Shown: piece by piece, positions 1-64,000 of the stretch
How the letters are laid out: each line of letters opens with the position of its first letter
Position numbering within the stretch: the stretch's first letter is position 1
DNA from: a bacterium
GTDB taxonomy: Bacteria > Vulcanimicrobiota > Vulcanimicrobiia > Vulcanimicrobiales > Vulcanimicrobiaceae
DNA length: 64,000 nucleotides
Reading direction: 5' to 3'
Assembly: GCA_021794205.1 (NCBI GenBank)
Contig: JAJYRH010000011.1
Span: 1 to 64,000, forward strand
Notes under the pieces: generated by a model
What the model was told of the DNA's origin: nothing
The model's input: the letters and a program-made list of their open reading frames with translations, nothing else
The model's database searches: none
Made by a program: the position numbers and the translations under genes

Positions 1-65
1 CCGAGATTGAGTTCGGGGTCTTTGACCTCCGCGAGCGCTTCGCGAACTTGGTCGACGGTTGGCAT
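1..65 (-). CDS. sufT: SufT/DUF59 (MIP18-family) iron-sulfur assembly protein, N-terminal fragment
   Basis: Only the first 21 codons are inside the window; the gene continues off the left edge. Reading leftward from ATG at 65, the protein begins MPTVDQVREALAEVKDPELN. The VREALAEVKDPEL core is typical of the start of DUF59/MIP18 proteins (SufT, PaaD-like), which help in iron-sulfur cluster maturation. A weak purine stretch (AAAGAGTAGAG) precedes the start. It is divergent from the next gene. The family call rests on about 20 residues; the exact subfamily cannot be decided. Confidence 0.7.
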   Translation of the reverse strand, partial: MPTVDQVREALAEVKDPELNL

Positions 66-142
66 GGGGCTCTACTCTTTCTACTTTACAAACGCACCGA
101 TAGGCTTTCGGAACCCAGGCGCCGTAGGGTGTCGATGTGTCA

Positions 143-592
143 ATGCGTCGTACTGGATTGCTCTCAACCATCACCTTCCTCCTTGCGCTCGCCCCCGGGG
201 TAGCGCTTGCGGGCGCCTCCGCTGCGGTCGGCGTGGCGGTGACGAGCCAGCCGAGCTCGACCGGAGGGATGGCGATTCTGAGCAGCGGCCCCTCGATTCC
301 GTTGCTGCCGATCGATTTTCAGGCGAGCCTCGCCGTGCCGGCCACCAAGAATGGGGGCTTCGCCCTAACCGCGGAGATGCGCGGCTTTACCGGCGGTGGC
401 TTCGGCGGGGCGTATTTTGGCGGCGGAGTCGGAATCGGAACGATCGGCACGACCCGCACCATCGGGCCGGTCTTCACCGTTTTTGCCGGCAAGCCGATCG
501 CCCCGTTCACCTCGCTGGAGATCAGGCTCTATCAGGCCTCAAGGGACGGCGGCAGCACGATCGGGTTCGTCGGCCTACGCTTTGGGCTGTAA
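143..592 (+). CDS. Small exported protein of unknown function
   Basis: 149 residues when started at ATG 143; an in-frame GTG at 137 would add two residues. The N-terminus is a clear Sec signal peptide: two arginines, a leucine-rich core (TITFLLALAPGVALA) and small residues at the expected cleavage point. The mature part is Ala/Gly/Ser-rich, with a glycine-rich stretch (GGGFGGAYFGGGVGIG) near residue 95 and alternating hydrophobic residues suggesting beta strands. It could be a small periplasmic or outer-membrane barrel-like protein. I recognise no family. It stands alone between the divergent SufT-like gene and clpC. Confidence 0.6.
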   Translation: MRRTGLLSTITFLLALAPGVALAGASAAVGVAVTSQPSSTGGMAILSSGPSIPLLPIDFQASLAVPATKNGGFALTAEMRGFTGGGFGGAYFGGGVGIGTIGTTRTIGPVFTVFAGKPIAPFTSLEIRLYQASRDGGSTIGFVGLRFGL

Positions 593-594
593 CG

Positions 595-612
595 GGCGAA
601 CCTTTGTTCGCG
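595..612. promoter_or_regulatory. Palindrome CGAAC-CTTT-GTTCG between the exported-protein gene and clpC
   Basis: A perfect inverted repeat GCGAAC(596-601)-CTTT-GTTCGC(606-611) lies just after the stop codon of the preceding gene and about 40 bases before the clpC start. Its core GAAC-N4-GTTC is the LexA (SOS) box form known from Firmicutes and Actinobacteria. No T-run follows, so it does not look like a terminator. It could be a LexA-type operator, another dyad operator or chance. Confidence 0.3.
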
Positions 613-649
613 TTCTACGGTTGGAGAGAGTAAGAGGAGACGAGTAAAG

Positions 650-3148
<2,499 letters not shown>

Positions 3149-3166
3149 CCGGCTCCCCAACCAAGG

Positions 3167-4150
3167 GTGGCTCGAGTCGATGCGAAGTCGGTGCTCCTCG
3201 TGCGTCTTCTCGGCGCGCTCGACGAGGGGCGCCACTCGTTTGAGGGCCTGCGCGAACGGATCGCGCAGGACGGCCCCTTGCCGAGCCCTCGCTCCCTGCG
3301 TCGCTATCTCTCAGTGCTCGCGGACTCAAATTTCCCATGGTTTTACGACCGCACGCGCGGCGTCTACCGCTTCGTCGACGGCTATTCGCTGCGCGCGCTC
3401 AAGCTCGATCGCGGCGAGATCTTCGGGCTCGTAGCACTTCGTTCGCTAGCGAAATCGCTCGGAGGATCGGTCGGCGAAGCGGTCGATACCCTTGCGCGCC
3501 GGGTCGTCGGCTCGGGAGAGGGGCAGGGAGCGGAGCCGAGCTCTCTCTCGATCGGCATGCCGTTGCCGCGCGCACAACTCGACGAGCGAACGGAGAGCGT
3601 CCGTGAAACGATCGCTGCCGCCGAGCGCGACCGACGCGTCGTGACGATCGAATACGTCGATCGATACGGAAAAAGAAGCACCCGCGATATCGAGCCGTAT
3701 GGGCTGATCGTCGGGGGAGGGCGCTATTACTGCGTCGGCTACGACCGCATGCGGCGCGCGCGCCGAACCTTTGCCCTCGACGGTATCGAATCGGCGAGAT
3801 TAACGGCGCGTACCTACCAGCGCCCCGCCGAATTCGATATGGAAAAATGGATGTCGAGTTCGATCTCCGGCCTCATGACCGGCGATGCGGCGCACGAGGT
3901 CGTCGTTCGCTTCGACCCACGGATCGCAAAGGCGGCGGTCGCGGCCTCGTCGCGACTCGATCGCGACGTCCTTCAAGGGGAGGAGGGGGGCGTGGACCTT
4001 CGGTTGCGCGTCGCCGACCTCGATGAGTTGCTGCGTTGGGTGCTCGGCTGGGGCGGCGAGGCCCGGCTCCTTGGGCCGCCGAGCGCGCTGCTCGCTATGC
4101 GTCGCTTGCTCGCCGAGATCGCTCGCCACTACGATGGGCAGCCGACATGA
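3167..4150 (+). CDS. WYL-domain transcriptional regulator (YafY/PafBC type)
   Basis: 327 residues from GTG 3167, 18 bases after the clpC stop, so probably co-transcribed with it. The N-terminal 70 residues form a winged helix-turn-helix (LPSPRSLRRYLSVL recognition region). Residues about 145-215 are a WYL domain, with TIEYVDRYG, DIEPYGL and GRYYCVGYD in the usual order. The C-terminal 90 residues match a WCX extension. WYL proteins bind nucleic-acid or nucleotide ligands and often control DNA-damage or stress genes. The start is uncertain: the AAGG before GTG 3167 is too close, and GTG codons at 3191 and 3200 are alternatives. Confidence 0.85.
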   Translation: MARVDAKSVLLVRLLGALDEGRHSFEGLRERIAQDGPLPSPRSLRRYLSVLADSNFPWFYDRTRGVYRFVDGYSLRALKLDRGEIFGLVALRSLAKSLGGSVGEAVDTLARRVVGSGEGQGAEPSSLSIGMPLPRAQLDERTESVRETIAAAERDRRVVTIEYVDRYGKRSTRDIEPYGLIVGGGRYYCVGYDRMRRARRTFALDGIESARLTARTYQRPAEFDMEKWMSSSISGLMTGDAAHEVVVRFDPRIAKAAVAASSRLDRDVLQGEEGGVDLRLRVADLDELLRWVLGWGGEARLLGPPSALLAMRRLLAEIARHYDGQPT

Positions 4151-4185
4151 GGTTATTTATTCGGAGCGCCGAAGGCTAGGCGTCG

Positions 4186-4701
4186 ATGAAACGTTTGACG
4201 ATGTTCGCCGCCCTCACCGGGCTTGCGCTCTCGCTGCTCGCGCCGAGACCGGCGATGAGTTTCTTCGGCGGTCTTCCGATCGACGGTATCCGGTGCGATG
4301 CGACCGAGGGCGTCGTGCTGCACATTCACAGCCATCTCCAGCTCGTCGACCGCGGTCACCCCGTAACCGTGCCGGCGTATATCGGTATTCCGGCGGTAAA
4401 TCCCCCGTGTCTCTACTGGCTTCACACGCACGATGCGACCGGGATCATTCACATCGAATCGCCGAGCAAACGCCCGTTTACGCTCGGTGAATTTTTTGAC
4501 GTTTGGGGGCAGAGCCTGAGTTGGAGCGCCGCCGGTACGCTCCGCGCGCCGCGCGGCAAACGCCTGCGCGTCATCGTGAATGGCCGTATCTGGCACGGGC
4601 GCTCGCCGCGCGACATTCTCCTCCGCAATCACGAAGACATCACCATTGAAGTGGGACCGCCTTTCGTCGCGCAGCGCCCGTTCGATTGGTCGCGGATGTA
4701 G
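4186..4701 (+). CDS. Exported protein with HxHxH and LHTHDATGIIHIE motifs, function unknown
   Basis: 171 residues with a Sec signal peptide (MKRLTMFAALTGLALSLLAP, cleavage probably near residue 24). The mature protein has two cysteines (C37, C75) that could form a disulfide. Histidine motifs are H46-I-H48-S-H50 and CLYWLHTHDATGIIHIES at 75-92. The C-terminal half contains VNGR-IWHG, then LRNHEDITIEVG near residue 146. I have a sense of similar uncharacterised proteins in Actinobacteria and Chloroflexi but cannot name a family. The histidines suggest metal or haem binding outside the cytoplasm (inference). It starts 10 bases upstream of hutH and may be transcribed with the hut genes. Confidence 0.7.
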   Translation: MKRLTMFAALTGLALSLLAPRPAMSFFGGLPIDGIRCDATEGVVLHIHSHLQLVDRGHPVTVPAYIGIPAVNPPCLYWLHTHDATGIIHIESPSKRPFTLGEFFDVWGQSLSWSAAGTLRAPRGKRLRVIVNGRIWHGRSPRDILLRNHEDITIEVGPPFVAQRPFDWSRM

Positions 4702-4710
4702 GGTGCGGCG

Positions 4711-6246
4711 ATGAGTACGGCACCTGCAACCATCGAACTCGACGGGCGTCGTCTCTCGCTCGAAAGCATCGCCGCAATTGCCGAAGGTGGCGCGCGGATC
4801 CGGGTGAGCGATGAGGCCAACGCTCGCGTCGCGCGGGCGCGTGCGTTCGTCGAGGAGCGCTTTGCCGACGGAGATGCGATCTATGGCGTGACCACCGGGT
4901 TCGGTCGGCTCGCCAACGTGCAGATCGATCCCGCCGATGCGGCGCTCCTGCAGTTGAATCTCGTCCGCAGTCACGCCGCCGGGACCGGCGCTCCGCTCGA
5001 AGAACGATACGTGCGCGCCGCCGGCGTGCTGCGCGTGAATTCGCTCGCCGCCGGGCATTCGGGAATCGCACCGGCGACGCTCGCGCTGCTCGTCGAAACG
5101 CTCAACCGCGGGGTCACGCCGGTCGTACCGATGCAGGGCTCCGTGGGCGCGAGCGGAGATCTCGCGCCGCTCGCCCACATGTCGCTTTTGTTGATCGGTG
5201 AAGGCGAAGCGCTCTATCGCGGCGAGCGTATGCCCGCCGCGCGAGCGCTCGCCGAAGCGGGCTTGGTGCCGGTGGTCTTAGGCGCGAAGGAAGGGCTCGC
5301 GCTCATCAACGGAACGCAGGTGATGACCGGCATCGCCGCGCTCTCGCTACTGCGCGCGCAACGGCTCGCCGACAGCGCCGACCTTATTGCGGCGATGTCG
5401 CTGGAGGCCTATCTCGGAACCGACGCGGTTTTCGATCGGCGCATCAATGCGCTACGTCCCCACCGCGGGCAACGCATCGTCGCTGCTCGTTTGCGTCGTT
5501 TCCTCGAAGGTTCGGAGATCATGCAATCGCATCGAGCCTGCGGCCGCGTCCAGGATCCGTATTCGTTCCGCTGCATTCCTGTGGTGCACGGAGCGGTTCG
5601 CGATTCGATCGAACACGCGCGCTCGGTCGCCGAAGTGGAGGCGAATTCGGTCACCGATAACCCGCTCGTCTTCCCCGAAGATCGCGTGTTTCTGAGCGGT
5701 GGAAATTTTCACGGAGAGCCGATCGCGCTCGCCATCGACTTTTTGAAAATGGCGATCTGCGAGATCGCATCGATCTCCGAGCGACGCCTGTATTTGCTCT
5801 TGAACGCCGGCGACCGCGACCTTCCGCTCTTTCTCGCTCGCAAGAGCGGGCTTCAATCGGGATTGATGATCGTGCAGTATGCCTCGGCGGCACTCGTCAA
5901 CGATAATAAAGCGCTCGCGTGGCCGAGTAGCGTCGATTCCATTCCGACCTCGGCCGGGCAAGAGGATCACGTCAGCATGGGCATGACCTCGGCGAACAAT
6001 CTCGTGCGGGTGCTCGACAACGTCGAGGGCTCCCTCGCATGCGAATTGCTCGGCGCGCTCGCGGCGACCGATTTTCGTCGACCGTTGCGAAGTGCTCGCG
6101 CGACGGAGGAACTCTACGCGCTCGCGCGGCGAACGATACTGCCGCTCACCGACGACCGCTCGCCCGCACCCGATATTCTTGCGGCACGCGAGCTCGTTCG
6201 CTCGGGCGCGATCGCAGAAATTTTCGCTCGAGCAACATCGGAGTAA
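4711..6246 (+). CDS. hutH: Histidine ammonia-lyase
   Basis: 511 residues, the family norm. It deaminates L-histidine to trans-urocanate, the first step of histidine degradation, in the cytoplasm. The signature GSVGASGDLAPLAH is present; the A147-S148-G149 triad cyclises to the MIO electrophile. Other conserved blocks include YGVTTGFG near residue 55, QDPYSFRC and SGGNFHGEP. It is the first enzyme gene of a hutH-hutU-hutI-hutF-like operon, with 15 bases before hutU. No hutC-type regulator gene is adjacent. Confidence 0.97.
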   Translation: MSTAPATIELDGRRLSLESIAAIAEGGARIRVSDEANARVARARAFVEERFADGDAIYGVTTGFGRLANVQIDPADAALLQLNLVRSHAAGTGAPLEERYVRAAGVLRVNSLAAGHSGIAPATLALLVETLNRGVTPVVPMQGSVGASGDLAPLAHMSLLLIGEGEALYRGERMPAARALAEAGLVPVVLGAKEGLALINGTQVMTGIAALSLLRAQRLADSADLIAAMSLEAYLGTDAVFDRRINALRPHRGQRIVAARLRRFLEGSEIMQSHRACGRVQDPYSFRCIPVVHGAVRDSIEHARSVAEVEANSVTDNPLVFPEDRVFLSGGNFHGEPIALAIDFLKMAICEIASISERRLYLLLNAGDRDLPLFLARKSGLQSGLMIVQYASAALVNDNKALAWPSSVDSIPTSAGQEDHVSMGMTSANNLVRVLDNVEGSLACELLGALAATDFRRPLRSARATEELYALARRTILPLTDDRSPAPDILAARELVRSGAIAEIFARATSE

Positions 6247-6261
6247 CAAAAGGAGAAGCGC

Positions 6262-7923
6262 ATGAGTATGACGTTATCGGGGCCACGGCCGGTACGGGCC
6301 GCGCGTGGTTCGGAGTTGACCTGTCTGGGATGGCCGCAGGAAGCCGCGTTGCGCATGCTGATGAACAATCTCGATCCCGAGGTTGCCGAGCGCCCCGACG
6401 ACCTCGTCGTTTACGGCGGTAGCGGGCGCGCGGCGCGCTCTTGGGAAGCGTTCGATGCGCTCGTTCGCACGTTGCGTCGCCTCAAGAGCGACGAAACGAT
6501 GGTGGTGCAGAGCGGCAAACCGGTCGCCGTTTGGAAGACGCACGAACGCGCGCCGCGGGTCTTGATCGCCAATAGCAATCTCGTTCCGAAGTGGGCCGAT
6601 TGGGAGACCTTCCGCTCGCTCGAGGCGCAAGGGCTTACGATGTACGGGCAGATGACCGCCGGGTCGTGGATCTACATCGGCACTCAGGGCATCGTGCAGG
6701 GCACCTACGAAACGTTCGCCGAGCTCGCGCGCCAACATTACGGCGGCACGTTGCGCGGCCGCGTCGCGCTCACGGCGGGTATCGGCGGCATGGGCGGCGC
6801 GCAGCCGCTCGCGATTACGATGTGCGAGGGCATCGCGTTGGTGGTCGACGTCGACCGCGCGCGCTTGGAGCGCCGCCGCGATCTGCGCTACCTCGATCTC
6901 GTCGTCGATTCGCGCGATGAGGCGCTCGCCCGCGTCGAACGCGCTCGGCGAGACGGAGAGGCGATCTCGGTGGGATACCAAGGGAATGCCGCCGATGAAT
7001 TTGCCGCGCTCTTTGCAGCGGGGCTGCGCCCCGATGCCGTGACCGATCAAACCTCCGCGCACGATATGCTCAACGGCTACGTTCCATCGGGGCTGACGCT
7101 CGCCGAGGCCGACGCGCTGCGCGCGAGCGATCCGGCGGAGTACGAACGGCGCAGTTACGAGACTGCCGGCCGACACGTGGAAGCGATGTTGCAATTTCTC
7201 GACGCCGGTGCGGTGGTCTTCGATTACGGAAATAACCTGCGCGAAGCGGCGAAGAAGGCCGGCGTCAAACGCGCCTTCGATTTTCCGGGCTTCGTTCCGG
7301 CATTTATCCGGCCGCTCTTCTGCCGTGGGAGCGGGCCGTTTCGTTTTGCCGCGCTCTCTGGAGATCCGGCTGATATCGCTCGCTGCGATCGCGAACTCCT
7401 GGCGCTCTTCCCCGACGACGCGCATCTCCATCGGTGGCTCACGATGGCGCGAGAACGGATCGCCTTCCAAGGTTTGCCCGCGCGCATCTGCTGGTTGGGC
7501 TACGGAGATCGAGCGAAGGCGGGACTCGCGTTCAACGATCTCGTGCGTCGTGGAGAACTTTCGGCGCCGATCGTCATCGGGCGCGATCATCTCGATACGG
7601 GGAGCGTCGCCTCGCCCTATCGAGAGACCGAGGGCATGCGTGACGGAAGCGACGCCATCGCGGATTGGCCGATTCTCAACGCGATGCTCAATACCGCAGC
7701 GGGCGCGCATTGGGTGAGCTTTCACCACGGCGGCGGCGTCGGCATCGGGTATAGCTTGCACGCGGGCATGGTGGTCGTCGCCGATGGTTCGCGCGACGCG
7801 GAAGAGCGCTTGGGCGCGGTCCTCACCACCGACTGCGGTATGGGCGTCGTGCGTCACGCCGATGCCGGGTACGAAACGGCGATCGAGACCGCCGATGAGA
7901 AGGGCATCGATTGGCGGCTCTAG
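6262..7923 (+). CDS. hutU: Urocanate hydratase
   Basis: 553 residues, full length. It converts urocanate to 4-imidazolone-5-propanoate using tightly bound NAD+ as an electrophile. The NAD-binding motif [14 protein letters not shown] begins near residue 170. The C-terminal [15 protein letters not shown] block is present, as is the [12 protein letters not shown] segment. The start at ATG 6262 is supported by AAAGGAG about 7 bases upstream. Its last codons overlap the start of hutI by 13 bases, implying coupled translation. Confidence 0.97.
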
Positions 7924-9152
7924 CGGGTGCGCCGCCGCTCTTGCTGCGCGGCGCCGCGCTCTTGACCTGCGATACCGAGGCTCCGCAGCAGGGAATTACC
8001 TTCGAGGATCTTGGGTTCGTCGAACGCGGCGCGATCTTGGTGCGCGACGGGCGCATTGCTGCAATGGGCGAGCGGGTCGAGGTGGAGCGCGCGGCGAGCG
8101 GCTTCGATTGCGAGCTCCTCGATCTCCCCGACGCCGTCCTCGCTCCCGGGTTCGTCGACGCACATACCCACCCGCTCTTCTCCGGAAATCGCGAAGCGGA
8201 TTTTCAAGCGCGTCTGCGACACGAGCCCTCTCCGTTGGGGATGCTCTATACCGTTACGCGCACGCGCGAAGCGTTGCTGGCACCGGAGCGTTTTTGGTCC
8301 GGCGATGTCGAGCCGCGCCTGCGAGCGATGCTCGCACACGGAACGACGACCGCCGAAGTGAAGACGGGATATGCGCTGCATCGCCCCGGTGAGCTGGAGT
8401 TACTCGATCTGCTCGCACGCGCGGCATCCGACGAGCGGCTTCCGTGGATTTTGCCGACCTTTCTCGGCGCGCACGCGGTCCCACCGGAGTTTCCCGATGC
8501 CGATGGGTACGTCGACTATTTAATCGATCAGTGCTTGCCCTTCGCGAGGGTTCATGGCGCGCGCTCTGCCGATGCGTTCTGCGAGCCGGGCTTTTTTTCG
8601 GCGTCGCAAACCGAACGCTACCTCGAGGCCGCGCGTCGAGAGGGGCTGCGGTTGCGCGTCCATTGCGATGAAATGCAACATGGCGGTGCGGCGACCATGG
8701 CCCTCGCCCTCGGAGTCGATGCGATCGACCACGGCAATTACATCACCGACGGCGACGTCGAACGTTTGGCCGGTGGGGAGAGCGTACTCGTCGCTTGCCC
8801 GGCGACGATCGACTACCTCGGCTTGGAACGGCACGCTCCCGTGCGCGCCGTCCTCGAACGCGGCGGGCGCGTTGCGTTTGCGAGCGACTATAATCCGGGA
8901 ACCTCGCCGTGCCTCAACCTCCAGCACGTAGCGTACCTCGGAAGAAAGATCTTCGCATTGAGCGCCGCCGAGGCACTCGACGCCGTAACGCGTCAGGCGG
9001 CGCGGAGCCTTCGCGTCGACCGCGGCGTGCTGCGCGTCGGCGGGCATGCCGATATCGTTGCCCTGGGAATCGCGGAGCCCGACGAATTCGGGTGGTTGCA
9101 CGGCGGTAATCTCGCGCGTACGGTCGTTCGTTCCGGGCGCATCGTACGATGA
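7911..9152 (+). CDS. hutI: Imidazolonepropionase
   Basis: 413 residues. It hydrolyses imidazolone propionate to N-formimino-L-glutamate, third step of the hut pathway. It is an amidohydrolase-superfamily metalloenzyme; the metal-binding H85-T-H87 lies in [16 protein letters not shown]. Also present are [17 protein letters not shown] and [15 protein letters not shown], all characteristic of HutI. The best start is TTG 7911, inside the end of hutU; no ATG or GTG is available nearby in this frame, so initiation probably depends on coupling to hutU. It overlaps the next gene by ATGA. Confidence 0.95.
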
Positions 9153-10444
9153 GCGAACTTTTTATCGCCGCTCGTGCGATCGTCGGCGGCGAGGAGCGGT
9201 GCGAGATCGGCTTTCTCGTCGAGAACGGCCGTTTTGCAAAAGTCGGCGATGCGAAAACGCTCGCGCTTGAGGCGGCGCATCACGGAACGCCGACCCGTCG
9301 CTTTCCCGAGGATCGCGTGCTGATTCCGGGCTTTATCAACGGGCATAGCCACGCCTATCAAGTGCTCTTGCGCGGCTGGGCCGACGATTGGGGATTCGAC
9401 CGGTGGCGCAGCGATGCGCTCTATCGCGTCGTACCGCAATTAACCCCCGATGATATCTACTGGGTCTTTCTCTTTGCCTTTAGCGAGATGCTCGCCGCAG
9501 GTATTACCACAGTGGCCGAGTTCTTCTATCTCAATGGGGAGGGAAACGCTCGCGCCGAAGCGGCGATCCGGGCCGCTCGCGAGACCGGAATTCGGCTGGT
9601 ATTCGCGCGGACGTGGATGGATGCGGCGTACGCTCCCGACGCCTATAGAGAAACGATCGCCGACGCGCGGTCGAGGAGCGAAGCGTTGCTTTCCCGCCAT
9701 TCCGATATTCACTTTTGCGTCGCGCCGCATTCCTTGCACGCCGCCTCGCCGGCGATGATCGAAGCCGCGGCGGCGTTTTCCGCCGAATACGACTGCATGT
9801 TGCACGTGCACGTTGCGGAGGCGGCATACGAAGGAGAGGCGACGTTGCGGGAGCACGGCGTCACCCCTATCCGCTTCCTCGACCGGCTCGGCGCGCTCAA
9901 CGAACGCTGCGTTGCGGTGCACGCCATTTACATCGACGACGAAGAGAAGCGACTGCTCGCGGAGCGCGGCGCGCGCGTCATTCATAATCCGATGACGAAT
10001 CAATATCTCGGCGACGGCATCTGCGATATTTCGAGCCTGCACGCGCTCGGCGTGCCGCTCGGGCTCGGCACCGATGCCGACGTGAAGCCGTCGGCGATCG
10101 ACGAAATGCGCGCCGCGTCGCTGCTGCAGAAGATCGCGCGGACCGACGGGGCGGCATTTGGAGCGCGCGCGGCGTTCGATCTGGCGACGGCGAGCGGTGC
10201 GCGCGCGCTGCGTGTCGATGCCGGACGGCTCGAAGAGGGTGCGTTCGCCGATTTCGTCGTCCTCGATGCTCGCGGGATCGACCCCTGGGCGCCGGCGGTG
10301 AACGCGCTGGTCTATCGCGGCGAAGATGCGTGGGTGCAGGGCACGTTCGTCAGCGGACGGCGCGTCGCCGGTCGCGAGCCGAGTGCGGCGGCGAGCGCGG
10401 CGCGGGAGCACCTACGGAGTATCGCGGAACGCCTCATCCCGTAG
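9149..10444 (+). CDS. hutF: Amidohydrolase, probable formimidoylglutamate deiminase (HutF-like)
   Basis: 431 residues, ATGA overlap with hutI. Amidohydrolase superfamily: H66-S-H68 in the first metal motif, APHSLHAASP, HVHVAE, HAIYID and GLGTDADVKPS follow in order. Several blocks recall HutF, which turns formiminoglutamate into formylglutamate plus ammonia: YRVVPQLTPDDI, EMLAAGITTVAEF, NQYLGDGI. The EMRAASLLQK segment is closer to ATZ/TRZ and methylthioadenosine deaminases. Genome position decides the call: it follows hutI directly. Uncertain point: a HutG-type formylglutamate hydrolase is not in the window, while a formiminotransferase gene (33084-33962) is. The end overlaps the convergent hydrolase gene by 33 bases. 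Confidence 0.68.
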   Translation: MSELFIAARAIVGGEERCEIGFLVENGRFAKVGDAKTLALEAAHHGTPTRRFPEDRVLIPGFINGHSHAYQVLLRGWADDWGFDRWRSDALYRVVPQLTPDDIYWVFLFAFSEMLAAGITTVAEFFYLNGEGNARAEAAIRAARETGIRLVFARTWMDAAYAPDAYRETIADARSRSEALLSRHSDIHFCVAPHSLHAASPAMIEAAAAFSAEYDCMLHVHVAEAAYEGEATLREHGVTPIRFLDRLGALNERCVAVHAIYIDDEEKRLLAERGARVIHNPMTNQYLGDGICDISSLHALGVPLGLGTDADVKPSAIDEMRAASLLQKIARTDGAAFGARAAFDLATASGARALRVDAGRLEEGAFADFVVLDARGIDPWAPAVNALVYRGEDAWVQGTFVSGRRVAGREPSAAASAAREHLRSIAERLIP

Positions 10445-11209
10445 CAGGCGCATGAACGTGCCGAATCGCGCGTTGTTCTCCGGCGTCGAGGGCATCTCGG
10501 TGTAGACGACGAGCGCGGCCCGCCGCCCGTCGACGGTCGTGAGAATTCCCCCGTCGTGGCTCACCTCGCTCGTGTCGCCGGTCTTATGGGCGAATCGGTC
10601 GCCGGGGGCGAGGCCGAGGCTGAGCTTGTCGTTCCACTGCTGCGCGGCGAGCCACCCTTCGAGGAGCGCGGCGCCTGGGAATCTCCGTTCGGCGATTGCC
10701 AGAAAGAGCCGGGCGGCGTCGCGCACGGGATGTGCGTTTCGATGCTCGCCGTCCCACTCCGGGTCGGCGATGAGCGGATCGCTTCCGGAGAGCTTGCGAT
10801 AGAAGCCCGTTGCCTCGAGACCGAGTTCCTCGCGTACGAGCGAGGTCGCTCGCTCGCGGCCGAGCCGGTCGAAGAGTTCGTTGGTCGCGACGTTATCGGA
10901 GCGGTCGACGGCGTATCGGCAGAGCTCGTCGAGGCTCGCGGGGTACCCGGGTTCGATCGGCGAGGGGGCGTCGTTGAGTGTCAGGTTCGCGGGGTTGACG
11001 GGGCGGCGCTCCTCAAGGCTTCGTTCGCCACGTGCGACCAGAAGGAGGGCGGCAGCGGCGAGCGGCGTTTTAATGGTGCTCGCAGGGTAGATCCAGCGCT
11101 CAGCATCGAGCGCGGCCGCCCGCCCGCCGGGACTCAGGGGATCCCAGAGGATCGAGGCCCGAACGAGCCCGGCGCGTCCGGCGTACTCCTGAAGCTGCGA
11201 GCTCTCCAT
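10412..11209 (-). CDS. Class A beta-lactamase-like serine hydrolase, apparently cytoplasmic
   Basis: 265 residues from ATG 11209. The penicillin-interacting fold is shown by three motifs in order: S44-T-I-K47 (SxxK nucleophile and base), S104-D-N106 and K209-T-G211. Genuine class A beta-lactamases carry an omega-loop glutamate (ExxLN); I cannot find that here, the region reading GLEATGFYRKLSGSDP instead. No signal peptide occurs with this start or any longer in-frame start, which is odd for an enzyme acting on cell wall or beta-lactams. It may act as a generic esterase or peptidase. The 3-prime end overlaps the HutF-like gene tail to tail. Confidence 0.72.
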   Translation of the reverse strand: MESSQLQEYAGRAGLVRASILWDPLSPGGRAAALDAERWIYPASTIKTPLAAAALLLVARGERSLEERRPVNPANLTLNDAPSPIEPGYPASLDELCRYAVDRSDNVATNELFDRLGRERATSLVREELGLEATGFYRKLSGSDPLIADPEWDGEHRNAHPVRDAARLFLAIAERRFPGAALLEGWLAAQQWNDKLSLGLAPGDRFAHKTGDTSEVSHDGGILTTVDGRRAALVVYTEMPSTPENNARFGTFMRLLRDEAFRDTP

Positions 11210-11266
11210 GCTGCCGGGGCGCTTCCAGGCCGGGCCCTGCAACCCTCGCTCGCACGATGGGTTAAG

Positions 11267-11332
11267 AGTGCGTGTAAGCACTTGCAGGCAGCTCCGGGAT
11301 AGGCTATTCTCCTCATGCAAGTACATGCTTGC
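11267..11332 (+). promoter_or_regulatory. Candidate sigma70-type promoter with two small dyads before the STAS-efflux operon
   Basis: TTGCAG at 11282-11287 and TATTCT at 11305-11310 are separated by 17 bases, a fair match to -35/-10 elements; transcription would start near 11317. AGTGC/GCACT (11267-11271, 11278-11282) abuts the -35 box, and GCAAG/CTTGC (11317-11321, 11328-11332) surrounds the expected start site. These dyads could be operator half-sites, for example for the TetR protein encoded in this operon. That link is inference. Confidence 0.35.
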
Positions 11333-11341
11333 GTTGAAACC

Positions 11342-11638
11342 ATGAAAACAAAAATAAGCAAAGTTCAGATGTTTGCGAGCGATCTTCTCGATGTCGCGCG
11401 CGATGAGGCCCACATCGATGCGGTCGTCGACCGCCATACCGAGCGGATCGTCGTCGATCTCGCCGACCTCCGTAGCCTCGATGTCGGCCGGATGCGGAGC
11501 CTAGTCGCCCTATTACGCCGCAGCCGCTCGCACGGCGTCGAGTTCTCGGTTCGCACCGCGCATGAAGACGTACGGCGCCAGCTCGCGCTCACCGGGCTCG
11601 ACCGCATCGTCGAGGTCGATGGAGACAACGCGGCATGA
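11342..11638 (+). CDS. STAS-domain protein (anti-sigma-factor-antagonist fold)
   Basis: 98 residues from ATG 11342; an ATG at 11315 would add nine residues but lies at the predicted transcription start. The pattern RIVVDLADLRSLDVGRMRSL, VEFSVRTAHEDVRRQLALTG and IVEV matches the beta-alpha repeats of STAS domains. In SpoIIAA-type antagonists the loop reads D-S-S/T-G with a phosphorylated Ser or Thr; here it is S-L-D-V-G-R, so the usual phosphosite is missing. It may act by binding rather than as a kinase substrate. It is first in an operon with a LolA-like protein, a TetR regulator and an efflux pump. Confidence 0.72.
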   Translation: MKTKISKVQMFASDLLDVARDEAHIDAVVDRHTERIVVDLADLRSLDVGRMRSLVALLRRSRSHGVEFSVRTAHEDVRRQLALTGLDRIVEVDGDNAA

Positions 11639-12297
11639 TCGCGCGGTTTTTCCTCGTTCTCACCCTCCTGCCGGGGCTGCTCGCCCTCTCCGCGCCCTCG
11701 CCGAAACCCACCCTGCGCCCGATGAGCGCGGCGGCGATCGTCGATAAGATGCTCGACAGAAATCCCGGGTTGCGGAGTTACCGCGTGCGCGTCCACGTGA
11801 CGACGCGGATGTTTTCGTTTCCTTTCCTTTCGCCGACCCTCGACGGAACGTCGTACTACAAGCGGCCGAGCAAGTTCGTCGTCGTCTTCGACCGCGTTCC
11901 GGCCTATGCGGCGGGGTTCTCGAAAATCTTCAATAACGTCGGCGACCCGGGTGCGTGGTCGAAGGATAACGTCGTTTCGTACGAGGGTACGCGCGAATGG
12001 AGCGGTCGCCCCGTCTATGTATTAAAAGTCGCTCCTCGACAGTACAGCGATATTCTCGCGTACGCACACGCGATCGTCGATCCCGAGACGTGGGAACTCG
12101 TCGAAATGACGTGGCATTATCGCAACGGCGGCACGATATCGATGCGTCAGTGGTATCGCCGCGAGCACGGGTACGACGTCCTCGCCGAACAAAGTGCGGA
12201 GATTAATTTTCGCGTGCGCGCGACGTCGCACGCGACCTACGGAACCTATCAGATGAACGTTCCGATCTCGAATTCCGTCTTTACGGGGGGATCGTGA
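11635..12297 (+). CDS. Exported LolA-like protein
   Basis: 220 residues, ATGA overlap with the STAS gene. It has a signal peptide (MIARFFLVLTLLPGLLALSA). The mature protein begins with a helix (AAAIVDKMLDRNPGLRSY) followed by alternating beta strands with the pattern common to outer-membrane lipoprotein-sorting (LolA/LolB-like) proteins, including YYKRPSKFVVVFD and VYVLKVAPR. The fold call is moderate and specific function is unknown. Because it sits upstream of a complete drug-efflux operon, it may bind a hydrophobic or lipid ligand in the periplasm (inference). Confidence 0.55.
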   Translation: MIARFFLVLTLLPGLLALSAPSPKPTLRPMSAAAIVDKMLDRNPGLRSYRVRVHVTTRMFSFPFLSPTLDGTSYYKRPSKFVVVFDRVPAYAAGFSKIFNNVGDPGAWSKDNVVSYEGTREWSGRPVYVLKVAPRQYSDILAYAHAIVDPETWELVEMTWHYRNGGTISMRQWYRREHGYDVLAEQSAEINFRVRATSHATYGTYQMNVPISNSVFTGGS

Positions 12298-12920
12298 GTA
12301 CGCATGTAGCAACGAGCCGACCCGACGAGCGCCGCACGGCCGGAGCCGATGCGACGCGCGAGCGCATCCTTCATGCCGCGCGAGAAGTCGTCGCGAGGAA
12401 GGGAAAGCGTGCTGCCACGACTCGCGAGATCGCCGAAGTCGCCGGCGTTAACGAAACCACGCTCTTTCGGCATTTCGGAACGAAGGAAAAACTGCTCTTC
12501 GAACTCGTCGAGTATTGTTGTCCGAGTACCTCGATCGACGAATACACCGTCTCGCTGCGAGGCTCGGTCGAAGGCGATCTTATGACGATCGGCAACTTTC
12601 TCATGGAACGCCTGTGGAATATGCGGGACATGGTTCGCTGGTCGATGGTCGAGGACGATTACGAGGCCAACGTCTACGGCTCTGCGACCTGGCGTCCCCA
12701 AAATGCGGTCCGCGAGGCGCTCGTTGCATTTATGGCATCGCGTGTCGAACGCGGCGAACTCGTCGGCAACCCCGAGGACCTCGCCGCTGTTTTCGGATCG
12801 ATGATCTTCGCCCACGTGATGGGACGACAGAAGTACCCAGGCGTTCGATTTTACGCGGAGCCCGAGTACGCACTACGGACGTACATTCAAATTTTTCTCA
12901 ATGGATCGAGGAGCAAGTAA
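12294..12920 (+). CDS. TetR/AcrR-family transcriptional regulator
   Basis: 208 residues, GTG start at 12294 overlapping the preceding stop (GTGA). The N-terminal DNA-binding domain is clear: TRERILHAAREVVARKG, then the helix-turn-helix TTREIAEVAGVNETTLFRHF at about 42-61 and TKEKLLFELVE. The C-terminal ligand-binding region is variable, as expected. It is followed directly by the genes of a tripartite efflux pump, so it is most likely the ligand-responsive repressor of its own operon. Confidence 0.93.
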   Translation: MSTHVATSRPDERRTAGADATRERILHAAREVVARKGKRAATTREIAEVAGVNETTLFRHFGTKEKLLFELVEYCCPSTSIDEYTVSLRGSVEGDLMTIGNFLMERLWNMRDMVRWSMVEDDYEANVYGSATWRPQNAVREALVAFMASRVERGELVGNPEDLAAVFGSMIFAHVMGRQKYPGVRFYAEPEYALRTYIQIFLNGSRSK

Positions 12921-14164
12921 TGGCAACGAATCTGCAAGAGAGTCCCGAAAACGCAAAGGTCGAGGCCCTTGAGGCCGAGGAGGATGCCGCCTCGAATCAG
13001 CCGCGCAAGCGCGTGATCTTCGGCATACTCGGCGCGATCCTCGCCATCGTCCTGTTAGTCATCGGCGGGAAGTGGTATGCGTACGCGCGGGTTCATGCAG
13101 GTACCGAAGATGCGATGATCGATTCCGACGTCGTCGCCATCACGAGTAAAATTGGCGAAAAAATCGATGCGATTCCCGTTCAAACCAACCAATACGTTCG
13201 TAAGGGACAACTCCTCGTGGTCCTCGACAATCGTGACGAGCGGCACCGCCTCGCCCAAGCCCAGGCACAATACGAACAAGCGCTCTCGACGCAGACGACT
13301 CTAGTGGAACAGAGCCGGGGCGGCGTGGCACAGGCGCAAGCCGGCGTGGCCAGTGCGGTCGCATCGGTACCGCAAGCGGATGCCGCACTCGCACAAGCGC
13401 AGGCGCAACTCTCGGCCGCGCTCGCCGAGGTCCCCGCTGCAGAGGCGAATTACTCGAAAGCCGCCGCCGATCTCGCGCGCGCTCGTTCGTTGGTGCGCAC
13501 CGGCGATGTCGCGCGTGAGGAACTCGATTCGGCGCTCGCCGAAGAGGGCGCTGCGGCGGCCCAACTCGCCTCGGCGAAGGCGAACGTCGGAGCGGCGCGC
13601 GACGGCGTTCGCGCGGCACGCGATCGCGTCGTTGCCGCGCAGGCCGGGATCGCCGGCGCCCAGGGCGGCGTCACGACGGCGCAAGGAAAACTCGCCCAAT
13701 CGAGCGACTCGAGCCAGGTGGTCTCGGCGCGCGCGGCGCTCGATCTCGCGAAACTCAATCTTCAATACACGCGCATCTATTCGCCGATCGATGGCTACGT
13801 CGGCGAGAAAAGCGCCCAGATCGGCCAGACGGTAAGCGCCGGCATGAACTTGATGACCGTGATTCCCTCGAAAGATATCTTCGTTACGGCGAACTACAAG
13901 GAGACGGCGGTCGGTGCGATTCACGTCGGACAAGAGGCCGATATCTTCGTCGATGCCTATCCGGGACATACCTTTCACGGTCACGTGATTTCGATCAACC
14001 CGGCATCGCAGAATACCTACGCGTTAATTCCGTCCCAAAACGCGACTGGGAACTTCGTAAAAGTGACGCAACGCATTCCGGTGCGCATCTCCATCGACGA
14101 TATGAATCCGAAGATGCCGTTGCGTCCGGGAATGAGCGTTGAAGCGGATGTAAAGGTTCGCTAG
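12920..14164 (+). CDS. emrA: HlyD/EmrA-type membrane fusion protein of an efflux pump
   Basis: 414 residues from ATG 12920, which shares a base with the tetR stop (TAATG) and has GAGGAG upstream. A single inner-membrane anchor lies at about residues 31-54. A biotinyl-lipoyl half (YVRKGQLLVVLDNRD) precedes a long Ala/Gln-rich alpha-hairpin at about 115-260, with repeats such as AQAQAG and AALAQAQAQL. The second lipoyl half and barrel follow (YTRIYSPIDGYVGEKSAQIG). It should bridge the EmrB-like transporter and the TolC-like channel across the periplasm. Confidence 0.93.
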   Translation: MATNLQESPENAKVEALEAEEDAASNQPRKRVIFGILGAILAIVLLVIGGKWYAYARVHAGTEDAMIDSDVVAITSKIGEKIDAIPVQTNQYVRKGQLLVVLDNRDERHRLAQAQAQYEQALSTQTTLVEQSRGGVAQAQAGVASAVASVPQADAALAQAQAQLSAALAEVPAAEANYSKAAADLARARSLVRTGDVAREELDSALAEEGAAAAQLASAKANVGAARDGVRAARDRVVAAQAGIAGAQGGVTTAQGKLAQSSDSSQVVSARAALDLAKLNLQYTRIYSPIDGYVGEKSAQIGQTVSAGMNLMTVIPSKDIFVTANYKETAVGAIHVGQEADIFVDAYPGHTFHGHVISINPASQNTYALIPSQNATGNFVKVTQRIPVRISIDDMNPKMPLRPGMSVEADVKVR

Positions 14165-15711
14165 TGGCGGATTCGCGGCAGACGAGCGAGTCGCCGCTCG
14201 TCGAACACGGCTGGCGACTCGCGGTGATTACCGTCGCGGTAATTACTGCGACGCTCCTCGAAATCGTCGATACGACCATCGTCAACGTTGCGTTACCGAA
14301 TATTCAAGGCAATTTCGGAGTCGCCGTCGATCAGGGTGCGTGGATCGTCACGGGCTATATTATCGCCAACGTCATCGTCATCCCCATTACTCCGTGGTTG
14401 CAGGGTCGCTTCGGACGTCGCCAATACTTTACGGCGTCGATCGTGATCTTTACCGTCGCATCGCTCATGTGCGGGCTCGCTCCCTCCTTCGGATCGTTGG
14501 TCTTTTGGCGGATCGTCCAAGGACTCGGCGGGGGCGGATTGATTTCGACCTCGCAAGCGATCCTTCGCGATATATTTGGCGTGCGCCAACAGGGCCGCGC
14601 CCAGGGAATCTTCGCGATGGGTGTGATCGTCGGTCCCGCGCTCGGCCCGGTCCTCGGAGGCTTTATCACCGATAATTTCACCTGGCGTTGGGCGTTCTTT
14701 ATCAATCTCCCGGTCGGCATTCTTGCGGCGACGCTGACGATGCTCTATATGCGTAATCCTGCGAAACCTCGCGCGATGGCGCTCGACTGGTTTGGCTTAG
14801 CGTTGTTGGCGCTGGGATTGGGTTCGATGCAATACGTCCTCGACCAAGGCCAGCAGTACGATTGGCTCAGCAATATGGCGATCCGGACCTTTTCGGTGCT
14901 CGCCGTCGTCGGCATCGTTGCGTTCGTCCTTTGGACGTTGCGCTCGCGCACGCCGGTCGTCGATCTTCACGTGCTGAAAATTCGACAGGTCGCCGTTGGT
15001 AGCGTTCTCGGGGCGGTGCTCGGCATTAGCCTCTACGGTTCCATTCTCGTGTTACCGCAATATCTCCAAAACTCGCTCGGCTTTACGGCAACGCTTTCCG
15101 GGCTTACGATTCTCGTCCGTGCACTCGCCGTTATGGTTTTTACCCCGTTGACCGCCGCTCTCGCAGGGCGCGGGATTGTCGACGTTCGCATATCCACGGG
15201 GATCGGGTTCGTGCTGCTCGGTATTTCGAATTGGTTGTTGGCGGGAGTGACGACCCCCGAATCGCAATTTGGGACGCTCACCCTATCGTTGATCGTCAGC
15301 GGCATCGGCCTCTCGCAGATCTTCGTGCCGCTCTCGATCGCCGTGATCGGCGGAGTCGCAGATAAAGACGTCGCCTCGACCTCCGCGTTTTTTAATCTAT
15401 CGCGCCAGGTCGGTGGAAGCGTCGCCACGGCGATTTTGGTGACGATATTGGTGCGCGGCATCACCTACCATCAGGCACAGATCGCCGGCGTCGAAACGCT
15501 CGGACGTCCGGCGACCGCGCTCTACCTTCAGCGCGAAGGCGGCGAGCACTCGACGAAGGCCTTGATCCGCCTTGAAAACATGGTCGGCGCGCAGGCACAG
15601 GTGCTTTCGTATGCCGACACGTCGCGCTGGGTCGCGATCATGACGATCGGGCTCGCTCCGCTCGTCCTTTTACTTAGAAAGCCGCGGGTCGCCGCGGTCG
15701 CAGTGGAATAG
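14164..15711 (+). CDS. emrB: EmrB/QacA-family (DHA2) major facilitator drug exporter
   Basis: 515 residues, GTG 14164 overlapping the emrA stop by one base. The DHA2 signature LLEIVDTTIVNVALPNI is at about 31-47. About 14 hydrophobic spans can be followed, as usual for the 14-TM proton-driven exporters. The conserved loop GRFGRRQYF and motif GPALGPVLGGFI are present. Partner of the membrane fusion protein immediately upstream and of the TolC-like protein downstream. Substrate unknown. Confidence 0.95.
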   Translation: MADSRQTSESPLVEHGWRLAVITVAVITATLLEIVDTTIVNVALPNIQGNFGVAVDQGAWIVTGYIIANVIVIPITPWLQGRFGRRQYFTASIVIFTVASLMCGLAPSFGSLVFWRIVQGLGGGGLISTSQAILRDIFGVRQQGRAQGIFAMGVIVGPALGPVLGGFITDNFTWRWAFFINLPVGILAATLTMLYMRNPAKPRAMALDWFGLALLALGLGSMQYVLDQGQQYDWLSNMAIRTFSVLAVVGIVAFVLWTLRSRTPVVDLHVLKIRQVAVGSVLGAVLGISLYGSILVLPQYLQNSLGFTATLSGLTILVRALAVMVFTPLTAALAGRGIVDVRISTGIGFVLLGISNWLLAGVTTPESQFGTLTLSLIVSGIGLSQIFVPLSIAVIGGVADKDVASTSAFFNLSRQVGGSVATAILVTILVRGITYHQAQIAGVETLGRPATALYLQREGGEHSTKALIRLENMVGAQAQVLSYADTSRWVAIMTIGLAPLVLLLRKPRVAAVAVE

Positions 15712-15719
15712 GAGTTTTG

Positions 15720-17408
15720 ATGATGTATCAGTTCGTGCGTCGTACGGCGATTCTCGGCATCGTCGCCGGAATCTCGGCGAACCCGCTTTGGGCGGTGGCC
15801 GCCCCGAAGGGCGCGCCCGAAATCCCGACGGTCGCGCGCGGTTATCGCGCACCGGCGCTCCCTAGCGTATCGTCGAAGATCGTCGGGATTACCGGGCAAC
15901 CATTCGTCGGCATTCGCCTCCACGATGCGATCGCAATGGCGTTGCGTAAGAATACCAACCTTGCGATCGCCGGTGAAAATGTGAAAATCGCTCGCTACGC
16001 CGTGGTTGCGGCGAAGGGAAATTTCGACCTGCGATTCCAGATCGCTCCCTCGGTCACGCATCTGAACGAGGCGCCGACCAACGCGTTCTTCGCCGGCCCG
16101 AATTTTAGCCCGATCGTCCAAAATCAGCAGAAACTCGGAGGGGCCGTGAGCGCGCTTTTGCCGGCCGGAGAGAGCGTCAGCGTCGGGCTCTCGCAGAGTA
16201 AAACGATCGATAACACCTTCATCAACGCTTTCAATCCGAGTTACGCGACCTCGCTGAACGTCGCCCTCGACCAACCGTTATTACGCGGTTTGGGAATGAA
16301 TCCGGCAAAGGAGCAGCTGCAACTCGCCGTCGTCGGCTCGCGCGCGGCGCGCGCCCAGGCGCGGACGCAGGCCGCCGCTACGATTGCGGCGGTCGAATCG
16401 AGCTATTGGCAATTGGTCGCCGCATGGAGGAGCGTCGCCATCGCGCAGAGCGCTTTGCGCGAAGCGAAGCTCCAAGAAGGCAGCGTCGATCGGCTCGTCG
16501 CACGCGGCGCCGCGGCGCCGATAGAACGAACGGAAGCGCATTCGCAGGTCGAGAGTTTTCGCGCGACGCGCGATAGCGCGCTCCAGCAGGTAGCCGCGTT
16601 ACAAAATTTGCTGAAGTCGCAGATTCTCAGCGAAAACAACGATCCCATTTGGTTGGCGAATCTCGTTCCGACCTCGCCGGCGCGCTCCTTGCCAAAAGTT
16701 GCGACGTTGAACGCACTGGTCGCGCGAGCCTTGCACGATCGTCCGGAGATCGCTCAGAGTTCGGCGGCGAGAGATGAGGCCGCCATCGCCTTGGCGACTG
16801 CCAAGAACGGCGTCCTTCCGAAGATCGACCTCACGCTGGGATACCAAAGCAACGGGTTCGCCGGGATTCCCACAAACGTGAACCCACTGGGTTCGGGGCC
16901 GGCAATCCCGGTGCCGGGATATTTAGCGGGCTCGATGGCGCAGTCGTACCACAATCTCTGGGGCGGTCGTTTTCCGGTCTACAACGCGCAAATAACCTAT
17001 TCGACCACCTTCGGCCATCGTCGCTCGCACGCCGCTCTCGAGACGGCTCGAGCAAAAGCACGAATCGCGGCGCTGCAATCCAAGGGGGTCGTCAACGAAA
17101 TCGTTATTGAAAATCGGAATGCGCTGCAAGCCTATCGTTCCGCCCTCGCTCGCTTGGCGGCGACGCGTGCGGCGCGTATCGCCGCTCAGGCGGTCTATCA
17201 ATCCGAGGTACGCAAATATAAAAACGGCGCCTCGACGACCTTTCTCGTGTTGCAGCGGCAGGTACAACTCGAACGGGCGCGCGGAGCCGAACTACAGGCG
17301 CAGACCGACCTCAATATTGCCGTGGTCGAGATCGAACAGGCGAGCGGCACGATCCTTGCAAAAAATCACGTGCGACTCGACGAAATCGGCTCGGGAGTCT
17401 CGCAATGA
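15720..17408 (+). CDS. TolC-like outer-membrane efflux protein
   Basis: 562 residues from ATG 15720; a TTG at 15717 and an ATG at 15723 are also in frame, with AGGAG at 15710-15714. A signal peptide (FVRRTAILGIVAGISANPLWA) starts the protein. Two outer-membrane efflux protein repeats follow. Typical features are ALRKNTNLAIA, the repeat LDQPLLRG and long helices such as AALQNLLKSQILSE; the C-terminal repeat carries KYKNGASTTFLVLQRQ. Third component of the EmrAB-type pump, and the best evidence in the window for an outer membrane. Confidence 0.92.
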   Translation: MMYQFVRRTAILGIVAGISANPLWAVAAPKGAPEIPTVARGYRAPALPSVSSKIVGITGQPFVGIRLHDAIAMALRKNTNLAIAGENVKIARYAVVAAKGNFDLRFQIAPSVTHLNEAPTNAFFAGPNFSPIVQNQQKLGGAVSALLPAGESVSVGLSQSKTIDNTFINAFNPSYATSLNVALDQPLLRGLGMNPAKEQLQLAVVGSRAARAQARTQAAATIAAVESSYWQLVAAWRSVAIAQSALREAKLQEGSVDRLVARGAAAPIERTEAHSQVESFRATRDSALQQVAALQNLLKSQILSENNDPIWLANLVPTSPARSLPKVATLNALVARALHDRPEIAQSSAARDEAAIALATAKNGVLPKIDLTLGYQSNGFAGIPTNVNPLGSGPAIPVPGYLAGSMAQSYHNLWGGRFPVYNAQITYSTTFGHRRSHAALETARAKARIAALQSKGVVNEIVIENRNALQAYRSALARLAATRAARIAAQAVYQSEVRKYKNGASTTFLVLQRQVQLERARGAELQAQTDLNIAVVEIEQASGTILAKNHVRLDEIGSGVSQ

Positions 17409-17572
17409 TCGAAGCGGGGGCGTCACGTCGACGCATGAGTACGGCGATGCAACGCAGCATCTCCGAACGGGTCGCGGTACTCTACGGGCGCGAGTTAGAG
17501 CAATGGAATCGGCGGCGTCCCGTCGAGATCGTTCAGCCGAGCACGCTCCGTTCGACGAACCAGATCAACTGA
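17405..17572 (+). CDS. Possible 55-residue protein at the end of the efflux operon
   Basis: ATG 17405 overlaps the stop of the TolC-like gene (ATGA), the spacing used by true neighbours here. The 55 codons give a basic, Arg-rich product with a helix-like centre (ISERVAVLYGRELEQWN). No family is recognised. The last 40 bases overlap the convergent pgl gene. The junction is the main argument for reality; there is no conservation evidence. It may instead be chance in GC-rich DNA. Confidence 0.3.
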   Translation: MIEAGASRRRMSTAMQRSISERVAVLYGRELEQWNRRRPVEIVQPSTLRSTNQIN

Positions 17573-18249
17573 CCATCGCGTGGGGCGATCGCTTCGACCG
17601 GGTAGCGGAGCGGGCCGCCCTCTCCGCGCGATGCTGCGGCGAAGGCCGCAGCTTTTTCGTTGCCCGCTAGTGCGATTGCAATCGCACGGGAGCCATTGAT
17701 CGCGCAGGGCGTGAGCGTGAGGCGCCATTGATGCTTGCTCTCGGAGTAGACCGAGCGTACGAGAGCCTCGTCGTCGGCGAACGGATCGCTCCCCGGAAAG
17801 AGCGAGGCGGTGTGGCCGTCGGGGCCCATTCCTAAGAGAACGAGATCGAAGCGCGGCATCGCGCCGAAGCGCTCGCGGATCAGGGCCGCATATTCGGCGG
17901 CGGCGATCGCGGGATCGGCTTCACCGCGCATGCGTAGAATCGAGGATGCGCGCAACGGAACGTGCGCCAAAAGCGCTTCGTGGGCCATGCGATAATTCGA
18001 GTCGGCATCGGTGGGGGGCACGCACCGTTCGTCTCCGAAAAGCATTGCGACGCGCGTCCAGTCGATGGCGTTGCGGCGGGGCGCTCGCGCGAGCAGCTCG
18101 TATGCGGCGCGAGGAGTCGTTCCGCCGGCGAGCACGAGCGATGCCGTTCCGCGGAGGCCCTGTGCCTCGCCGACGCTCTCCACCACAAAATCGGCGAGTC
18201 GCTCGGCGAGTGCCTCCGGGCTGGGCAGAACTTCGCGAACTCCCGTCAT
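17533..18249 (-). CDS. pgl: 6-phosphogluconolactonase
   Basis: 238 residues, typical DevB/SOL-type. It hydrolyses 6-phosphogluconolactone in the oxidative pentose phosphate pathway. Motifs seen: LAGGTTPRAAYELL, FGDERCVPPTDADSNYRM, LVLLGMGPDGHTASLFPG. ATG 18249 overlaps the opcA stop (ATGA). Last gene of the leftward tkt-tal/pgi-gnd-zwf-opcA-pgl operon. Confidence 0.95.
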   Translation of the reverse strand: MTGVREVLPSPEALAERLADFVVESVGEAQGLRGTASLVLAGGTTPRAAYELLARAPRRNAIDWTRVAMLFGDERCVPPTDADSNYRMAHEALLAHVPLRASSILRMRGEADPAIAAAEYAALIRERFGAMPRFDLVLLGMGPDGHTASLFPGSDPFADDEALVRSVYSESKHQWRLTLTPCAINGSRAIAIALAGNEKAAAFAAASRGEGGPLRYPVEAIAPRDGQLIWFVERSVLG

Positions 18250-19223
18250 AGGGGCGCACCCGCGCTGAATTGCGTGGCGACGATACCGAGAATTTCGCGA
18301 TAATGCGGATCGATGCGCCCCGAAAGCAATGCCTTTTCAACGAGCGACATCGTGTCGAGTGGAACGAATGGGAGCGAGGACGCCTCCGTGATTCCTCCGA
18401 TCCCAGCCGTGACGTGCGCGCAGTGGGAAGGCTCGTCGAAAACGAACTCGTACGCGCAGTCGCCACCCGTAACGCGGCAGCGCGCGACGCGGCGCACTTG
18501 TCCCGTATGGGTAAAGCGGAAAGCGCGCCCTTCGAAGGTGCGACGGAGCACGCGTCCGAGCCACGCGCGAAGATAGATTGCCTCGGCGAACGAACCGGCA
18601 TCGATTTCGAGCGATTCGATCTCCGCGAGGCTCTTGCGATGCGTCGAATCATCGAAAAAGCCGGCAAGGACTTCTTGAACCGGTCGAATGCGAAGATAGG
18701 CGAGGTCGATCGGCGGCCTCGCACCGAGGGCGTCGGCAAGGTCGATGAGTTCGCGCAGATTCTCGAGGTCGCTCGAACTCCCCGATGAATCGACGATCGC
18801 CGGGAGCGCATATCGAGCGAGCTCCTCGAAGAGCTGCTCGACGCCGATGGTCGATCCGTTCCACCAGAGCACTTCGGGAACGTCGGGAATCGTCAATGCG
18901 TCGAGGAGCGAGCGGACGGTCTGCGGCGCGCAATCCACGATGCCGAAACGAACGATCTCCGATTGCGATCCCCCGCCGATCTGCGGTTGTACCGAGGCGG
19001 TCATCGGATCGCCGAGCGTCGTTCCATCGAGCAAAATGATACGCGTCGGATATTTACTCGCGACTCCCTCGACGCGTTGGGCGACCCACTCCTCGCGTTC
19101 GGGTTCGTTGTTATAGACGATAAGGTTCATCATCGTCGTGCGCGCGACACCGTTGCCGCATCGCGCCTGGTCGAGCGATCGCTTGATCTCGGCTACATTG
19201 ACGATTGCGCCGCTGCTCTCCAT
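18246..19223 (-). CDS. opcA: OpcA, glucose-6-phosphate dehydrogenase assembly/regulatory protein
   Basis: 325 residues. OpcA proteins from cyanobacteria and actinobacteria bind and activate G6PDH. Family-type blocks are seen: an RTTMMNLIVYNN segment, SEIVRFGIVDCAPQTVRSLL, VPEVLWWNG and the PPIDLAYLRIRPVQEVLAGFFD segment. It lies two bases after zwf and overlaps pgl, the arrangement usual in cyanobacteria and actinobacteria. Its presence suggests redox or allosteric control of the adjacent G6PDH. Confidence 0.9.
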   Translation of the reverse strand: MESSGAIVNVAEIKRSLDQARCGNGVARTTMMNLIVYNNEPEREEWVAQRVEGVASKYPTRIILLDGTTLGDPMTASVQPQIGGGSQSEIVRFGIVDCAPQTVRSLLDALTIPDVPEVLWWNGSTIGVEQLFEELARYALPAIVDSSGSSSDLENLRELIDLADALGARPPIDLAYLRIRPVQEVLAGFFDDSTHRKSLAEIESLEIDAGSFAEAIYLRAWLGRVLRRTFEGRAFRFTHTGQVRRVARCRVTGGDCAYEFVFDEPSHCAHVTAGIGGITEASSLPFVPLDTMSLVEKALLSGRIDPHYREILGIVATQFSAGAPL

Positions 19224-19225
19224 GG

Positions 19226-20803
19226 TTAAATCCGTCGCCAGTGGTTCCCGTCATCTGCGGTAAGAACGTCGGCCTGTTGTGGCCCTTCGGAGCCCGCAGG
19301 ATAATTGGGGAAGCTCTGGTCTTGCGTTGCGTTCCAATGCTCGAGTACCGGCGTGACGATCTCCCATGCGAGCTCGACGGCGTCCCATCGCGTGAAGAGC
19401 GTCTGATCTCCACGTATCGCATCGGCGATCAATCGTTCGTACGCAGGTGCCGAAGCGACGCCGAAGCCCGTGCCGTAGTTGAAGTCCATGGTTACCGCCC
19501 GGATGTGGTTTTTCGGGCCGGGCACCTTCGCGTTAAAGCGCAACGAGAGCCCTTCGTCGGGTTGAATCTTCATGACGAGTACGTTCGGCTCGATCGCGTC
19601 GCTCGCTTCGCCGAAAAGCCGATGGGGGATCGGGGCGAAGGTGACGGCGATCTCCGTCGATTTTCGCGCGAGCCGTTTGCCGCTGCGGAGATAGAACGGC
19701 ACGCCCGACCAGCGCCAGTTGTCGATATGGAGTTTCAACGCGGCGAAGGTTTCGGTATTCGAACGCGGATTGACGTCGGACTCTTCTCGATATCCGGGGA
19801 CGCTCTCGCCTTCGATCGTGCCGGGGCCGTATTGGCCGCGCGCGGCGAATCGGTCGAGATGGTTGATATCGAGCGCGCGCATCGCCGAGAGCACCTTGAA
19901 TTTCTCGTTGCGAATAGCGTCGGCGCTCGCGGTCGCCGGCGGCTCCATCGCTACCAACGCGAGAAGATTCATGACGTGGTTTTGAAGCATGTCCCGCAAC
20001 GCCCCGGAGCTTTCGTAGTAGCCGCCGCGCTGTTCGACGCCGAGCGTCTCCGAAGCGGTGATTTGTACGGAGCGAATATATTGACGGTTCCAAATCGGTT
20101 CGAAAATCGTGTTGGCGAAACGGAGGGCCATAATATCTTGCACCGTCTCTTTGCCGAGATAGTGGTCGATACGATAGATGTGGCTCTCTTCAAAAACGCC
20201 GTTGATTTCGCGTTGAAGGGCGCGGGCGGTCGCGAGATCGGTCCCGAACGGCTTTTCCACGATAATGCGCGTCCAACCTGCAGAGTTGGATTTCGGGTCG
20301 AGTTTCGCCGCCGCGAGCCGTTCGACGATCGTAGGAAATACCGAGGGTGGAGTGGAGAGGTAGAAGAGGCGATTTCCCGCAGTTCCGAGTTGCTTGTCGT
20401 TCCGTTCGAGGATCGCTCGTAAATCGTGAAAGTGCGCGTTGTCGTCGAAGTCGGCGGTAACGTAGGAAATACGACGCGCGAATTCGTTCCACATCGATTC
20501 CTTTGCCGCCCCCGAACGTGAGAATGCGTCGACGTTCTCTTTGCAGTACGCGCGAAAACTTTCGTCGGTGTAGGGCGAGCGGGAGAAGCCGACGACGGAG
20601 AAATTCGCCGGGAGGAGCCCTTCGAGGCGCAGATTGTAGACGGCTGGAAGCAACATCCGCTTGAACAGGTCGCCGCTCGCTCCAAAGAAGACGATGCTGC
20701 AAGGGTCCTCGATGCGATCGCTCTCGAGCAGGGCGCGCAGCGGATTTTCGAGCCCGGGTGAGGGCTCGGCGGTTACGACGGCTTCAGGCATTCTTTCCTT
20801 CAT
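19226..20803 (-). CDS. zwf: Glucose-6-phosphate 1-dehydrogenase
   Basis: 525 residues. It oxidises glucose-6-phosphate to 6-phosphogluconolactone with NADP+. The nucleotide motif FFGASGDLFKR is at 39-49, EKPFG at 183-187 and the catalytic signature RIDHYLGKE at 211-219. ATG 20803 is inside the end of gnd (20-base overlap); ATG 20791 is an alternative. The extended N-terminus (about 30 residues before the fold) is common in OpcA-dependent enzymes. Confidence 0.96.
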   Translation of the reverse strand: MKERMPEAVVTAEPSPGLENPLRALLESDRIEDPCSIVFFGASGDLFKRMLLPAVYNLRLEGLLPANFSVVGFSRSPYTDESFRAYCKENVDAFSRSGAAKESMWNEFARRISYVTADFDDNAHFHDLRAILERNDKQLGTAGNRLFYLSTPPSVFPTIVERLAAAKLDPKSNSAGWTRIIVEKPFGTDLATARALQREINGVFEESHIYRIDHYLGKETVQDIMALRFANTIFEPIWNRQYIRSVQITASETLGVEQRGGYYESSGALRDMLQNHVMNLLALVAMEPPATASADAIRNEKFKVLSAMRALDINHLDRFAARGQYGPGTIEGESVPGYREESDVNPRSNTETFAALKLHIDNWRWSGVPFYLRSGKRLARKSTEIAVTFAPIPHRLFGEASDAIEPNVLVMKIQPDEGLSLRFNAKVPGPKNHIRAVTMDFNYGTGFGVASAPAYERLIADAIRGDQTLFTRWDAVELAWEIVTPVLEHWNATQDQSFPNYPAGSEGPQQADVLTADDGNHWRRI

Positions 20804-21707
20804 GTTGTACGGCGTGCCCGCCGAATTGATTGCGTAGCGCGGCGATCACCTTCGCACTGAACGACTCGTCCTGGCGCGATGCAAAGCGCGCGAGCAGGGA
20901 GAGCGTGATGACCGGTGCTGGAACGTTTTCGTCGAGAGCGGCCTGTACGGTCCAACGCCCTTCGCCCGTGTCGTCGACATATCCACGGATTCCTTCGAGT
21001 TTCGCATCGTCGTGAAACGCGAGGACGGCGAGTTCGAGAAGCCAGGATCGAACGACGCTTCCGTGAGACCAAATGGAAGCAAGTTGCTTGAGGTCGAACG
21101 GGAACGGTGACTTTTCGAGAATTTCGAAGCCCTCGCCGTATGCTTGCAACATCCCGTATTCGATCCCGTTGTGAACCATCTTTGAGAAATGTCCGGCGCC
21201 GGCGGGGCCGACATGCGCGTAACCGTCGGTCGGTGCTAGGCTGGTGAAGATCGGCTCGCAGCGAGCGACGGCGTCGTCGTCGCCTCCGACCATCAGACAG
21301 TAGCCTTCCCGAAGCCCCCAGACGCCACCGCTCGTGCCCGCATCGACGAGCGAGACGCCGCGCGACTTCGCACGCTCGTAGGCGGCGAGGCCGTCCTTAT
21401 AATTGGTATTTCCGCCATCGACGATAATATCGCCGCGTTCGAGCAGAGCGAGCAGATCGTCGATCGTCTGGTCGGTCGGAGCGCCGGAGGGAACCATTAT
21501 CCAGATGACGCGCGGACGCTCGGTGACCCCGGCAACGAGCTCGGCGAGCGACGTGGCGCCGGTCGCTCCGCCGCGCGCGCAGGCCGCGACCGCGTCGGGG
21601 CTGCGGTCGTAGGCAACGACGTGGTGACCGTGCTCCAGCAAGCGCGTCACCATGTTGGCCCCCATTTTCCCTAAGCCTACCATTCCAATTTGCACGCGTG
21701 AACTCAC
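20784..21707 (-). CDS. gnd: 6-phosphogluconate dehydrogenase, short (about 300-residue) type
   Basis: 307 residues, so it belongs to the short GntZ/GndA-like class rather than the 470-residue form. It decarboxylates 6-phosphogluconate to ribulose 5-phosphate. GMVGLGKMGANM is the dinucleotide motif at residues 8-19; VDGGNTNYKD, GTSGGVWGLREGYCLMVGG and the catalytic-lysine region GHFSKMVHNGIEYGMLQA follow. The short class often uses NAD+; cofactor preference is not decidable by eye. Confidence 0.94.
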   Translation of the reverse strand: MSSRVQIGMVGLGKMGANMVTRLLEHGHHVVAYDRSPDAVAACARGGATGATSLAELVAGVTERPRVIWIMVPSGAPTDQTIDDLLALLERGDIIVDGGNTNYKDGLAAYERAKSRGVSLVDAGTSGGVWGLREGYCLMVGGDDDAVARCEPIFTSLAPTDGYAHVGPAGAGHFSKMVHNGIEYGMLQAYGEGFEILEKSPFPFDLKQLASIWSHGSVVRSWLLELAVLAFHDDAKLEGIRGYVDDTGEGRWTVQAALDENVPAPVITLSLLARFASRQDESFSAKVIAALRNQFGGHAVQHEGKNA

Positions 21708-21731
21708 TTTCTCGATCGGTCGTCGTAGGGG

Positions 21732-24575
21732 TTATTTAGCCGCCGTTGCGGATAACGAAGCATCGATGCTCGCGCCGAACCGGCGTAAGGCCGCATCGAT
21801 GGGGCCGTTGAGATGAACGCGTGCGCCGCGGCGCGCGCGCTTGTCGAGCGACTGAAGATCGCCGAGCGCCTGCGCCGCGAGTAGGGTACGGAAGGTGACG
21901 TTCATGCCGGGGATCGCTCGATCTTCGGGTTCGTCGGCGACGATCTGCAAGAAGAAGGCGCTCGACGGACCGCCCTTATGGAGCTGCCCGGTCGAGTGGA
22001 GAAAACGCGGGCCGAATCCGACGGTCGTCGCAACGCGGAGCGCATTGCGTATCGCCAGGCGCAGGGTGTCGAGCATGGCGATATGCTCGGTATTGCGTTC
22101 GAGATATGCCGTAATCGCAACGTAGTCGCCGGGCCGGATCTGCCCGACGAGCACGCGCAGCGCGGCGAGCGCGTCGCTCTCGGCGATCCCCGCGCTTCCG
22201 GCGAGCAGCGTGAGGTCGAAGCTCTCGCTACGGATATTCGGGGCGGGTACGTCGATGCGCCCGCTCTGCGCGTAGCCGGCCAAAAGACTCTTGGTATTGT
22301 CCTTCGACTCTTGAACGTTCGGTTGATCGAAGGCGTCGATCGCAAGCAGCGCGCCAACCGCCGCCGTGGCGATCTCCCAAAGATAGAATTGTTCGCCGAT
22401 GTCGTAGAGATCGTTCATCGCCAATCGCACGACCGGGTGTCCGGCGGCTTCGAGTGCGGCGAGACGCGAGAGATCCTCGCTACTGGGGTTCGGCAACGTG
22501 TCGCCGACGTAGACGAAGAGGCGATCGTTCGCGTACGCATCGGGCGCTCCAAGTGCCTCGCCTTCGATCGGAATGACGCCGCGTCCGAGCTTCCCGGTCG
22601 ATTCGGCGATCAGTTGCTCGCACCAGGTGCCGAACGTCGCGACCGATGGGTGGCAGACGATCGTGAGCTTGTCGCGGCCGGCGAGAGCGAGCGCACCGAT
22701 CGTCGCGCCGAAATGAACGCCGGGTGCGACGCGCGGATCGACGATGCGATCGTTGGCGTGCATCGCTCCGAGCGCACGATCGAGCAGGAGCGGCACGTTG
22801 AGCCCGGAGAGCGCTGCGGGGAGCATCCCGAAATACGAGAGCGCGGAATAGCGCCCGCCGATATTGGGATCGTTCAAATAGATGGCGAGAAAATCGTGCT
22901 GTTTGGCAACGCTCTCCATCGTCGTTCCGGCGTCGGTAATCGCGACGAAATGCGAGCCGGCCTTCGCCGCGCCGACGAGTTTGGTGATTTTTTCGTGGAA
23001 GTAGGCGAAGTACGCATTCGGCTCGGTCGTCGAGCCGCTCTTGCTCGCGACGATAAAGAGCGTCCGCGCGAGATCGAGCTTCGATTCGAGGGCGATGATC
23101 TGCGCGGGATCCGTGGAATCGAGAACGTGAAGCTCCGGGAATCCCGTTCTTTGGCCGAAGGTGGCGCGCAGGACGTCGGGAGCGAGCGAGCTGCCGCCCA
23201 TTCCCAGCACGACCACGTGCGCGAAACGCCGACGAATTTCTTCAGCAAATGCGGCGAGATTCGGGGTCGATTCCAGTAAGTGTTGCGGAATATCGAGCCA
23301 GCCTAAGGCGTGCTTGATGATCTCGGCGTGCTTGGGGGCATCGGACCAGAGCGTCGGGTCTTTCGCCCACAGCCGTTTGAGGAACTCGACCGCGTTCATT
23401 TTTTCGACGGCGAGCTCGACGTGCGGGCGAAGATCGCCGAGCGAGGTGACGACGCGCTCTTTCGATTCGGCAAGCATTTTTTGTTTGTAGACGATCGCGC
23501 CGAGCAGCGCCGCATACGATTCGGAGAAGAGGGAGACGCCTTCGACTTGCAGTGCGTGGGTGACGTCGAAGAGCGAGATACCGGCGTCGCGGAGACGCTC
23601 CATGACGGCGCGCGCATCGTCGAGTCCCTCGAGAACGCTGCCGGCATGCGGATGTCCGTGGTCGAGCAATGCAGCGAGCGTCGCGGGCGGCATCGTGTTC
23701 ACGGTATGCTCGCCGACCACGCTCTCGACGTACATCAGGTCGGGGTACTGCGGGTTTTTCGTCGAGGTGCTCGCCCAGAGCGGGCGTTGCACGCGGGCGC
23801 CTGCAGCTTTCGCTTTTGCGAAGGGTGCGCCCAAAAACAGCTCCAGAAACTTTTGATAGGTGAGCTTGAGATTGGCGATGCCGGTCTTCCCAAGCAGGGT
23901 GTCGAGCCGTTCGCCCTTGTCGATCCGTCCCTGAATGAGTTTGTCGATCGCCGAATCGATGCGGCTTACGAATACGCTGTTCACCGAAGCGATCGTGTCG
24001 ACCGGAAGCCCGGCGTCGATGCGCCGCTCGAGGCCGCGAATGTACGCCATCGCGGTTTTTTCGTACATTTCGATTGCGAAGATCAGCGTGACGTTGATAT
24101 TGATGCCGGCGAAGATGCACTCTTCGATCGCCGCAATGCCTTCGTTGGTGCCGGGGATTTTCACCATCAAGTTCGGGCGGTCGACGCGCGCCCAGAGGCT
24201 CTTCGCCATGGCGATCGTTCCCGCGGTATCGCGCGCGAGTAGGGGCGATACTTCGAGGCTTACGAAACCGTCGCCGCCCTTCGAGGCTGCGTAGACACCG
24301 GAGAAGGCATCGCAGGCATTCCGAATATCGGCGATCGCTAGATCCCAGAAGAGCGCGTCGGCGTCGCGCTCGCTTCCGACGAGCGAGCGAAGCTGTTCGT
24401 CGTAATCATTTCCAGCTCCGATCGCTTTTTCGAAGATCGTCGGGTTGCTCGTCATGCCACGGAGGCCGCTATCGATAAGCCGTTTGAGTTCGCCCGAGGC
24501 GAACATCGAGCGACGCAGGTTATCCAGCCAGACGCTCTGTCCGCATGCGAGAAGTTGTTCCATGGGGTTGGGCAC
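21732..24575 (-). CDS. tal-pgi: Bifunctional transaldolase / glucose-6-phosphate isomerase fusion
   Basis: 947 residues from GTG 24575. The start is fixed by a near-perfect Shine-Dalgarno TAGGAGGT whose TAG is the tkt stop codon. Residues 1 to about 370 are transaldolase: MTSNPTIFEKA at 41-51 and the Schiff-base lysine K139 in MVKIPGTNEG. The remainder is phosphoglucose isomerase: VVLGMGGSSLAPDVL, SKSGSTTEPNAYF and GGRYSALSYFG. The fusion links non-oxidative pentose phosphate chemistry to fructose-6-phosphate/glucose-6-phosphate exchange, returning carbon to the zwf gene product of the same operon. Such fusions are known in Acidobacteria, cyanobacteria and a few other phyla. Confidence 0.95.
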   Translation of the reverse strand: MPNPMEQLLACGQSVWLDNLRRSMFASGELKRLIDSGLRGMTSNPTIFEKAIGAGNDYDEQLRSLVGSERDADALFWDLAIADIRNACDAFSGVYAASKGGDGFVSLEVSPLLARDTAGTIAMAKSLWARVDRPNLMVKIPGTNEGIAAIEECIFAGININVTLIFAIEMYEKTAMAYIRGLERRIDAGLPVDTIASVNSVFVSRIDSAIDKLIQGRIDKGERLDTLLGKTGIANLKLTYQKFLELFLGAPFAKAKAAGARVQRPLWASTSTKNPQYPDLMYVESVVGEHTVNTMPPATLAALLDHGHPHAGSVLEGLDDARAVMERLRDAGISLFDVTHALQVEGVSLFSESYAALLGAIVYKQKMLAESKERVVTSLGDLRPHVELAVEKMNAVEFLKRLWAKDPTLWSDAPKHAEIIKHALGWLDIPQHLLESTPNLAAFAEEIRRRFAHVVVLGMGGSSLAPDVLRATFGQRTGFPELHVLDSTDPAQIIALESKLDLARTLFIVASKSGSTTEPNAYFAYFHEKITKLVGAAKAGSHFVAITDAGTTMESVAKQHDFLAIYLNDPNIGGRYSALSYFGMLPAALSGLNVPLLLDRALGAMHANDRIVDPRVAPGVHFGATIGALALAGRDKLTIVCHPSVATFGTWCEQLIAESTGKLGRGVIPIEGEALGAPDAYANDRLFVYVGDTLPNPSSEDLSRLAALEAAGHPVVRLAMNDLYDIGEQFYLWEIATAAVGALLAIDAFDQPNVQESKDNTKSLLAGYAQSGRIDVPAPNIRSESFDLTLLAGSAGIAESDALAALRVLVGQIRPGDYVAITAYLERNTEHIAMLDTLRLAIRNALRVATTVGFGPRFLHSTGQLHKGGPSSAFFLQIVADEPEDRAIPGMNVTFRTLLAAQALGDLQSLDKRARRGARVHLNGPIDAALRRFGASIDASLSATAAK

Positions 24576-24585
24576 GAGGTACCTC

Positions 24586-26577
24586 CTAAAACGATTCGAA
24601 GCGTTGCCGAACGAGATCGGCGAGATGTGCGGGAGTAAAGTGCAGTTCGGCGATGGCGTCGGCCATCGGTGCCGAGAGCCCGAAGCGATCGATTCCAAAT
24701 GCGAAACCATCGAGTCCGACGTAGCGTTCCCAGCCGAGGGTCGCCGCGGCCTCGACGCTCACGCGTCGACGGACGTTAGAGGGGAGGACGCTTTCGCGAT
24801 ACGACGCGGGTTGTGCATCGAAGAGCTCCCAGGAGGGCATCGAGACCACGCGCACGCGTTTCCCTTCGGCGGCGAGCATCGCGGCGGCATCGCGCGCGAG
24901 CGCGACCTCCGAGCCCGTGCCGATGAGGATGCACTCCGGCGTTCCTTCGCAATCCACGAGCGTATAGGCGCCGCGTTCGACCGGCGCGGTGCGCTTGCCG
25001 AGAAATGGAACCTTCTGCCGCGTAAGCACGAAGATCCAGGGGCGTCCGCGGTCCGCGAGCGCCGCTTGCCACGCATTTCGTACTTCCAGCGCGTCGGCGG
25101 GGCGAACGACGACCGCGTTGGGAAGCGCGCGTATGCTCGCGAGCTGTTCGATCGGCTGATGCGTCGGGCCGTCCTCGCCGAGTAAGAACGAGTCGTGAGT
25201 GAAGATGAAAAATTCGTGGAGATGCGAGAGCGCGCTGAGCCGTACCGCCGGCTTACAGTAATCGAGAAAGTTAAAGAAGGTCGCCGCAAAGGGAAGGAGG
25301 CCGCCGTGGAGGGCAATTCCGTTCGAGATCGCCGCCATCGCGTGTTCGCGCACCCCGAAATGGATGTTGCGCCCGGCGTAGCTCGTCGGTTGAAAATCTC
25401 CGGCGCCCTTCAAATAGGTCTTCGTCGAGGGATCGAGATCGGCGGAGCCGCCGACGAGTTCGGGGAGCGCTGCGGCGATCGCGTTCATAACGATCCCGCC
25501 GGCGTCGCGCGTCGCGATGGAGCCGTTGCTCTCGTCGAACTCCGGCCACGGAATCGTCGTCGGTAAGTCGCCGCGGAGCGCTCGCTCGAGTTGCGCGCAT
25601 GCCTCGGGATGCGCGCGTTTCCAGCGATCGTAGCGTTCGTTCCACTCGGCATGCATCTGCGAACCGCGCTCCCCGCAGGCGCGAAAGAACGCCAACGCTT
25701 CATCGGGGACGTAGAACGGCGGTGCGAGGGGCCAGCCGAGCCGCTCTTTCGTCTTGGCGACGTTCTCCGGGCCGAGCGGTTCGCCGTGCGCTTTGAATGA
25801 ATCCTCGAGCGGAGATCCGTAGCCGATGTGCGTGCGCACGCAAACGAGCGAGGGGCGATCCTCGACCGCTTTCGCCGCGGAGATCGCGGCGTCGATCGCT
25901 TCGACGTCGTTGCCGTGGGCGATGTCGACGAACTGTACGTGCCAGCCGCAGGCTTCGAAGCGGGCGATATGATCGTCGGTGAAGGTGATCTCGGTCGGGC
26001 CGGCGAGCGAGACGCGGTTGTCGTCGTAGAGCACGATCAGACGACCGAGTTGGAGATGTCCGGCGAGCGAGATCGCTTCTTGGCTGATCCCTTCCATCAG
26101 GTCGCCGTCGCCGACGATGGCATACGTGTGGTGCTCGCTAATGCGTTCGCTGCGATTATAGGTCGCGGCGAGATGCGCTTGGGCGACGGCGATACCGACG
26201 GCGTTGGCGATGCCTTGCCCCAGCGGCCCGGTCGTCGCCTCGACGCCCGGCGTATGGCCGACCTCGGGATGTCCCGGCGTCTTACTGCCGCGTTGGCGAA
26301 ACGCTTCGATATCGGCGAGCGAGAGATCGTATCCGGTGAGATAGAGGAGCGCGTAGAGCAACATCGAGCCGTGCCCGGCGGAGAGGACGAAGCGGTCGCG
26401 GTCGAACCAGGATGGATCGCGCGGATCGAAGCGTAAGTGGCGCGTCCACAGGGTGAAGGCCATCGCGGCCGCGCCGAGCGGCATCCCGGGGTGCCCCGAA
26501 TTCGCTCGCTGCACCGCATCGACGGCGAGAAAGCGGATGGTGTCGATGCATTGCTCTTGCGCTGGCGTGTTGGACAC
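24586..26577 (-). CDS. tkt: Transketolase
   Basis: 663 residues from GTG 26577, which has GAGGAGG four bases upstream; longer frames reach 26640 but lack support. It transfers two-carbon units with thiamine diphosphate. Markers: [32 protein letters not shown], the ThDP motif [33 protein letters not shown] and the C-terminal [10 protein letters not shown]. First gene of the leftward pentose phosphate operon, divergent from dapD. Confidence 0.97.
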
Positions 26578-26613
26578 GGATCCTCCTCGAACTGCATGCT
26601 GCAATGGAAACGA

Positions 26614-26630
26614 TCCGGCAACGAGCCGGA
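26614..26630. repeat. Inverted repeat TCCGGC-AACGA-GCCGGA between tkt and dapD
   Basis: A perfect 6-base stem with a 5-base loop in the 113-base divergent space. It is followed rightward by GGCTTTTC but lies upstream of both genes, so a terminator role makes little sense. Possibly an operator or leader structure for the pentose phosphate operon. I could not find convincing -35/-10 boxes in this space. Confidence 0.3.
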
Positions 26631-26690
26631 GGCTTTTCATTCGCCGTTGGGAGCGGTTTTCTTACCAAGCGCGCCGTAATGAGGGCGGAG

Positions 26691-27521
26691 ATGGACGAAC
26701 GAGAACTTCAACGGCGCATCGAAGCGCTCGCTGCAGGTGAGGGCGACCCGCGCGGTAGTGAAGGGGCGCCGATCGACGAAGCGATTGCGGCGCTCGACGA
26801 AGGGCGGTTGCGGGTCGCGCAACCCGATGGCGACGCAGAGTGGCGGACCAATGCCTGGCTGAAGTCGGCGATCCTGCTCTATTTTCGGAGGCGACAGCTT
26901 GCTTGGGTCGGCGATCCCGCCGGCGAGTCGCCGGCATGGTTCGATAAACTTCCGATCAAACACGATTTCGAGGCGCGCGGCGTGCGCGCCATCCCCCCCG
27001 CGGTCGCTCGATACGGGAGTTATCTCGCTCCGGGCGTGGTGCTGATGCCGAGCTATGTGAATATCGGCGCCTACGTCGGTGAGGGGACGATGGTCGATAC
27101 CTGGGCGACGGTCGGGAGCTGCGCGCAGATCGGCGCGAACGTCCATCTCTCCGGCGGCGTCGGTATCGGCGGGGTGCTCGAACCCGCACACGCGCGCCCC
27201 GTCATCATCGAGGACGGCGCCTTCATTGGATCGCGCTGTATCGTCGTGGAGGGCGTCCGGGTCGAGCACGAAGCGGTACTCGGTGCCGGCGTCACCTTGA
27301 CGGCGAGCACACCGATTCTCGACGTGCGCGGCTCCGAGCCGGTCACGACGCACGGGCGGATTCCTCCGCGCGCCGTCGTGATTCCCGGCGTACGCGAGCG
27401 CACGTTTCCCGCCGGACGCTTCGGCGTTCCGTGCGCGTTGATCGTCGGCGAGCGCGGTGCATCGACCGATCGTAAAACCACCCTCGAACGAGCGCTACGC
27501 GATTTTGGAGTCTCGGTATGA
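26691..27521 (+). CDS. dapD: 2,3,4,5-tetrahydropyridine-2,6-dicarboxylate N-succinyltransferase
   Basis: 276 residues from ATG 26691, with GAGGG five bases upstream; ATG 26679 is an alternative. It succinylates tetrahydrodipicolinate in the succinylase branch of lysine and diaminopimelate synthesis. A left-handed beta-helix of hexapeptide repeats occupies about residues 95-230, with MPSYVNIGAYVGEGTMVDTWATVGS and GVGIGGVLEPAHARPVIIEDGAFIGS seen in part. Overlaps dapC by ATGA. Confidence 0.94.
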   Translation: MDERELQRRIEALAAGEGDPRGSEGAPIDEAIAALDEGRLRVAQPDGDAEWRTNAWLKSAILLYFRRRQLAWVGDPAGESPAWFDKLPIKHDFEARGVRAIPPAVARYGSYLAPGVVLMPSYVNIGAYVGEGTMVDTWATVGSCAQIGANVHLSGGVGIGGVLEPAHARPVIIEDGAFIGSRCIVVEGVRVEHEAVLGAGVTLTASTPILDVRGSEPVTTHGRIPPRAVVIPGVRERTFPAGRFGVPCALIVGERGASTDRKTTLERALRDFGVSV

Positions 27522-28663
27522 ACGATTTTCTCACGCTCAATCCTCGGGTCGCGGAGATTCCCGCCTCGATGATCCGCGAGATCGCGTCGCGAAAACGCGC
27601 GAGTTCGATCGATCTCGGGCTCGGCGAACCCTCGCTCGCGCCGACGCGCACGTTTTTAGAAGCGGCTCTGCGCGAGAGCCTCGAGCGCGGCCTGCGCTAT
27701 TCGCCGAATGCCGGGCTTTACGAACTCCGAACGGCGATCGCTTCGCACTACCGCTATCCGGAGATGGATCGCGCGGAGAACGTCTGCGTGACGACCGGCT
27801 CGCAAGAAGCGATGTACGTCGTGCTCAAGAGCTTGCTCGACCCGGTACGCGACGAGTTGCTTGTCGTCGAACCGTGCTTCCCTTCGTATGCAAAGATGGC
27901 GAAACTCGAAGGCGTTGCGGTGCGCGGCGTCGCGATGCTCGAGGAGGACGACTTTGCTTTCGACGCGCGGCGTATCCTCGACGCGGTGACCGATCGCACC
28001 CGCGCGATCGTCATCTGCTCGCCGAACAATCCGACCGCTCGCGTGCTGAGCCGCAGCGAGTCCGCGCGGCTCATTTCGGGGCTCGCCGCTCGCGGAGGGG
28101 AACCGATCTGGCTGATTCACGACGAGATCTATCGCGAGCAGTGCTTCGTCGATCGTGCCGCCGAACTCGCACGCGATTACCCGTATACGATCGTCACCAA
28201 CTCGATCTCAAAAAGCAACGCTTTGACCGGCCTGCGCCTCGGGTGGATCATCGGACCGGAGCGTTTTATCGATGCGGCGATTAAATGCCATGCGTGGGTC
28301 ACCTCGTGCGCGGACACCTTCGCGCAACGGGTCGCGTTACAAATTTTCGCCGCGAAGGACGGAATCGCCGAACACGCGGCGTGGTATCGCGAGCAACGTC
28401 GCGGCGTCGTGGAAGCGCTCGAAGCGAGCGCGCTGCGCTTTATCGCGCCCGAGGGAGCGTTTTACACGTGCATTCGGCTTCCCGACGGGCGTCGCTCGCT
28501 TCCCGCCGCCCTCGAGTTGCTCGAGCGCGACGACGTGGTGACGATACCCGGCGCGGCGTTCGGGGCGTCGTTCGATGGATGGCTGCGCCTGAGCTGGGTC
28601 GCTCCGATCGCGCAGGTGCGCGAAGGCATCGAACGGATCGCCGCCTACATTACGTCGTTATAG
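27518..28663 (+). CDS. dapC: Aminotransferase class I/II, probable N-succinyldiaminopimelate aminotransferase
   Basis: 381 residues. Fold type I PLP enzyme: NPTARVL with ICSPNNP, DEIYRE, and the PLP lysine in NSISKSNALTGLRLGWI. Coupled to dapD by ATGA, which makes DapC the best functional reading: transfer of an amino group to N-succinyl-2-amino-6-ketopimelate. Sequence alone would only give the aminotransferase class. It ends 14 bases inside the convergent aldehyde dehydrogenase gene. Confidence 0.85.
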   Translation: MNDFLTLNPRVAEIPASMIREIASRKRASSIDLGLGEPSLAPTRTFLEAALRESLERGLRYSPNAGLYELRTAIASHYRYPEMDRAENVCVTTGSQEAMYVVLKSLLDPVRDELLVVEPCFPSYAKMAKLEGVAVRGVAMLEEDDFAFDARRILDAVTDRTRAIVICSPNNPTARVLSRSESARLISGLAARGGEPIWLIHDEIYREQCFVDRAAELARDYPYTIVTNSISKSNALTGLRLGWIIGPERFIDAAIKCHAWVTSCADTFAQRVALQIFAAKDGIAEHAAWYREQRRGVVEALEASALRFIAPEGAFYTCIRLPDGRRSLPAALELLERDDVVTIPGAAFGASFDGWLRLSWVAPIAQVREGIERIAAYITSL

Positions 28664-29987
28664 CGTTCGCGCCCGCTCGAAAGCGAATCGTTCGTACGTT
28701 CGCAAATTCGAAGAGCGCGCTCTCGCCGAGTTCGCGACCGAAACCGCTCGCTTTCACGCCGCCGAAGGGGAGGCGCGGATCGCTGGCAACCATCGTATCG
28801 ATCGCGAGCGTGCCGACCTCGAGCGCCTCGCCGAGCGCGCGCGCGCGAGAGAGATCGTTGCTGAAAATCGTCGCGCCGAGCCCGTAGCGCGAACGATTCG
28901 CAAGTGCGACGGCCTCCCCCGCATTCTCGGCGCGAACGATCGCCGCGAGCGGCCCAAAGCTCTCCTCGTCGAACGCCGGCATTCCGGGGCGCACGTCGGC
29001 GAGCACGCTCGGCGCGTAATAATTTCCCGGGCGATCGAGGATCGCTCCGCCGAGGAGCAGGCGCGCGCCCCTCGCAACGCTCTCCCGTACCTGTCGGTCG
29101 AGCTCCGCGCGAAGGTCGGCTCGCGCCATCGGCCCGACCTCGGTCGCTTCGTCGAAGGGATCGCCGACGCGCAACGCCGCCGCCGCAGCGGTGAAGCGCT
29201 CGCAGAAGCGGTCGTAAAGCGGTCCCTCAACGATAAGGCGCTTCGCCGCGATGCAACTCTCTCCGGTATTTTGATAACGCGAGGCGACGCCGACGCGAAC
29301 GGCCTCGTCGATATCGGCGTCGGCGAGGACGAGAAAGGCATCGCTTCCGCCGAGTTCGAGTACGGTTTTTTTGAGCGCGGCGCCCGCTGCGGCGGCAACC
29401 GCGCGCCCGGCGCGCTCGCTCCCCGTCAGCGTCACCGCTGCGATACGCGAGTCGCCGATCGTTCGGTCGGTGCGTTCGTTTCCGAGATCCAACGCGACGA
29501 CGAGCCCCTCCGGGAGCCCCGCTTCCAAGGCAATGCGCTCGAAGGCATCACCGATGCGCGCGGTGATCGGCGCGTGTTTGAGTGCGATGGCGTTCCCGAC
29601 CGCGAGGGCGGGGGCGATGGCGCGCGCGACCTGCCAGTAGGGAAAATTCCAGGGTTCGATCGCAAGAAGCGTTCCGAGCGGGCGATATTCGATCGAGGCC
29701 CGGAGATCGCCGTCGAGCGCGCGCGCAATCGGCGCGAGTACGCGCGGCGCGATCTCGGCGTAGTAACGAAAGGCCGATGCCGACTTGTCGATCTCCGCGC
29801 GCGCCTGAACGATGGGCTTCCCCATCGTCTCGGTCGCGAGCCGGGCGAGCGGCTCGCGTTCCCGAAGCAGCGCCTCGGCGAACGCTGCGAGTGCGGCGGC
29901 GCGTTTTTGGAGGGTGAGGAGCGCCCAACGCGCTCCGGCCTCGCGTGCCGCATCGAGTTTCGCGTCGAGTTCGCGGTCGCCGATCAC
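28650..29987 (-). CDS. NAD(P)-dependent aldehyde dehydrogenase, succinate-semialdehyde dehydrogenase-like
   Basis: 445 residues if started at GTG 29987, which overlaps the M16 peptidase stop (GTGA); GTG 30011 would give 453. Aldehyde dehydrogenase motifs: EPWNFPYWQVAR, TLTGSERAGRAVA, the general base E211 in LELGGSDAF, and the nucleophile C245 in NTGESCIAAKR. Length and PWNFPYW match the short Sad/GabD type that oxidises succinate semialdehyde. The usual N-terminal INPATGE segment is missing, so the N-terminus is about 12 residues short. Confidence 0.85.
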   Translation of the reverse strand: MIGDRELDAKLDAAREAGARWALLTLQKRAAALAAFAEALLREREPLARLATETMGKPIVQARAEIDKSASAFRYYAEIAPRVLAPIARALDGDLRASIEYRPLGTLLAIEPWNFPYWQVARAIAPALAVGNAIALKHAPITARIGDAFERIALEAGLPEGLVVALDLGNERTDRTIGDSRIAAVTLTGSERAGRAVAAAAGAALKKTVLELGGSDAFLVLADADIDEAVRVGVASRYQNTGESCIAAKRLIVEGPLYDRFCERFTAAAAALRVGDPFDEATEVGPMARADLRAELDRQVRESVARGARLLLGGAILDRPGNYYAPSVLADVRPGMPAFDEESFGPLAAIVRAENAGEAVALANRSRYGLGATIFSNDLSRARALGEALEVGTLAIDTMVASDPRLPFGGVKASGFGRELGESALFEFANVRTIRFRAGANAITT

Positions 29988-32713
29988 AGTGAGAAGGCAC
30001 CCGTATCCCACGGACCGTGCGGGCCAGTGTAGACCGCTATGAGATGATGCGGACGGAGATACCGAATCGCGAGGCGCTGGATCGTGCGCGGCGTTATGTT
30101 CGCGAGCCGCTGCTGGAGCGTTGCGTAATAGTCGGCGGGAACGCTCCCGTCGGCGATGCTCAGAGCCTGTGCGGCCTGTCCTCCGCTCGATTCTTCGCCG
30201 ATGAGCGCGTCGGCGAGTAAGCGCGTCTTCGCCTCCTCGAGCGAGGTCGCGCTCGGCGGTGCTTTACGCATAGCGTCGAGTTGTTCGCGAACGATGCGAA
30301 CCGCAGCTTCCACGTTGTTCGGCGAAGCCGCGAATTCAATCTGCAGCGCACCGCGCGAGGGGTCGGCTTGGAGTTCGCTCGCCACGCTATAGACGAGGCC
30401 GCTGCGCTGTCGAAGCGCCTGCCAGAGCCGCGATTCGAAGGCTCCTTGCGCTCCGAGCAATTGGTTGAGCAGGCGAAACGCGAGGAAGGACCGGTCGTCG
30501 AGCCCGACCGCCGGTTGCCCCATCTTGACGTAGACCTGATTGGCGTCGGTGATCACCCCGGCGCTCGCTTCATGGGCGAGCGGAAGGGGCGCGAGCGTCG
30601 TTTTCGGGCGAGGCCCATGGTTCTTCCACGATCCGAAGGCGGCTTGCAGCGTTCGCTCGACGACGCTTGGCGAGAGATCTCCGACGACGGCGATCGATGT
30701 GAGGTCGGGGCGCCACGCCGTGCGAACGTAGGCGAGGAGATCGGAGCGGCGGATCGATGAGATCGAGGTACGCGTCGGTATGCGCAACGCCGGATCGCCC
30801 GATGGCAGCAGCATCTTATCGTACGCTTCGTCGGCGAGCACGCTCGCGATATGCGATCGCGTGCCGACGCTGTTGGCGAGTTGTCCGCGCTCTTGATCGA
30901 GCCACGGCTGCACGAACGAGGGATGGCGCTCGCCGTCGGCGAGAATCGTGACGAGCCGTGCGAAATCCTCGATGCGTCCGCGCGCGCCGAACGCGCTGCC
31001 GAAGTTGACGCTCGCGCCCATATCTTCGATCGTTTCGGTACGTCGCGCGAACGGCCGCGTGACGCTTCCGAAGTTTGCGAGATCCGATGCGAGGCTCGCG
31101 ATACCGACGAGCGCGTCGGGCTCGAGGCTCGGTACCGACGCGATCGAGCCACGCAGAACGAAGGTCGGGCGGTCGGGTTTGTATTGCACGACGATGCGGA
31201 TGCCGTTCGCCAAACGGAACTGCACCGGTTTGAGAACGCTGCGCGCCGTCGACGGCTTGCGAATGGCCCGTGCGATCCACGCCGGTTCGCGAATCGTTCC
31301 CTGCGGAGCTCGCGTCGAGAAATTGTCGCTGGCTGTGGTGCTCGTCGCCGTGCCCGAGCCGCCGGGCGTGTCGCTCGGGCTCAGGCGGCCAACGACGTTG
31401 GGAGTATGGAGGTAGCGGCGCGCGACCGAGAGCAGCGAGGCCGGAGTGATTGCGGCGAGGCGCGCATCTTCCGCGCCGATTTTCTCGCCGACGACGCCGT
31501 AGGTATAGCCGGCGAGATCGCCGATGCCGACGATGGAGTCGCCGGCTTCGACGCGCTGTGCGATCGTGATGCGCTTTGCGGTGCGCACGAGGCTCGGGGG
31601 AAACCCGTTGCTCAGCATCGTCGCCATCGTGGCGTTGTAGATCGCGGTTGCTTCTGCGGGAGAGTGCCCGGGGTTGAGCACGACGAGTACGTCGAGCAGG
31701 CCTTGGTGCAGCTGAGTATCGGCTTGAGCCTGAACCTGGAGTGCGACGTTGCTTTGCACTAGCGAGCGATAGAACGGCGAGCGCGCGTCGCCAATGAGCG
31801 TTGCGAGCGTGCTGATCTCCGGCTCGCCGGGGTCGCGGTCGCCGGGAACGACGTAGGCAAAATCGAGCACTTGAAAGGGAAAGGGGAAACTCGCGCGAAT
31901 CTGTTTTCCCGTCGCGGGGATGCCGGTCGTCTTTGGGCGCGGCGGAAGCGTGCGGCGTGGAATCGCGCCGAAGTATTTCTCGGCGAGCGCAAAGCCGCGC
32001 TTTGCGGAGATATCGCCGGCGATCACCAATGTCGCGTTATTCGGTGCGTACCATTCGTGATAGTACGTGCGCAGATCGCCGACGTTCGCCGCTTCGACGT
32101 CGGCGAGCGAGCCGAGTGCGGTCCTTCCCATCGGCGAGCCCGGAAAGGCCGCCGCGCGAACGCGCGAGAGCAGACTATAGAACGGCGAGCTTAAGTCGCC
32201 GCGAATTTCGTTAATGACGGCGCGCCGTTCGATCGCCCATTGTGCGGGTTTCAGGTTCAGGTGCGCCATGCGATCGGCTTCGAGTGCGAGAGGCACGGCA
32301 ACCTTATCGGCGGGAACGACGAAATAAAACTCCGTGTAATCGTAGTCCGTCTGTGCGTTCATCTGCGCGCCGAGCCGCGCCGAGATATCGTCGATCCCGG
32401 CTGCCGAGATATGCTCCGAACCGCGAAACATCATGTGTTCGAGCGCGTGCGCGAGACCGGTCTTTCCCGGCGTTTCGTAGAGCGAACCGAAATCGTACCA
32501 GACGCTAGTTTGCACGACCGGCGCGGCGCGGTCGACGACGACGACCACGCGTAAGCCGTTGCGGAGATGCATGCTCGAGATGCCTGCGTCGCCGGGGCCG
32601 CGATCGTACGGCGAGAGCGTCGTTGCGGCGCGGGCGATGCCGACCAGAAGGAGCGCGCAGGCGCCGGCGAGGGAGAGGATGCGTTGAAGCGATGATTTCA
32701 CGGAGGGATGCAT
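29984..32713 (-). CDS. Exported two-repeat M16 zinc metallopeptidase
   Basis: 909 residues from ATG 32713. A signal peptide (residues about 8-29, LQRILSLAGACALLLVGIARA) leads to the periplasm. The inverted zinc motif H89-A-L-E92-H93 lies in GLAHALEHMMFRG, with the third ligand E169 in INEIRGD, 76 residues on, as in pitrilysin-family enzymes. The second half (from about residue 470) repeats the fold without the zinc motif, with the R/Y-type C-terminal region near VYSVASELQ. Tandem, single-active-site layout is typical of bacterial processing or clan ME peptidases such as PqqL-like proteins. Confidence 0.92.
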   Translation of the reverse strand: MHPSVKSSLQRILSLAGACALLLVGIARAATTLSPYDRGPGDAGISSMHLRNGLRVVVVVDRAAPVVQTSVWYDFGSLYETPGKTGLAHALEHMMFRGSEHISAAGIDDISARLGAQMNAQTDYDYTEFYFVVPADKVAVPLALEADRMAHLNLKPAQWAIERRAVINEIRGDLSSPFYSLLSRVRAAAFPGSPMGRTALGSLADVEAANVGDLRTYYHEWYAPNNATLVIAGDISAKRGFALAEKYFGAIPRRTLPPRPKTTGIPATGKQIRASFPFPFQVLDFAYVVPGDRDPGEPEISTLATLIGDARSPFYRSLVQSNVALQVQAQADTQLHQGLLDVLVVLNPGHSPAEATAIYNATMATMLSNGFPPSLVRTAKRITIAQRVEAGDSIVGIGDLAGYTYGVVGEKIGAEDARLAAITPASLLSVARRYLHTPNVVGRLSPSDTPGGSGTATSTTASDNFSTRAPQGTIREPAWIARAIRKPSTARSVLKPVQFRLANGIRIVVQYKPDRPTFVLRGSIASVPSLEPDALVGIASLASDLANFGSVTRPFARRTETIEDMGASVNFGSAFGARGRIEDFARLVTILADGERHPSFVQPWLDQERGQLANSVGTRSHIASVLADEAYDKMLLPSGDPALRIPTRTSISSIRRSDLLAYVRTAWRPDLTSIAVVGDLSPSVVERTLQAAFGSWKNHGPRPKTTLAPLPLAHEASAGVITDANQVYVKMGQPAVGLDDRSFLAFRLLNQLLGAQGAFESRLWQALRQRSGLVYSVASELQADPSRGALQIEFAASPNNVEAAVRIVREQLDAMRKAPPSATSLEEAKTRLLADALIGEESSGGQAAQALSIADGSVPADYYATLQQRLANITPRTIQRLAIRYLRPHHLIAVYTGPHGPWDTGAFSL

Positions 32714-32785
32714 TCGGCATTGCGGGTTCGTCGTCCGTCCGGAGCGAAGCGGGAAATGGCAATGACGCAATCGCGAGGCGACACG

Positions 32786-33049
32786 ATGCTGGAGATCAAG
32801 GTCAAGCCGGGATCGAAGCGGCCGGGCGTTTCGCGCGATGGCGAGCGGCTGGTCGTTGCTGTTGCCGCGCGAGCGATCGAGGGCGCGGCGAACGAAGGGG
32901 CGTTGAATGCGCTTGCGGAGGCATTGGGCGTCGCGCCGTCGCGATTAGCGATCGCGCGCGGGCACCGAGGACGGCTGAAAACCATCGTCGTCTCCGGGCT
33001 TACGCCCGAGGAAGTGCGCGCGCGCGTCGCGAGCATCGCGGCCGCGTAA
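32786..33049 (+). CDS. DUF167 (YggU-family) protein
   Basis: 87 residues from ATG 32786, chosen because GAGG is 7 bases upstream and the product has family length; ATG 32762 and 32708 are longer options. The sequence LEIKVKPGSKRPGVSRDGERL, then AIEGAANEGALNALAEALGV and SGLTPEEVRARV, fits DUF167. Function is unknown. It is divergent from the M16 gene. Confidence 0.88.
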   Translation: MLEIKVKPGSKRPGVSRDGERLVVAVAARAIEGAANEGALNALAEALGVAPSRLAIARGHRGRLKTIVVSGLTPEEVRARVASIAAA

Positions 33050-33083
33050 CGGTTGCGCTTCGGCCGGAGGAAACGAGGCCCGT

Positions 33084-33962
33084 TTACGAATGCGGCGTTG
33101 AGGAATTCGTGGAAACGCCTTCATCGAGTGCGAGGTAGTCTGCGACCGCATCGTCGAGTGCGTCGCGCGGAATGAGACCGATCAGCTCGCTTCTTCCTAA
33201 CGTTATGCCACGCTTTGCAGCGGCCGCTTCGGCGCTGCGCCTCAGCTGCTTCGGCGAGGTCGCGCGATACTGCGTGATATTAAACGAGAGTTGCACGCGT
33301 CCGTCGTCGAGCCGAAAGGCGAGCGCGCGAATGCCGGGAAGGCCGCCGCCGCGTTCGCGCAGCTCGGCGGCGATCAATCTCCCCGCTGCGATATCCTCGC
33401 TCTCGAGCTCGATATTCCAAGCGACGAGAATCTCGCGCGCGCCGACCGCGATCGCGCCGGCACTTTCGTGAGCGGGAATATCACCGATATCGGGGCGGTC
33501 GTTCCGCGCGAAGCGAGCCGCGAGCCCCTCGAAGCCGTCGCGCCGGGCGTTGGCGAGCAATCGCCGTTCGGGAATCAGCGCGGCCTCGCCGTAGAGGAAA
33601 CTCGGAATTCCCTCGTGTTGCCAAATTTCGCGTGCGGCGCTGCGCGCGAGATCGACCGCTTCGGCCATCGGTGCGTCGCCGAGCGGCACGAAGGGCAGCA
33701 CGTCGAGTGCGCCGATGCGCGGGTGGAGACCGTGGTGCGAGCGCAGGTCGATGCGCTCGCGCGCGATGCGCGCGAGCGCGAGTGCGGCTCGGGGCAGGCA
33801 TTTCCCGTCTCCCACGATCGTGAGAACGCTGCGGTGGTGCGCGGCGTCGGAGCTACGGTCGAGAACGCGCGCGCCCGTCGCTTCGACCGCTTCGACGGCC
33901 AGGCGTATCGTTTCGTCGTTGCGCCCCTCGGAGAGATTGGGGACGAGTTCGAAGAGGTGCAC
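33084..33962 (-). CDS. ftcD: Glutamate formimidoyltransferase
   Basis: 292 residues, the stand-alone N-terminal transferase without the cyclodeaminase half. It moves the formimino group of formiminoglutamate to tetrahydrofolate. Family blocks: LVPNLSEGRN at the start, DRSSDAAHHRSVLTIVGD, HHGLHPRIGALDVLPFVPLG and FLYGEAA. GTG 33962 is five bases after radA, so the two share a transcript. It gives a second possible fate for formiminoglutamate made by HutHUI at 4711-9152. Confidence 0.93.
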   Translation of the reverse strand: MHLFELVPNLSEGRNDETIRLAVEAVEATGARVLDRSSDAAHHRSVLTIVGDGKCLPRAALALARIARERIDLRSHHGLHPRIGALDVLPFVPLGDAPMAEAVDLARSAAREIWQHEGIPSFLYGEAALIPERRLLANARRDGFEGLAARFARNDRPDIGDIPAHESAGAIAVGAREILVAWNIELESEDIAAGRLIAAELRERGGGLPGIRALAFRLDDGRVQLSFNITQYRATSPKQLRRSAEAAAAKRGITLGRSELIGLIPRDALDDAVADYLALDEGVSTNSSTPHS

Positions 33963-33967
33963 GAACG

Positions 33968-35275
33968 CTAACCCAGCACCTCGGCGATCGCCGAACCGAT
34001 ATCGGGAAAGCGCTCCGCGCTGACGTGTACGCCGTATCCCAATCGCTTTGCCTCCGCCGCGCGCCGCGAGGCCGCGCTCACGGCGCGCACCTCGCCGGAG
34101 AGCCCGAGTTCGCCGTAGGCGACGACATCCGCCCCGACGGCACGGTCGCGCAGCGAGGATGCAATCGCGAGGGCGATGCCGAGATCGGCGGCAGGCTCGC
34201 TGACGCGCAGCCCGCCAGCGACCGAGGCATAGATATCGTGCGATCCGAGCATCATGCCGACGCGTCGTTCGAGAACGGCGATAATCATCGCGAGGCGCGC
34301 CGGATCGAGATTGTTCGCCAAGCGGCGCGGCGTGCCGAAGCTGCTCTCGCCAACGAGCGCTTGCACTTCGACGAGCACCGGGCGCGAGCCGAGTATCGAT
34401 GCGACGACGCAGCTGCCGCTTGGGCGAGCATCGCGCCCGGCGAGAAAAATTTCGGAGGGATTCGCTACATCGTGAAGGCCGTCGTCGTGCATGGAGAAAA
34501 CGCAGATTTCATCGATCGAACCGAAACGATTTTTATAGGCGCGGAGAATGCGATAATCGCCCTGAACCTCGCCCTCGAAATAGAGCACGGTATCGACGAG
34601 ATGTTCGAGCAGGCGCGGCCCGGCGATGCTGCCGTCTTTGGTGACGTGGCCGACGATGAAGGTCGCACAGCCGGTTCGCTTCGAGAACTCCACGAGCGCC
34701 TGGGTGCAGTCGCGCACCTGGCCGACGCTTCCGGCGTAGCTCTCGCTCTCGGGGAGGCGAACGGTTTGAATCGAATCGACGATCATCGCGCGCGGGCCGA
34801 TGCGCGCCGCGGCATCGAGAACGGCGTGGAGATCGGTTTCGGGAAAGAGCAGCAACGACGAATCGAGTTTCAACCGCGCGGCGCGCAATTTCACTTGCGC
34901 GGCGGACTCTTCGCCGCAAACGTAGAGCACCGGGCCGGCGAGTTGCAGGCGCGCGGCGATTTGGAGCAAGAGCGTCGATTTGCCGGCGCCGGGTGGGCCG
35001 CCGACGAGCGTCACGCTTCCCGGAACGATGCCGCCGCCGAGCACGACATCGAACTCCGGCATGCCGGTCGCGATACGAACGTGATGCGCGCTCTCGACGT
35101 CGCGCAGCGGAATCGGTTCTACGATCGGCCCGCGCATCGAGCGAATCGGGCGCGCCGCCTCGCGCGGCCGTTCCTCGAAGGTGTTCCATGCCGAGCATTG
35201 CGGGCAACGCCCGAGCCAACGCGCAGATTCAAATCCGCACGCGCTACAGAAGAACACCGCTCGGGTTTTGGCCAT
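33968..35275 (-). CDS. radA: DNA repair protein RadA
   Basis: 435 residues from ATG 35275. Branch-migration helicase-like protein for recombination intermediates. A zinc finger uses C10, C13, C24 and C27. The RecA-like ATPase has Walker A GGPPGAGKS at 92-100 and the RadA-specific KNRFGS motif in RAYKNRFGSIDEICVF. A Lon-protease-like C-terminal domain follows (ASVAGGLRVSEPAADLGIALA). In Bacillus radA follows clpC; here the two are 31 kb apart. Confidence 0.96.
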   Translation of the reverse strand: MAKTRAVFFCSACGFESARWLGRCPQCSAWNTFEERPREAARPIRSMRGPIVEPIPLRDVESAHHVRIATGMPEFDVVLGGGIVPGSVTLVGGPPGAGKSTLLLQIAARLQLAGPVLYVCGEESAAQVKLRAARLKLDSSLLLFPETDLHAVLDAAARIGPRAMIVDSIQTVRLPESESYAGSVGQVRDCTQALVEFSKRTGCATFIVGHVTKDGSIAGPRLLEHLVDTVLYFEGEVQGDYRILRAYKNRFGSIDEICVFSMHDDGLHDVANPSEIFLAGRDARPSGSCVVASILGSRPVLVEVQALVGESSFGTPRRLANNLDPARLAMIIAVLERRVGMMLGSHDIYASVAGGLRVSEPAADLGIALAIASSLRDRAVGADVVAYGELGLSGEVRAVSAASRRAAEAKRLGYGVHVSAERFPDIGSAIAEVLG

Positions 35276-35357
35276 CCTCGCTCTCTTCGCGTGCATGCGA
35301 CGAGCGTCCCGTGCGCCGGGCAACCGCGCGCGCGCCGTGCGGGTTACCCGCAGCGAG

Positions 35358-36836
35358 ATGAGCGCAGCATCGCCGAGGCATATCGCGATCGTGGGGGCCG
35401 GCGTCGCCGGTTTGACCGCCGCGGCCCTTCTCGCGCATCGCGGCTTTCGCGTGAGTCTCTTCGAGAAGCAGAGCGTCCCGGGTGGGCGCGCCGCCGCGAT
35501 GACGTGGGACGGATTCACCTTCGATCTCGGCCCGACGCTCCTCTTTATGCCCGATGTCTATCGCGAAGCCTTCGCGAGCTGGGGCGGCGATTTCGATCGT
35601 GAGGTGCCGATGCTGCGCCTCCGCCCGAATTATCGGCTCAACTACGCCGACGGAAAGCAGCTGGTTATCTCCTCGCTCCTCTCCGAGACCATGCGCTCGC
35701 TCGAAGCGTTCGCTCCCGGTTCGAGTCGCGGCTTTTTGCGCTATTTCGCCGATGCCGCCGACGCCTATCAACGCTCGCGTCGTCTCTTCGTCGGCGAGCG
35801 GATTCGGTCGTTCGCGCATTTTCTTTCACCCGAACGGATCGCCGCGCTCTTTTCCACCGGAGCCTTTCGGCACCTCGGCGCGCAGGCGTCGCGGAGTTTC
35901 GGCGATCCGCGCGTCGCCGGAGCCTTTTCGTTTCAATCGATGTACCTCGGGATGTCGCCCTTCGATGCACCGTTGCTCTATCGGCTCTTGCTCTTTACCG
36001 AACTCGGCGAAGGCATTTTCTTTCCGTTCGGCGGCATCGGCGCGCTCCCGCGCGCGCTCGATCGCGCCGCGCTTGGCAACGGTGCGCACCTGCGATACGA
36101 GACGGAGATTGCGGGGGTCGAACGGCACGGCAAGCGCGTCGTCGCGCTGCGCACCATCGGCGGCGAGCGCATCGAATGCGATGCGCTGCTTCTCAATGCC
36201 GACCTCCCCTACGCCTACGATCGGCTTCTCGGCGAACCCGAGCATCGCTCGCTGCGCATGCGTCATACGCCCTCGGCGTTGCTCGTTTATGCCGCGCTGG
36301 AAGAGCGGTACGACGATCTGCTGCACCATGAGTTCGTGATGCCGAGCGATCTGCGCGCGACCTGCGACGATATTTTCCGGCGCGGCCGGATTCCCGAGGA
36401 CCCGGCGATCTATCTCTGCGCTCCGAGTGCGAGCGATCCGTCGATGGCGCCGCCGGGAAAGGAGGCGCTCTACCTGCTCGTGCCCGCGCCCTCGCTCGAA
36501 GGAGTCGTCGATTGGGCCGGCGAGCGTGAAGCGATCGTGGAGCGTGCGTTGCGCATCGTTGAGGAGCGGCGCTTGCCGGGGCTGCGGTCGCGCATCCGTT
36601 GGGTGCGATCCCGAACGCCACTGGAATTTCAAAACGAACTCTTTCTCAATCGTGGTTCGGCGTTCGGGCTCTCGCACGACATTTTTCAGATCGGGCCGAT
36701 GCGTCCCGATAATCGGCACGTTACGCTAGAAAATTGCTATTTCGCAGGTGCCTCGACGCGCCCCGCGACGGGCTTGCCGCTCGTAACGCTCGGCGCCTTG
36801 CAGAGCGTCGAACGTCTCTGCGAGGAGCTTGGATGA
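35358..36836 (+). CDS. CrtI/CrtN-type carotenoid desaturase (first of two)
   Basis: 492 residues from ATG 35358. FAD-dependent phytoene/diapophytoene desaturase family: dinucleotide motif IAIVGAGVAGLTAA at 9-22, then the hallmark GGRAAAMTWDGFTFDLGPTL and the C-terminal FAGASTRPATGLP. Such enzymes insert double bonds into a colourless precursor. Its stop overlaps the start of the phytoene/squalene-synthase gene. Whether it uses a C40 or C30 substrate cannot be read from the sequence; cluster context makes C30 possible. Confidence 0.85.
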   Translation: MSAASPRHIAIVGAGVAGLTAAALLAHRGFRVSLFEKQSVPGGRAAAMTWDGFTFDLGPTLLFMPDVYREAFASWGGDFDREVPMLRLRPNYRLNYADGKQLVISSLLSETMRSLEAFAPGSSRGFLRYFADAADAYQRSRRLFVGERIRSFAHFLSPERIAALFSTGAFRHLGAQASRSFGDPRVAGAFSFQSMYLGMSPFDAPLLYRLLLFTELGEGIFFPFGGIGALPRALDRAALGNGAHLRYETEIAGVERHGKRVVALRTIGGERIECDALLLNADLPYAYDRLLGEPEHRSLRMRHTPSALLVYAALEERYDDLLHHEFVMPSDLRATCDDIFRRGRIPEDPAIYLCAPSASDPSMAPPGKEALYLLVPAPSLEGVVDWAGEREAIVERALRIVEERRLPGLRSRIRWVRSRTPLEFQNELFLNRGSAFGLSHDIFQIGPMRPDNRHVTLENCYFAGASTRPATGLPLVTLGALQSVERLCEELG

Positions 36837-37707
36837 CTCCGAGCAAACCCCAACCGACGTGAAGGCACCGGAGGATCTCGCTCGCTCCGCCCGTTGGTGT
36901 GCGCAGGTCATGCGCGTGCATGCGAAAAGTTTCTATTTCAGCACGCGCGTCTTACCGCGCGCGAAGCGCGAAGCGGTCGAGGCGCTCTACGGTCTCTTTC
37001 GCAGCGCCGACGATCTCGCCGACGAACCCGGACCGACGCTCGACGAGCGTCATGCGGGTTTCGGTGCGATACGCGCGAGCGTTGCGGCGATCGTGCGCGG
37101 GGAGCGGGCGAGCGATGCGCCGTGGGGAGCGGCGGTCGCGCGTGCGCTCGCGCGCTTCCCGATCGCGATCGACGATATACTCGCACTCGTTGCCGGCTGC
37201 GAGAGCGATTTGGATCCTCAGCCGATCGCGACGTACGCCGAATTGGAGCGATACGCGCGCTCGGTCGCCGGAACGGTGGGGCGTTGCTCCATGGCGATTC
37301 TCGGAGCGAGCGACGACGATTCACTCGCACGCGGCGAACGCTTGGGAATCGCGATGCAATACACGAACGTTCTGCGCGATGTCGCCGAGGACGAACGGAA
37401 CGGGCGTACCTATCTCCCGGAGCGAGAAGTCGAGCGCATCGGGCGACGCGAGGTGATGCGCGAACTCGCGCGGCTCGCGCGAAACGACTATCGCGAAGCG
37501 CGCGTCCTCGCCGAGCGAGTACCGAACGACGGCTCACGCTGGGCGCTTTTAGCGACCGCCGATATTTATGGCGGGATCGTCGACGAAGTGGAGCGCCGGG
37601 GATTTCATCCCGAGGCGGGGCGAGCGGTCGTGCCGACTCCGGCAAAGCTCGCGCGTGCGGCGCGTTGCTGGGTGCGCGCCTACACCGGTTTTGCGAGCAT
37701 GAAGTAA
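36829..37707 (+). CDS. Phytoene/squalene synthase family protein (CrtB/CrtM-type)
   Basis: 292 residues from TTG 36829; GTG 36859 is an alternative start. It condenses two prenyl diphosphates head to head. The two acidic motifs are D61-D62-L-A-D65 and N180-V-L-R-D184-xxx-D188. VHAKSFYFSTRVLP and GRTYLPERE are also typical. It overlaps the upstream desaturase by 8 bases, so the pair is translationally coupled. Product chain length (C30 or C40) is undecided. Confidence 0.88.
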   Translation: MDDSEQTPTDVKAPEDLARSARWCAQVMRVHAKSFYFSTRVLPRAKREAVEALYGLFRSADDLADEPGPTLDERHAGFGAIRASVAAIVRGERASDAPWGAAVARALARFPIAIDDILALVAGCESDLDPQPIATYAELERYARSVAGTVGRCSMAILGASDDDSLARGERLGIAMQYTNVLRDVAEDERNGRTYLPEREVERIGRREVMRELARLARNDYREARVLAERVPNDGSRWALLATADIYGGIVDEVERRGFHPEAGRAVVPTPAKLARAARCWVRAYTGFASMK

Positions 37708-38126
37708 ATGATGGAGAAGAGGGCGAGGGTGACCGTCCAGCCGACGACGCTCCACGCGAGAAAAGGGCGCGTTAGCGCCGCATCGTCGCCGGCGCGGGCG
37801 CGCCGTTCCATGTGGATCTCGATCGGAACGAGCACGGAGAGCCAGAGTACGCCGCTCGCGATGGCGATCGCGAGCGCATCGCGCGTCCAAAGGGTCCGCC
37901 ATGGGTCGATGCCGAGCCGCGCGGCCAACGCGAGTCCGCTCGTGATGACCGCGGATCCGAAAATCAGGGTAAAGATGATATCCGTGAAGAGAATCTCACG
38001 GACGGCGAAGCGGCGAAGCCGCCCGTCGCCCGAGCGAAAGGCGCGGGTCGCCCAGATGCCGGTAACGACGAAGTTCCCGAGCCAAAGGACGCCGGCTGCG
38101 ACGTGGAGGCTTTCGAGAATCGGCAT
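37680..38126 (-). CDS. DUF2269-like integral membrane protein
   Basis: 148 residues from ATG 38126. About four membrane spans are visible: ESLHVAAGVLWLGNFVVTGI, ILFTDIIFTLIFGSAVITSG, the ALAIAIASGVLWLSVLVP region, and a C-terminal VVGWTVTLALFSIIYFML. The LHVAAGVLWLG start is usual for DUF2269 proteins. Function unknown; a histidine in the first span could bind haem. It is the only leftward gene in the carotenoid cluster and overlaps the synthase gene tail to tail by 28 bases. Confidence 0.7.
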   Translation of the reverse strand: MPILESLHVAAGVLWLGNFVVTGIWATRAFRSGDGRLRRFAVREILFTDIIFTLIFGSAVITSGLALAARLGIDPWRTLWTRDALAIAIASGVLWLSVLVPIEIHMERRARAGDDAALTRPFLAWSVVGWTVTLALFSIIYFMLAKPV

Positions 38127-38150
38127 AGCGCGCGCTTCGGAGCGCTCGGC

Positions 38151-39575
38151 GTGAAGTCCGCCTTGGTCGTCGGCGCGGGTTTTGCGGGGCTGAGTGCCGC
38201 GCTCCATCTCGCGCGCGCTGGGATCTCGGTGCGCGTGGTGGAGGCGGCCGATCGTCCCGGCGGGCGGGCGCAGGCGTGGAGCAGCGGCGAGTATCGCTTC
38301 GATCTCGGTCCGACGCTCGTCGTGATGACCGACGTGCTGGAGGAAGCGTTGGGAGCGCGACATCTTGCCGAGCTGGAGTTGATGCGTCTCGAACCCGGCT
38401 ACGAAGTACGCTGGCGCGACGGCGAGCGCTTCGCCATGCACTCCGATATCGCATTGCTGCTCGCGGAGCTCGAGCGTTTCGAACCCGGAGTGAGCGCGCG
38501 CGCGCTCGATTATTTCGCACGCGTGCATGGAGCCTATCGCGACGCACGCCGAGAGGTGCTCGAACGCGACCATACGCTGCTCTCCTTTGCGGGGTTGCTC
38601 GCGCACCCCGGACGCATGCGCCCGTGGATCGCGGGCTCGTTACGTCGCTTCACCGAGCGTTCGTTCCATCGGTCGCGTTTGGTCGACGCATGGACGTTTC
38701 AATCGCTCTATCTCGGCACCTCGCCGCTGCGCGCTCCCGCAATGTACGCGCTGCTTCCCGTCGTCGAAGCGATCGAGGGCATCTGGTTCGCACCGGGCGG
38801 GATGGCGAGTATCGTCGACGCGTTCGCGAACGCCGCGGAATCGTTGGGCGTTGCGTTTTCCTACGAACGGCGCGTCGAGCGTCTCGAACGGAACGCCGCG
38901 GGAAGATGGTGGGCGTACGCGGGCGCGGAGCGTTTCGAGGCCGATGCCGTCGTCGTCGCCGCGGATCGCGAGCCCGCGCTCGCGCTGCTCGGTACGCCGC
39001 CTCCGCGCGCTCGGTCGCCACGTTACGGGCATAGCGCGCTCTGCTTGTATCTCGGCGTGCGGCGGCGCGTCGATCTCCCGTATCACACCGTCTTTCTCCC
39101 CGACGATCCATGGCGTGCCTATCGCGCGCTCGATGCCGGGATGCTTCCCGACGATCCGCTGCTCTACGTCTACAATCCGGTCGCGCGCGATGCGAGTGCG
39201 GCGCCGAGCGACGGCAGCGCTCTCCTCGTTCTCGCTCCGGTGCCGAACCTCACGGCGCTGCGCGAACGCGATCTCGCCGCATTTCGGCGGCGGATCTTCG
39301 AACGACTCGAAGGAGCGGTCGGAGAGCTCCGCGAGTTTATCGAAGTCGAGCGCGCGCGCGGTCCCGCGGAGTGGGCGAGCGAACTCGGGCTCATGCACGG
39401 CGCGGCGTTCGGCCCCGATCACACGCTCGACCAGATGGGGCCGTTCCGGCCGCCGATGCACGAGAAACGTTTTCCCGGATTGGTCTTTGCGGGGAGCGGA
39501 ACGCGACCGGGCTCCGGGGTGCCGATGGTCGTGATCTCGGGGCGACTCGCCGCCGAGCATCTCCTGCGCCGATGA
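38151..39575 (+). CDS. CrtI/CrtP-type carotenoid oxidoreductase (second of two)
   Basis: 474 residues from GTG 38151, with GGAG eight bases upstream. Same FAD family as 35358-36836: SALVVGAGFAGLSAAL, PGGRAQAWSSGEYRFDLGPTL and the C-terminal FAGSGTRPGSGVPM. In C30 pathways (Staphylococcus CrtN and CrtP) one paralogue desaturates and the other oxidises the end group. The coupling to acyl- and glycosyltransferase genes downstream favours an end-group oxidising role here, but a desaturase or isomerase role is not excluded. Confidence 0.8.
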   Translation: MKSALVVGAGFAGLSAALHLARAGISVRVVEAADRPGGRAQAWSSGEYRFDLGPTLVVMTDVLEEALGARHLAELELMRLEPGYEVRWRDGERFAMHSDIALLLAELERFEPGVSARALDYFARVHGAYRDARREVLERDHTLLSFAGLLAHPGRMRPWIAGSLRRFTERSFHRSRLVDAWTFQSLYLGTSPLRAPAMYALLPVVEAIEGIWFAPGGMASIVDAFANAAESLGVAFSYERRVERLERNAAGRWWAYAGAERFEADAVVVAADREPALALLGTPPPRARSPRYGHSALCLYLGVRRRVDLPYHTVFLPDDPWRAYRALDAGMLPDDPLLYVYNPVARDASAAPSDGSALLVLAPVPNLTALRERDLAAFRRRIFERLEGAVGELREFIEVERARGPAEWASELGLMHGAAFGPDHTLDQMGPFRPPMHEKRFPGLVFAGSGTRPGSGVPMVVISGRLAAEHLLRR

Positions 39576-40285
39576 GCTGGCAACGCGCGCATCGCGTCGC
39601 GGGATTCGAAGCGTTCTTCGGCGCCTATCTTCGTTGGCTGATGCGTCGCAGTTTCGCGCGCGTTCTCGTACGCCGCGATGGCGCGTTTCCGCAGGCAGGC
39701 TATGTGGCCGCCCCAAACCATCACTCCTGGTGGGATGGTTTTCTCGCATCGAGCATCCACCGCGCCTTCGCACCGGAGCGAGCGTTCAACCTGATGATGG
39801 ACGACGAACAATTGCGGCGCTTTCCATTTTTTCGTATGGGCGGTGCGTTCTCCGTCGATGCGCGCAGCGTGCGTGCCGCATACGATGCGATCGCCTACGG
39901 CGCGCGATGCGCGCGCGATGGTGCCGGCCTCTGGATCTTTCCCGACGGCGTGCTCCGGCCACCGCTCTGCGCGCCCCACTTTACCTCGGGATTCATCCAC
40001 GCCGCTCGCGCTGCGGAGGTGCCGGTGCTGCCGGTCGCGATGCGGTATTACGTTCTCGACGAGCAACGGCCGACGGCGATCGCGGCGATCGGCACGCCGA
40101 TCGATCCCCACCCGCGCGCGGCGCGGGCAAAGAGCGAGGAATCGGCCGCGGCGCTCCTCGCATCGATCGATAACGATCTTCGCGAGGGGCGCATCGACGA
40201 ACGCTATCGAGCGATTTTGCACGGGCGTTCGGGGATCGACGAGATCGTCGCCGCGAGCATCGCTCCGTTACGACGACGAACGTGA
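39572..40285 (+). CDS. PlsC-like acyltransferase in the carotenoid cluster
   Basis: 237 residues, ATGA overlap with the preceding oxidoreductase. The LPLAT motif HX4D is at H50-H-S-W-W-D55, and the second block reads LWIFPDGVLRPP (an EGTR-like loop with D for E). The N-terminal region is helical and amphipathic. It probably transfers a fatty acyl group, and by position the acceptor may be a glycosylated carotenoid, as in staphyloxanthin-like pigments. A phospholipid role is the alternative, but a second, more standard PlsC is encoded at 42116-42703. Confidence 0.75.
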   Translation: MSWQRAHRVAGFEAFFGAYLRWLMRRSFARVLVRRDGAFPQAGYVAAPNHHSWWDGFLASSIHRAFAPERAFNLMMDDEQLRRFPFFRMGGAFSVDARSVRAAYDAIAYGARCARDGAGLWIFPDGVLRPPLCAPHFTSGFIHAARAAEVPVLPVAMRYYVLDEQRPTAIAAIGTPIDPHPRAARAKSEESAAALLASIDNDLREGRIDERYRAILHGRSGIDEIVAASIAPLRRRT

Positions 40286-41436
40286 TCGCCGCCCTCTCCT
40301 GGCTGCTAGGAACGGCGCTCGCGATCGCCTTCTGCGGCGCGGCGATGACGTTGGCGAACGCGCCGCTCTTCCATCGGCTCGTGCCGCAGCCCGGCGCGCC
40401 GGGAACGGTCGATCTCTACATTCCGATGCGCGACGAGGCCGAACGCGCGCGCGAATGCGTCGCGAGCTTTCTCGCGCAGCCCGAGCTCCGGCGCGCCGTC
40501 CTGATCGACGACGGCTCGAGCGACGACACCGCAGCGATCCTCGCACGGATCGCGCGCGAGGACGAGCGCGTCGTCGTTCTCGCCGTTCCCAGCGACGCAC
40601 CGATGCAACGATCGCCGAAGGCACGTGCGATCGCCGCCGCAATAGCCGCGGTACCGATCGAAGCACCCTTCGCGCTCTTCGCCGATGCCGACGTGCGAGC
40701 GCTTCCCGGCGCGCTCGGGGCGACGCTCGCGGCGCGAGCATCGTTCGAGGTCGGAGCGGTGACGGGATTCCCGCGCACGCGCATTCACGATCTCTGGGCG
40801 GCGGGCTTCGCGTCGCTCCCGCGGCTGCTCTTGCTCGAAGCCTTTCCGATGCGTGCGGCGCGCGGGCTCGATCCGCGCTTCGCTGCGGGGAACGGGCAGT
40901 GGTTTCTCGTCGAACGCGATGCGTACGCGCGCAGCGGCGGGCATGCGGCGATCCCCGCGCTCGTTGAGGATATCGCGCTCGCGAGCGCGCTGAAACGCAG
41001 CGGTACGCGCGTCGCCTGCGCCGACGCACGCGACTGCGTCGTGCTGGAAGGATACGACGGCCTGCGGGCGAGCCTCGATGGATTGGGGCGTTCGTTGCTC
41101 GGGCAGGTCGGTATCATCGGCAGCCTCCTCTATGCCTCGCTCTATCTCGTGCGCTCCGCGCTTCCCATCGCCGCAGCGTTCGCCTGGTTCCACGCCCTTT
41201 CGACGGGTTCGGGCGGCTGGTTTGAAATGGCGTTTCTGCTGACGCTCGGTTCTGCGGCTCCGACGCTCGCGTTTCTCTCCGCTGCGAGGGCGGTCGAACG
41301 TCCGCGGGGAGTGCCGCAACCGCCGGCTGCGCCGTTCGCCATCGCCCTCGGGCTCTGGGCGGCGTATTCGGGGATCCGCGGCGGGCTACGCTGGCGGGGG
41401 CGGAGGATAGGCCGGGCGAACCCCCGGCCGCTGTGA
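40282..41436 (+). CDS. Membrane glycosyltransferase family 2 protein, CrtQ-like
   Basis: 384 residues, GTG 40282 overlapping the acyltransferase stop. An N-terminal membrane anchor (about 1-30) is followed by a GT-A domain: YIPMRDEAERA, LIDDGSSDDT at 75-83, and the metal motif D135-A-D137 in LFADADVRA. The acceptor-side GNGQWFLVERDAY segment and two or three C-terminal spans follow (SLLYASLYLVRSALPIAAAF). The layout matches CrtQ, which glycosylates carotenoid acids. Placement after an acyltransferase supports that role. Confidence 0.75.
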   Translation: MIAALSWLLGTALAIAFCGAAMTLANAPLFHRLVPQPGAPGTVDLYIPMRDEAERARECVASFLAQPELRRAVLIDDGSSDDTAAILARIAREDERVVVLAVPSDAPMQRSPKARAIAAAIAAVPIEAPFALFADADVRALPGALGATLAARASFEVGAVTGFPRTRIHDLWAAGFASLPRLLLLEAFPMRAARGLDPRFAAGNGQWFLVERDAYARSGGHAAIPALVEDIALASALKRSGTRVACADARDCVVLEGYDGLRASLDGLGRSLLGQVGIIGSLLYASLYLVRSALPIAAAFAWFHALSTGSGGWFEMAFLLTLGSAAPTLAFLSAARAVERPRGVPQPPAAPFAIALGLWAAYSGIRGGLRWRGRRIGRANPRPL

Positions 41437-42119
41437 CTCCTCCCCACCTGCAGATCGCGCTCGACGGCCCCGCCGGCTCCGGAAAGACGACGGTCGCCCG
41501 TCGCCTCGCCGAGCGTCTGGCGTTGCTCTACCTCGATACCGGCGCGATGTACCGGGCGCTCGCCGTGCTCTCGCTTCGGGAGCGGGTCGATGCGGATAAC
41601 GAACCAGCGTTGCTGCGACTGCTCGAAGCGCGCCCGATCGAGATTCGGCTCGAGCCGGGAGCGCCGATGGGCTTCGTCGTGCTCGCCGGCGGCGAGGTGC
41701 TCTCGGAGAGCGAGTTGCAGGCGAATGCGGCGAGCGTCGTCGTTTCGACGATTGCGGCGCACCCCCGCATCCGCGAACGGATGGTCGCCAAACAACGCGA
41801 GATCGCTCGCCTCGGCCCGGTCATCATGGCGGGGCGCGATATCGGCACGGTCGTCCTCCCCGACGCGCAGCTCAAGATCTTTCTCACGGCGAGCATAAGC
41901 GCGCGCGTCGCGCGCCGCAAGGCGCAATTCGCCGCCTCGGGTACCGCGATCGACGCGCACGCCCTCTTTTCGGAATTGGAAGAGCGCGATCGGCTCGACG
42001 AATCGCGTTCGAATTCGCCGTTGCAAATATCGCCCGACGCGCACGTGATCGATTCCAGCGAGCTCGGCGTCGATGAGGTCGTCTCGAAGATCGCCGCACT
42101 CGCGAGAGCCGTAGCGTGA
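41433..42119 (+). CDS. cmk: Cytidylate kinase
   Basis: 228 residues, GTG overlap with the glycosyltransferase. It phosphorylates CMP and dCMP. P-loop GPAGSGKT at 12-19, then LYLDTGAMYRALA, and MAGRDIGTVVLPDAQLKIFLTAS, all standard for Cmk. It is a housekeeping gene carried in the middle of the GTGA-coupled run from the carotenoid genes to the prenyl synthase. Confidence 0.95.
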   Translation: MTPPHLQIALDGPAGSGKTTVARRLAERLALLYLDTGAMYRALAVLSLRERVDADNEPALLRLLEARPIEIRLEPGAPMGFVVLAGGEVLSESELQANAASVVVSTIAAHPRIRERMVAKQREIARLGPVIMAGRDIGTVVLPDAQLKIFLTASISARVARRKAQFAASGTAIDAHALFSELEERDRLDESRSNSPLQISPDAHVIDSSELGVDEVVSKIAALARAVA

Positions 42120-42703
42120 CGGCGTTCTACCGGTTCGGGCGCGGCCTCTGTCGGCTCGCGCTGTTGCCGTGGCGCGTCCGCGCGCTCGGCGTCGAACGGG
42201 TCCCGACGAGCGGGCCGCTCATCGTGGCGGCGAATCACGTCTCGTATCTCGATCCGCCGGTGTTGGGGATTTTTCTTCCGCGGATGCTGCATTATATGGC
42301 GAAGCGAGAGCTTTTTGCCGTGCCGGGACTCGGCGCCGCCATCGCGGCGGTCGGCGCATTTCCGGTCGACCGCGGCGGAAACCCGATGAGCGCGATTCGG
42401 CGCTCCGTCGAGGTTTTGCGCGAAGGGAAAGCGGTCGCGATTTTCCCCGAAGGGCGACGGAATACCGACGGACTCGCGCCGATACAATCGGGAGTCTCCT
42501 TGCTCGCCTCGCTCGCGCGCGCCCCGGTCGTGCCGGCCTGTATCGTCGGAACCGATCGAGCGCGGCAGTTCGCACGGATCACCATCGTCTACGGCGAGCC
42601 GCTCCGCGATGCGTGCGAGAACGGGCTCGCGCGCGGCGATATCGAGCCGTTCGCGCAGCGCGTGATGGCGGCGATTCGCGCGTTGCGCGCGGAGGCGGCG
42701 TGA
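42116..42703 (+). CDS. plsC: 1-acyl-sn-glycerol-3-phosphate acyltransferase
   Basis: 195 residues, GTG overlap with cmk. LPLAT family: N40-H41-V-S-Y-L-D46 (HX4D), FPVDRGG and the IFPEGRRN block. It makes phosphatidic acid from lysophosphatidic acid at the inner membrane. The cmk-plsC order is common in bacteria. It overlaps the downstream prenyl synthase gene by GTGA. Confidence 0.9.
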   Translation: MTAFYRFGRGLCRLALLPWRVRALGVERVPTSGPLIVAANHVSYLDPPVLGIFLPRMLHYMAKRELFAVPGLGAAIAAVGAFPVDRGGNPMSAIRRSVEVLREGKAVAIFPEGRRNTDGLAPIQSGVSLLASLARAPVVPACIVGTDRARQFARITIVYGEPLRDACENGLARGDIEPFAQRVMAAIRALRAEAA

Positions 42704-43680
42704 GCGCGCCGGCGATCGATGCGGCGCTGACATCGTTCGTGCATCGGTTGCGCGAACGGGTGAGCGAGCACCGCTGCGGCGATCTGCTGCGCGAGGCGCT
42801 CGCCTATCACTTCGGCTTCGGCGCGTTCGGCCCGACGCGCGTCGGGAAGCGTCTCCGTCCGCAACTGCTCTTTCGCACGACGTTCGCGCTCGGGGCGGAG
42901 GCCGAAGCCGCGCTCGACGCCGCCGTCGCCGTCGAAATTCTTCACAATTATTCGCTCGTTCACGACGATATCGAAGATCGCGACGAGTTGCGGCACGGTC
43001 GCCCGACGCTTTGGTCGCGCTACGGTATCGCGCAAGCGATCAATGCCGGGGACGCGATGTGTGCGATCAGTTTCCTCGCGCTGACGCAGAGCGAGGCGAG
43101 GCTCGGCGCGCGAGGGACGCTCGCCGCCGTGCGGACGCTGCACGAGGCGCATCGAGCGATGTGCGACGGGCAAGCGCGCGATATTGCGTTCGAATCGCGC
43201 GATGCCGTGGCGTTTGACGAGTACCTCGAAATGATCGCCGGGAAGACCGCCGCGCTCTTTGGTGCGGCCTGTGAGTTGGGAGCGCTCTGCGCCGGCGCCG
43301 AAGTCGCGACGGCGGAACGCGCGTGCGAATTCGGCCGCGAATACGGTATGGCATTTCAAATTCGCGACGACATGCTGGGAGTCTGGGGAAACGAAGCCGA
43401 GACCGGGAAGCGCGTCGCGGGCGACCTCGCGCGGCGCAAGTGGAGTTTCCCGATCGTCTGGGCGCTCGCGCAGCCCGAGGGCGCCGCGCGGCGTACCGTT
43501 GCCGCAATGTATGCAAGCGGCCGCAGCCTCGGCGGTGACGAGGTTGAAGCGGTTCGCGAGGCACTCGACGAACTCGGTGCTCGCCCGGCATGCGAGCGTG
43601 CGATCGCGCAACGACTGAACGCCCTCCATCGTTTTGGCGATGACGATCTCTATCGGTTTGCCGCCGATTCTCTTCGCTAG
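42700..43680 (+). CDS. Short-chain trans-prenyl diphosphate synthase
   Basis: 326 residues from GTG 42700. First aspartate-rich motif D89-D90-I-E-D93; second Q220-I-R-D223-D224-M-L-G. The fifth residue before the first motif is Y84, a bulky residue that in this family shortens the product toward C15 or C20. GKRLRP at 50-55 is also conserved. Its position after the carotenoid genes suggests it supplies farnesyl or geranylgeranyl diphosphate to the synthase at 36829. The extended LHNYSLVHDDIED block is typical of geranylgeranyl/farnesyl synthases. Confidence 0.85.
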   Translation: MSAPAIDAALTSFVHRLRERVSEHRCGDLLREALAYHFGFGAFGPTRVGKRLRPQLLFRTTFALGAEAEAALDAAVAVEILHNYSLVHDDIEDRDELRHGRPTLWSRYGIAQAINAGDAMCAISFLALTQSEARLGARGTLAAVRTLHEAHRAMCDGQARDIAFESRDAVAFDEYLEMIAGKTAALFGAACELGALCAGAEVATAERACEFGREYGMAFQIRDDMLGVWGNEAETGKRVAGDLARRKWSFPIVWALAQPEGAARRTVAAMYASGRSLGGDEVEAVREALDELGARPACERAIAQRLNALHRFGDDDLYRFAADSLR

Positions 43681-43698
43681 GAAAGGACCATCGACCGC

Positions 43699-46600
43699 GT
43701 GAGTACCCCTCTTTCATCGTTTCGCGATCGCGTCGAGGCAATCGCTCGGCCCCTGCTCTACGTCGTCCTCGCGTTCGGGCTCGTCCTTCGTCTCGCGTTT
43801 ATTCGAGAGAACGGTTTTTCAAACGATATCGCGGCGTTCGCTTCGTGGGCGATTACGTTAGCGACGCATCCGCTCTCGCAGTTCTACGGAAGCGCGGGCT
43901 TCGCCGATTATCCCCCCGGATATTTCTATATCTTGCGAGCGATCGGCGTTTTGTGGGCGCATCTTTTCGCCGCGCACGACGCACGGGATGCCGTCCTCTA
44001 TCTGCTCGTAAAGGTGCCGGGTATCCTCGCCGACCTCGGCATAGGCGCCTTGCTCTATGCCATCGTCGCTCGTCTCGGGGGGAAAGCGCTCGGGTTGCTC
44101 GCCGCAATCCTCTACGTCCTCAATCCGGCGACGATCTTTATCTCGGCGGTCTGGGGGCAGGTCGACGCCGTTGCGGGCTTCTTCGCGTTGCTCGCAGTTT
44201 ATGCGCTGCTGCGAAGCGGTGACGACGAGAGCGGAACGATGGGCTGGTCGCTGCTCGCCTGGACGGCGTTCTCGTATTCGCTGCTGATTAAACCGCAGGC
44301 CGCGGTGCTCGCCCCACTCTTGCTCGCCTACGCATTCGTCGGAACGAAATGGCGCGCGACGAGCCTTCGTTCTGCGGGAGCCGGGATTCTCGCCGCCTTC
44401 GGGCTCGCATGGCTCGTTACGTTGCCCTTCCACCCCGCCGTCGATCCCGTCGTCGTCCTCGTGTGGCTCTACCACCAATATCAATTTGCCGCGAGCGTCT
44501 ATCCGGACAATTCGGCGAATGCGATGAACCTGTGGACGATTACCGCGCCGTTCTGGCAACCGGACTCCGCAACCATCTTCGGCATTTCGCAAGGGCTCTG
44601 GGGCATCGGGCTCGTCGTCGCCGCGACGACGCTGGTAACGTGGCGGTATTTACAGGAGCGCAGCGAGGGCGCGCTGCTCGAAGCGGCGGCGATCGCGCTG
44701 CTGGCGTTTTATATGCTGGCGACGCGCATGCACGAGCGCTACAGTTTCGACGGCGTACTTTTCTGCATCGCGGCGATCGGCGTTGCGAGGCGTTACCTGT
44801 GGGGGACGATCGTTCTCTCGATCGTGCTCTTCGTCAACCTGCAGTACGCCTACGCATACCTTCGCGTCATGACCGACCATACGCCCGGCGTCAACCCAAC
44901 GAATATTTGGCCGGCCGTCACGCACCCGCTCTCGTTGATCGCGGTGTTGGTTTTCTTCGCGCTCAGTTACGCTTTTCTTTCGATGACGGGAGAGAGCGAG
45001 CCCGGCAGACGCGACGTCGATCCTACTTTCGAGGCGATCAAGGCATGGTTCGCTCAGGGCGCGCGGCGTTGGTTCGCTCCACGCAATGGATTGGCCGCGC
45101 TCGCATGGCCGCTCGATTACCTCATTTCTGCGACGTTGACGATCGCGAGCTTCGTCCTTTCATATGTCAATTACTGGAAGCCCGGCGGGAAAATTTTCGA
45201 CGAAATCTACTTCGCTCGAGCCGCCGAGGAGTACCTGCGGAACGTTCGCATCTACGAAAACACGCATCCGCCGCTTACGAAGTTGCTCATCACCGCCTCG
45301 ACGTGGCTTTTTGGCGGATTGCCGCGCGGTGATAACGCGCACGGCTGGCGTTTCGTCGACGTCCTGTTCGGCGCGTTAGTCATCCCCATCGTCTATGCAT
45401 TCGCCAGGCGCGTCACGCGCTCGACGCTCTTCGCAACGATCGCGACGACGCTCTTTCTCTTCGATGGGATGCATTACGTCCAGTCGCGCATCGCGACGCC
45501 CGAAGGGATCGTTATCGTCTTTTCGGTCGCCGCCGTCTATGCGTTCTATCGTTTCTGGATCGCCTCGCAGGTAAACGAACGGCAGCACGTCGATCTTCCG
45601 TGGTGGGCGTATCCGGTTACGGTCGCGCTCTCGCTCGGCGTCGGTTCGATTTTCGGGGCATTCTACAACGTAGTTTTCACCAAGCTCAATCCTTCCGCGA
45701 ACCCGACCGTCACCATCATCGCCGACGTGTTGATCGCCCTCTACGTTGCGGTCGGTCTCTACCTGTTGGGAAGACTGATCGTGCTTCCGAAAATCTTCGG
45801 CGACGGCCGAAGGGAGTTCAGCTTTCCCGATGGCTCGGTCGCGCTGGTCGGCCCGGATGGAATTCGCGTCGAGACCTTCGACGGCGGTCGCATCGAGCCC
45901 GACAGAAAGACGCCGATTCGCGGATCGCAGACGACGGTAGCGAACGGCACGCTCGTCGCGCGGATCGAACCGGGCGTCGAATTCGAGTATCGCCGCGACG
46001 GCAGCGTACGGTACGCAACGCCCGACGGAGCCGTCCTCTACACCGAGAATCGTATCGAGAGCGAGGCGGGGGAACGCGAGGACGGGCGCAGCGCCGGGTG
46101 GTGGTTGATCGCGTTTACCGTCGCTCTTGGTTGCCTCATCGCCAGCAAGTGGTATGGAGTGATGGGCTTCGGCGTCAGCTGGCTCGTGCTGATTCTCGTC
46201 GCCTCGCAACGATTCTGGAAAAATCGAATCGCCCTATGGGGAAACCCGCGTGGTTTCCGGCTCGACGTCGCGCTGCTCTCGATCGTCTTTATCAGTATGA
46301 CGGTCTATATGTTGGCGTGGGTGCCCGATATCGCCCGCAACGCGAAGTCGGTCAACGAGATCCATAATTTCAACGACGTCGTCTATCGACAGTACACGAT
46401 GTTCGAGTACCACGACCACCTGAAAGCGACGCACCCGTACTCTTCGAAGTTCTGGGAATGGCCGATCGATTTGGTGCCGGTCGCATACTATTACAAAGAT
46501 CTACGCAAGAATCCGGCCGACCCAAATGCTTGTTGCGTGCGCGAAATCACCTCGATGCCCAACCCGTTCATTCTCTGGTTTGGGCTGCTCGCCATCCCGA

Positions 46601-46959
46601 TCGTCGGAGTCCTTGCCTGGCGAGAGCGACATAAGGGCTACGCCTTGCTGGTGCTCGACTACCTCCTCCAGTGGTTGCCGTGGTCGCTCTCGCCGCGTAT
46701 CGCCTTCGAGTACCATTACTACGTCGATATTCCGCTCATCTGTATCTGTAACGCCATCGTATTGCAACGGCTCTGGCAGTGGGGCGACCGACAGCAGGAG
46801 ACGAAGAAGATGCTCGCTCGTGGGCTCGTCGGGGCCTACGTCTTGCTCGTCATCGCCGGATTCATCTACTTCTTCCCGATCCTTTCGGCGACGCCGATTA
46901 CCTACAATCAGTGGTACCAACGCATGTGGATTCCAAAATGGATCATCGGGCCGGGGTAG
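43699..46959 (+). CDS. Fused Gpi18-like mannosyltransferase and protein O-mannosyltransferase (PMT/GT39)
   Basis: 1086 residues from GTG 43699, about twice the size of a bacterial PMT. Residues 1 to about 430 form a GT-C glycosyltransferase with NGFSNDIAAFASW and FADYPPGYFYILRAIG, like Gpi18-type mannosyltransferases. From about residue 470 a second GT-C half begins: GGKIFDEIYFARAAEEYL near 497 carries the PMT catalytic DE pair, then THPPLTKLL and the C-terminal PMT_4TM segment FEYHYYVDIPL. A soluble, DG-rich insert occupies about residues 697-800. It should transfer mannose from a lipid carrier to exported proteins; the roles of the two halves are inference. Confidence 0.82.
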   Translation: MSTPLSSFRDRVEAIARPLLYVVLAFGLVLRLAFIRENGFSNDIAAFASWAITLATHPLSQFYGSAGFADYPPGYFYILRAIGVLWAHLFAAHDARDAVLYLLVKVPGILADLGIGALLYAIVARLGGKALGLLAAILYVLNPATIFISAVWGQVDAVAGFFALLAVYALLRSGDDESGTMGWSLLAWTAFSYSLLIKPQAAVLAPLLLAYAFVGTKWRATSLRSAGAGILAAFGLAWLVTLPFHPAVDPVVVLVWLYHQYQFAASVYPDNSANAMNLWTITAPFWQPDSATIFGISQGLWGIGLVVAATTLVTWRYLQERSEGALLEAAAIALLAFYMLATRMHERYSFDGVLFCIAAIGVARRYLWGTIVLSIVLFVNLQYAYAYLRVMTDHTPGVNPTNIWPAVTHPLSLIAVLVFFALSYAFLSMTGESEPGRRDVDPTFEAIKAWFAQGARRWFAPRNGLAALAWPLDYLISATLTIASFVLSYVNYWKPGGKIFDEIYFARAAEEYLRNVRIYENTHPPLTKLLITASTWLFGGLPRGDNAHGWRFVDVLFGALVIPIVYAFARRVTRSTLFATIATTLFLFDGMHYVQSRIATPEGIVIVFSVAAVYAFYRFWIASQVNERQHVDLPWWAYPVTVALSLGVGSIFGAFYNVVFTKLNPSANPTVTIIADVLIALYVAVGLYLLGRLIVLPKIFGDGRREFSFPDGSVALVGPDGIRVETFDGGRIEPDRKTPIRGSQTTVANGTLVARIEPGVEFEYRRDGSVRYATPDGAVLYTENRIESEAGEREDGRSAGWWLIAFTVALGCLIASKWYGVMGFGVSWLVLILVASQRFWKNRIALWGNPRGFRLDVALLSIVFISMTVYMLAWVPDIARNAKSVNEIHNFNDVVYRQYTMFEYHDHLKATHPYSSKFWEWPIDLVPVAYYYKDLRKNPADPNACCVREITSMPNPFILWFGLLAIPIVGVLAWRERHKGYALLVLDYLLQWLPWSLSPRIAFEYHYYVDIPLICICNAIVLQRLWQWGDRQQETKKMLARGLVGAYVLLVIAGFIYFFPILSATPITYNQWYQRMWIPKWIIGPG

Positions 46960-46988
46960 CGGGCGGACCGGGGGCGAATCCCTAGGGC

Positions 46989-47741
46989 ATGTCCGGTCAC
47001 AGTAAATGGCACAATATCCGCCTGCGCAAAGGCAAGGTCGATGCGCAGCGCGGCGCCCTCTTCACGAAACTCAGCAAGGAAATCATCCTAGCGGTGCGGG
47101 GCGGCTCGCCCGATCCCGAGGCGAATTATCGCCTGAAAATGGCGGTCGAGAAAGCTCGCGCGAACAATATGCCGCGCGAGAACATCGCGCGTGCCATCGC
47201 GCGCGGCGGCGGCTCGGGGGGCGAGCGCGAGATCGAAGAGATTCGCTACGAAGGCTACGGACCGCACGGGCTCGCCGTCGTCGCCGACGCGGCGACCGAT
47301 AATCGCAACCGCACCGCCGGCGAACTGCGTTTCCTTTTTCAAAAACACAAGGGCGCGCTCGGCGAGACTGGGAGCGTCGGTTGGATGTTCGACCATCTCG
47401 GCATTCTCGAAGTCGATGCGGCCGGCCGGGATGAAGATGCGTTTCTCGAACGGGCGCTGGTCGACGGAGTCGTCGACATCGAATTCGGCGATCCGACGGC
47501 GACCGTCTATTGTGAAATCGAAGCGTTGCGCAGCGTTCGCGAAGCGCTAAGTGCCGCCGGGCTCACCGTGCGCGATGCCTACCTCGGCGTTCGAGCGAAG
47601 ACGCCGATTGCGTTGGAGGGCGAGCGTCTCGGTGAGGCGCTGGCATTTTACGATGCATTGGAAGAACATCCCGACATCGTGCGCGTCTTCATCAACCTCG
47701 ATGCCAGCGAGGCGGCGCTAGAAGCATTGGCGGTGGGATGA
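46989..47741 (+). CDS. yebC: YebC/PmpR-family protein
   Basis: 250 residues. YebC proteins act in translation of proline-rich stretches and were also described as DNA-binding regulators. The start MSGHSKWHNIRLRKGKVDAQ is nearly invariant in the family; later blocks NNMPRENIARAIARG, YEGYGPHGLAVVADAATDN and GSVGWMFDHLG fit as well. ATGA overlap with rpe. Confidence 0.96.
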   Translation: MSGHSKWHNIRLRKGKVDAQRGALFTKLSKEIILAVRGGSPDPEANYRLKMAVEKARANNMPRENIARAIARGGGSGGEREIEEIRYEGYGPHGLAVVADAATDNRNRTAGELRFLFQKHKGALGETGSVGWMFDHLGILEVDAAGRDEDAFLERALVDGVVDIEFGDPTATVYCEIEALRSVREALSAAGLTVRDAYLGVRAKTPIALEGERLGEALAFYDALEEHPDIVRVFINLDASEAALEALAVG

Positions 47742-48391
47742 AGCTCGCGCCGTCGTTGCTCTCGGCGAATTTCGCGCGGATCGGCGAGGAGATCGCCGCC
47801 GTGGTCGATGCCGGAGCCGATTACCTGCATCTCGATGTGATGGACGGTCGCTTCGTACCGAATATCACCTGGGGGCCGAAGATCATCGGGGATCTCCGGC
47901 CACTGACGAAGCTTCCGTTCGACGCGCATCTGATGATCGTCGAGCCCGAGCGCTACGTCGAAGCCTTCGTCGCCGCGGGGGCCGATATCGTCACCTTTCA
48001 TCTGGAGGCAACGCCGCACGCGCAACGTTTGCTCGCGCATCTGCGACACCTTGGGGTGAAGGCGGGAATCGCCGTCGACCCGCAGACGCCGATCTCAGCC
48101 CTCGTCGATATTATCGAGGATTGCGACCTGCTGCTGATAATGAGCGTGAATCCGGGCTTTGGGGGGCAGAGTTTTTTAACGCGGTCGTTAGCGAAAATTC
48201 GCGAAGCGCGTGCCTTGGTCGCCGATCGCAATCCGCGCTGCGAAATCGAGGTCGACGGGGGGATCAACGCGCGGACGCTTCCGCTCGTCGCAGAGGCGGG
48301 GGCCGATATCGCGGTTATGGGATCGGCGGTCTTCGACGGTCTCGATCCCGCCGGGCAACTCCGCGCGCTGCGCGCGTCGCTCGCGACGTAA
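47738..48391 (+). CDS. rpe: Ribulose-phosphate 3-epimerase
   Basis: 217 residues. It interconverts ribulose-5-phosphate and xylulose-5-phosphate and supplies the pentose phosphate enzymes encoded at 17533-26577. KLAPSLLSANFA at the start, H31-L-D33-VMDGRFVPN with metal ligands, MSVNPGFGGQSF and EVDGGIN are all present. Together with thiL and the nearby rpmB and fakA this resembles the rpe-thi-rpmB-fakA neighbourhood of Firmicutes. Confidence 0.96.
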   Translation: MKLAPSLLSANFARIGEEIAAVVDAGADYLHLDVMDGRFVPNITWGPKIIGDLRPLTKLPFDAHLMIVEPERYVEAFVAAGADIVTFHLEATPHAQRLLAHLRHLGVKAGIAVDPQTPISALVDIIEDCDLLLIMSVNPGFGGQSFLTRSLAKIREARALVADRNPRCEIEVDGGINARTLPLVAEAGADIAVMGSAVFDGLDPAGQLRALRASLAT

Positions 48392-48394
48392 GGT

Positions 48395-49396
48395 ATGGCG
48401 CTCTCCGAGAATGCAACGATCGCGGCGATTCGCGAAGAGCTCGGCGAGGCGGGACGCTCGCGCATCGAATTAGGTATCGGTGACGACGCCGCGCTCTGGC
48501 AGCCGTCGCGAAGCGATCGCAGTGCGATCAGTACCGATGCCTTCGTCGACGGCGTTCATTTCCGGCGAGGAACGAATCCGCTCGATCGTATCGGCGCGCG
48601 GTCGATTACCGCAAGCGTGAGCGATCTCGCCGCGATGGGCGCTCGCCCGCGCTTGCTAACCGTGGCGCTCGGCGTTCCGGCCGACCTGACGCTCGAGGAT
48701 ATCCGCCTGCTCTATCGCGGCATCGGGCGTGCTGCGACCGAACACGGCGTCGCGGTCGCCGGTGGCGATTGCACGGCATCGCCGGTGTTCTCGCTCGCGG
48801 TGACGGCGATCGGCGAGGTGCGCGCGTCGCACGTCAAGCGTCGCGACGGAGCGCGTTTCGGCGACACGCTCGCGGTGACCGGTCCTCTCGGAGCGAGTGC
48901 GGCGGGGCTGCGTGCGCTTGAGGATCCAGCCTTGCTCGACGAACCGCTCCGCGGGCGCGCCATCGATGCGTACGAAAACGCGCGAGCGCGCGTGCCCGAG
49001 GGGCGATGGCTCGCGGGTAGCTCGCACGTGCGTGCGATGATGGATTGCTCCGATGGGCTCGGGCGCGACTGCGCGCGAATGGCGGCGGCCTCCGGAGTCG
49101 GGATCCTTCTCGATCGTATTCCGGTCGCACCGGAGATCGCGGCGGTAGGGAGGGCGACTGGCGAGAATGCCGAGGAACTCGCGCTCGCCGGCGGCGAGGA
49201 TTATGAGTTGATCGTGGCGATTGCGACGCCGGCGTTCGCCCATCTGCAGCGACGTTTTCAGAAGCGGTTCGGGCGCGAATTAATTGCCGTGGGGCGATGC
49301 GACGCGCAGGCGGGAGTCCGCTGGTGGAGAAGCGGAAGCGCGACTCCGGTCGATCGGTATGGTTGGGACCACTTTGAAGTAGGGGAGACGCGATGA
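48395..49396 (+). CDS. thiL: Thiamine-monophosphate kinase
   Basis: 333 residues, three bases after rpe. It phosphorylates thiamine monophosphate to thiamine diphosphate, the cofactor of transketolase. ELGIGDDAAL at 25-34, AISTDAFVDGVHF at 44-56, AGGDCTASP, DCSDGLGRD and LAGGEDYEL match ThiL. ATGA overlap with the next gene. Confidence 0.94.
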   Translation: MALSENATIAAIREELGEAGRSRIELGIGDDAALWQPSRSDRSAISTDAFVDGVHFRRGTNPLDRIGARSITASVSDLAAMGARPRLLTVALGVPADLTLEDIRLLYRGIGRAATEHGVAVAGGDCTASPVFSLAVTAIGEVRASHVKRRDGARFGDTLAVTGPLGASAAGLRALEDPALLDEPLRGRAIDAYENARARVPEGRWLAGSSHVRAMMDCSDGLGRDCARMAAASGVGILLDRIPVAPEIAAVGRATGENAEELALAGGEDYELIVAIATPAFAHLQRRFQKRFGRELIAVGRCDAQAGVRWWRSGSATPVDRYGWDHFEVGETR

Positions 49397-50352
49397 ACGG
49401 CGAGCGCGACGAAGTCCTTTCGTATCCGCTCATTGGCAGCATTCAAAATAGCGTCGGCATGGGCTTTATCGGCAATCAGGCATTCGCCGCCGTCGCTCAC
49501 GGGCTCGGTCTTCGCGTCGTCCATGCCGAATCGATGTTTGCCGGCGCTCACGGCGGCTTCTCGGGGCGGGCGACGCATTACGCCGATCCGACCAACTTCA
49601 GGCGCGACGTTCGTTTTCTCGTCGAACAAGAACCGCGCGTCATTCTCGTCGGCTTTCTTCCGAAGGCAATTTACGTCGATATCGTCGCCCAGGCGTTGCG
49701 CGATTTCTCGGGTATCGTCGTTCTCGATCCGGTCATCGGCGACGGGAAGAAGGGGCTCTACGTCAGTGAAGAGACCGCGCGCGCGATCGTGGAGCTGCTG
49801 CTTCCGGTCGCGCAGATCGTGACGCCGAATCGATTCGAGGCCGACGTTCTTGCCGGCGGCGTCGGCGAGAGCGCCACCGAATTCGGGTTCCTCAACGCGC
49901 TCTTCGATCTCGGCCCGAAGGGCATCGTGGTTACCTCCTACGAGCGCGACGCCGAAAAGCATCGTAGTCGGCTGCTCTTTACGAACGGATATAATTACGC
50001 GCGTATCTTCGCTCCGTATTATCCTGGATATCCGGCGCACGGAGCGGGCGACGTGTTCGCTGCGGCGATGGCGTGCTTCGTCGCTCTCGGTGCCTCGCCG
50101 TTCGCCGCGACGCTTTTGGCGACCACGCTCGCGGCACGTTCGGTGGCGAATTCGTCGCCGTATGGTGGAGCGACGGTCGACCCGGTCGCCGCGCTCGAAA
50201 AATGGAACCCAAGCGGTTATCAACTCGACGATCAGCGCACGATGGGATTCTGCGAACGTTCCAACGTGAAGAGCGAGCTGATGAAAGCGACGGCGGTCGA
50301 TGCGCCGCGGCTGAAATTCGCGCCGCCGAAACACAAAATACTCTACGGATGA
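49393..50352 (+). CDS. PdxK/PdxY-like pyridoxal kinase (ribokinase fold)
   Basis: 319 residues. The ribokinase-family ending motif G217-A-G-D220 lies in YPAHGAGDVFAAAMA. The middle part DPVIGDGKKGLYVSEE and VTPNRFEADVLAG is very close to pyridoxal kinases (PdxY), and the SIQNSVGMGFIGNQAF start fits. A 35-residue C-terminal extension (QRTMGFCERSNVKSELMK onward) is unusual for PdxY. It may phosphorylate pyridoxal or a related vitamin; coupling to thiL suggests cofactor salvage. The substrate is inference. Confidence 0.75.
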   Translation: MNGERDEVLSYPLIGSIQNSVGMGFIGNQAFAAVAHGLGLRVVHAESMFAGAHGGFSGRATHYADPTNFRRDVRFLVEQEPRVILVGFLPKAIYVDIVAQALRDFSGIVVLDPVIGDGKKGLYVSEETARAIVELLLPVAQIVTPNRFEADVLAGGVGESATEFGFLNALFDLGPKGIVVTSYERDAEKHRSRLLFTNGYNYARIFAPYYPGYPAHGAGDVFAAAMACFVALGASPFAATLLATTLAARSVANSSPYGGATVDPVAALEKWNPSGYQLDDQRTMGFCERSNVKSELMKATAVDAPRLKFAPPKHKILYG

Positions 50353-50771
50353 GCCCCGGGAGCGTCACGCTCGGCGAGCGCGCGAACGGCGCTGCGCTGG
50401 AGATCGAAATTCTCGGCTATCGCTATCCCGACGTTGCGGAGCCCGACGGGCTCGACTTGCTCGACGTCGCGGCTCGGCTCTACGCACCGCCGGTGGAGAG
50501 TGCGTTCGATCTCGCCATCCGCGTGCGCGACCTCGAAAATCTGCGTTCGTATCTCGAACGCATCGCCGGTGGAAACGGACCGCGCGAACTCCTTCGTTTC
50601 GCCGACGGCCTCTTCGAATTGACGTTCGCTCCGAGCCGCCGCGGTCCCGTGCTCTTGGGAGTGATGGCGCGCGATGTCGAGCGTGCGCACGTCCGCGTCG
50701 AGTATTTGGTGACGCTCGAACCGCACCATATCGGCAAGGCCGTCGGTGCGCTCGACGCCGTGTTACGGTAA
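50349..50771 (+). CDS. Small protein, possibly WapI-like, function unknown
   Basis: 140 residues, ATGA overlap with the kinase gene. The pattern LEIEILGYRYPDVAE, SAFDLAIRVRDLENLRSYLERI, GLFELTFAP, then a VRVEYLVTLEP strand, resembles short proteins of the WapI/immunity type. The match is weak and by eye only. No signal peptide or membrane span. It ends 9 bases inside the convergent hydrolase gene. Confidence 0.5.
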   Translation: MSPGSVTLGERANGAALEIEILGYRYPDVAEPDGLDLLDVAARLYAPPVESAFDLAIRVRDLENLRSYLERIAGGNGPRELLRFADGLFELTFAPSRRGPVLLGVMARDVERAHVRVEYLVTLEPHHIGKAVGALDAVLR

Positions 50772-51569
50772 GCCGCGCGGTTCCAACCAACGATCGAGCG
50801 CGGCGACGAACGGCGCGAACGCCGTTCGGTGAAGATTGTGATCTCCTTCGGGAACGATCGTTACGATGGTCTCGGAAGCGGCGCCGCGGAGCAGCCGGTC
50901 GTAGCAGTCACGAGGAATGATGCTCTCGGCCGCATCGGGGAGCACGAGCGCGAGCGGTAATGGATAGTCGAGCGCGCGCTCGCAGATATCCCAGGTGTGC
51001 GCGGGATTCTCATCGCGCAATCCGACGATCGGCGCGACGCTCATCGAGGCGACCGCGTGCACTTTTCCCTCGGTGTCGAGGTCGTGCCACGATGCATAGA
51101 GGTCGCGAATGCGATTCGCGCGCGCCTCGCCGTCCAGCGAGAAGAGTTCGGTGAGTTCGTCGAGGAATTCGTCGTACCACGCTGCCGGTAGCTGCGCGAG
51201 CATCGGGTCGATCGCGAGCACGCTGCGGGCTGCGATGTGCTCGGCGGCGGCGAGCGCGACCGCACCGCCCCACGAATGACCGACGAGCAACTCGATCGGT
51301 TCGCCGATCTCGCGCGCGATCGCCGCAGCGTCGGCGGTGCATTGCGCGAGCGTCATAGGCCCGGTGCGGCTTGCCAAATCGCCATGTCCCCGTTGATCGT
51401 AGGCGTATATGCGAAAGCGCGATGCGAGATGCTCGGCGAGCCGCCGCCAGGATCGGCGGGAACTCGTCATCCCGTGGATGCAGAGAATCGCCGGCCCGTT
51501 CTCGCCCCAGCGTTCGAGTGTCGTTTCGGCTCCGTCGTCGAACGTGACCTTACGCATCGTCGTCGGCAT
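50763..51569 (-). CDS. Alpha/beta-fold hydrolase
   Basis: 268 residues from ATG 51569; ATG 51557 is an alternative. Alpha/beta hydrolase features: ILCIHGMTSSRRSW oxyanion region, AYDQRGHGD, nucleophile S99 in GHSWGG, and the catalytic His H244 in EGDHNLHR. No signal peptide, so cytoplasmic. Substrate unknown. It overlaps the upstream dehydrogenase gene by 20 bases and probably shares its transcript. Confidence 0.88.
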   Translation of the reverse strand: MPTTMRKVTFDDGAETTLERWGENGPAILCIHGMTSSRRSWRRLAEHLASRFRIYAYDQRGHGDLASRTGPMTLAQCTADAAAIAREIGEPIELLVGHSWGGAVALAAAEHIAARSVLAIDPMLAQLPAAWYDEFLDELTELFSLDGEARANRIRDLYASWHDLDTEGKVHAVASMSVAPIVGLRDENPAHTWDICERALDYPLPLALVLPDAAESIIPRDCYDRLLRGAASETIVTIVPEGDHNLHRTAFAPFVAALDRWLEPRGLP

Positions 51570-52449
51570 GGCGCGAACGAAAGGTGAGTTCGGAGATCGC
51601 CGATTTGTCGAGCTCGCCGAGGCCGATACGTTGGAGTCGCTCGTATTGTCGATGCGTCGCTTCGGCGATCGGCAGCCGGAGCCGCGCTTCGCGAGCGAGC
51701 GCGAGTGCGATGCCGGAGTCCTTGGCGGCGTGTGCGGCGGAGAAATAGGTCTCGTGCTCGCGCGCGATCATGTCGGCACCGTCGGTCGCTCGCACGCGCG
51801 AATCGGCGCCGGTACGAGCGAAGACCTCGAGCACGAGGTCGAGATCGAGGCCGAGCGCATCGGCGAGCCCGAGCCCTTCGGCGAGCGCTGCGGTATTGGC
51901 GTTCATCACCATGTTGACGAGCGCTTTGAGTGCGGCGGCGCGCCCCGCCTCACCGACGTAGACGAGCGAGGAGCTGATATCGCGCAGAAATGGCTCGCAG
52001 CGTTCGAAGATCGCGCGGTCGCCGCCGATCATGAGATAGAGGCTCCCCTCGCGAGCCTGGACGATCGAGCTCGCCATACACCCTTCGATCGCCGACGCTC
52101 CCACCGACCGCGCGCGCCGCTCGACCTCAATGTGGGTCGCCGGTGCCACGGTCGCGCAGTTGACGAAAGTACGGCCGTGCGCGTCGCGCAGCAACGAGTC
52201 CTCGCCGTCGCCAAAAATCTTCAGCATCGCTGCATCGTCGCTGACGACGGTCAGAACGATCTCGCAGTGGGGAGGAAGCTCGGCCGGGCTGGCGGCCACG
52301 ACGGAACCCACCCGGGCAGCAAGGCTGCGGGCGGCGTTTTCGTCGATATCGTAAACCGAGGGGATCGCGTATCCGAGATCGTGGAGGCGAAGCGCGATGT
52401 TCACGCCCATTCGCCCCGTGCCGACGATGCCGATTCGTTGCTTCGACAC
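51550..52449 (-). CDS. 3-hydroxyisobutyrate/2-hydroxy-3-oxopropionate dehydrogenase-family oxidoreductase
   Basis: 299 residues from GTG 52449, 16 bases after the rpmB stop; longer frames would run into rpmB. Beta-hydroxyacid dehydrogenase family: IGIVGTGRMGVNIA at 6-19 (NAD(P) motif), NCATVAPATHIEVE, GSLYLMIGGD, and the catalytic-lysine region AAALKALVNMVMNANTAAL. Substrate undetermined. Partner gene is the downstream alpha/beta hydrolase. Confidence 0.87.
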   Translation of the reverse strand: MSKQRIGIVGTGRMGVNIALRLHDLGYAIPSVYDIDENAARSLAARVGSVVAASPAELPPHCEIVLTVVSDDAAMLKIFGDGEDSLLRDAHGRTFVNCATVAPATHIEVERRARSVGASAIEGCMASSIVQAREGSLYLMIGGDRAIFERCEPFLRDISSSLVYVGEAGRAAALKALVNMVMNANTAALAEGLGLADALGLDLDLVLEVFARTGADSRVRATDGADMIAREHETYFSAAHAAKDSGIALALAREARLRLPIAEATHRQYERLQRIGLGELDKSAISELTFRSRHADDDA

Positions 52450-52465
52450 GCCGGACGCGGCGAGG

Positions 52466-52657
52466 TTAGACCGCGCGGGTGACGCGCTTCGCGCGCAGGC
52501 AGCCGGTGCAGACACGCGCCGTGCGGTGCGTGCCGCGGACGTCGATTTTGACGGCCTGGAGGTTGGGCAGCCAACGACGCTTGGTTTTATTCATGGCGTG
52601 GCTAACGTTGTTGCCGGACATCGGCCCTTTGCCACAGACTTCACAGCGCTTCGCCAT
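52466..52657 (-). CDS. rpmB: 50S ribosomal protein L28
   Basis: 63 residues. The zinc-binding (C+) form: C5-E-V-C8 near the start and C50-T-G-C53 near the end. [19 protein letters not shown] and [10 protein letters not shown] are typical. It is leftward, divergent from the cupredoxin and fakA genes, as in Firmicutes where rpmB lies next to fakA. Confidence 0.97.
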
Positions 52658-52738
52658 TTGAGTCGGTTCCTTACAACGGAGATGCGACGAAAGTCGCGGG
52701 AGGTAGCGGGCCGCAGAACGGCTCGCAAAAGCCTGAGC

Positions 52739-52767
52739 AGTTTACCACGCGGAGGCGCGAACTTCAA
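52739..52767 (-). promoter_or_regulatory. Sigma70-type promoter of rpmB
   Basis: Read leftward, TTGAAG (52767-52762) and TAAACT (52744-52739) are separated by exactly 17 bases. This is the best housekeeping-type promoter I found in the window. Transcription would begin near 52731, giving a leader of about 74 bases before rpmB. The leader contains the hairpin GCGAC-TTTC-GTCGC (52697-52684) and AAGGA ten bases before ATG. Confidence 0.55.
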
Positions 52768-52850
52768 GGCCGCCCGGAGGGCACCAATCCCCTCCGCTCT
52801 GCGTTGAACAGATCGTATCGTACAACGCTCGACTCTTGAAGGGAGTTTTT

Positions 52851-53381
52851 GTGAAAAAAGGGCGAATCGCGCTCCTCGTAGCCACCTGTCTGAGCCTGGC
52901 TCTCGTCGGATGCGCCGGGGCGAATGCCGGCACCGCAATCGATAGCAGCGCGCCGGTCTACGTTCATATGAACGGCGGAAACGAGTTCCTCGAACCCACC
53001 GTCGCCGTCGCGCCGGGCGAGCCGGTGGTCTTCGTCAACGAGGACACCGAGCCGCATACCGTCCTTGGCTACCATCCCTCGACCGGGAAACTCAACCCCG
53101 CGATCAACGGCGACCCCGCCGGTACGCCGGGAGCCGGACACCCCGTCGCCACCTACACCGTGAAATTGAAGAAGCCGGGGATCTACGCCTACTACTGTTC
53201 GGTCCACGCCGTGCTCGCAAAGACCTACGGGAGCGCCGTGCAGCCCGCTCATCGTCCTGGGGTTCATGGGTATCCCGGCGCGATGGCGGGGGAGATCATC
53301 GTCACCACCGACCCGGCACTCATCGCCCAGAACCCGGCGAGTAGCGCCAAAAAGGTTCTCAACGGCTATTTCGGCGGGTAA
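52851..53381 (+). CDS. Cupredoxin (plastocyanin-like) lipoprotein
   Basis: 176 residues from GTG 52851, with AAGGGAG five bases upstream (an in-frame TTG at 52836 is less likely). Signal peptide with lipobox LVGC; C21 would carry lipid. Type 1 copper ligands can be placed at H69 (TEPHTVLGYH), C116 and H119 (YYCSVHA), and M145 (YPGAMAG). The stretch between H119 and M145 is about 20 residues longer than in plastocyanin. Probably a membrane-anchored electron carrier or copper chaperone facing the periplasm. Confidence 0.85.
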   Translation: MKKGRIALLVATCLSLALVGCAGANAGTAIDSSAPVYVHMNGGNEFLEPTVAVAPGEPVVFVNEDTEPHTVLGYHPSTGKLNPAINGDPAGTPGAGHPVATYTVKLKKPGIYAYYCSVHAVLAKTYGSAVQPAHRPGVHGYPGAMAGEIIVTTDPALIAQNPASSAKKVLNGYFGG

Positions 53382-53383
53382 TC

Positions 53384-53411
53384 CTCACCGAGCGTAGCGA
53401 GCCCCGGTGAG
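53384..53411. repeat. Inverted repeat between the cupredoxin gene and fakA
   Basis: CTCACCG (53384-53390) and CGGTGAG (53405-53411) form a 7-base stem with a 14-base loop directly after the cupredoxin stop. No T-run follows, so intrinsic termination is doubtful. It could protect the 3-prime end of the upstream message. Confidence 0.25.
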
Positions 53412-53455
53412 AACGGGGACAGGATTCGACCGGGAGAGCCCAAAGGAGCGCGGCC

Positions 53456-55048
53456 ATGGATGTGACCGCGCTCGACGGGCGCGCCTTTGCGAAGTTTATC
53501 GCCGCGGGCAGCTACTTTCTGAAGAAATACCGTGGCGTTCTCAACGATCTGAACGTCTTTCCCGTCCCCGACGGCGATACGGGAACCAACATGTTTCTGA
53601 CGGTTCGTTCGGCGAGCCTTGCCGCCGCAAAATGTGCGAACGCCCCGCTCTCGGAGGTCGCGGCGGCTGCGGCTGAGGGAAGCCTCATGGGCGCGCGCGG
53701 GAACTCCGGCGTGATCGTTTCGCAGATGCTGCGCGGCTTCGCCCACCACGTCCGCCATCGGCGCGAGATCGACACCTTCGTCTTCGCGACGGCGTTGCGG
53801 GAGAGCGTCGCGGCGGCGCGCCAAGCCTTGCTGCGCCCGGTCGAGGGGACAATCCTCTCGGTCGCCGATGCTGCGGCGGAGGCCGCTTACCGGCTTGCGC
53901 TGCACGAGCGAGATTTCTACCGGCTCTTAACCGGGGTGGTGCGCGCGGCGAACGAGGCCCTCGACCGGACGCCCGAGCAACTCGCCGCTCTGAAGGAGGC
54001 GGGCGTCGTCGATGCCGGAGGCGCGGGCTTCGTCTATTTTCTCGAAGGCATTTCGAGTTTTCGTCCGGATGTAAAAGTGCGGGCGACCGCATTCCCACGC
54101 CGACCCACGAAGAAGAGCGTGTTTGCCGGGACCCAGCAGGTCGGCGAAAACAAGTTCTGCACCGAATTTATCCTCGAGCGCGCGACCGTCGGCGTTCACG
54201 ACGTGCGCGCGACTTTGGAAAAGCTCGGTGAATCGTTGTTGGTCATCGGCGAGATCCCAAGAATTAAAGTGCACATCCATACCGACGTTCCGCAGCGCGT
54301 GACCGAAAGCGTCGAACGATTCGGCACCGTCACGCATTTGAAAATCGACGATATGGAACGGCAGCACCACGTGTTGGTCGTCGATAGCGCTCCACACGCG
54401 CGTGCAATCGTGGCGGTCGTTCCCGGAGAGGGTTTCGAAGCAATCGCGCGCGAGTTGGGTGCGGAAGTGACCGTTCCCGGAGCGGTCAATCCGAGCGTTC
54501 GCGACTTGTTACTGGCGATCACCAAAACGCTTTCGGATGATGTGCTGCTCTTCGTCAACGATAAAAACGTCGAATTAGCAGCGCGCGAGGCGGCGAGCCG
54601 CAGCGATAAACGCGTCGTCGTCGTGCCGACGCGCAACATCGTCGCCGGCATCGCGGGGCTCTTTGCCTTGCGCTCGCTCGGCGATGCCACGACCCCTCCG
54701 GTGGAGAGGATCCTCGTCGAGGCGGCTCGCGTTCGCGCCGCACAGGTGTTCTTCGCCGGGAAAGACGCCATGCATGGGGCTCTGCGGATCGCGCGTGGGC
54801 GACCCGTCGCCGCGCTTGACGGTGAGCTGCTCGTCGCCGAGAGTATCTCCGAGGTCTTGCGCGATGTCGTGCAGGCGATGGGAGGCGAGCGCGGTGGGCT
54901 GCTGACCCTTTACTATGGCGGAACACAGCGAGAGCGCGATGCGAAGGTGCTGGCCGATGCGATGAGCGAAGCCTTCCCGAATCTTGATGTGGAGTATTAT
55001 TACGGCGGAATGAGCAACGCAGAGTATTGGATCGCCCTCGATGAGTGA
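53456..55048 (+). CDS. fakA: Fatty acid kinase FakA (DhaL/DAK2 domain)
   Basis: 530 residues, AAAGGAG seven bases before ATG 53456. FakA phosphorylates fatty acids bound to FakB. The DhaL domain comes first: NVFPVPDGDTGTNM at 33-46 with nucleotide-metal aspartates, then GSLMGARGNSGVIVSQMLRG. The FakA middle domain (KFCTEFILE, LGESLLVIG, KVHIHTD) and the C-terminal domain ending YYGGMSN follow. Followed by plsX and two fakB genes, so the whole exogenous-fatty-acid entry route is in one run. Confidence 0.95.
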   Translation: MDVTALDGRAFAKFIAAGSYFLKKYRGVLNDLNVFPVPDGDTGTNMFLTVRSASLAAAKCANAPLSEVAAAAAEGSLMGARGNSGVIVSQMLRGFAHHVRHRREIDTFVFATALRESVAAARQALLRPVEGTILSVADAAAEAAYRLALHERDFYRLLTGVVRAANEALDRTPEQLAALKEAGVVDAGGAGFVYFLEGISSFRPDVKVRATAFPRRPTKKSVFAGTQQVGENKFCTEFILERATVGVHDVRATLEKLGESLLVIGEIPRIKVHIHTDVPQRVTESVERFGTVTHLKIDDMERQHHVLVVDSAPHARAIVAVVPGEGFEAIARELGAEVTVPGAVNPSVRDLLLAITKTLSDDVLLFVNDKNVELAAREAASRSDKRVVVVPTRNIVAGIAGLFALRSLGDATTPPVERILVEAARVRAAQVFFAGKDAMHGALRIARGRPVAALDGELLVAESISEVLRDVVQAMGGERGGLLTLYYGGTQRERDAKVLADAMSEAFPNLDVEYYYGGMSNAEYWIALDE

Positions 55049-56051
55049 GCCGCGTATTGCCGTCGATGCGATGGGAGGGGACCGCGCTCCGGAGGAGGTC
55101 GTCGCGGGCGCCTTGCTCGCCGTCGAAGCCTTCGGTGCGAACGTCATCCTCGTCGGCGATGAGGCGCGCATTCGCCCGCTGCTCGGAGGAGCCGCGAGCG
55201 ATCGCGTTGCCGTCGTTCACGCTCCCGAGGCGGTGCCGATGGATCAGCACGCCTCGCAAGCGCTTCGCGGCGCCGACCGGACCTCGCTCGGGCGGGCGGT
55301 CGAACTCGTCAAATCGGGTGAGGCCGACGGCGTCGTCTCGGCGGGGAATAGCGGTGCCTTTCTCGCCATATCATTGGTAAAGCTTCGCACGATCGAGGGC
55401 ATCGCTCGCCCGGCGATCGCGACGGTATGGCCCGCGCTCAAGGGCCCATCGGTGCTGCTCGATTCGGGAGCGAACGTCGATTGTCGCCCGGAGTGGCTCG
55501 TTCAATTCGGGATCATGGGAAGCGCCTACGCGCGCGCCGCTTTGGGGATCGATCGCCCCCGCGTCGGCATTCTCTCCGTCGGCGAGGAACGCACGAAAGG
55601 GAATGCCGCAGTGCTCGAAGCCGCTGCGCTGCTCGATCGTGCGCCGCTCCATTTCATCGGCAACATCGAGGGAAAAGATATGTTCCATAACGTCGCCGAC
55701 GTCATCGTCGCCGATGGTTTCGTCGGCAACGTCGTGCTCAAAGCCTGCGAAGGAATGATCGGCGATCTCGGATCGGTGATGAAGAAGGAAGTGTTCGGCG
55801 GTGGGCTCGTGGCAAAACTCGGCGCCGCCCTGCTCCTGCCGCGTCTGCGCGGGTTGCGCAAGCGGTACGATTACGAAAGCTACGGTGGAGCTCCACTTCT
55901 TGGCTTGCGGGGGAATTGTATCGTCTCGCACGGTCGCATCGGTCGAAACGGTATCAAGCATGCCATTCGGGCCGCGATCGAAGAAGCGCGCGCCGATGTG
56001 GTCGGCAAAATCGGTCAGCTCGTCGCCGGAGAGATGGTGACGAAAGTTTAA
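55041..56051 (+). CDS. plsX: Phosphate acyltransferase PlsX
   Basis: 336 residues, overlapping fakA by 8 bases. It exchanges acyl-ACP and acyl-phosphate. IAVDAMGGDRAPEEVVAGA at the start, SAGNSGAFL, LLDSGANVDCRPEWL and NVGEEx-type GILSVGEERTKGN all match PlsX. With FakA and FakB it joins fatty-acid salvage to phospholipid synthesis. Confidence 0.96.
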   Translation: MSEPRIAVDAMGGDRAPEEVVAGALLAVEAFGANVILVGDEARIRPLLGGAASDRVAVVHAPEAVPMDQHASQALRGADRTSLGRAVELVKSGEADGVVSAGNSGAFLAISLVKLRTIEGIARPAIATVWPALKGPSVLLDSGANVDCRPEWLVQFGIMGSAYARAALGIDRPRVGILSVGEERTKGNAAVLEAAALLDRAPLHFIGNIEGKDMFHNVADVIVADGFVGNVVLKACEGMIGDLGSVMKKEVFGGGLVAKLGAALLLPRLRGLRKRYDYESYGGAPLLGLRGNCIVSHGRIGRNGIKHAIRAAIEEARADVVGKIGQLVAGEMVTKV

Positions 56052-56932
56052 TGCCGATTCACGTCGTCACCGATAGTACCGCCGATATCGATCCGGCGCG
56101 CGCGGCCGAACTCGGGATAACGGTCGTCCCACTCTTCGTCGTCTTCGGCAACGAATCGCTTCGCGATTATATCGATATCTCGCGACAGCAGTTTTTCGAT
56201 CGGCTCGGGCACGACCCGATTTTGCCGACGACCTCTCAGCCGAGCGCGGCGATGTTTGAAGAAGCCTTCGCGCCGGCAGCGGCGCGCGGTGAGGATATCC
56301 TCTGCATTACGATCTCGTCGGTGCTCTCCGGAACGATCAATGCCGCTAGGGCCGCCGCCGAGCGTATCGCGGGCGTGCGTATCGAACTCTTCGATTCGAT
56401 GAACGCCGCCGGTGGGATGCAGTTTTTCGTCGAGGACGCGGCCCGTATGGCCGCCGGCGGGGCTTCGATGGAGGATATTCTTGGGCACCTCACTGCGATG
56501 AGAGAACGGACGCCGCTCTATGCGACCTTGCCGGATCTCTCGCACGTGCAGCGAACCGGACGCATCGGACGAGCGGCGGCAGTCCTCGGGGGGCTGATGA
56601 AAATCGTTCCCATCCTCACGCTCGATGCGGGTGCGGTCGTCTCTCGCTCGCAGGTGCGAACCTTCAAGCGCGCGCAAGAAACGATGGTCGATCTCATCTG
56701 CTCCGACGAGAAGGGCTCGGCTCCGGCTCGCTTTCGCGTCATCCATACGCAGGCACCCGAACTCGCGACACAGATGCGGGACCGCATCGTCGAGCGGAAT
56801 GCCGGGCGCGATATTTCGGTCGATATCGTCGAGGCGGGTCCGGTGATTGCGGTGCATGCCGGAGCCGGAGCGATCGGGGTCGTCGCAACCGATACTTTTA
56901 GCGATCTGCATATGGTCCGTGGTACTCAATAA
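56051..56932 (+). CDS. fakB: DegV-family fatty-acid-binding protein FakB (first copy)
   Basis: 293 residues from ATG 56051 (TAATG overlap with plsX). DegV proteins bind a fatty acid and present it to FakA. VVTDSTADIDPARAAELGI at the start, TTSQPSAAMFEEAF, ITISSVLSGTINAA and HVQRTGRIGRAAAVLGGLMKIVPIL are diagnostic. Sits directly before a second copy. Confidence 0.94.
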   Translation: MPIHVVTDSTADIDPARAAELGITVVPLFVVFGNESLRDYIDISRQQFFDRLGHDPILPTTSQPSAAMFEEAFAPAAARGEDILCITISSVLSGTINAARAAAERIAGVRIELFDSMNAAGGMQFFVEDAARMAAGGASMEDILGHLTAMRERTPLYATLPDLSHVQRTGRIGRAAAVLGGLMKIVPILTLDAGAVVSRSQVRTFKRAQETMVDLICSDEKGSAPARFRVIHTQAPELATQMRDRIVERNAGRDISVDIVEAGPVIAVHAGAGAIGVVATDTFSDLHMVRGTQ

Positions 56933-56947
56933 AAGAGGGAGATTTTC

Positions 56948-57796
56948 ATGTCCGTCACCGTGGTTACCGATAGCACTTGCGATATGTCGCGCGAAATGGC
57001 GGCAAAATACGGAATCGTCCAGGTTCCGCTCTACGTTATTTGGGGGAGCGAGCGCTTCCGCGACGGCGTCGATATCACGATGACGGAATTCCATCGCCGA
57101 CTGATGAGCTCGAAGGAGAACCCGATCACCGAAGAACCTTCGAGCGACGAGTTCGCCGCCGTATTTCAAAAAGAGATCGATGCGGGGCGCGAAGTGATCT
57201 GCCCGACGATCGGAGCGAAGCTCTCGAAGACCTTCGAATCGGCGAGCGAGGCCGCGCGGCGCTTTCCCGGCAAAGTGGAGGTCGTCGATACCGAGACCTT
57301 CTCGGGGGGATTGGCGCTGCACGCGATGCTTGCGGCCGAACTCGCGAAGGCGGGCGTGCCGCTGAAAGAGATCGCGGCGCGACTGCGCGCGAAACTCGCC
57401 ACCCAGCGCGGCAATATGGTGCTCCCCGACGTCACCTTTCTCGGCCGAAGCGGGCGCCTGAACAAAGCGGTCGTCTCGCTCGCGCAGATGATGCGATTGA
57501 GCCCGATTCTCCAACTCAATCACGGCGTCGCGGAGTCGGCGACGCAAACGAACGATTTCGAGAAATCGCGCCGTCAACTCATTAGCATCGCGTTGCGCAG
57601 CCTGGAAAACACTTCGAAGATTCGGTTTATGGTCGGTGCGGTCGACGCGCCGGAGCTCGCCGCCGAGTTCGAGAAGGAGATCCGCGAAAAATTAATCGGT
57701 GGCTGCGAATCGCTCACCGTCTACAGCTGCGGCCCGGTGGTCGCCACGAACTCCGGCCCGCGAGCGTGTGCCGTGTTTTCGATGCCGATTGACTGA
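56948..57796 (+). CDS. fakB: DegV-family fatty-acid-binding protein FakB (second copy)
   Basis: 282 residues, preceded by GAGGGAG. Same fold as the upstream gene but clearly diverged: VVTDSTCDMSREMAAKYGI, TEEPSSDEF in place of TTSQPS, ICPTIGAKLSKTFESA, TFLGRSGRLNKAVVSLAQMMRLSPIL. Two FakB proteins often differ in preference for saturated or unsaturated chains in other bacteria; that may hold here (inference). Confidence 0.94.
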   Translation: MSVTVVTDSTCDMSREMAAKYGIVQVPLYVIWGSERFRDGVDITMTEFHRRLMSSKENPITEEPSSDEFAAVFQKEIDAGREVICPTIGAKLSKTFESASEAARRFPGKVEVVDTETFSGGLALHAMLAAELAKAGVPLKEIAARLRAKLATQRGNMVLPDVTFLGRSGRLNKAVVSLAQMMRLSPILQLNHGVAESATQTNDFEKSRRQLISIALRSLENTSKIRFMVGAVDAPELAAEFEKEIREKLIGGCESLTVYSCGPVVATNSGPRACAVFSMPID

Positions 57797-58931
57797 AGAG
57801 GCGTACGGCGGCGTCTACGTCCATCTGCCGTTCTGCCCCTACATCTGCCCCTACTGCGATTTTGCGAAGTGGCCGCTGCGCCGTAGCGACGCGCGTCGCT
57901 ATCTCGACGCGCTCCACCGAGAGATCGCCGGATCCGTTCCTCGCCCGGCGGAGAATGTTTTTCTCGGCGGCGGAACGCCGAATGCCTACGACGCCGATGC
58001 GATCGTCGATCTTCTCGCGCGCTTGCAGGAGCGTTTCCCGCAGGTCGACGCGCAGCGCGAGGTGACGATCGAGGTCAACCCCGACGCCGTTCGCCCCGGC
58101 GATATGGAAGCGTACGCGCGTGCCGGCATCAACCGGCTCTCGATCGGCGTGCAATCGTTTCGCGAGTCGGAGTCGCGCGCACTAGGGCGCCGCCACAGCA
58201 ACGCCGATGTCGAGCGCTGCATTCGCGAAGCCCGCGCCGCCGGCATTCGATCGCTCTCCGTCGACCTGATCTTCGCCCTTCCGGGCCAGAGTGAAGCGAG
58301 TTGGATCGAGTCGCTCGACGCGGCGATTGCTTCAGGCGTCGACCATTGTTCGACCTACGGCCTCACCATCGAATCCGGGACGCCCTTCGAACGGCTCTAC
58401 GCGCGCGCGCCGGAGCGATTTGCCGATGAAGATCTTGAGGCGCGGCTCTACGAGTTGGCGATGGATCGGCTCGGTGCCGCCGGCTTCGAACACTACGAGA
58501 TCAGCAATTTCGCGCGCCCGGGGCACGAGAGTCGGCACAACGCAAACTATTGGCGGAATGGCAGTTACCTCGGCCTCGGCGTCGGCGCGGCGTCCTATAT
58601 CGCTGGGGAGCGTTGCACGGCGACGCGGAGCCTGACGGCCTATATGGAGGCGATCGAACGGGACGAGCCGGTCCCTCGCGACTGCGAGCGGCTCGAAGGG
58701 CTGGCGCGACTCGGCGAGGCGATGATGCTGGCGCTACGGACCGCACAAGGGGTCGATGCCTCGGCCTTTAATCAACGATACGGCATCGATCCGTTCGTGA
58801 CGTACGCCTCCACGATCGCAGGCTTTATCGAGGTCGGATTGTTGGAACGCAGCGACGAACGTCTCCGTTTAACGCGGCGTGGACGATTGCTCGCCAATAC
58901 CGTTTGTGGGGCCTTTGTGACGCTCGAGTGA
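57789..58931 (+). CDS. hemW: HemW-like radical SAM protein (haem chaperone)
   Basis: 380 residues from TTG 57789, overlapping fakB by 8 bases. Radical SAM cluster motif C16-P-Y-I-C20-P-Y-C23 followed by D-F, the CX3CX2C form of HemW rather than the CX3CX2CXC form of HemN. NVFLGGGTPN, NPDAVRPGDMEAYARAGINRLSIGVQSF and EISNFARPGHESRHN are family blocks, with a C-terminal winged-helix region. HemW transfers haem to target proteins; CPO activity is unlikely. Confidence 0.92.
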   Translation: MTEEAYGGVYVHLPFCPYICPYCDFAKWPLRRSDARRYLDALHREIAGSVPRPAENVFLGGGTPNAYDADAIVDLLARLQERFPQVDAQREVTIEVNPDAVRPGDMEAYARAGINRLSIGVQSFRESESRALGRRHSNADVERCIREARAAGIRSLSVDLIFALPGQSEASWIESLDAAIASGVDHCSTYGLTIESGTPFERLYARAPERFADEDLEARLYELAMDRLGAAGFEHYEISNFARPGHESRHNANYWRNGSYLGLGVGAASYIAGERCTATRSLTAYMEAIERDEPVPRDCERLEGLARLGEAMMLALRTAQGVDASAFNQRYGIDPFVTYASTIAGFIEVGLLERSDERLRLTRRGRLLANTVCGAFVTLE

Positions 58932-60016
58932 AAACGACGAATCTCTCCTCGACGCTCCTGCGCGCGATCTTCGCGATTCTTTTTGCCGTCGCCGGCTTTC
59001 TCGTCGGGCAGGAGGCCTATCTTCGCGTACTCACCTTCCATACCGCCGGATCGGGGTTGCAGGTTCTGTTGGATATCGGGGCCTCGGTCGTCGGCGCGGT
59101 GGTGGGCATCTTTCTCGCGCCGATCGCACAGTCGCTCTTTGAAGAAGAAGCGCGCGCCGTCGAGCGCTCGGTCGAACGGCTCGCACCCTCCGAACTCGTC
59201 GGCGGTGCCGCCGGCTTGATCGTCGGCTTGGTGATCGCCTATCTCACCAAGAGCATCTTTTTTGAATTCGTCGGCGTCGCGGGAAAGACCGGAAGCATCG
59301 TCGCGATTCTCGTCTATCTCGTCGTCGCGATGTTTATCGCCTACCTCGGCGCGCGTATCGGTGCGAAGTTGCGCATCGTTCCGCTGCCGCCTTCGCTCGT
59401 CTCGGGGCTCTCTCCGAAGGTGCTCGATACCTCGGTGATCGTCGATGGGCGCATCGTCGAAGCGATCAAGAGCGGCTTCCTCGAAGGGCCATTCGTGCTT
59501 CCGCGCTTCGTTTTGCGCGAACTCCAGCAGATCGCCGATTCCGCCGACGCACTGAAGCGCGCGCGCGGGCGACGCGGTCTCGACGTACTCGGCCGCTTGC
59601 AGGAAGTCGCGGGGCTCGAAGTCGTCGACCGCGACTATCCCGAACTCGCGCCGGGGAATGTCGACGCAAAGCTCGTCCGGTACGCACGGGAATTCGGTGC
59701 GAAAATCGTCACGAACGACTACAACCTCCAACGCGTCGCGCGCGTCGAGAGCGTGATGACGCTCAACCTTCACGAACTGACGGCGGCGCTCAAACCCGTC
59801 GTCTTGCCGGGGGAAGAGATGCGCGTGCACGTCGTTCGCGAGGGGAAAGAACCACATCAGGGCGTGGCCTATCTCGACGATGGAACGATGGTGGTCGTCG
59901 AACGCGCGCGTCGATATCTCGGCGACCGGCTCGACGTCATCGTGACCAGCGTGTTGCAGACCGTTTCGGGGCGCATGATCTTCGCGCGCCCGAAAGGCGA
60001 CGAGGGCGAAGAATGA
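58928..60016 (+). CDS. PIN/TRAM-domain membrane protein (YacL family)
   Basis: 362 residues, GTG overlap with hemW. Four N-terminal membrane spans (about residues 10-145). A PIN nuclease-like domain starts at about 165 with KVLDTSVIVDGR (D167, D173) and LPRFVLRELQQIADS; a TRAM RNA-binding domain lies at about 300-360 (KEPHQGVAYLDDGTMVVVE). In Bacillus yacL precedes ispD-ispF, as here. Biological role still poorly known. Confidence 0.92.
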   Translation: MKTTNLSSTLLRAIFAILFAVAGFLVGQEAYLRVLTFHTAGSGLQVLLDIGASVVGAVVGIFLAPIAQSLFEEEARAVERSVERLAPSELVGGAAGLIVGLVIAYLTKSIFFEFVGVAGKTGSIVAILVYLVVAMFIAYLGARIGAKLRIVPLPPSLVSGLSPKVLDTSVIVDGRIVEAIKSGFLEGPFVLPRFVLRELQQIADSADALKRARGRRGLDVLGRLQEVAGLEVVDRDYPELAPGNVDAKLVRYAREFGAKIVTNDYNLQRVARVESVMTLNLHELTAALKPVVLPGEEMRVHVVREGKEPHQGVAYLDDGTMVVVERARRYLGDRLDVIVTSVLQTVSGRMIFARPKGDEGEE

Positions 60017-60720
60017 TGCAGTGGGGTGCGTTGGTGGTCGCTGCGGGCGAGGGGCGTCGTTTCGGCGGCTTCAAACAACTCGTCGAGATCGCCGGACGCC
60101 CGATGCTCGCGTGGTCGCTCGAGGCGATTGCGGCGGTATCGGCGATCTCGGTCGTCGCGGTGGTGACGGCACCTGCAGCCTTCGACGAGGTCGAGCGCGT
60201 CGCGCGACCGATACTCGGCGATCGCCTCCAACCAATCGTCGAGGGTGGTGAGACGCGCCAAGAGAGCGTTCGTAACGGGCTGCGGGCGCTCGCCGGGCGA
60301 TGCGAGGCGCTCGCCATCCACGATGGCGCGCGTCCCTGCGTGCGCGCCGAAGAGATCGAGGCGGGCATGCGCGAGGTTGCACCGGGGCATGCGGCGTTGC
60401 TCGCGACGCGCATCGTCGACACGCTCAAACGAACCGATGAAGGTTCCACGATCGTTCGCGCCACCGTCGCGCGCGAACATCTTTGGGGAGCGCAGACTCC
60501 GCAGTTTGCAACCTTTGCCGACCTGCTCGCGGCGCACGAACGCGCCGTCGCCGCCGGTATCGTTGCGACCGACGACATCGCGTTGTTGGAGGCGATTGGA
60601 GTGCGCTGCGCGATCGTTCCATCGAGCCCGGAGAACCTCAAAGTGACGCAGCAGAGCGACCGCGAACTCGCGGCGGCGATCCTTCGGGCGCGCGCGGCGC
60701 GAGCCGGAGCGTCGCGATGA
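60013..60720 (+). CDS. ispD: 2-C-methyl-D-erythritol 4-phosphate cytidylyltransferase
   Basis: 235 residues, ATGA overlap. Third step of the MEP isoprenoid route. VVAAGEGRRFGGFKQL at 8-23 is the CTP-binding loop; IHDGARPCVRAEEI, LWGAQTPQFATFADLLAAHE and TDDIALLEAIG follow. The route feeds the prenyl synthase at 42700 and the carotenoid genes. Confidence 0.96.
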   Translation: MMQWGALVVAAGEGRRFGGFKQLVEIAGRPMLAWSLEAIAAVSAISVVAVVTAPAAFDEVERVARPILGDRLQPIVEGGETRQESVRNGLRALAGRCEALAIHDGARPCVRAEEIEAGMREVAPGHAALLATRIVDTLKRTDEGSTIVRATVAREHLWGAQTPQFATFADLLAAHERAVAAGIVATDDIALLEAIGVRCAIVPSSPENLKVTQQSDRELAAAILRARAARAGASR

Positions 60721-61199
60721 TGCGGGTCGGACATGGCTTCGACGCCCACCGGCTCGTTCTCGGTCGTCGGCTCGTGCTGGGGGGCGTCGAGATTCCCAGC
60801 GACCGCGGGGCGCTCGGACACTCCGATGCCGACGCCCTCGCGCATGCCGTCGCCGACGCCCTGCTGGGATCGCTCGCGCTCGGCGATCTCGGGCAGCATT
60901 TTCCCGATAGCGATCCTCGCTGGAAGGACGCCGATTCGCTGGAATTATTGGCGGCCTGCGTCGCGCTCGTGCGGGCTCGCGGCTACCGTGTCGGCAACCT
61001 CGATGCGACCATCGTCGTAGAACGTCCGCGCCTTGCGGCGTTCACTGAGACGATGCGTTGCAACCTTGCCGCTCGATGCGGCGTCGATGCGAGTGCCGTG
61101 AGCGTCAAAGCAAAGAGTAGTGAGGGAATGGGATATACCGGAGACGGGACGGGGATCGCCGTCTATGCCGTCGCGACCGTCGAGCCGCTTGAATCGTGA
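60717..61199 (+). CDS. ispF: 2-C-methyl-D-erythritol 2,4-cyclodiphosphate synthase
   Basis: 160 residues from ATG 60717 (ATGA overlap with ispD; ATG 60720 also possible). Metal ligands D9 and H11 in RVGHGFDAHRL and H43 in HSDADALAHAVADALL. FPDSDPRWKDADS, KAKSSEGMGYTGDGTGIAVYA close the family pattern. The stop overlaps the next gene by GTGA. Confidence 0.96.
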   Translation: MMRVGHGFDAHRLVLGRRLVLGGVEIPSDRGALGHSDADALAHAVADALLGSLALGDLGQHFPDSDPRWKDADSLELLAACVALVRARGYRVGNLDATIVVERPRLAAFTETMRCNLAARCGVDASAVSVKAKSSEGMGYTGDGTGIAVYAVATVEPLES

Positions 61200-61741
61200 G
61201 TCCGAGCGTCCTCGCGCTCGCGCGCCGCATGCAGGAGTGGGGGCTCCTCGAAACGCCAGCCCCCGACGCGGCCTTGCGTTGGATCGAGACCTTCCTCGAG
61301 GCCTATGGCGAGCGCGTCCCCGATCTCGAGCTCGCGCGACCGCTGCTGCTGGCCCTGCGCGCGGAGTCGTGTGTCGTGCCGGCGTTGGAATTGGAGCGAC
61401 TTCGTTCGCGTGAGGTACTCTTCTTTCTCGATGCCGTCGGGCAATATGTCGACGCACAACCCGAATTGCGCGGACTCCCGCTCGCCCACGATCTCGCGGC
61501 GATCGGTGAAGAGTTCGGTTTGAGCGCGCGGGATGCGTCCGATAGCGTTCGCATGGCGCTCACCGGCGTGCGCGATGACGTTCCGCTCGAGTCGCTCTTC
61601 CCGCTCCTCGGCCACGATCGTATTTTGATTCGTATCGGTGCGATCAACGCGCGCCTTTTACACGGGCGCGGCTTGGAACCGATCGCGTTCGGCCCCGACG
61701 GCGCGCCCTTCGAACCGATTCATGGGAAGCGGCCTTCGTAA
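61196..61741 (+). CDS. Free-standing protein resembling the C-terminal (anticodon-binding) part of glutamyl-tRNA synthetase
   Basis: 181 residues from GTG 61196, which overlaps ispF. The C-terminal half (LAAIGEEFGLSARDASDSVR, then MALTGVRDDVPLESLFPLLG and HDRILIRIGAI) has the order and spacing seen at the end of bacterial GltX, where the usual text is close to LRVALTG and LLG-ERVLARL. The N-terminal 100 residues are helical. There is no HIGH or KMSKS motif and no room for a Rossmann catalytic domain. It occupies the place of gltX in the Firmicutes order ispD-ispF-gltX-cysE-cysS. It looks like a gltX remnant or a re-purposed tRNA-binding domain; a full GltX must be encoded elsewhere (inference). 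Confidence 0.65.
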   Translation: MSPSVLALARRMQEWGLLETPAPDAALRWIETFLEAYGERVPDLELARPLLLALRAESCVVPALELERLRSREVLFFLDAVGQYVDAQPELRGLPLAHDLAAIGEEFGLSARDASDSVRMALTGVRDDVPLESLFPLLGHDRILIRIGAINARLLHGRGLEPIAFGPDGAPFEPIHGKRPS

Positions 61742-62422
61742 ATGGGATTATTGAAGACGATCGCCGCGGATTTTCGCGCGCCGTTACAACGCGATCCCGC
61801 CGTTCGCGGAGCGCTCGACGTGCTGCTCTCCTATCCGGGTTTCCACGCGCTTTTCGCACATCGATTCATTCACGTGCTGCACGGCTGGAGGGTTCCGCTT
61901 CTGCCGCGCTGGCTCGCGCATATCGTGCGCTTTCTCACCGGGATCGAGATTCATCCAGGCGCGACGATCGGTACGGGCGTTTTCATCGATCACGGTATGG
62001 GCGTCGTGATCGGCGAGACGGCGGAGATCGGCGACGATTGCACGATCTATCAGGGCGTCACGCTCGGCGGCACGAGCCTCTCCCACGGAAAGCGGCACCC
62101 GACGCTCGAGCGGAACGTCGTCGTTGGCGTCAACGCCGCGGTGCTCGGCGCGATCACCATCGGAGAGAATACGAAAATCGGCGGCGGGTCGGTTGTCGTC
62201 CGCGACGTTCCCGCCAACGCGGTCGTCGTCGGCGTTCCAGGGCGCGTGGTGTTCATCGACGGCGAACCGGTGCGGGACGTCAACGAGCCGCCGCGCGTCG
62301 TCATGCCCGATCCCGATGCGGTGCAGATCGCACAATTACAGACCCGCGTCGCCCAACTCGAAGGGCGCCTGCGGGCGCTCGAACGTTCGCAAGGAAACGA
62401 CGATGCCGCTGCAGCTCTATAA
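61742..62422 (+). CDS. cysE: Serine O-acetyltransferase
   Basis: 226 residues. First step of cysteine synthesis from serine. N-terminal helical SATase region, then left-handed beta-helix repeats: GIEIHPGATIGTGVFIDHGMGVVIGE, GVTLGGTSLSHGKRHPTL. The C-terminal 45 residues form a likely coiled coil (IAQLQTRVAQLEGRLRALE) and end in -AAAAL. Many CysE proteins end in Ile, which docks into CysK; that residue is absent here. Overlaps cysS by 20 bases. Confidence 0.95.
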   Translation: MGLLKTIAADFRAPLQRDPAVRGALDVLLSYPGFHALFAHRFIHVLHGWRVPLLPRWLAHIVRFLTGIEIHPGATIGTGVFIDHGMGVVIGETAEIGDDCTIYQGVTLGGTSLSHGKRHPTLERNVVVGVNAAVLGAITIGENTKIGGGSVVVRDVPANAVVVGVPGRVVFIDGEPVRDVNEPPRVVMPDPDAVQIAQLQTRVAQLEGRLRALERSQGNDDAAAAL

Positions 62423-63860
62423 TACCCGTACTCGCCGGGTCGAGCCGTTCCAACCGCGCCGCGATGGGCGCGTTTCGATTTATGTCTGCGGGCTCACGCC
62501 CTCGGCACAAGCGCACCTCGGGCACGCGCGCTCCTTTCTCTTTTTCGATATTCTCCGTCGCTATCTGACGTTTTCGGGGTACGAAGTGACCTACGTTCAA
62601 AACGTCACCGATATCGACGATCGTAGCATCGCCGCGGCACATCGGCTCGGCGTTTCGTGGCGAGAGATCGTCGACGGTTATTACGCGGAGTTCAAGCGTT
62701 CGATGCAACGTCTCGGCGTGCGCGAACCCGATAAGGAGCCCTACGCGACGGAGTTCATTCCGCAAATTCGCGAGACGATCGTGGCCTTGATCGAGCGCGG
62801 CTATGCCTACGTGGCGAGCGACGGTATCTATTATCGCGTCGGAAAATTCGAACGATACGGCGCGCTCTCCAATCGGAATATCGCCGAGCTCGAGGCGGGC
62901 GCCCGCATCGAAATCGACGAAGCGAAAGAAGAACCACTCGATTTCGCGCTCTGGAAATTCGCGAAGCCGGGCGAGCCGCATTGGCCGTTCGAACCCTACG
63001 GCGATGGGCGGCCGGGATGGCATATCGAGTGTTCGGCGATGTCGCATGCGTTGCTCGACCCCGAGGGGACGGGCTTCGATATCCACGGCGGCGGTGCCGA
63101 CCTCATTTTCCCCCATCACGAAAACGAAATCGCGCAGAGCGAGCCGTTGATGGCGCGGCCGCCGATGGCGAATTTTTGGTTGCACGGCGGATTGTTGCTT
63201 TTCGACAATCGCAAGATGAGCAAATCGCTCGGAAATTTCGAACCGCTCTGCGACGTGCTCGATCGCTACGATCCGCAGGCGATTCGGTTGCTGTTCTTGC
63301 GGACCGGCTACGGAAAAGTCATGAATTTCACCGATGAAGCGATGGCGGGGGCAGAGGCGACGCTCGAGCGGCTCCGCCGCGATTATCGCGCCCTCCACGC
63401 CGTGGCGGGCAGCGCGAACGGCTCCGTTCGCGAGGGCGGCGCGTTGACCGCGCGCGTCGTTGCAGCGCTCGACGACGACATGAATACGGCCGCTGCGCTG
63501 CGCGAAGTTCTCGCTGCGGCGGGGAATGCCGAGGCGGAGGGCGCCGCGCAGCGGTTGGCGGAACTTCGAAACGCACTGACGCTGCTTGGAATCGAGCCCG
63601 ACGAACGCTGGCTCGCCGAGCCGGAAGCGCTTCCGTTACCCTCCGACCTCGCAGCGGCGCTGCGCCGCGAGATCGGCGAACCCTGGCTCGACGGGATCGA
63701 GGACGCACGGGCGGCGCTCGAACGAGCGATCGCGGAACGGCTCGCCGCCCGTGCCGGCAAGGACTGGGCGCGCAGCGACCGGTTACGCGATGCGTTGCTG
63801 CGTTGCGGCATCGAACTACAAGATGGTAAGGAGGGTTCGGTATGGAGCGTCGTCCGATAG
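62403..63860 (+). CDS. cysS: Cysteinyl-tRNA synthetase
   Basis: 485 residues from ATG 62403, with AAGGA upstream. Charges tRNA-Cys. Zinc and HIGH regions: [19 protein letters not shown] with C29 and HLGH at 38-41, [12 protein letters not shown] and [15 protein letters not shown] at 271-275. The C-terminal DALR-type helical region follows. cysE and cysS adjacent is the normal order. Confidence 0.97.
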
Positions 63861-64000
63861 CCGGTGCGCGAATGAAAGCCCCGCTCGATTTCGACGACGT
63901 GATCTACGGAATTCACGCCGTCGAAGAAGCGCTCGGAGCCGGTGAAAAGATCCTCGCGTTGCACGTCGCGAGCGATCGCGCACGCGATCCTGCCTTGCGC
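63842..64000 (+). CDS. rlmB: TrmH/SpoU-family rRNA 2-O-methyltransferase (RlmB-like), N-terminal fragment
   Basis: 53 codons before the right edge; ATG 63842 overlaps cysS by 19 bases, and ATG 63872 is an alternative. After a short basic lead ([12 protein letters not shown]) comes FDDVIYGIHAVEEALGAG, the substrate-binding domain start of RlmB/TrmH enzymes that methylate 23S rRNA. It continues the Bacillus-like cysE-cysS-rlmB order, lacking mrnC between. Confidence 0.85.
   Translation, partial: MERRPIAGARMKAPLDFDDVIYGIHAVEEALGAGEKILALHVASDRARDPALR

Follow-up and report, generated by a model that had tools for sequence, protein, structure and literature searches.

Gene X of the window (the whole stretch of 64,000 nucleotides analysed, from a bacterium of the Vulcanimicrobiaceae) is read here, at about even chances, as a secreted protein that consists of one domain and belongs to an unnamed beta-grasp family of the extracytoplasmic space, with a metal site, most likely for copper, that serves or buffers the metal for other systems. 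We infer metal binding by the family from residue conservation, predicted fold and gene order; copper is the most likely metal on the ground of genomic context. The family itself is new, as judged from the Pfam, NCBIfam (searched with X of the window) and PDB copies used and from literature searches, while the beta-grasp fold and the general kind of protein, an extracytoplasmic metal-binding domain, are known.

A broader proposal is put forward tentatively, as possible and still rather doubtful: that an unnamed copper-handling extracytoplasmic beta-grasp domain lies beside copper enzymes in bacteria and archaea, in SCO1/multicopper oxidase clusters among others, that its member in the archaeal ammonia monooxygenase (amo) cluster is a further AMO component or assembly factor derived from a copper-binding ancestor, and that the domain was recruited in Eremiobacterota to histidine catabolism for copper-histidine. 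If the family does handle copper, it would represent a new fold for extracytoplasmic copper trafficking, provide an initial clue to an unnamed gene of the archaeal amo cluster, and connect histidine catabolism with the handling of metals in a phylum about which little is known.

Gene X and its locus

The features of X and the genes around it are collected in Table 1. The sequence-only reading had described an exported protein with two cysteines and five or more histidines, and this is borne out by the N-terminus, where KR followed by a hydrophobic run is recognised by eye as a signal peptide, and by C37, C75, H46, H48, H50, H80, H82 and H89. The first histidine block reads H46-I-H48-S-H50, and the second, CLYWLHTHDATGIIHIE, holds H80, H82, H89 and E91. 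The gene is under purifying selection, as evident from dN/dS values of about 0.04-0.14 against nine orthologues of the window's genus. Neither Pfam nor NCBIfam yields a match for X at E ≤ 0.1, and a sequence search of the PDB gives nothing significant (three chance-level rows, best E 0.21). No second copy of its domain was found in the window's own genome (2.2 Mb searched), which is counted against copper.

Table 1. Positions of X, its conserved elements and the neighbouring genes in the window
Feature	Position	Strand	Evidence
WYL-domain transcription regulator	3167..4150	+	PF13280 3e-17, PF25583 3.7e-13
X, single-domain histidine-rich beta-grasp protein (predicted), 171 aa, signal peptide-bearing	4186..4701	+	ORF; family conservation; model
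X domain, residues about 31-159	within 4186..4701	+	model pLDDT 91.1, pTM 0.80
X signal peptide MKRLTMFAALTGLALSLLAPRPAMS, cut site probably near residue 25	4186..4260	+	by eye
X C37, conserved, possible disulfide with C75	4294..4296	+	144 of 153 domains
X H46-x-H48-x-H50, strand 45-55	4321..4335	+	149, 149 and 102 of 153 domains; model
X C75, conserved	4408..4410	+	146 of 153 domains
X H80-T-H82, between strand 45-55 and strand 87-92	4423..4431	+	152 and 150 of 153 domains
X H89-x-E91, strand 87-92	4450..4458	+	151 and 150 of 153 domains
X FTLGEFFDVW core helix	4477..4506	+	model helix 100-107; W107 in 151 of 153 domains
hutH, histidine ammonia-lyase	4711..6246	+	TIGR01225 3.5e-199
hutU, urocanate hydratase	6262..7923	+	TIGR01228 3e-278
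hutI-like imidazolonepropionase	7911..9152	+	TIGR01224 1.7e-79, 267 bits, below the 298-bit cut-off
hutF-like formimidoylglutamate deiminase	9149..10444	+	NF006681 6e-68, 230 bits, below the 362-bit cut-off

The WYL regulator ends 35 bases upstream of X. The gap between X and hutH, earlier given as 10 bases, is actually 9 (4702-4710), and a purine-rich stretch at the stop codon of X could be the ribosome-binding site of hutH, which makes translational coupling plausible. Substrates of the hutI-like and hutF-like hydrolases are not certain because their scores fall below the NCBIfam cut-offs. No copper gene was found among the searched neighbours of X in the window, which counts against copper as the metal, and a literature search on hut in WPS-2 / Eremiobacterota returned nothing.

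Distribution and conserved residues of the family

Matches at E ≤ 1e-3 occur in 70 of 98 genomes searched, the window's own included, and many of these have at least two. A pattern scan of species genomes yielded 448 relatives in bacteria and archaea, the best 80 of which (L079-L158) include Actinobacteria, Chloroflexi, Dormiibacter, Proteobacteria, Anoxybacillus and Thaumarchaeota; the closest named relatives among the matches listed are Candidatus Eremiobacterota MAGs. The domain is also present in 24 plasmid records. Of 150 genomes from the class to which Nitrosocosmicus (G149) belongs, 69 match the family at E ≤ 1e-6. Eight matches were counted in one archaeal genome, although two of them are probably pieces of a single gene. 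The phylum of the proteobacterial locus L155 has the family in at least 2 of 299 genomes, one being that of L155 itself, a lower bound because at most 12 candidates were scored per genome.

An alignment of 61 rows (A2), comprising X of the window and 60 non-redundant domains from 80 loci, has invariant columns that include E41, H46, H48, W78, H80, H82, G86, H89, E91, P93 and W107. Part of the conservation at L100-W107 in A2 is built in, since that motif served as the scan pattern, which contained none of the histidines. All 80 loci passed the requirement for a second histidine block at domain excision, so none was dropped. A wider set of 153 distinct domains, taken from 184 hits (E ≤ 1e-3, all loci gathered by then), purposely includes diverged paralogues that are 30-40% identical. 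Each of the residues H46, H48, H80, H82, H89 and E91 is retained by 149-152 of these domains, which upholds the earlier impression of a recurring family signature rather than a random text. W107 is as constant and both cysteines are nearly so (Table 1), and E41 (121 domains) and H50 (102) are less so. X of the window has the whole set by which the family is defined, namely those six residues and the FTLG.FF..W helix. As judged by eye, many members carry an N-terminal membrane-helix anchor or are lipoprotein-like.

No entry for the family was found in the Pfam copy searched with the 61 members. The weak Pfam names that appeared among them (DUF1254 in 16 of 61, best 5e-4; Bromo_MP; Amanitin) were taken as chance; ten rows were checked singly and all lay below the curated cut-off, the best DUF1254 row not being among the ten. 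The A2 profile had zero matches in the PDB, and a literature search by the motif text of X found no paper.

Predicted fold and nearest structures

AlphaFold2 run on A2 gave the model listed in Table 1, and on a second alignment headed by L155 (A4) it gave a model with pLDDT 88.5 and pTM 0.83; A4 and A2 have most rows in common. The elements follow the order strand 45-55, strand 87-92, helix 100-107, strand 128-131, strand 134-135 and strand 150-156. Both models agree on a predicted beta-grasp fold with a strand-strand-helix-strand-strand-strand core, although strand 4 of the first model spans just two residues and all Z values are below 8. Values in this range, according to the tool note of VIA-align, may reflect only a common arrangement of elements. 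Beyond Z, the fold is supported by the agreement of the models, by the element order, and by weak ThiS hits that cover the last strands (VNG...I.L..HDEI) in 6 of 61 members (best E 0.0068). Foldseek alone gave no structural match at E ≤ 1e-3, nor did the viral structure library at the same threshold.

For both models VIA-align ranked 3u7z on top, followed by the beta-domains of transcobalamin and intrinsic factor and then by Urm1-, MoaD- and ThiS-like proteins. The entry 3u7z (Ruminococcus gnavus RUMGNA_00854, 'putative metal binding protein') superposes on the A2 model with Z 7.7 and rmsd 2.5 over 86 residues, and on the A4 model with Z 6.8 and rmsd 2.5 over 82 residues. X has a histidine-bearing segment between strands 45-55 and 87-92. 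The 3u7z protein is presumably a DUF4430 member (PF14478); the DUF4430 profile matched none of the 61 members of the X family at E ≤ 1, and none of 148 genomes of the phylum at E ≤ 1e-5.

The beta-domains of transcobalamin and intrinsic factor, of the SLBB superfamily, are extracytoplasmic like X and resemble it in fold (Z about 5.6-6.7) at about 8-12% identity, whereas the conserved patch of X is its set of histidines and glutamate. The model of X also has a short hairpin after the core helix (115-116/119-120). No sequence link from X to the transcobalamin-like SLBB clade was found. ThiS, MoaD and Urm1 have the core beta-grasp that is predicted for X, and X differs in being exported or membrane-anchored and in its histidine-bearing insert. 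SCO1/SenC and CopC, whose genes adjoin some members of the family, are extracytoplasmic too, but their fold is different, and neither X of the window nor any of the 61 members has a SCO1/SenC or CopC match in Pfam.

Genomic context

The loci that resemble that of the window (type 1) number 47 as fetched (L001-L030, L049-L057, L212-L219), some further matches having been left out; L001-L030 are biased to close relatives because they are the 30 best matches. Upstream of X, 41 of the 47 have a WYL gene on the same strand, at most 3.5 kb and generally no more than 500 bases away, and the loci without it (L016, L018, L024, L027, L213, L218) have only about 0.2-1.5 kb of upstream sequence. hutH, detected by tblastn, directly follows X in 32 (all 30 of L001-L030, L051 and L212), and the other 15 have no hutH beside X. 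The WYL gene is thus the wider partner, and hut is a partner in one part of the tree. The place of X beside hut, pointed out in the sequence-only reading together with the advice to look for recurring neighbours, is real in the window's lineage, where the order WYL - X - hutH recurs across many genera of the window's family. The hut link is not the general context of the X family, since other members adjoin SCO1, a multicopper oxidase, the amo cluster or no recurrent neighbour.

A transmembrane-anchored paralogue of X (type 2) was collected at 39 loci from 39 genomes. In 29 of 39 an SCO1 gene follows it on the same strand, at most 4 kb downstream, and five of the ten loci lacking SCO1 (L183, L193, L195, L199, L208) have under 2.5 kb of downstream sequence. 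Two other neighbours of type 2 count against copper: an epimerase gene upstream in 38 of 39, a figure that is partly circular because type 2 was picked as second-best copies, most of them with the epimerase beside, and an Nramp gene in 20 of the 39 clusters. The Nramp family transports Mn or Fe. In one genus of the sister family, 4 of 4 loci have SCO1 on the other strand, no more than 120 bases away; near type 1 it was seen in 0 of 27 loci searched (L039-L057, L212-L219).

In a quick tree of 124 rows and 129 columns, with 53 of 121 inner branches left open, types 1 and 2 are largely separate clades. L067 falls within type 1, L121, L037 and L068 fall near it, and L075 falls within type 2; L067, L068 and L075 are without the neighbours typical of the two types, L075 having no epimerase, Nramp or SCO1. 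The four sister-family loci with SCO1 beside X do not group with the remaining type-2 rows; the tree places them, with no branch support, near L032, L152 and L155.

One cluster (L060:2671-10134) contains cytochrome c, a multicopper oxidase, the epimerase, type-2 X, Nramp and SCO1, and parts of it are seen again in many genera of the bacterial family, chiefly epimerase - X - SCO1.

Outside Eremiobacterota, X of the proteobacterial L155 lies between a multicopper oxidase and SCO1, the called frames being 35 and 9 bases apart. On a Mycolicibacterium plasmid X is split over two annotated genes, with CopC and a regulator of the BlaI/MecI/CopY family in its vicinity, and three Streptacidiphilus loci have SCO1 at 2-4 kb on the other strand. 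The copy on an Acidovorax plasmid is accompanied by a molybdopterin oxidoreductase, cytochrome c and a high-potential iron-sulfur protein. On a Pseudarthrobacter plasmid merA and merB lie upstream of X, an observation counted against copper. So is the finding that, among 140 proteins flanking loci outside Eremiobacterota (two called genes each side; 94 families found, 69 with one protein each), no copper family had two or more matches; CtaG appears once among the families listed.

The relative in the archaeal ammonia monooxygenase cluster

Some weak matches in small archaeal genomes are to a protein of roughly 175 amino acids that starts with MIWPGMGDP or nearly so (MNWPGLGNP, MFWPGMGDP), a type found at 9 of 20 archaeal loci fetched (L222-L226, L228-L231). 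In 9 of 9 loci its gene sits between amoB and amoY (for example L222:3416-3949); L229 and L231 have a further small ORF towards amoB. AmoA, AmoB and AmoC were confirmed by Pfam in L222; amoX, amoY and amoZ are putative assignments by gene order. Passages of Hodgskiss et al. 2023 (PMC10030591) place amoABCX and amoYZ one to two genes apart in most Nitrosopumilaceae and leave the gene between them unnamed.

A profile of the nine sequences matched A2 with 98.2% probability (E 4e-14, single comparison); Pfam gave only a weak match (2 of 9 members, best E 0.017), and the PDB none at E ≤ 1. All nine carry other residues in place of H46, H48, H80 and H82. Both cysteines are kept in 9 of 9, E91 in 8 and H89 in 4, and the fold residues remain. 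Such a joint loss, with fold and cysteines intact, is expected if the four histidines form one site. A relative that lacks most of the site also counts against copper. The amo-cluster copy, having lost most ligands, has probably turned into a structural or docking part.

Putative metal site and alternative readings

In the model, strand 45-55 bears H46 and H48 at alternating positions and strand 87-92 does the same with H89 and E91, while H80 and H82 immediately precede the second of these strands, an arrangement that makes a single site plausible. H46, H48, H80, H82, H89 and E91 would converge on one metal, with a C37-C75 disulfide probably pinning the site; copper would be the metal bound, with less assurance than the site itself. 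A metal site, with copper ahead of zinc, is favoured by the combined evidence of the constant histidine/glutamate residues, their joint disappearance from the amo relative, the predicted fold, and gene neighbours concerned with redox chemistry and copper. The metal, haem or quinone binding suggested by the sequence-only reading is thereby narrowed to metal as the best reading, no pointer to haem or quinone having been found. Conservation of the histidines, on which that suggestion had been made to depend, holds in the canonical family, and four of the five are lost in the archaeal amo-cluster branch. Structure prediction, likewise advised, yielded the beta-grasp model with the 'putative metal binding protein' 3u7z on top; the placement of the metal is putative.

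The likeliest task of X would be to hold copper at the outer face of the membrane and to hand it to partner proteins or keep it from them, the partners of the membrane-anchored paralogue being possibly SCO1-linked proteins. In the hut operon, X would handle copper that arrives as copper-histidine complexes upon histidine uptake and breakdown, perhaps under control of the WYL regulator. Histidine binds both Cu and Zn, and this, together with the published hut-zinc link of Acinetobacter, makes coping with histidine-borne metal a reasonable putative role. No literature on periplasmic copper-binding beta-grasp proteins was found.

Sites of histidine and glutamate fit Zn as well as Cu(II), and X could use the same site to buffer zinc released, or carried as zinc-histidine, during histidine catabolism. 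This would account for hut directly, and passages of PMC10903455 and PMC10269061 describe HutT of Acinetobacter baumannii as importing histidine-zinc and HutH as freeing the zinc. However, the Pfam-named neighbours, a part of all neighbours, include no Zn transporter, and the genes that recur as partners are those of SCO1, a multicopper oxidase and AMO; zinc is considered unlikely. Somewhat less probable still is an extracytoplasmic metalloenzyme, in which the five histidines and the glutamate make a mono- or dinuclear catalytic site. Five near-invariant histidines and a glutamate exceed the needs of a simple carrier, conserved W, G and P residues surround them, and the multiple matches in one archaeal genome point the same way, but X is a small single domain, no partner enzyme set recurs over phyla, and the beta-grasp scaffold is more often a binding domain.

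The least favoured alternative, to which only a slim chance is given, is that the partner of X is a cofactor or other small organic ligand, in the manner of the B12-binding transcobalamin-like SLBB domains, and that the histidines contact this ligand. The transcobalamin and intrinsic-factor beta-domains among the nearest folds speak for it, as does the short hairpin after the helix, since the transcobalamin-like clade has a beta-hairpin inserted following the core helix, as passages of PMC1796856 describe. Against this, Z values under 8 may mean a common arrangement alone, and the conserved histidine/glutamate patch lies before the helix, not after it.

Other domain architectures

Two Burkholderiales loci (L034:5179-6420 and L038:5218-6423) encode two tandem domains, of which the first has lost several conserved residues, histidines included, and the second is intact. 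Several archaeal proteins (L115:124-807, L131, L144, L146, L147, L151, L156) combine, as judged by eye, a C2H2-like zinc finger, a membrane helix and an outer X domain, the finger preceding the helix in L115, L144 and L146. In Anoxybacillus (L031:3399-5435 and L139:6375-8441) the X domain forms the C-terminus of an ABC permease, which in L031 is annotated as SkfF of a sporulation-killing-factor-like operon and in L139 is unannotated.

Follow-up and report, generated by a model that had tools for sequence, protein, structure and literature searches.

Here we describe a gene from an Eremiobacterota genome that encodes two complete GT-C glycosyltransferases in a single polypeptide, an ALG6/GT87-like domain followed by a protein O-mannosyltransferase (PMT, GT39) domain. 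The gene occupies positions 43699–46959 (+ strand) of the window, the 64,000-nt stretch of DNA analysed, as an intact ORF of 1086 codons with a GTG start and zero internal stops (1086 aa). The fusion, both GT-C folds (in predicted models), the conserved catalytic residues and the evolutionary and genetic ties between the halves are direct observations, as is the association of the halves with GtrA/GtrB in Clostridia. With slightly better than even confidence, we infer activities, an acceptor, a reaction order and a sugar that would make the product a bifunctional inner-membrane initiator-plus-extender protein O-glycosyltransferase, equivalent to actinobacterial PMT and PimE joined in one chain.

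Architecture and conservation of the fused gene

The preliminary description had proposed two GT-C enzymes in one polypeptide, and this is borne out by the intact ORF, by Pfam matches on the C-terminal half and by homologues and a structural model for the N-terminal half. Its estimate of 430 residues for the N-half holds approximately: the N-half (residues 1–428; 43699–44982, +) runs to about residue 428, and the PMT half (residues 472–1086; 45112–46956, +) begins at about residue 472. The linker between them (residues 429–471; 44983–45111, +) is modelled in part with low confidence (pLDDT 41–52 at residues 431–450), and the full-length model has a pTM of 0.63, at which the placement of the halves relative to each other is uncertain.

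A search for the same domain pair elsewhere recovered it across the class and in many Clostridia. In the family of the host, a match is present in 55 of 55 well-assembled genomes, nearly always as a single frame that takes in both halves, and fused copies recur throughout the class to which this Eremiobacterota host belongs. Because the same architecture recurs at about 40–94% identity in dozens of independently assembled genomes, it is far above chance expectation. The genome itself (90% complete) holds neither a second PMT nor a second N-type gene, the fused gene matching only itself. Clostridia carry the pair in one of two forms, as a fusion or as adjacent genes in identical order, always N then PMT, with at least 7–9 switches between the fused and split states on trees. 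The halves co-diverge (r 0.88; r 0.92 for adjacent genes only), and 0 of 2000 permutations gave a correlation as high.

The surrounding locus is also conserved. A polyprenyl synthetase gene (42754–43680, +; assigned by Pfam) lies 18 bp upstream and is kept beside the fused gene at 24 of the 28 loci compared in other genera; any role in the pathway would be putative. Downstream lies a YebC/TACO1 gene (46989–47741, +), whose presence at 26 of the 28 loci identifies these as orthologous loci in different genera. No Rfam element was found within the window. Plasmid records searched for the fusion gave PMT halves from actinobacterial genera only, none covering 80% of the query, and no description of the fused arrangement turned up in the literature searched, a scope outside which most subscription papers fall.

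The ALG6/GT87-like N-terminal half

The N-half is a GT-C domain of the ALG6/GT87 group, as judged by its profile matches and predicted model (pLDDT 93.8). Its best fold match is ALG6 (6snh; E 4.6e-7, TM 0.69), with ALG3 more distant (TM 0.56), and its profile matches include PIG-M (7.2e-15) and ALG6 (2.3e-7). The N-half of the query has no Pfam match of its own; within its family, GT87 is matched by 29 of 58 members and ALG6_ALG8 by 21 of 58, and relatives match GT87, PMT_2, ALG6/8, PIG-U, ALG3 and PIG-M. An initial assignment as Gpi18-type was not upheld, as the Gpi18/PIG-V Pfam family has zero matches among sets of 45 and 58 N-half members and the best fold is that of ALG6.

Conserved positions delineate a putative active site. 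D43 (43825–43827, +), at the tip of the first juxtamembrane helix, is the predicted catalytic base and is invariant in 59 fused proteins and in 58 diverse N domains compared at identities down to 23%. By alignment, it is the probable counterpart of the catalytic-base Asp of ALG6: its partner in the alignment is residue 87 of the 6snh chain (562 residues), which equals ALG6 D69 if that chain bears an 18-residue tag. The D70-YPPG motif (43906–43920, +) is conserved and aligned with DYPP of ALG6. In the WGQxD motif (residues 152–156; 44152–44166, +), W152, G153 and Q154 are invariant and D156 nearly so. The invariant K198 (44290–44292, +) is the predicted donor-phosphate lysine, putatively equivalent by position to PimE K195, a comparison based on PimE mutagenesis (PMC12041525). 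RMHERY (residues 343–348; 44725–44742, +), in a predicted periplasmic loop, has invariant M344, H345, R347 and Y348, with H345 aligned to the His of 'VHEK' in ALG6. The invariant acids of the N-half in fused proteins are D43, D70, D112 and D156. Of the two acids named at the outset, D70 is thus confirmed, but residue 36 is an Arg, and the acid of the 'SND' motif is D43. Given the conserved catalytic residues and the ALG6 fold, it is very unlikely that the N-half is a non-enzymatic extension of single-domain PMTs.

The PMT half and its inserted beta-domain

Membership of the C-half in the protein O-mannosyltransferase family, also anticipated, is supported by matches above the curated cut-offs to Pfam PMT (residues 479–650; E 1.7e-23, 83.9 bits, cut-off 22.7) and PMT_4TMC (residues 892–1081; E 9e-23, 81.2 bits, cut-off 32.4). 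Its fold is that of Pmt4 (9i5k; TM 0.69, normalised by target). The sequence scores 83 bits for NCBIfam NF058602, the actinobacterial-type Pmt equivalog, whose cut-off is 800, which makes it a relative of actinobacterial Pmt and not its equivalog.

Residues of the PMT half were compared with the catalytic residues of MtPMT (the DE-pair D74, and R441/Y444; PMC12331936). The DE pair in the first external loop, placed near residue 499 in the preliminary description, is indeed conserved and lies at residues 501–502 (45199–45204, +); D501–E502 is invariant in the comparison, and D501 aligns with Pmt1 D77 and MtPMT D74. Each half was said to carry its own putative catalytic acids, and both do have invariant acids: D43, D70, D112 and D156 in the N-half, and D501 and E502 here. 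The Rx2[FY] pair of the fifth external loop is present as R1000 and F1003 (46696–46707, +; Pmt1 R649/F652, MtPMT R441/Y444). R1000 is invariant or nearly so, as are R597 and the HPP motif.

The second catalytic Asp of PMTs (Pmt1 D189, MtPMT D176) is replaced in the query by E602 (45502–45504, +), a position set by alignment to 6p25. It is Glu in 58 of 58 fused and 3 of 3 solo Eremiobacterota proteins, and Asp in 51 of 51 Clostridia and 24 of 24 proteins of other classes. We file the C-half as a variant PMT, because this acid is essential in MtPMT but not family-defining, being neither a Pfam nor a CAZy criterion. The PMT half may, by analogy, be altered by the Glu at 602, since MtPMT, in which D176 is essential, has much-reduced activity as D176E (PMC12331936).

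Two extra membrane helices (residues 637–700; 45607–45798, +; model helices 637–663 and 673–700) precede a single-sheet beta-domain insert that resembles TCP10/CPAP (residues 698–795; 45790–46083, +) and is predicted to be cytoplasmic. Its Tcp10_C match falls under the curated cut-off, and its Foldseek match to CPAP (4bxp; E 0.38, prob 0.87) is weak and describes shape only. The insert region measures 86–112 aa in Eremiobacterota and 36 aa in termite-gut Christensenellaceae. Both the Glu at position 602, found in all Eremiobacterota copies compared, and the TCP10-like insert in the PMT half were unexpected.

Proposed function and comparison with known systems

GtrA and GtrB are the flippase and synthase, respectively, of polyprenyl-phosphate sugars. 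One or the other adjoins 23 of 42 clostridial N/PMT pairs (a count for which six short loci were replaced by longer versions and two locus sets were merged by hand) versus 0 of 7 lone N-genes, at a frequency of only 1–5 GtrA copies per genome. The genome itself encodes one GtrB-like GT2 and one GtrA, both unlinked to the fused gene; in two genomes from another family of the class, a GT2 gene resembling polyprenyl-phosphate-sugar synthases lies 44–51 bp behind it. The GtrB-like protein scores best to PgfS, under the curated cut-off. Mannose as the transferred sugar is not established, because the clearest polyprenyl-phosphate-hexose synthase in the genome resembles GtrB, which where characterised makes undecaprenyl-phosphate-glucose (UndP-glucose); the sugar may instead be glucose or another hexose.

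In the mechanism that we propose, a GtrB-type GT2 enzyme would make the donor on the cytoplasmic side and GtrA would turn it over. With both active sites facing the periplasm, the PMT half would transfer a hexose from the polyprenyl-phosphate carrier to Ser/Thr of an exported protein, and the N-half would use a second polyprenyl-phosphate hexose to extend that first sugar; the fusion would hold initiator and extender together and fix their ratio. The catalytic sets are retained in both halves (D43, K198, Q154 and H345, compare PimE; D501, R1000 and F1003, compare MtPMT), which favours initiation followed by extension, the function first suggested, as the likeliest role. The bifunctional reading is further supported because the N-half family is nearest GT87/ALG6 and, in Actinobacteria, the GT87 enzyme PimE extends the sugar started by PMT (PMC12757957). 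The recurrent fusion or adjacency and the co-divergence of the halves, together with the GtrA/GtrB neighbours of the clostridial pairs, also speak for it; the lack of such linkage in this genome, the N-type genes in genomes devoid of a PMT and the Glu at 602 speak against it. A more specific version, less likely than not, is a fused initiator-extender, spread through the class, that would assemble O-linked disaccharides on exported proteins from a GtrB-made non-mannose hexose, with a Glu-for-Asp PMT half and a cytoplasmic TCP10-like domain.

Of the alternatives, the best surviving, though doubtful, is that two active transferases draw on one donor in one location but make different products, the PMT half acting on proteins and the N-half on another periplasmic acceptor, for example a lipid or cell-wall glycan. 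Several Clostridia have N-type genes that stand alone, and among 12 genomes with such a gene, three (G416, G112 and G433) gave no PMT match, which leaves room for a different acceptor of the N-domain; three-component Gtr systems, moreover, apply GT-C enzymes to polysaccharides (PMC11127046). However, the N-half is repeatedly fused or adjacent to one and the same partner, with N first and PMT second each time, which favours a shared product over a shared donor, and the lone N-genes tested lack GtrA/GtrB neighbours. It is improbable that the N-half is mainly structural, either completing an internal pseudo-heterodimer or binding donor without transfer. Eukaryotic Pmt1–Pmt2 and Pmt4 are dimers (PDB entries), and PIG-U, of the same fold group, is a scaffold in GPI transamidase (PMC12653191); yet invariance of the catalytic base, phosphate lysine, Q154 and HERY loop across the 58 domains is unexpected for a scaffold, an ALG6-like half makes no PMT–PMT pair, and the N-genes also stand alone. 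A PMT half impaired or re-tuned by the change at 602 and the beta-domain insert, leaving the N-half as the main activity, is slightly less probable still: the Glu shared by all Eremiobacterota copies compared and the poor activity of MtPMT D176E point that way, but D501, E502, R597, the HPP motif and R1000 are maintained, and several genomes keep solo PMT paralogues bearing the same Glu. An assembly artefact or frameshift merging two adjacent genes has a negligible chance, since dozens of genomes assembled independently show one continuous frame and the gene neighbourhood is conserved.

The proposed initiator-plus-extender resembles actinobacterial PMT (for example, MtPMT) with PimE, the periplasmic initiator and extender of O-linked mannose from a polyprenyl-phosphate donor: the PMT half has its DE motif and its Rx2[FY] pair in common with that PMT, and the GT87/ALG6-like N-half has a matching catalytic set. 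Those are two proteins, whereas the query is one, and their second acid is Asp, whereas the query has Glu, a beta-domain insert and a sugar that is only presumptive. In Caldicellulosiruptor bescii, deletion has shown that a stand-alone GT39, Cbes_1864, is required for glycosylation of secreted enzymes (PMC6151902), which also favours the proposed function; this protein is unfused (556 aa), is of about the size of the clostridial unfused PMTs and is encoded in a compact four-gene cluster. Its sugar is disputed, being mannose according to its family but a galactose disaccharide according to analysis (PMC12757957). The N-half is related in fold and sequence to yeast ALG6 and GPI mannosyltransferase I (PIG-M/Gpi14), but these are eukaryotic, lack a PMT fusion and act on lipid-linked glycans. 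Yeast Pmt1, Pmt2 and Pmt4 share the C-half fold (Pmt1 D77 and R649 align to D501 and R1000), but carry a luminal MIR domain in contrast to the predicted cytoplasmic insert, and partner with another PMT rather than an ALG6/GT87-like half. In Streptococcus mutans, the GtrB-like synthase PgfS and two large membrane proteins, PgfM1 and PgfM2, modify surface proteins (PMC5856776); PgfM1 and PgfM2 are likened to the fused protein by description, but the genes are separate and PgfM1 is placed in the PMT-2 subfamily. GtrA/GtrB/Gtr systems encode a polyprenyl-phosphate-hexose synthase, flippase and GT-C enzyme together, which recalls the clostridial pairs flanked by GtrA or GtrB, but with only one GT-C enzyme and with O-antigen or another glycan as acceptor.

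The repeated fusion and adjacency predict a dedicated extending enzyme that partners bacterial PMTs outside Actinobacteria, and the fused form would permit the study of initiation and extension in one protein. With its Asp-to-Glu change, the protein offers a natural experiment on a position that the mycobacterial enzyme cannot do without, and annotation as a 'mannosyltransferase' possibly names the wrong sugar. A whole, largely uncultured class and many Clostridia may have protein O-glycosylation as a core trait, although it has hardly been studied there.

Gene and locus

The fused gene (43699-46959, forward strand) has a GTG start and comprises 1086 codons with no stop inside the reading frame, beginning 18 bp after the stop codon of a polyprenyl-synthetase gene. 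It is embedded in a series of co-directional genes, preceded by genes for an FAD oxidoreductase, an acyltransferase, a GT2, a cytidylate kinase, a further acyltransferase and the polyprenyl synthetase, and followed by those for YebC, ribulose-phosphate epimerase, an AIR-synthase-type protein (probably ThiL) and a phosphomethylpyrimidine kinase (probably ThiD). In other genera, 24-27 of 28 loci keep the cytidylate kinase, acyltransferase, polyprenyl synthetase, YebC, epimerase and ThiL-like genes beside the fused gene, so this is the same inherited locus across genera. The consecutive genes farther upstream for FAD amine oxidoreductase, acyltransferase and GT2 (38112-41436 of the window) accompany the fused gene in only a small number of other genera. 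No second homologue was found in the source genome (2.21 Mb, 90% complete).

Conservation and linkage of the two halves

The architecture is conserved and the two halves are linked. A match is present in 96 of 99 family genomes, and in 55 of 55 of good quality; nearly all matches are a single frame across both halves, the remainder being mostly truncated at contig ends. The fusion also occurs in further families of the same class. In other classes of the phylum (Eremiobacterota), PMTs stand alone and are mostly 350-600 residues long. The one clear departure from this is a distant fusion of 1146 residues in genome G109, probably of independent origin. This frame (L124/L172) combines a PMT with a very divergent GT-C lacking the DYPPGY motif. 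Solo Eremiobacterota PMTs are nested within the fused clade of the tree and are therefore best read as copies without their former N-half. At one locus (L027, genome G054) the fused gene is followed by a PMT-only second frame, in an apparent tandem duplication. The Eremiobacterota clade also contains a gene (L078) from a record titled Rhodospirillales bacterium, a genome that probably bears the wrong name or is contaminated.

The fusion is likewise widespread among Clostridia, where three forms are found: a fused frame of about 985-1320 residues, an N-type gene with a PMT gene immediately behind it on the same strand, and an N-type gene alone. Changes between the fused and not-fused states number at least seven on the N tree and at least nine on the C tree, both being quick trees with several weak branches. 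The correlation between distances in the N and C halves is 0.88 for 46 loci and 0.92 for 14 adjacent pairs, exceeding all 2000 permutations; part of it is owed to shared genome ancestry.

Structure and catalytic residues of the two halves

The N-half (residues 1-428) by itself has no Pfam match. Its homologues match PMT_2 (32 of 45) and GT87 (7 of 45), and among 58 N domains from a wider sampling the leading families are GT87 (29), PMT_2 (24), ALG6/ALG8 (21) and PIG-U (10). Gpi18 is absent from the family matches of these 58 domains, and the label of Gpi18-type mannosyltransferase used in the preliminary description is not retained. Searched against the PDB, a profile of the 58 domains matched PIG-M (7e-15) and yeast ALG6 (2e-7). 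The AlphaFold model of the N-half alone is excellent (pLDDT 93.8, pTM 0.93), and its nearest fold is ALG6 (TM 0.69). The full-length model, for which the best matches are Pmt4 (C-half) and ALG6 (N-half), is locally good (pLDDT 87.7) and, with a pTM of only 0.63, leaves open the mutual placement of the halves.

Across the 58 N domains, with identity down to 23%, residues D43, W50, Y71, W152, G153, Q154, K198, M344, H345, R347 and Y348 are invariant, and D70, D156 and E346 are almost invariant. In the 562-residue 6snh chain, D43 is matched by position 87, which would be ALG6 D69 if, as we assume from the length of ALG6, the chain carries an 18-residue tag. ALG6 D69 is the catalytic base (PMC12653191). 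By position, D43, K198, Q154 and H345 would correspond to PimE D58, K195, Q163 and H322; mutation of the first three abolishes PimE activity and mutation of H322 reduces it (PMC12041525).

The C-half (residues 472-1086) is a PMT, as first described, with Pfam matches to PMT (479-650) and PMT_4TMC (892-1081); relatives with a solved structure are Pmt4 of yeast and Chaetomium and yeast Pmt1/Pmt2. In the alignment with Pmt1, D501 falls on D77, R1000 on R649 and F1003 on F652; these three correspond to MtPMT D74, R441 and Y444, which are essential together with D176 (PMC12331936). The site of this fourth residue (MtPMT D176, Pmt1 D189) is occupied by E602 (45502-45504, forward strand), Glu taking the place of Asp as the second catalytic acid. 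The site is Glu in 58/58 fused and 3/3 solo Eremiobacterota proteins, and Asp in 51/51 clostridial and 24/24 other-class proteins. In MtPMT, D176E much reduces activity (PMC12331936).

An insert (45607-46083) separates the fourth PMT helix from the fifth. It comprises two additional membrane helices (residues 637-700) and a beta-domain (residues 698-795); the latter is a series of short strands in a high-confidence part of the model and only weakly like the CPAP TCP10 domain. The topology expected of a PMT would place this loop in the cytoplasm, and the beta-domain would therefore not be a counterpart of the luminal MIR domain. The insert region measures 86-112 residues in Eremiobacterota and only 36 in termite-gut Christensenellaceae. 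Solo PMT paralogues inside the fused Eremiobacterota clade (L094, L095 and L096; about 455-537 residues) are without the beta-domain.

Proposed donor pathway and function

Of 42 clostridial pairs with sufficient flank, 23 have close by a gene for GtrA, a family of polyprenyl-phosphate-sugar flippases, or for a GtrB-type synthase, versus none of seven lone N-genes (chance of 0/7 about 0.008, uncorrected for relatedness). These genomes carry 1-5 GtrA genes each, so we estimate that chance adjacency would be well under 1%. Two genomes from a different family of the class (f3; loci L249 and L257) carry, 44-51 bp downstream of the fused gene and before yebC, a gene for a soluble GT2 about 240 residues long that is related to ArnC and dolichol-phosphate-mannose synthase (DPMS). 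The source genome has one GtrA and one GtrB-like GT2, whose best match among solved structures is sll0501 (E 1.9e-98), both away from the fused gene; inspection by eye placed the other GT2 genes recovered there outside this type. The top NCBIfam score of the GtrB-like gene (L176, G000:C11:1439-1936), below the curated cut-off, is to PgfS, part of the Streptococcus mutans protein-glycosylation system. Because the product of Synechocystis GtrB is undecaprenyl-phosphate-glucose (PMC4728340), the sugar handled by the fused protein could be glucose.

A stand-alone GT39 is required for secreted-enzyme glycosylation in C. bescii (PMC6151902). In Actinobacteria, O-linked mannose on exported proteins is started by a PMT and extended by the GT87 enzyme PimE (PMC12757957); here, a PMT and a GT87/ALG6-like enzyme are found in one protein. 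Alternatively, the N-half might decorate a periplasmic acceptor other than the product of the PMT half. Three genomes have N-type genes but no PMT match, which suggests that this domain can have another acceptor and keeps this main rival alive, although we consider it the less likely reading. Since the two enzymes have been fused and split repeatedly with their order constant, the fused protein is most simply read as an initiator and an extender in one, a reading in which we infer its activity, acceptor, sugar and order of reactions.
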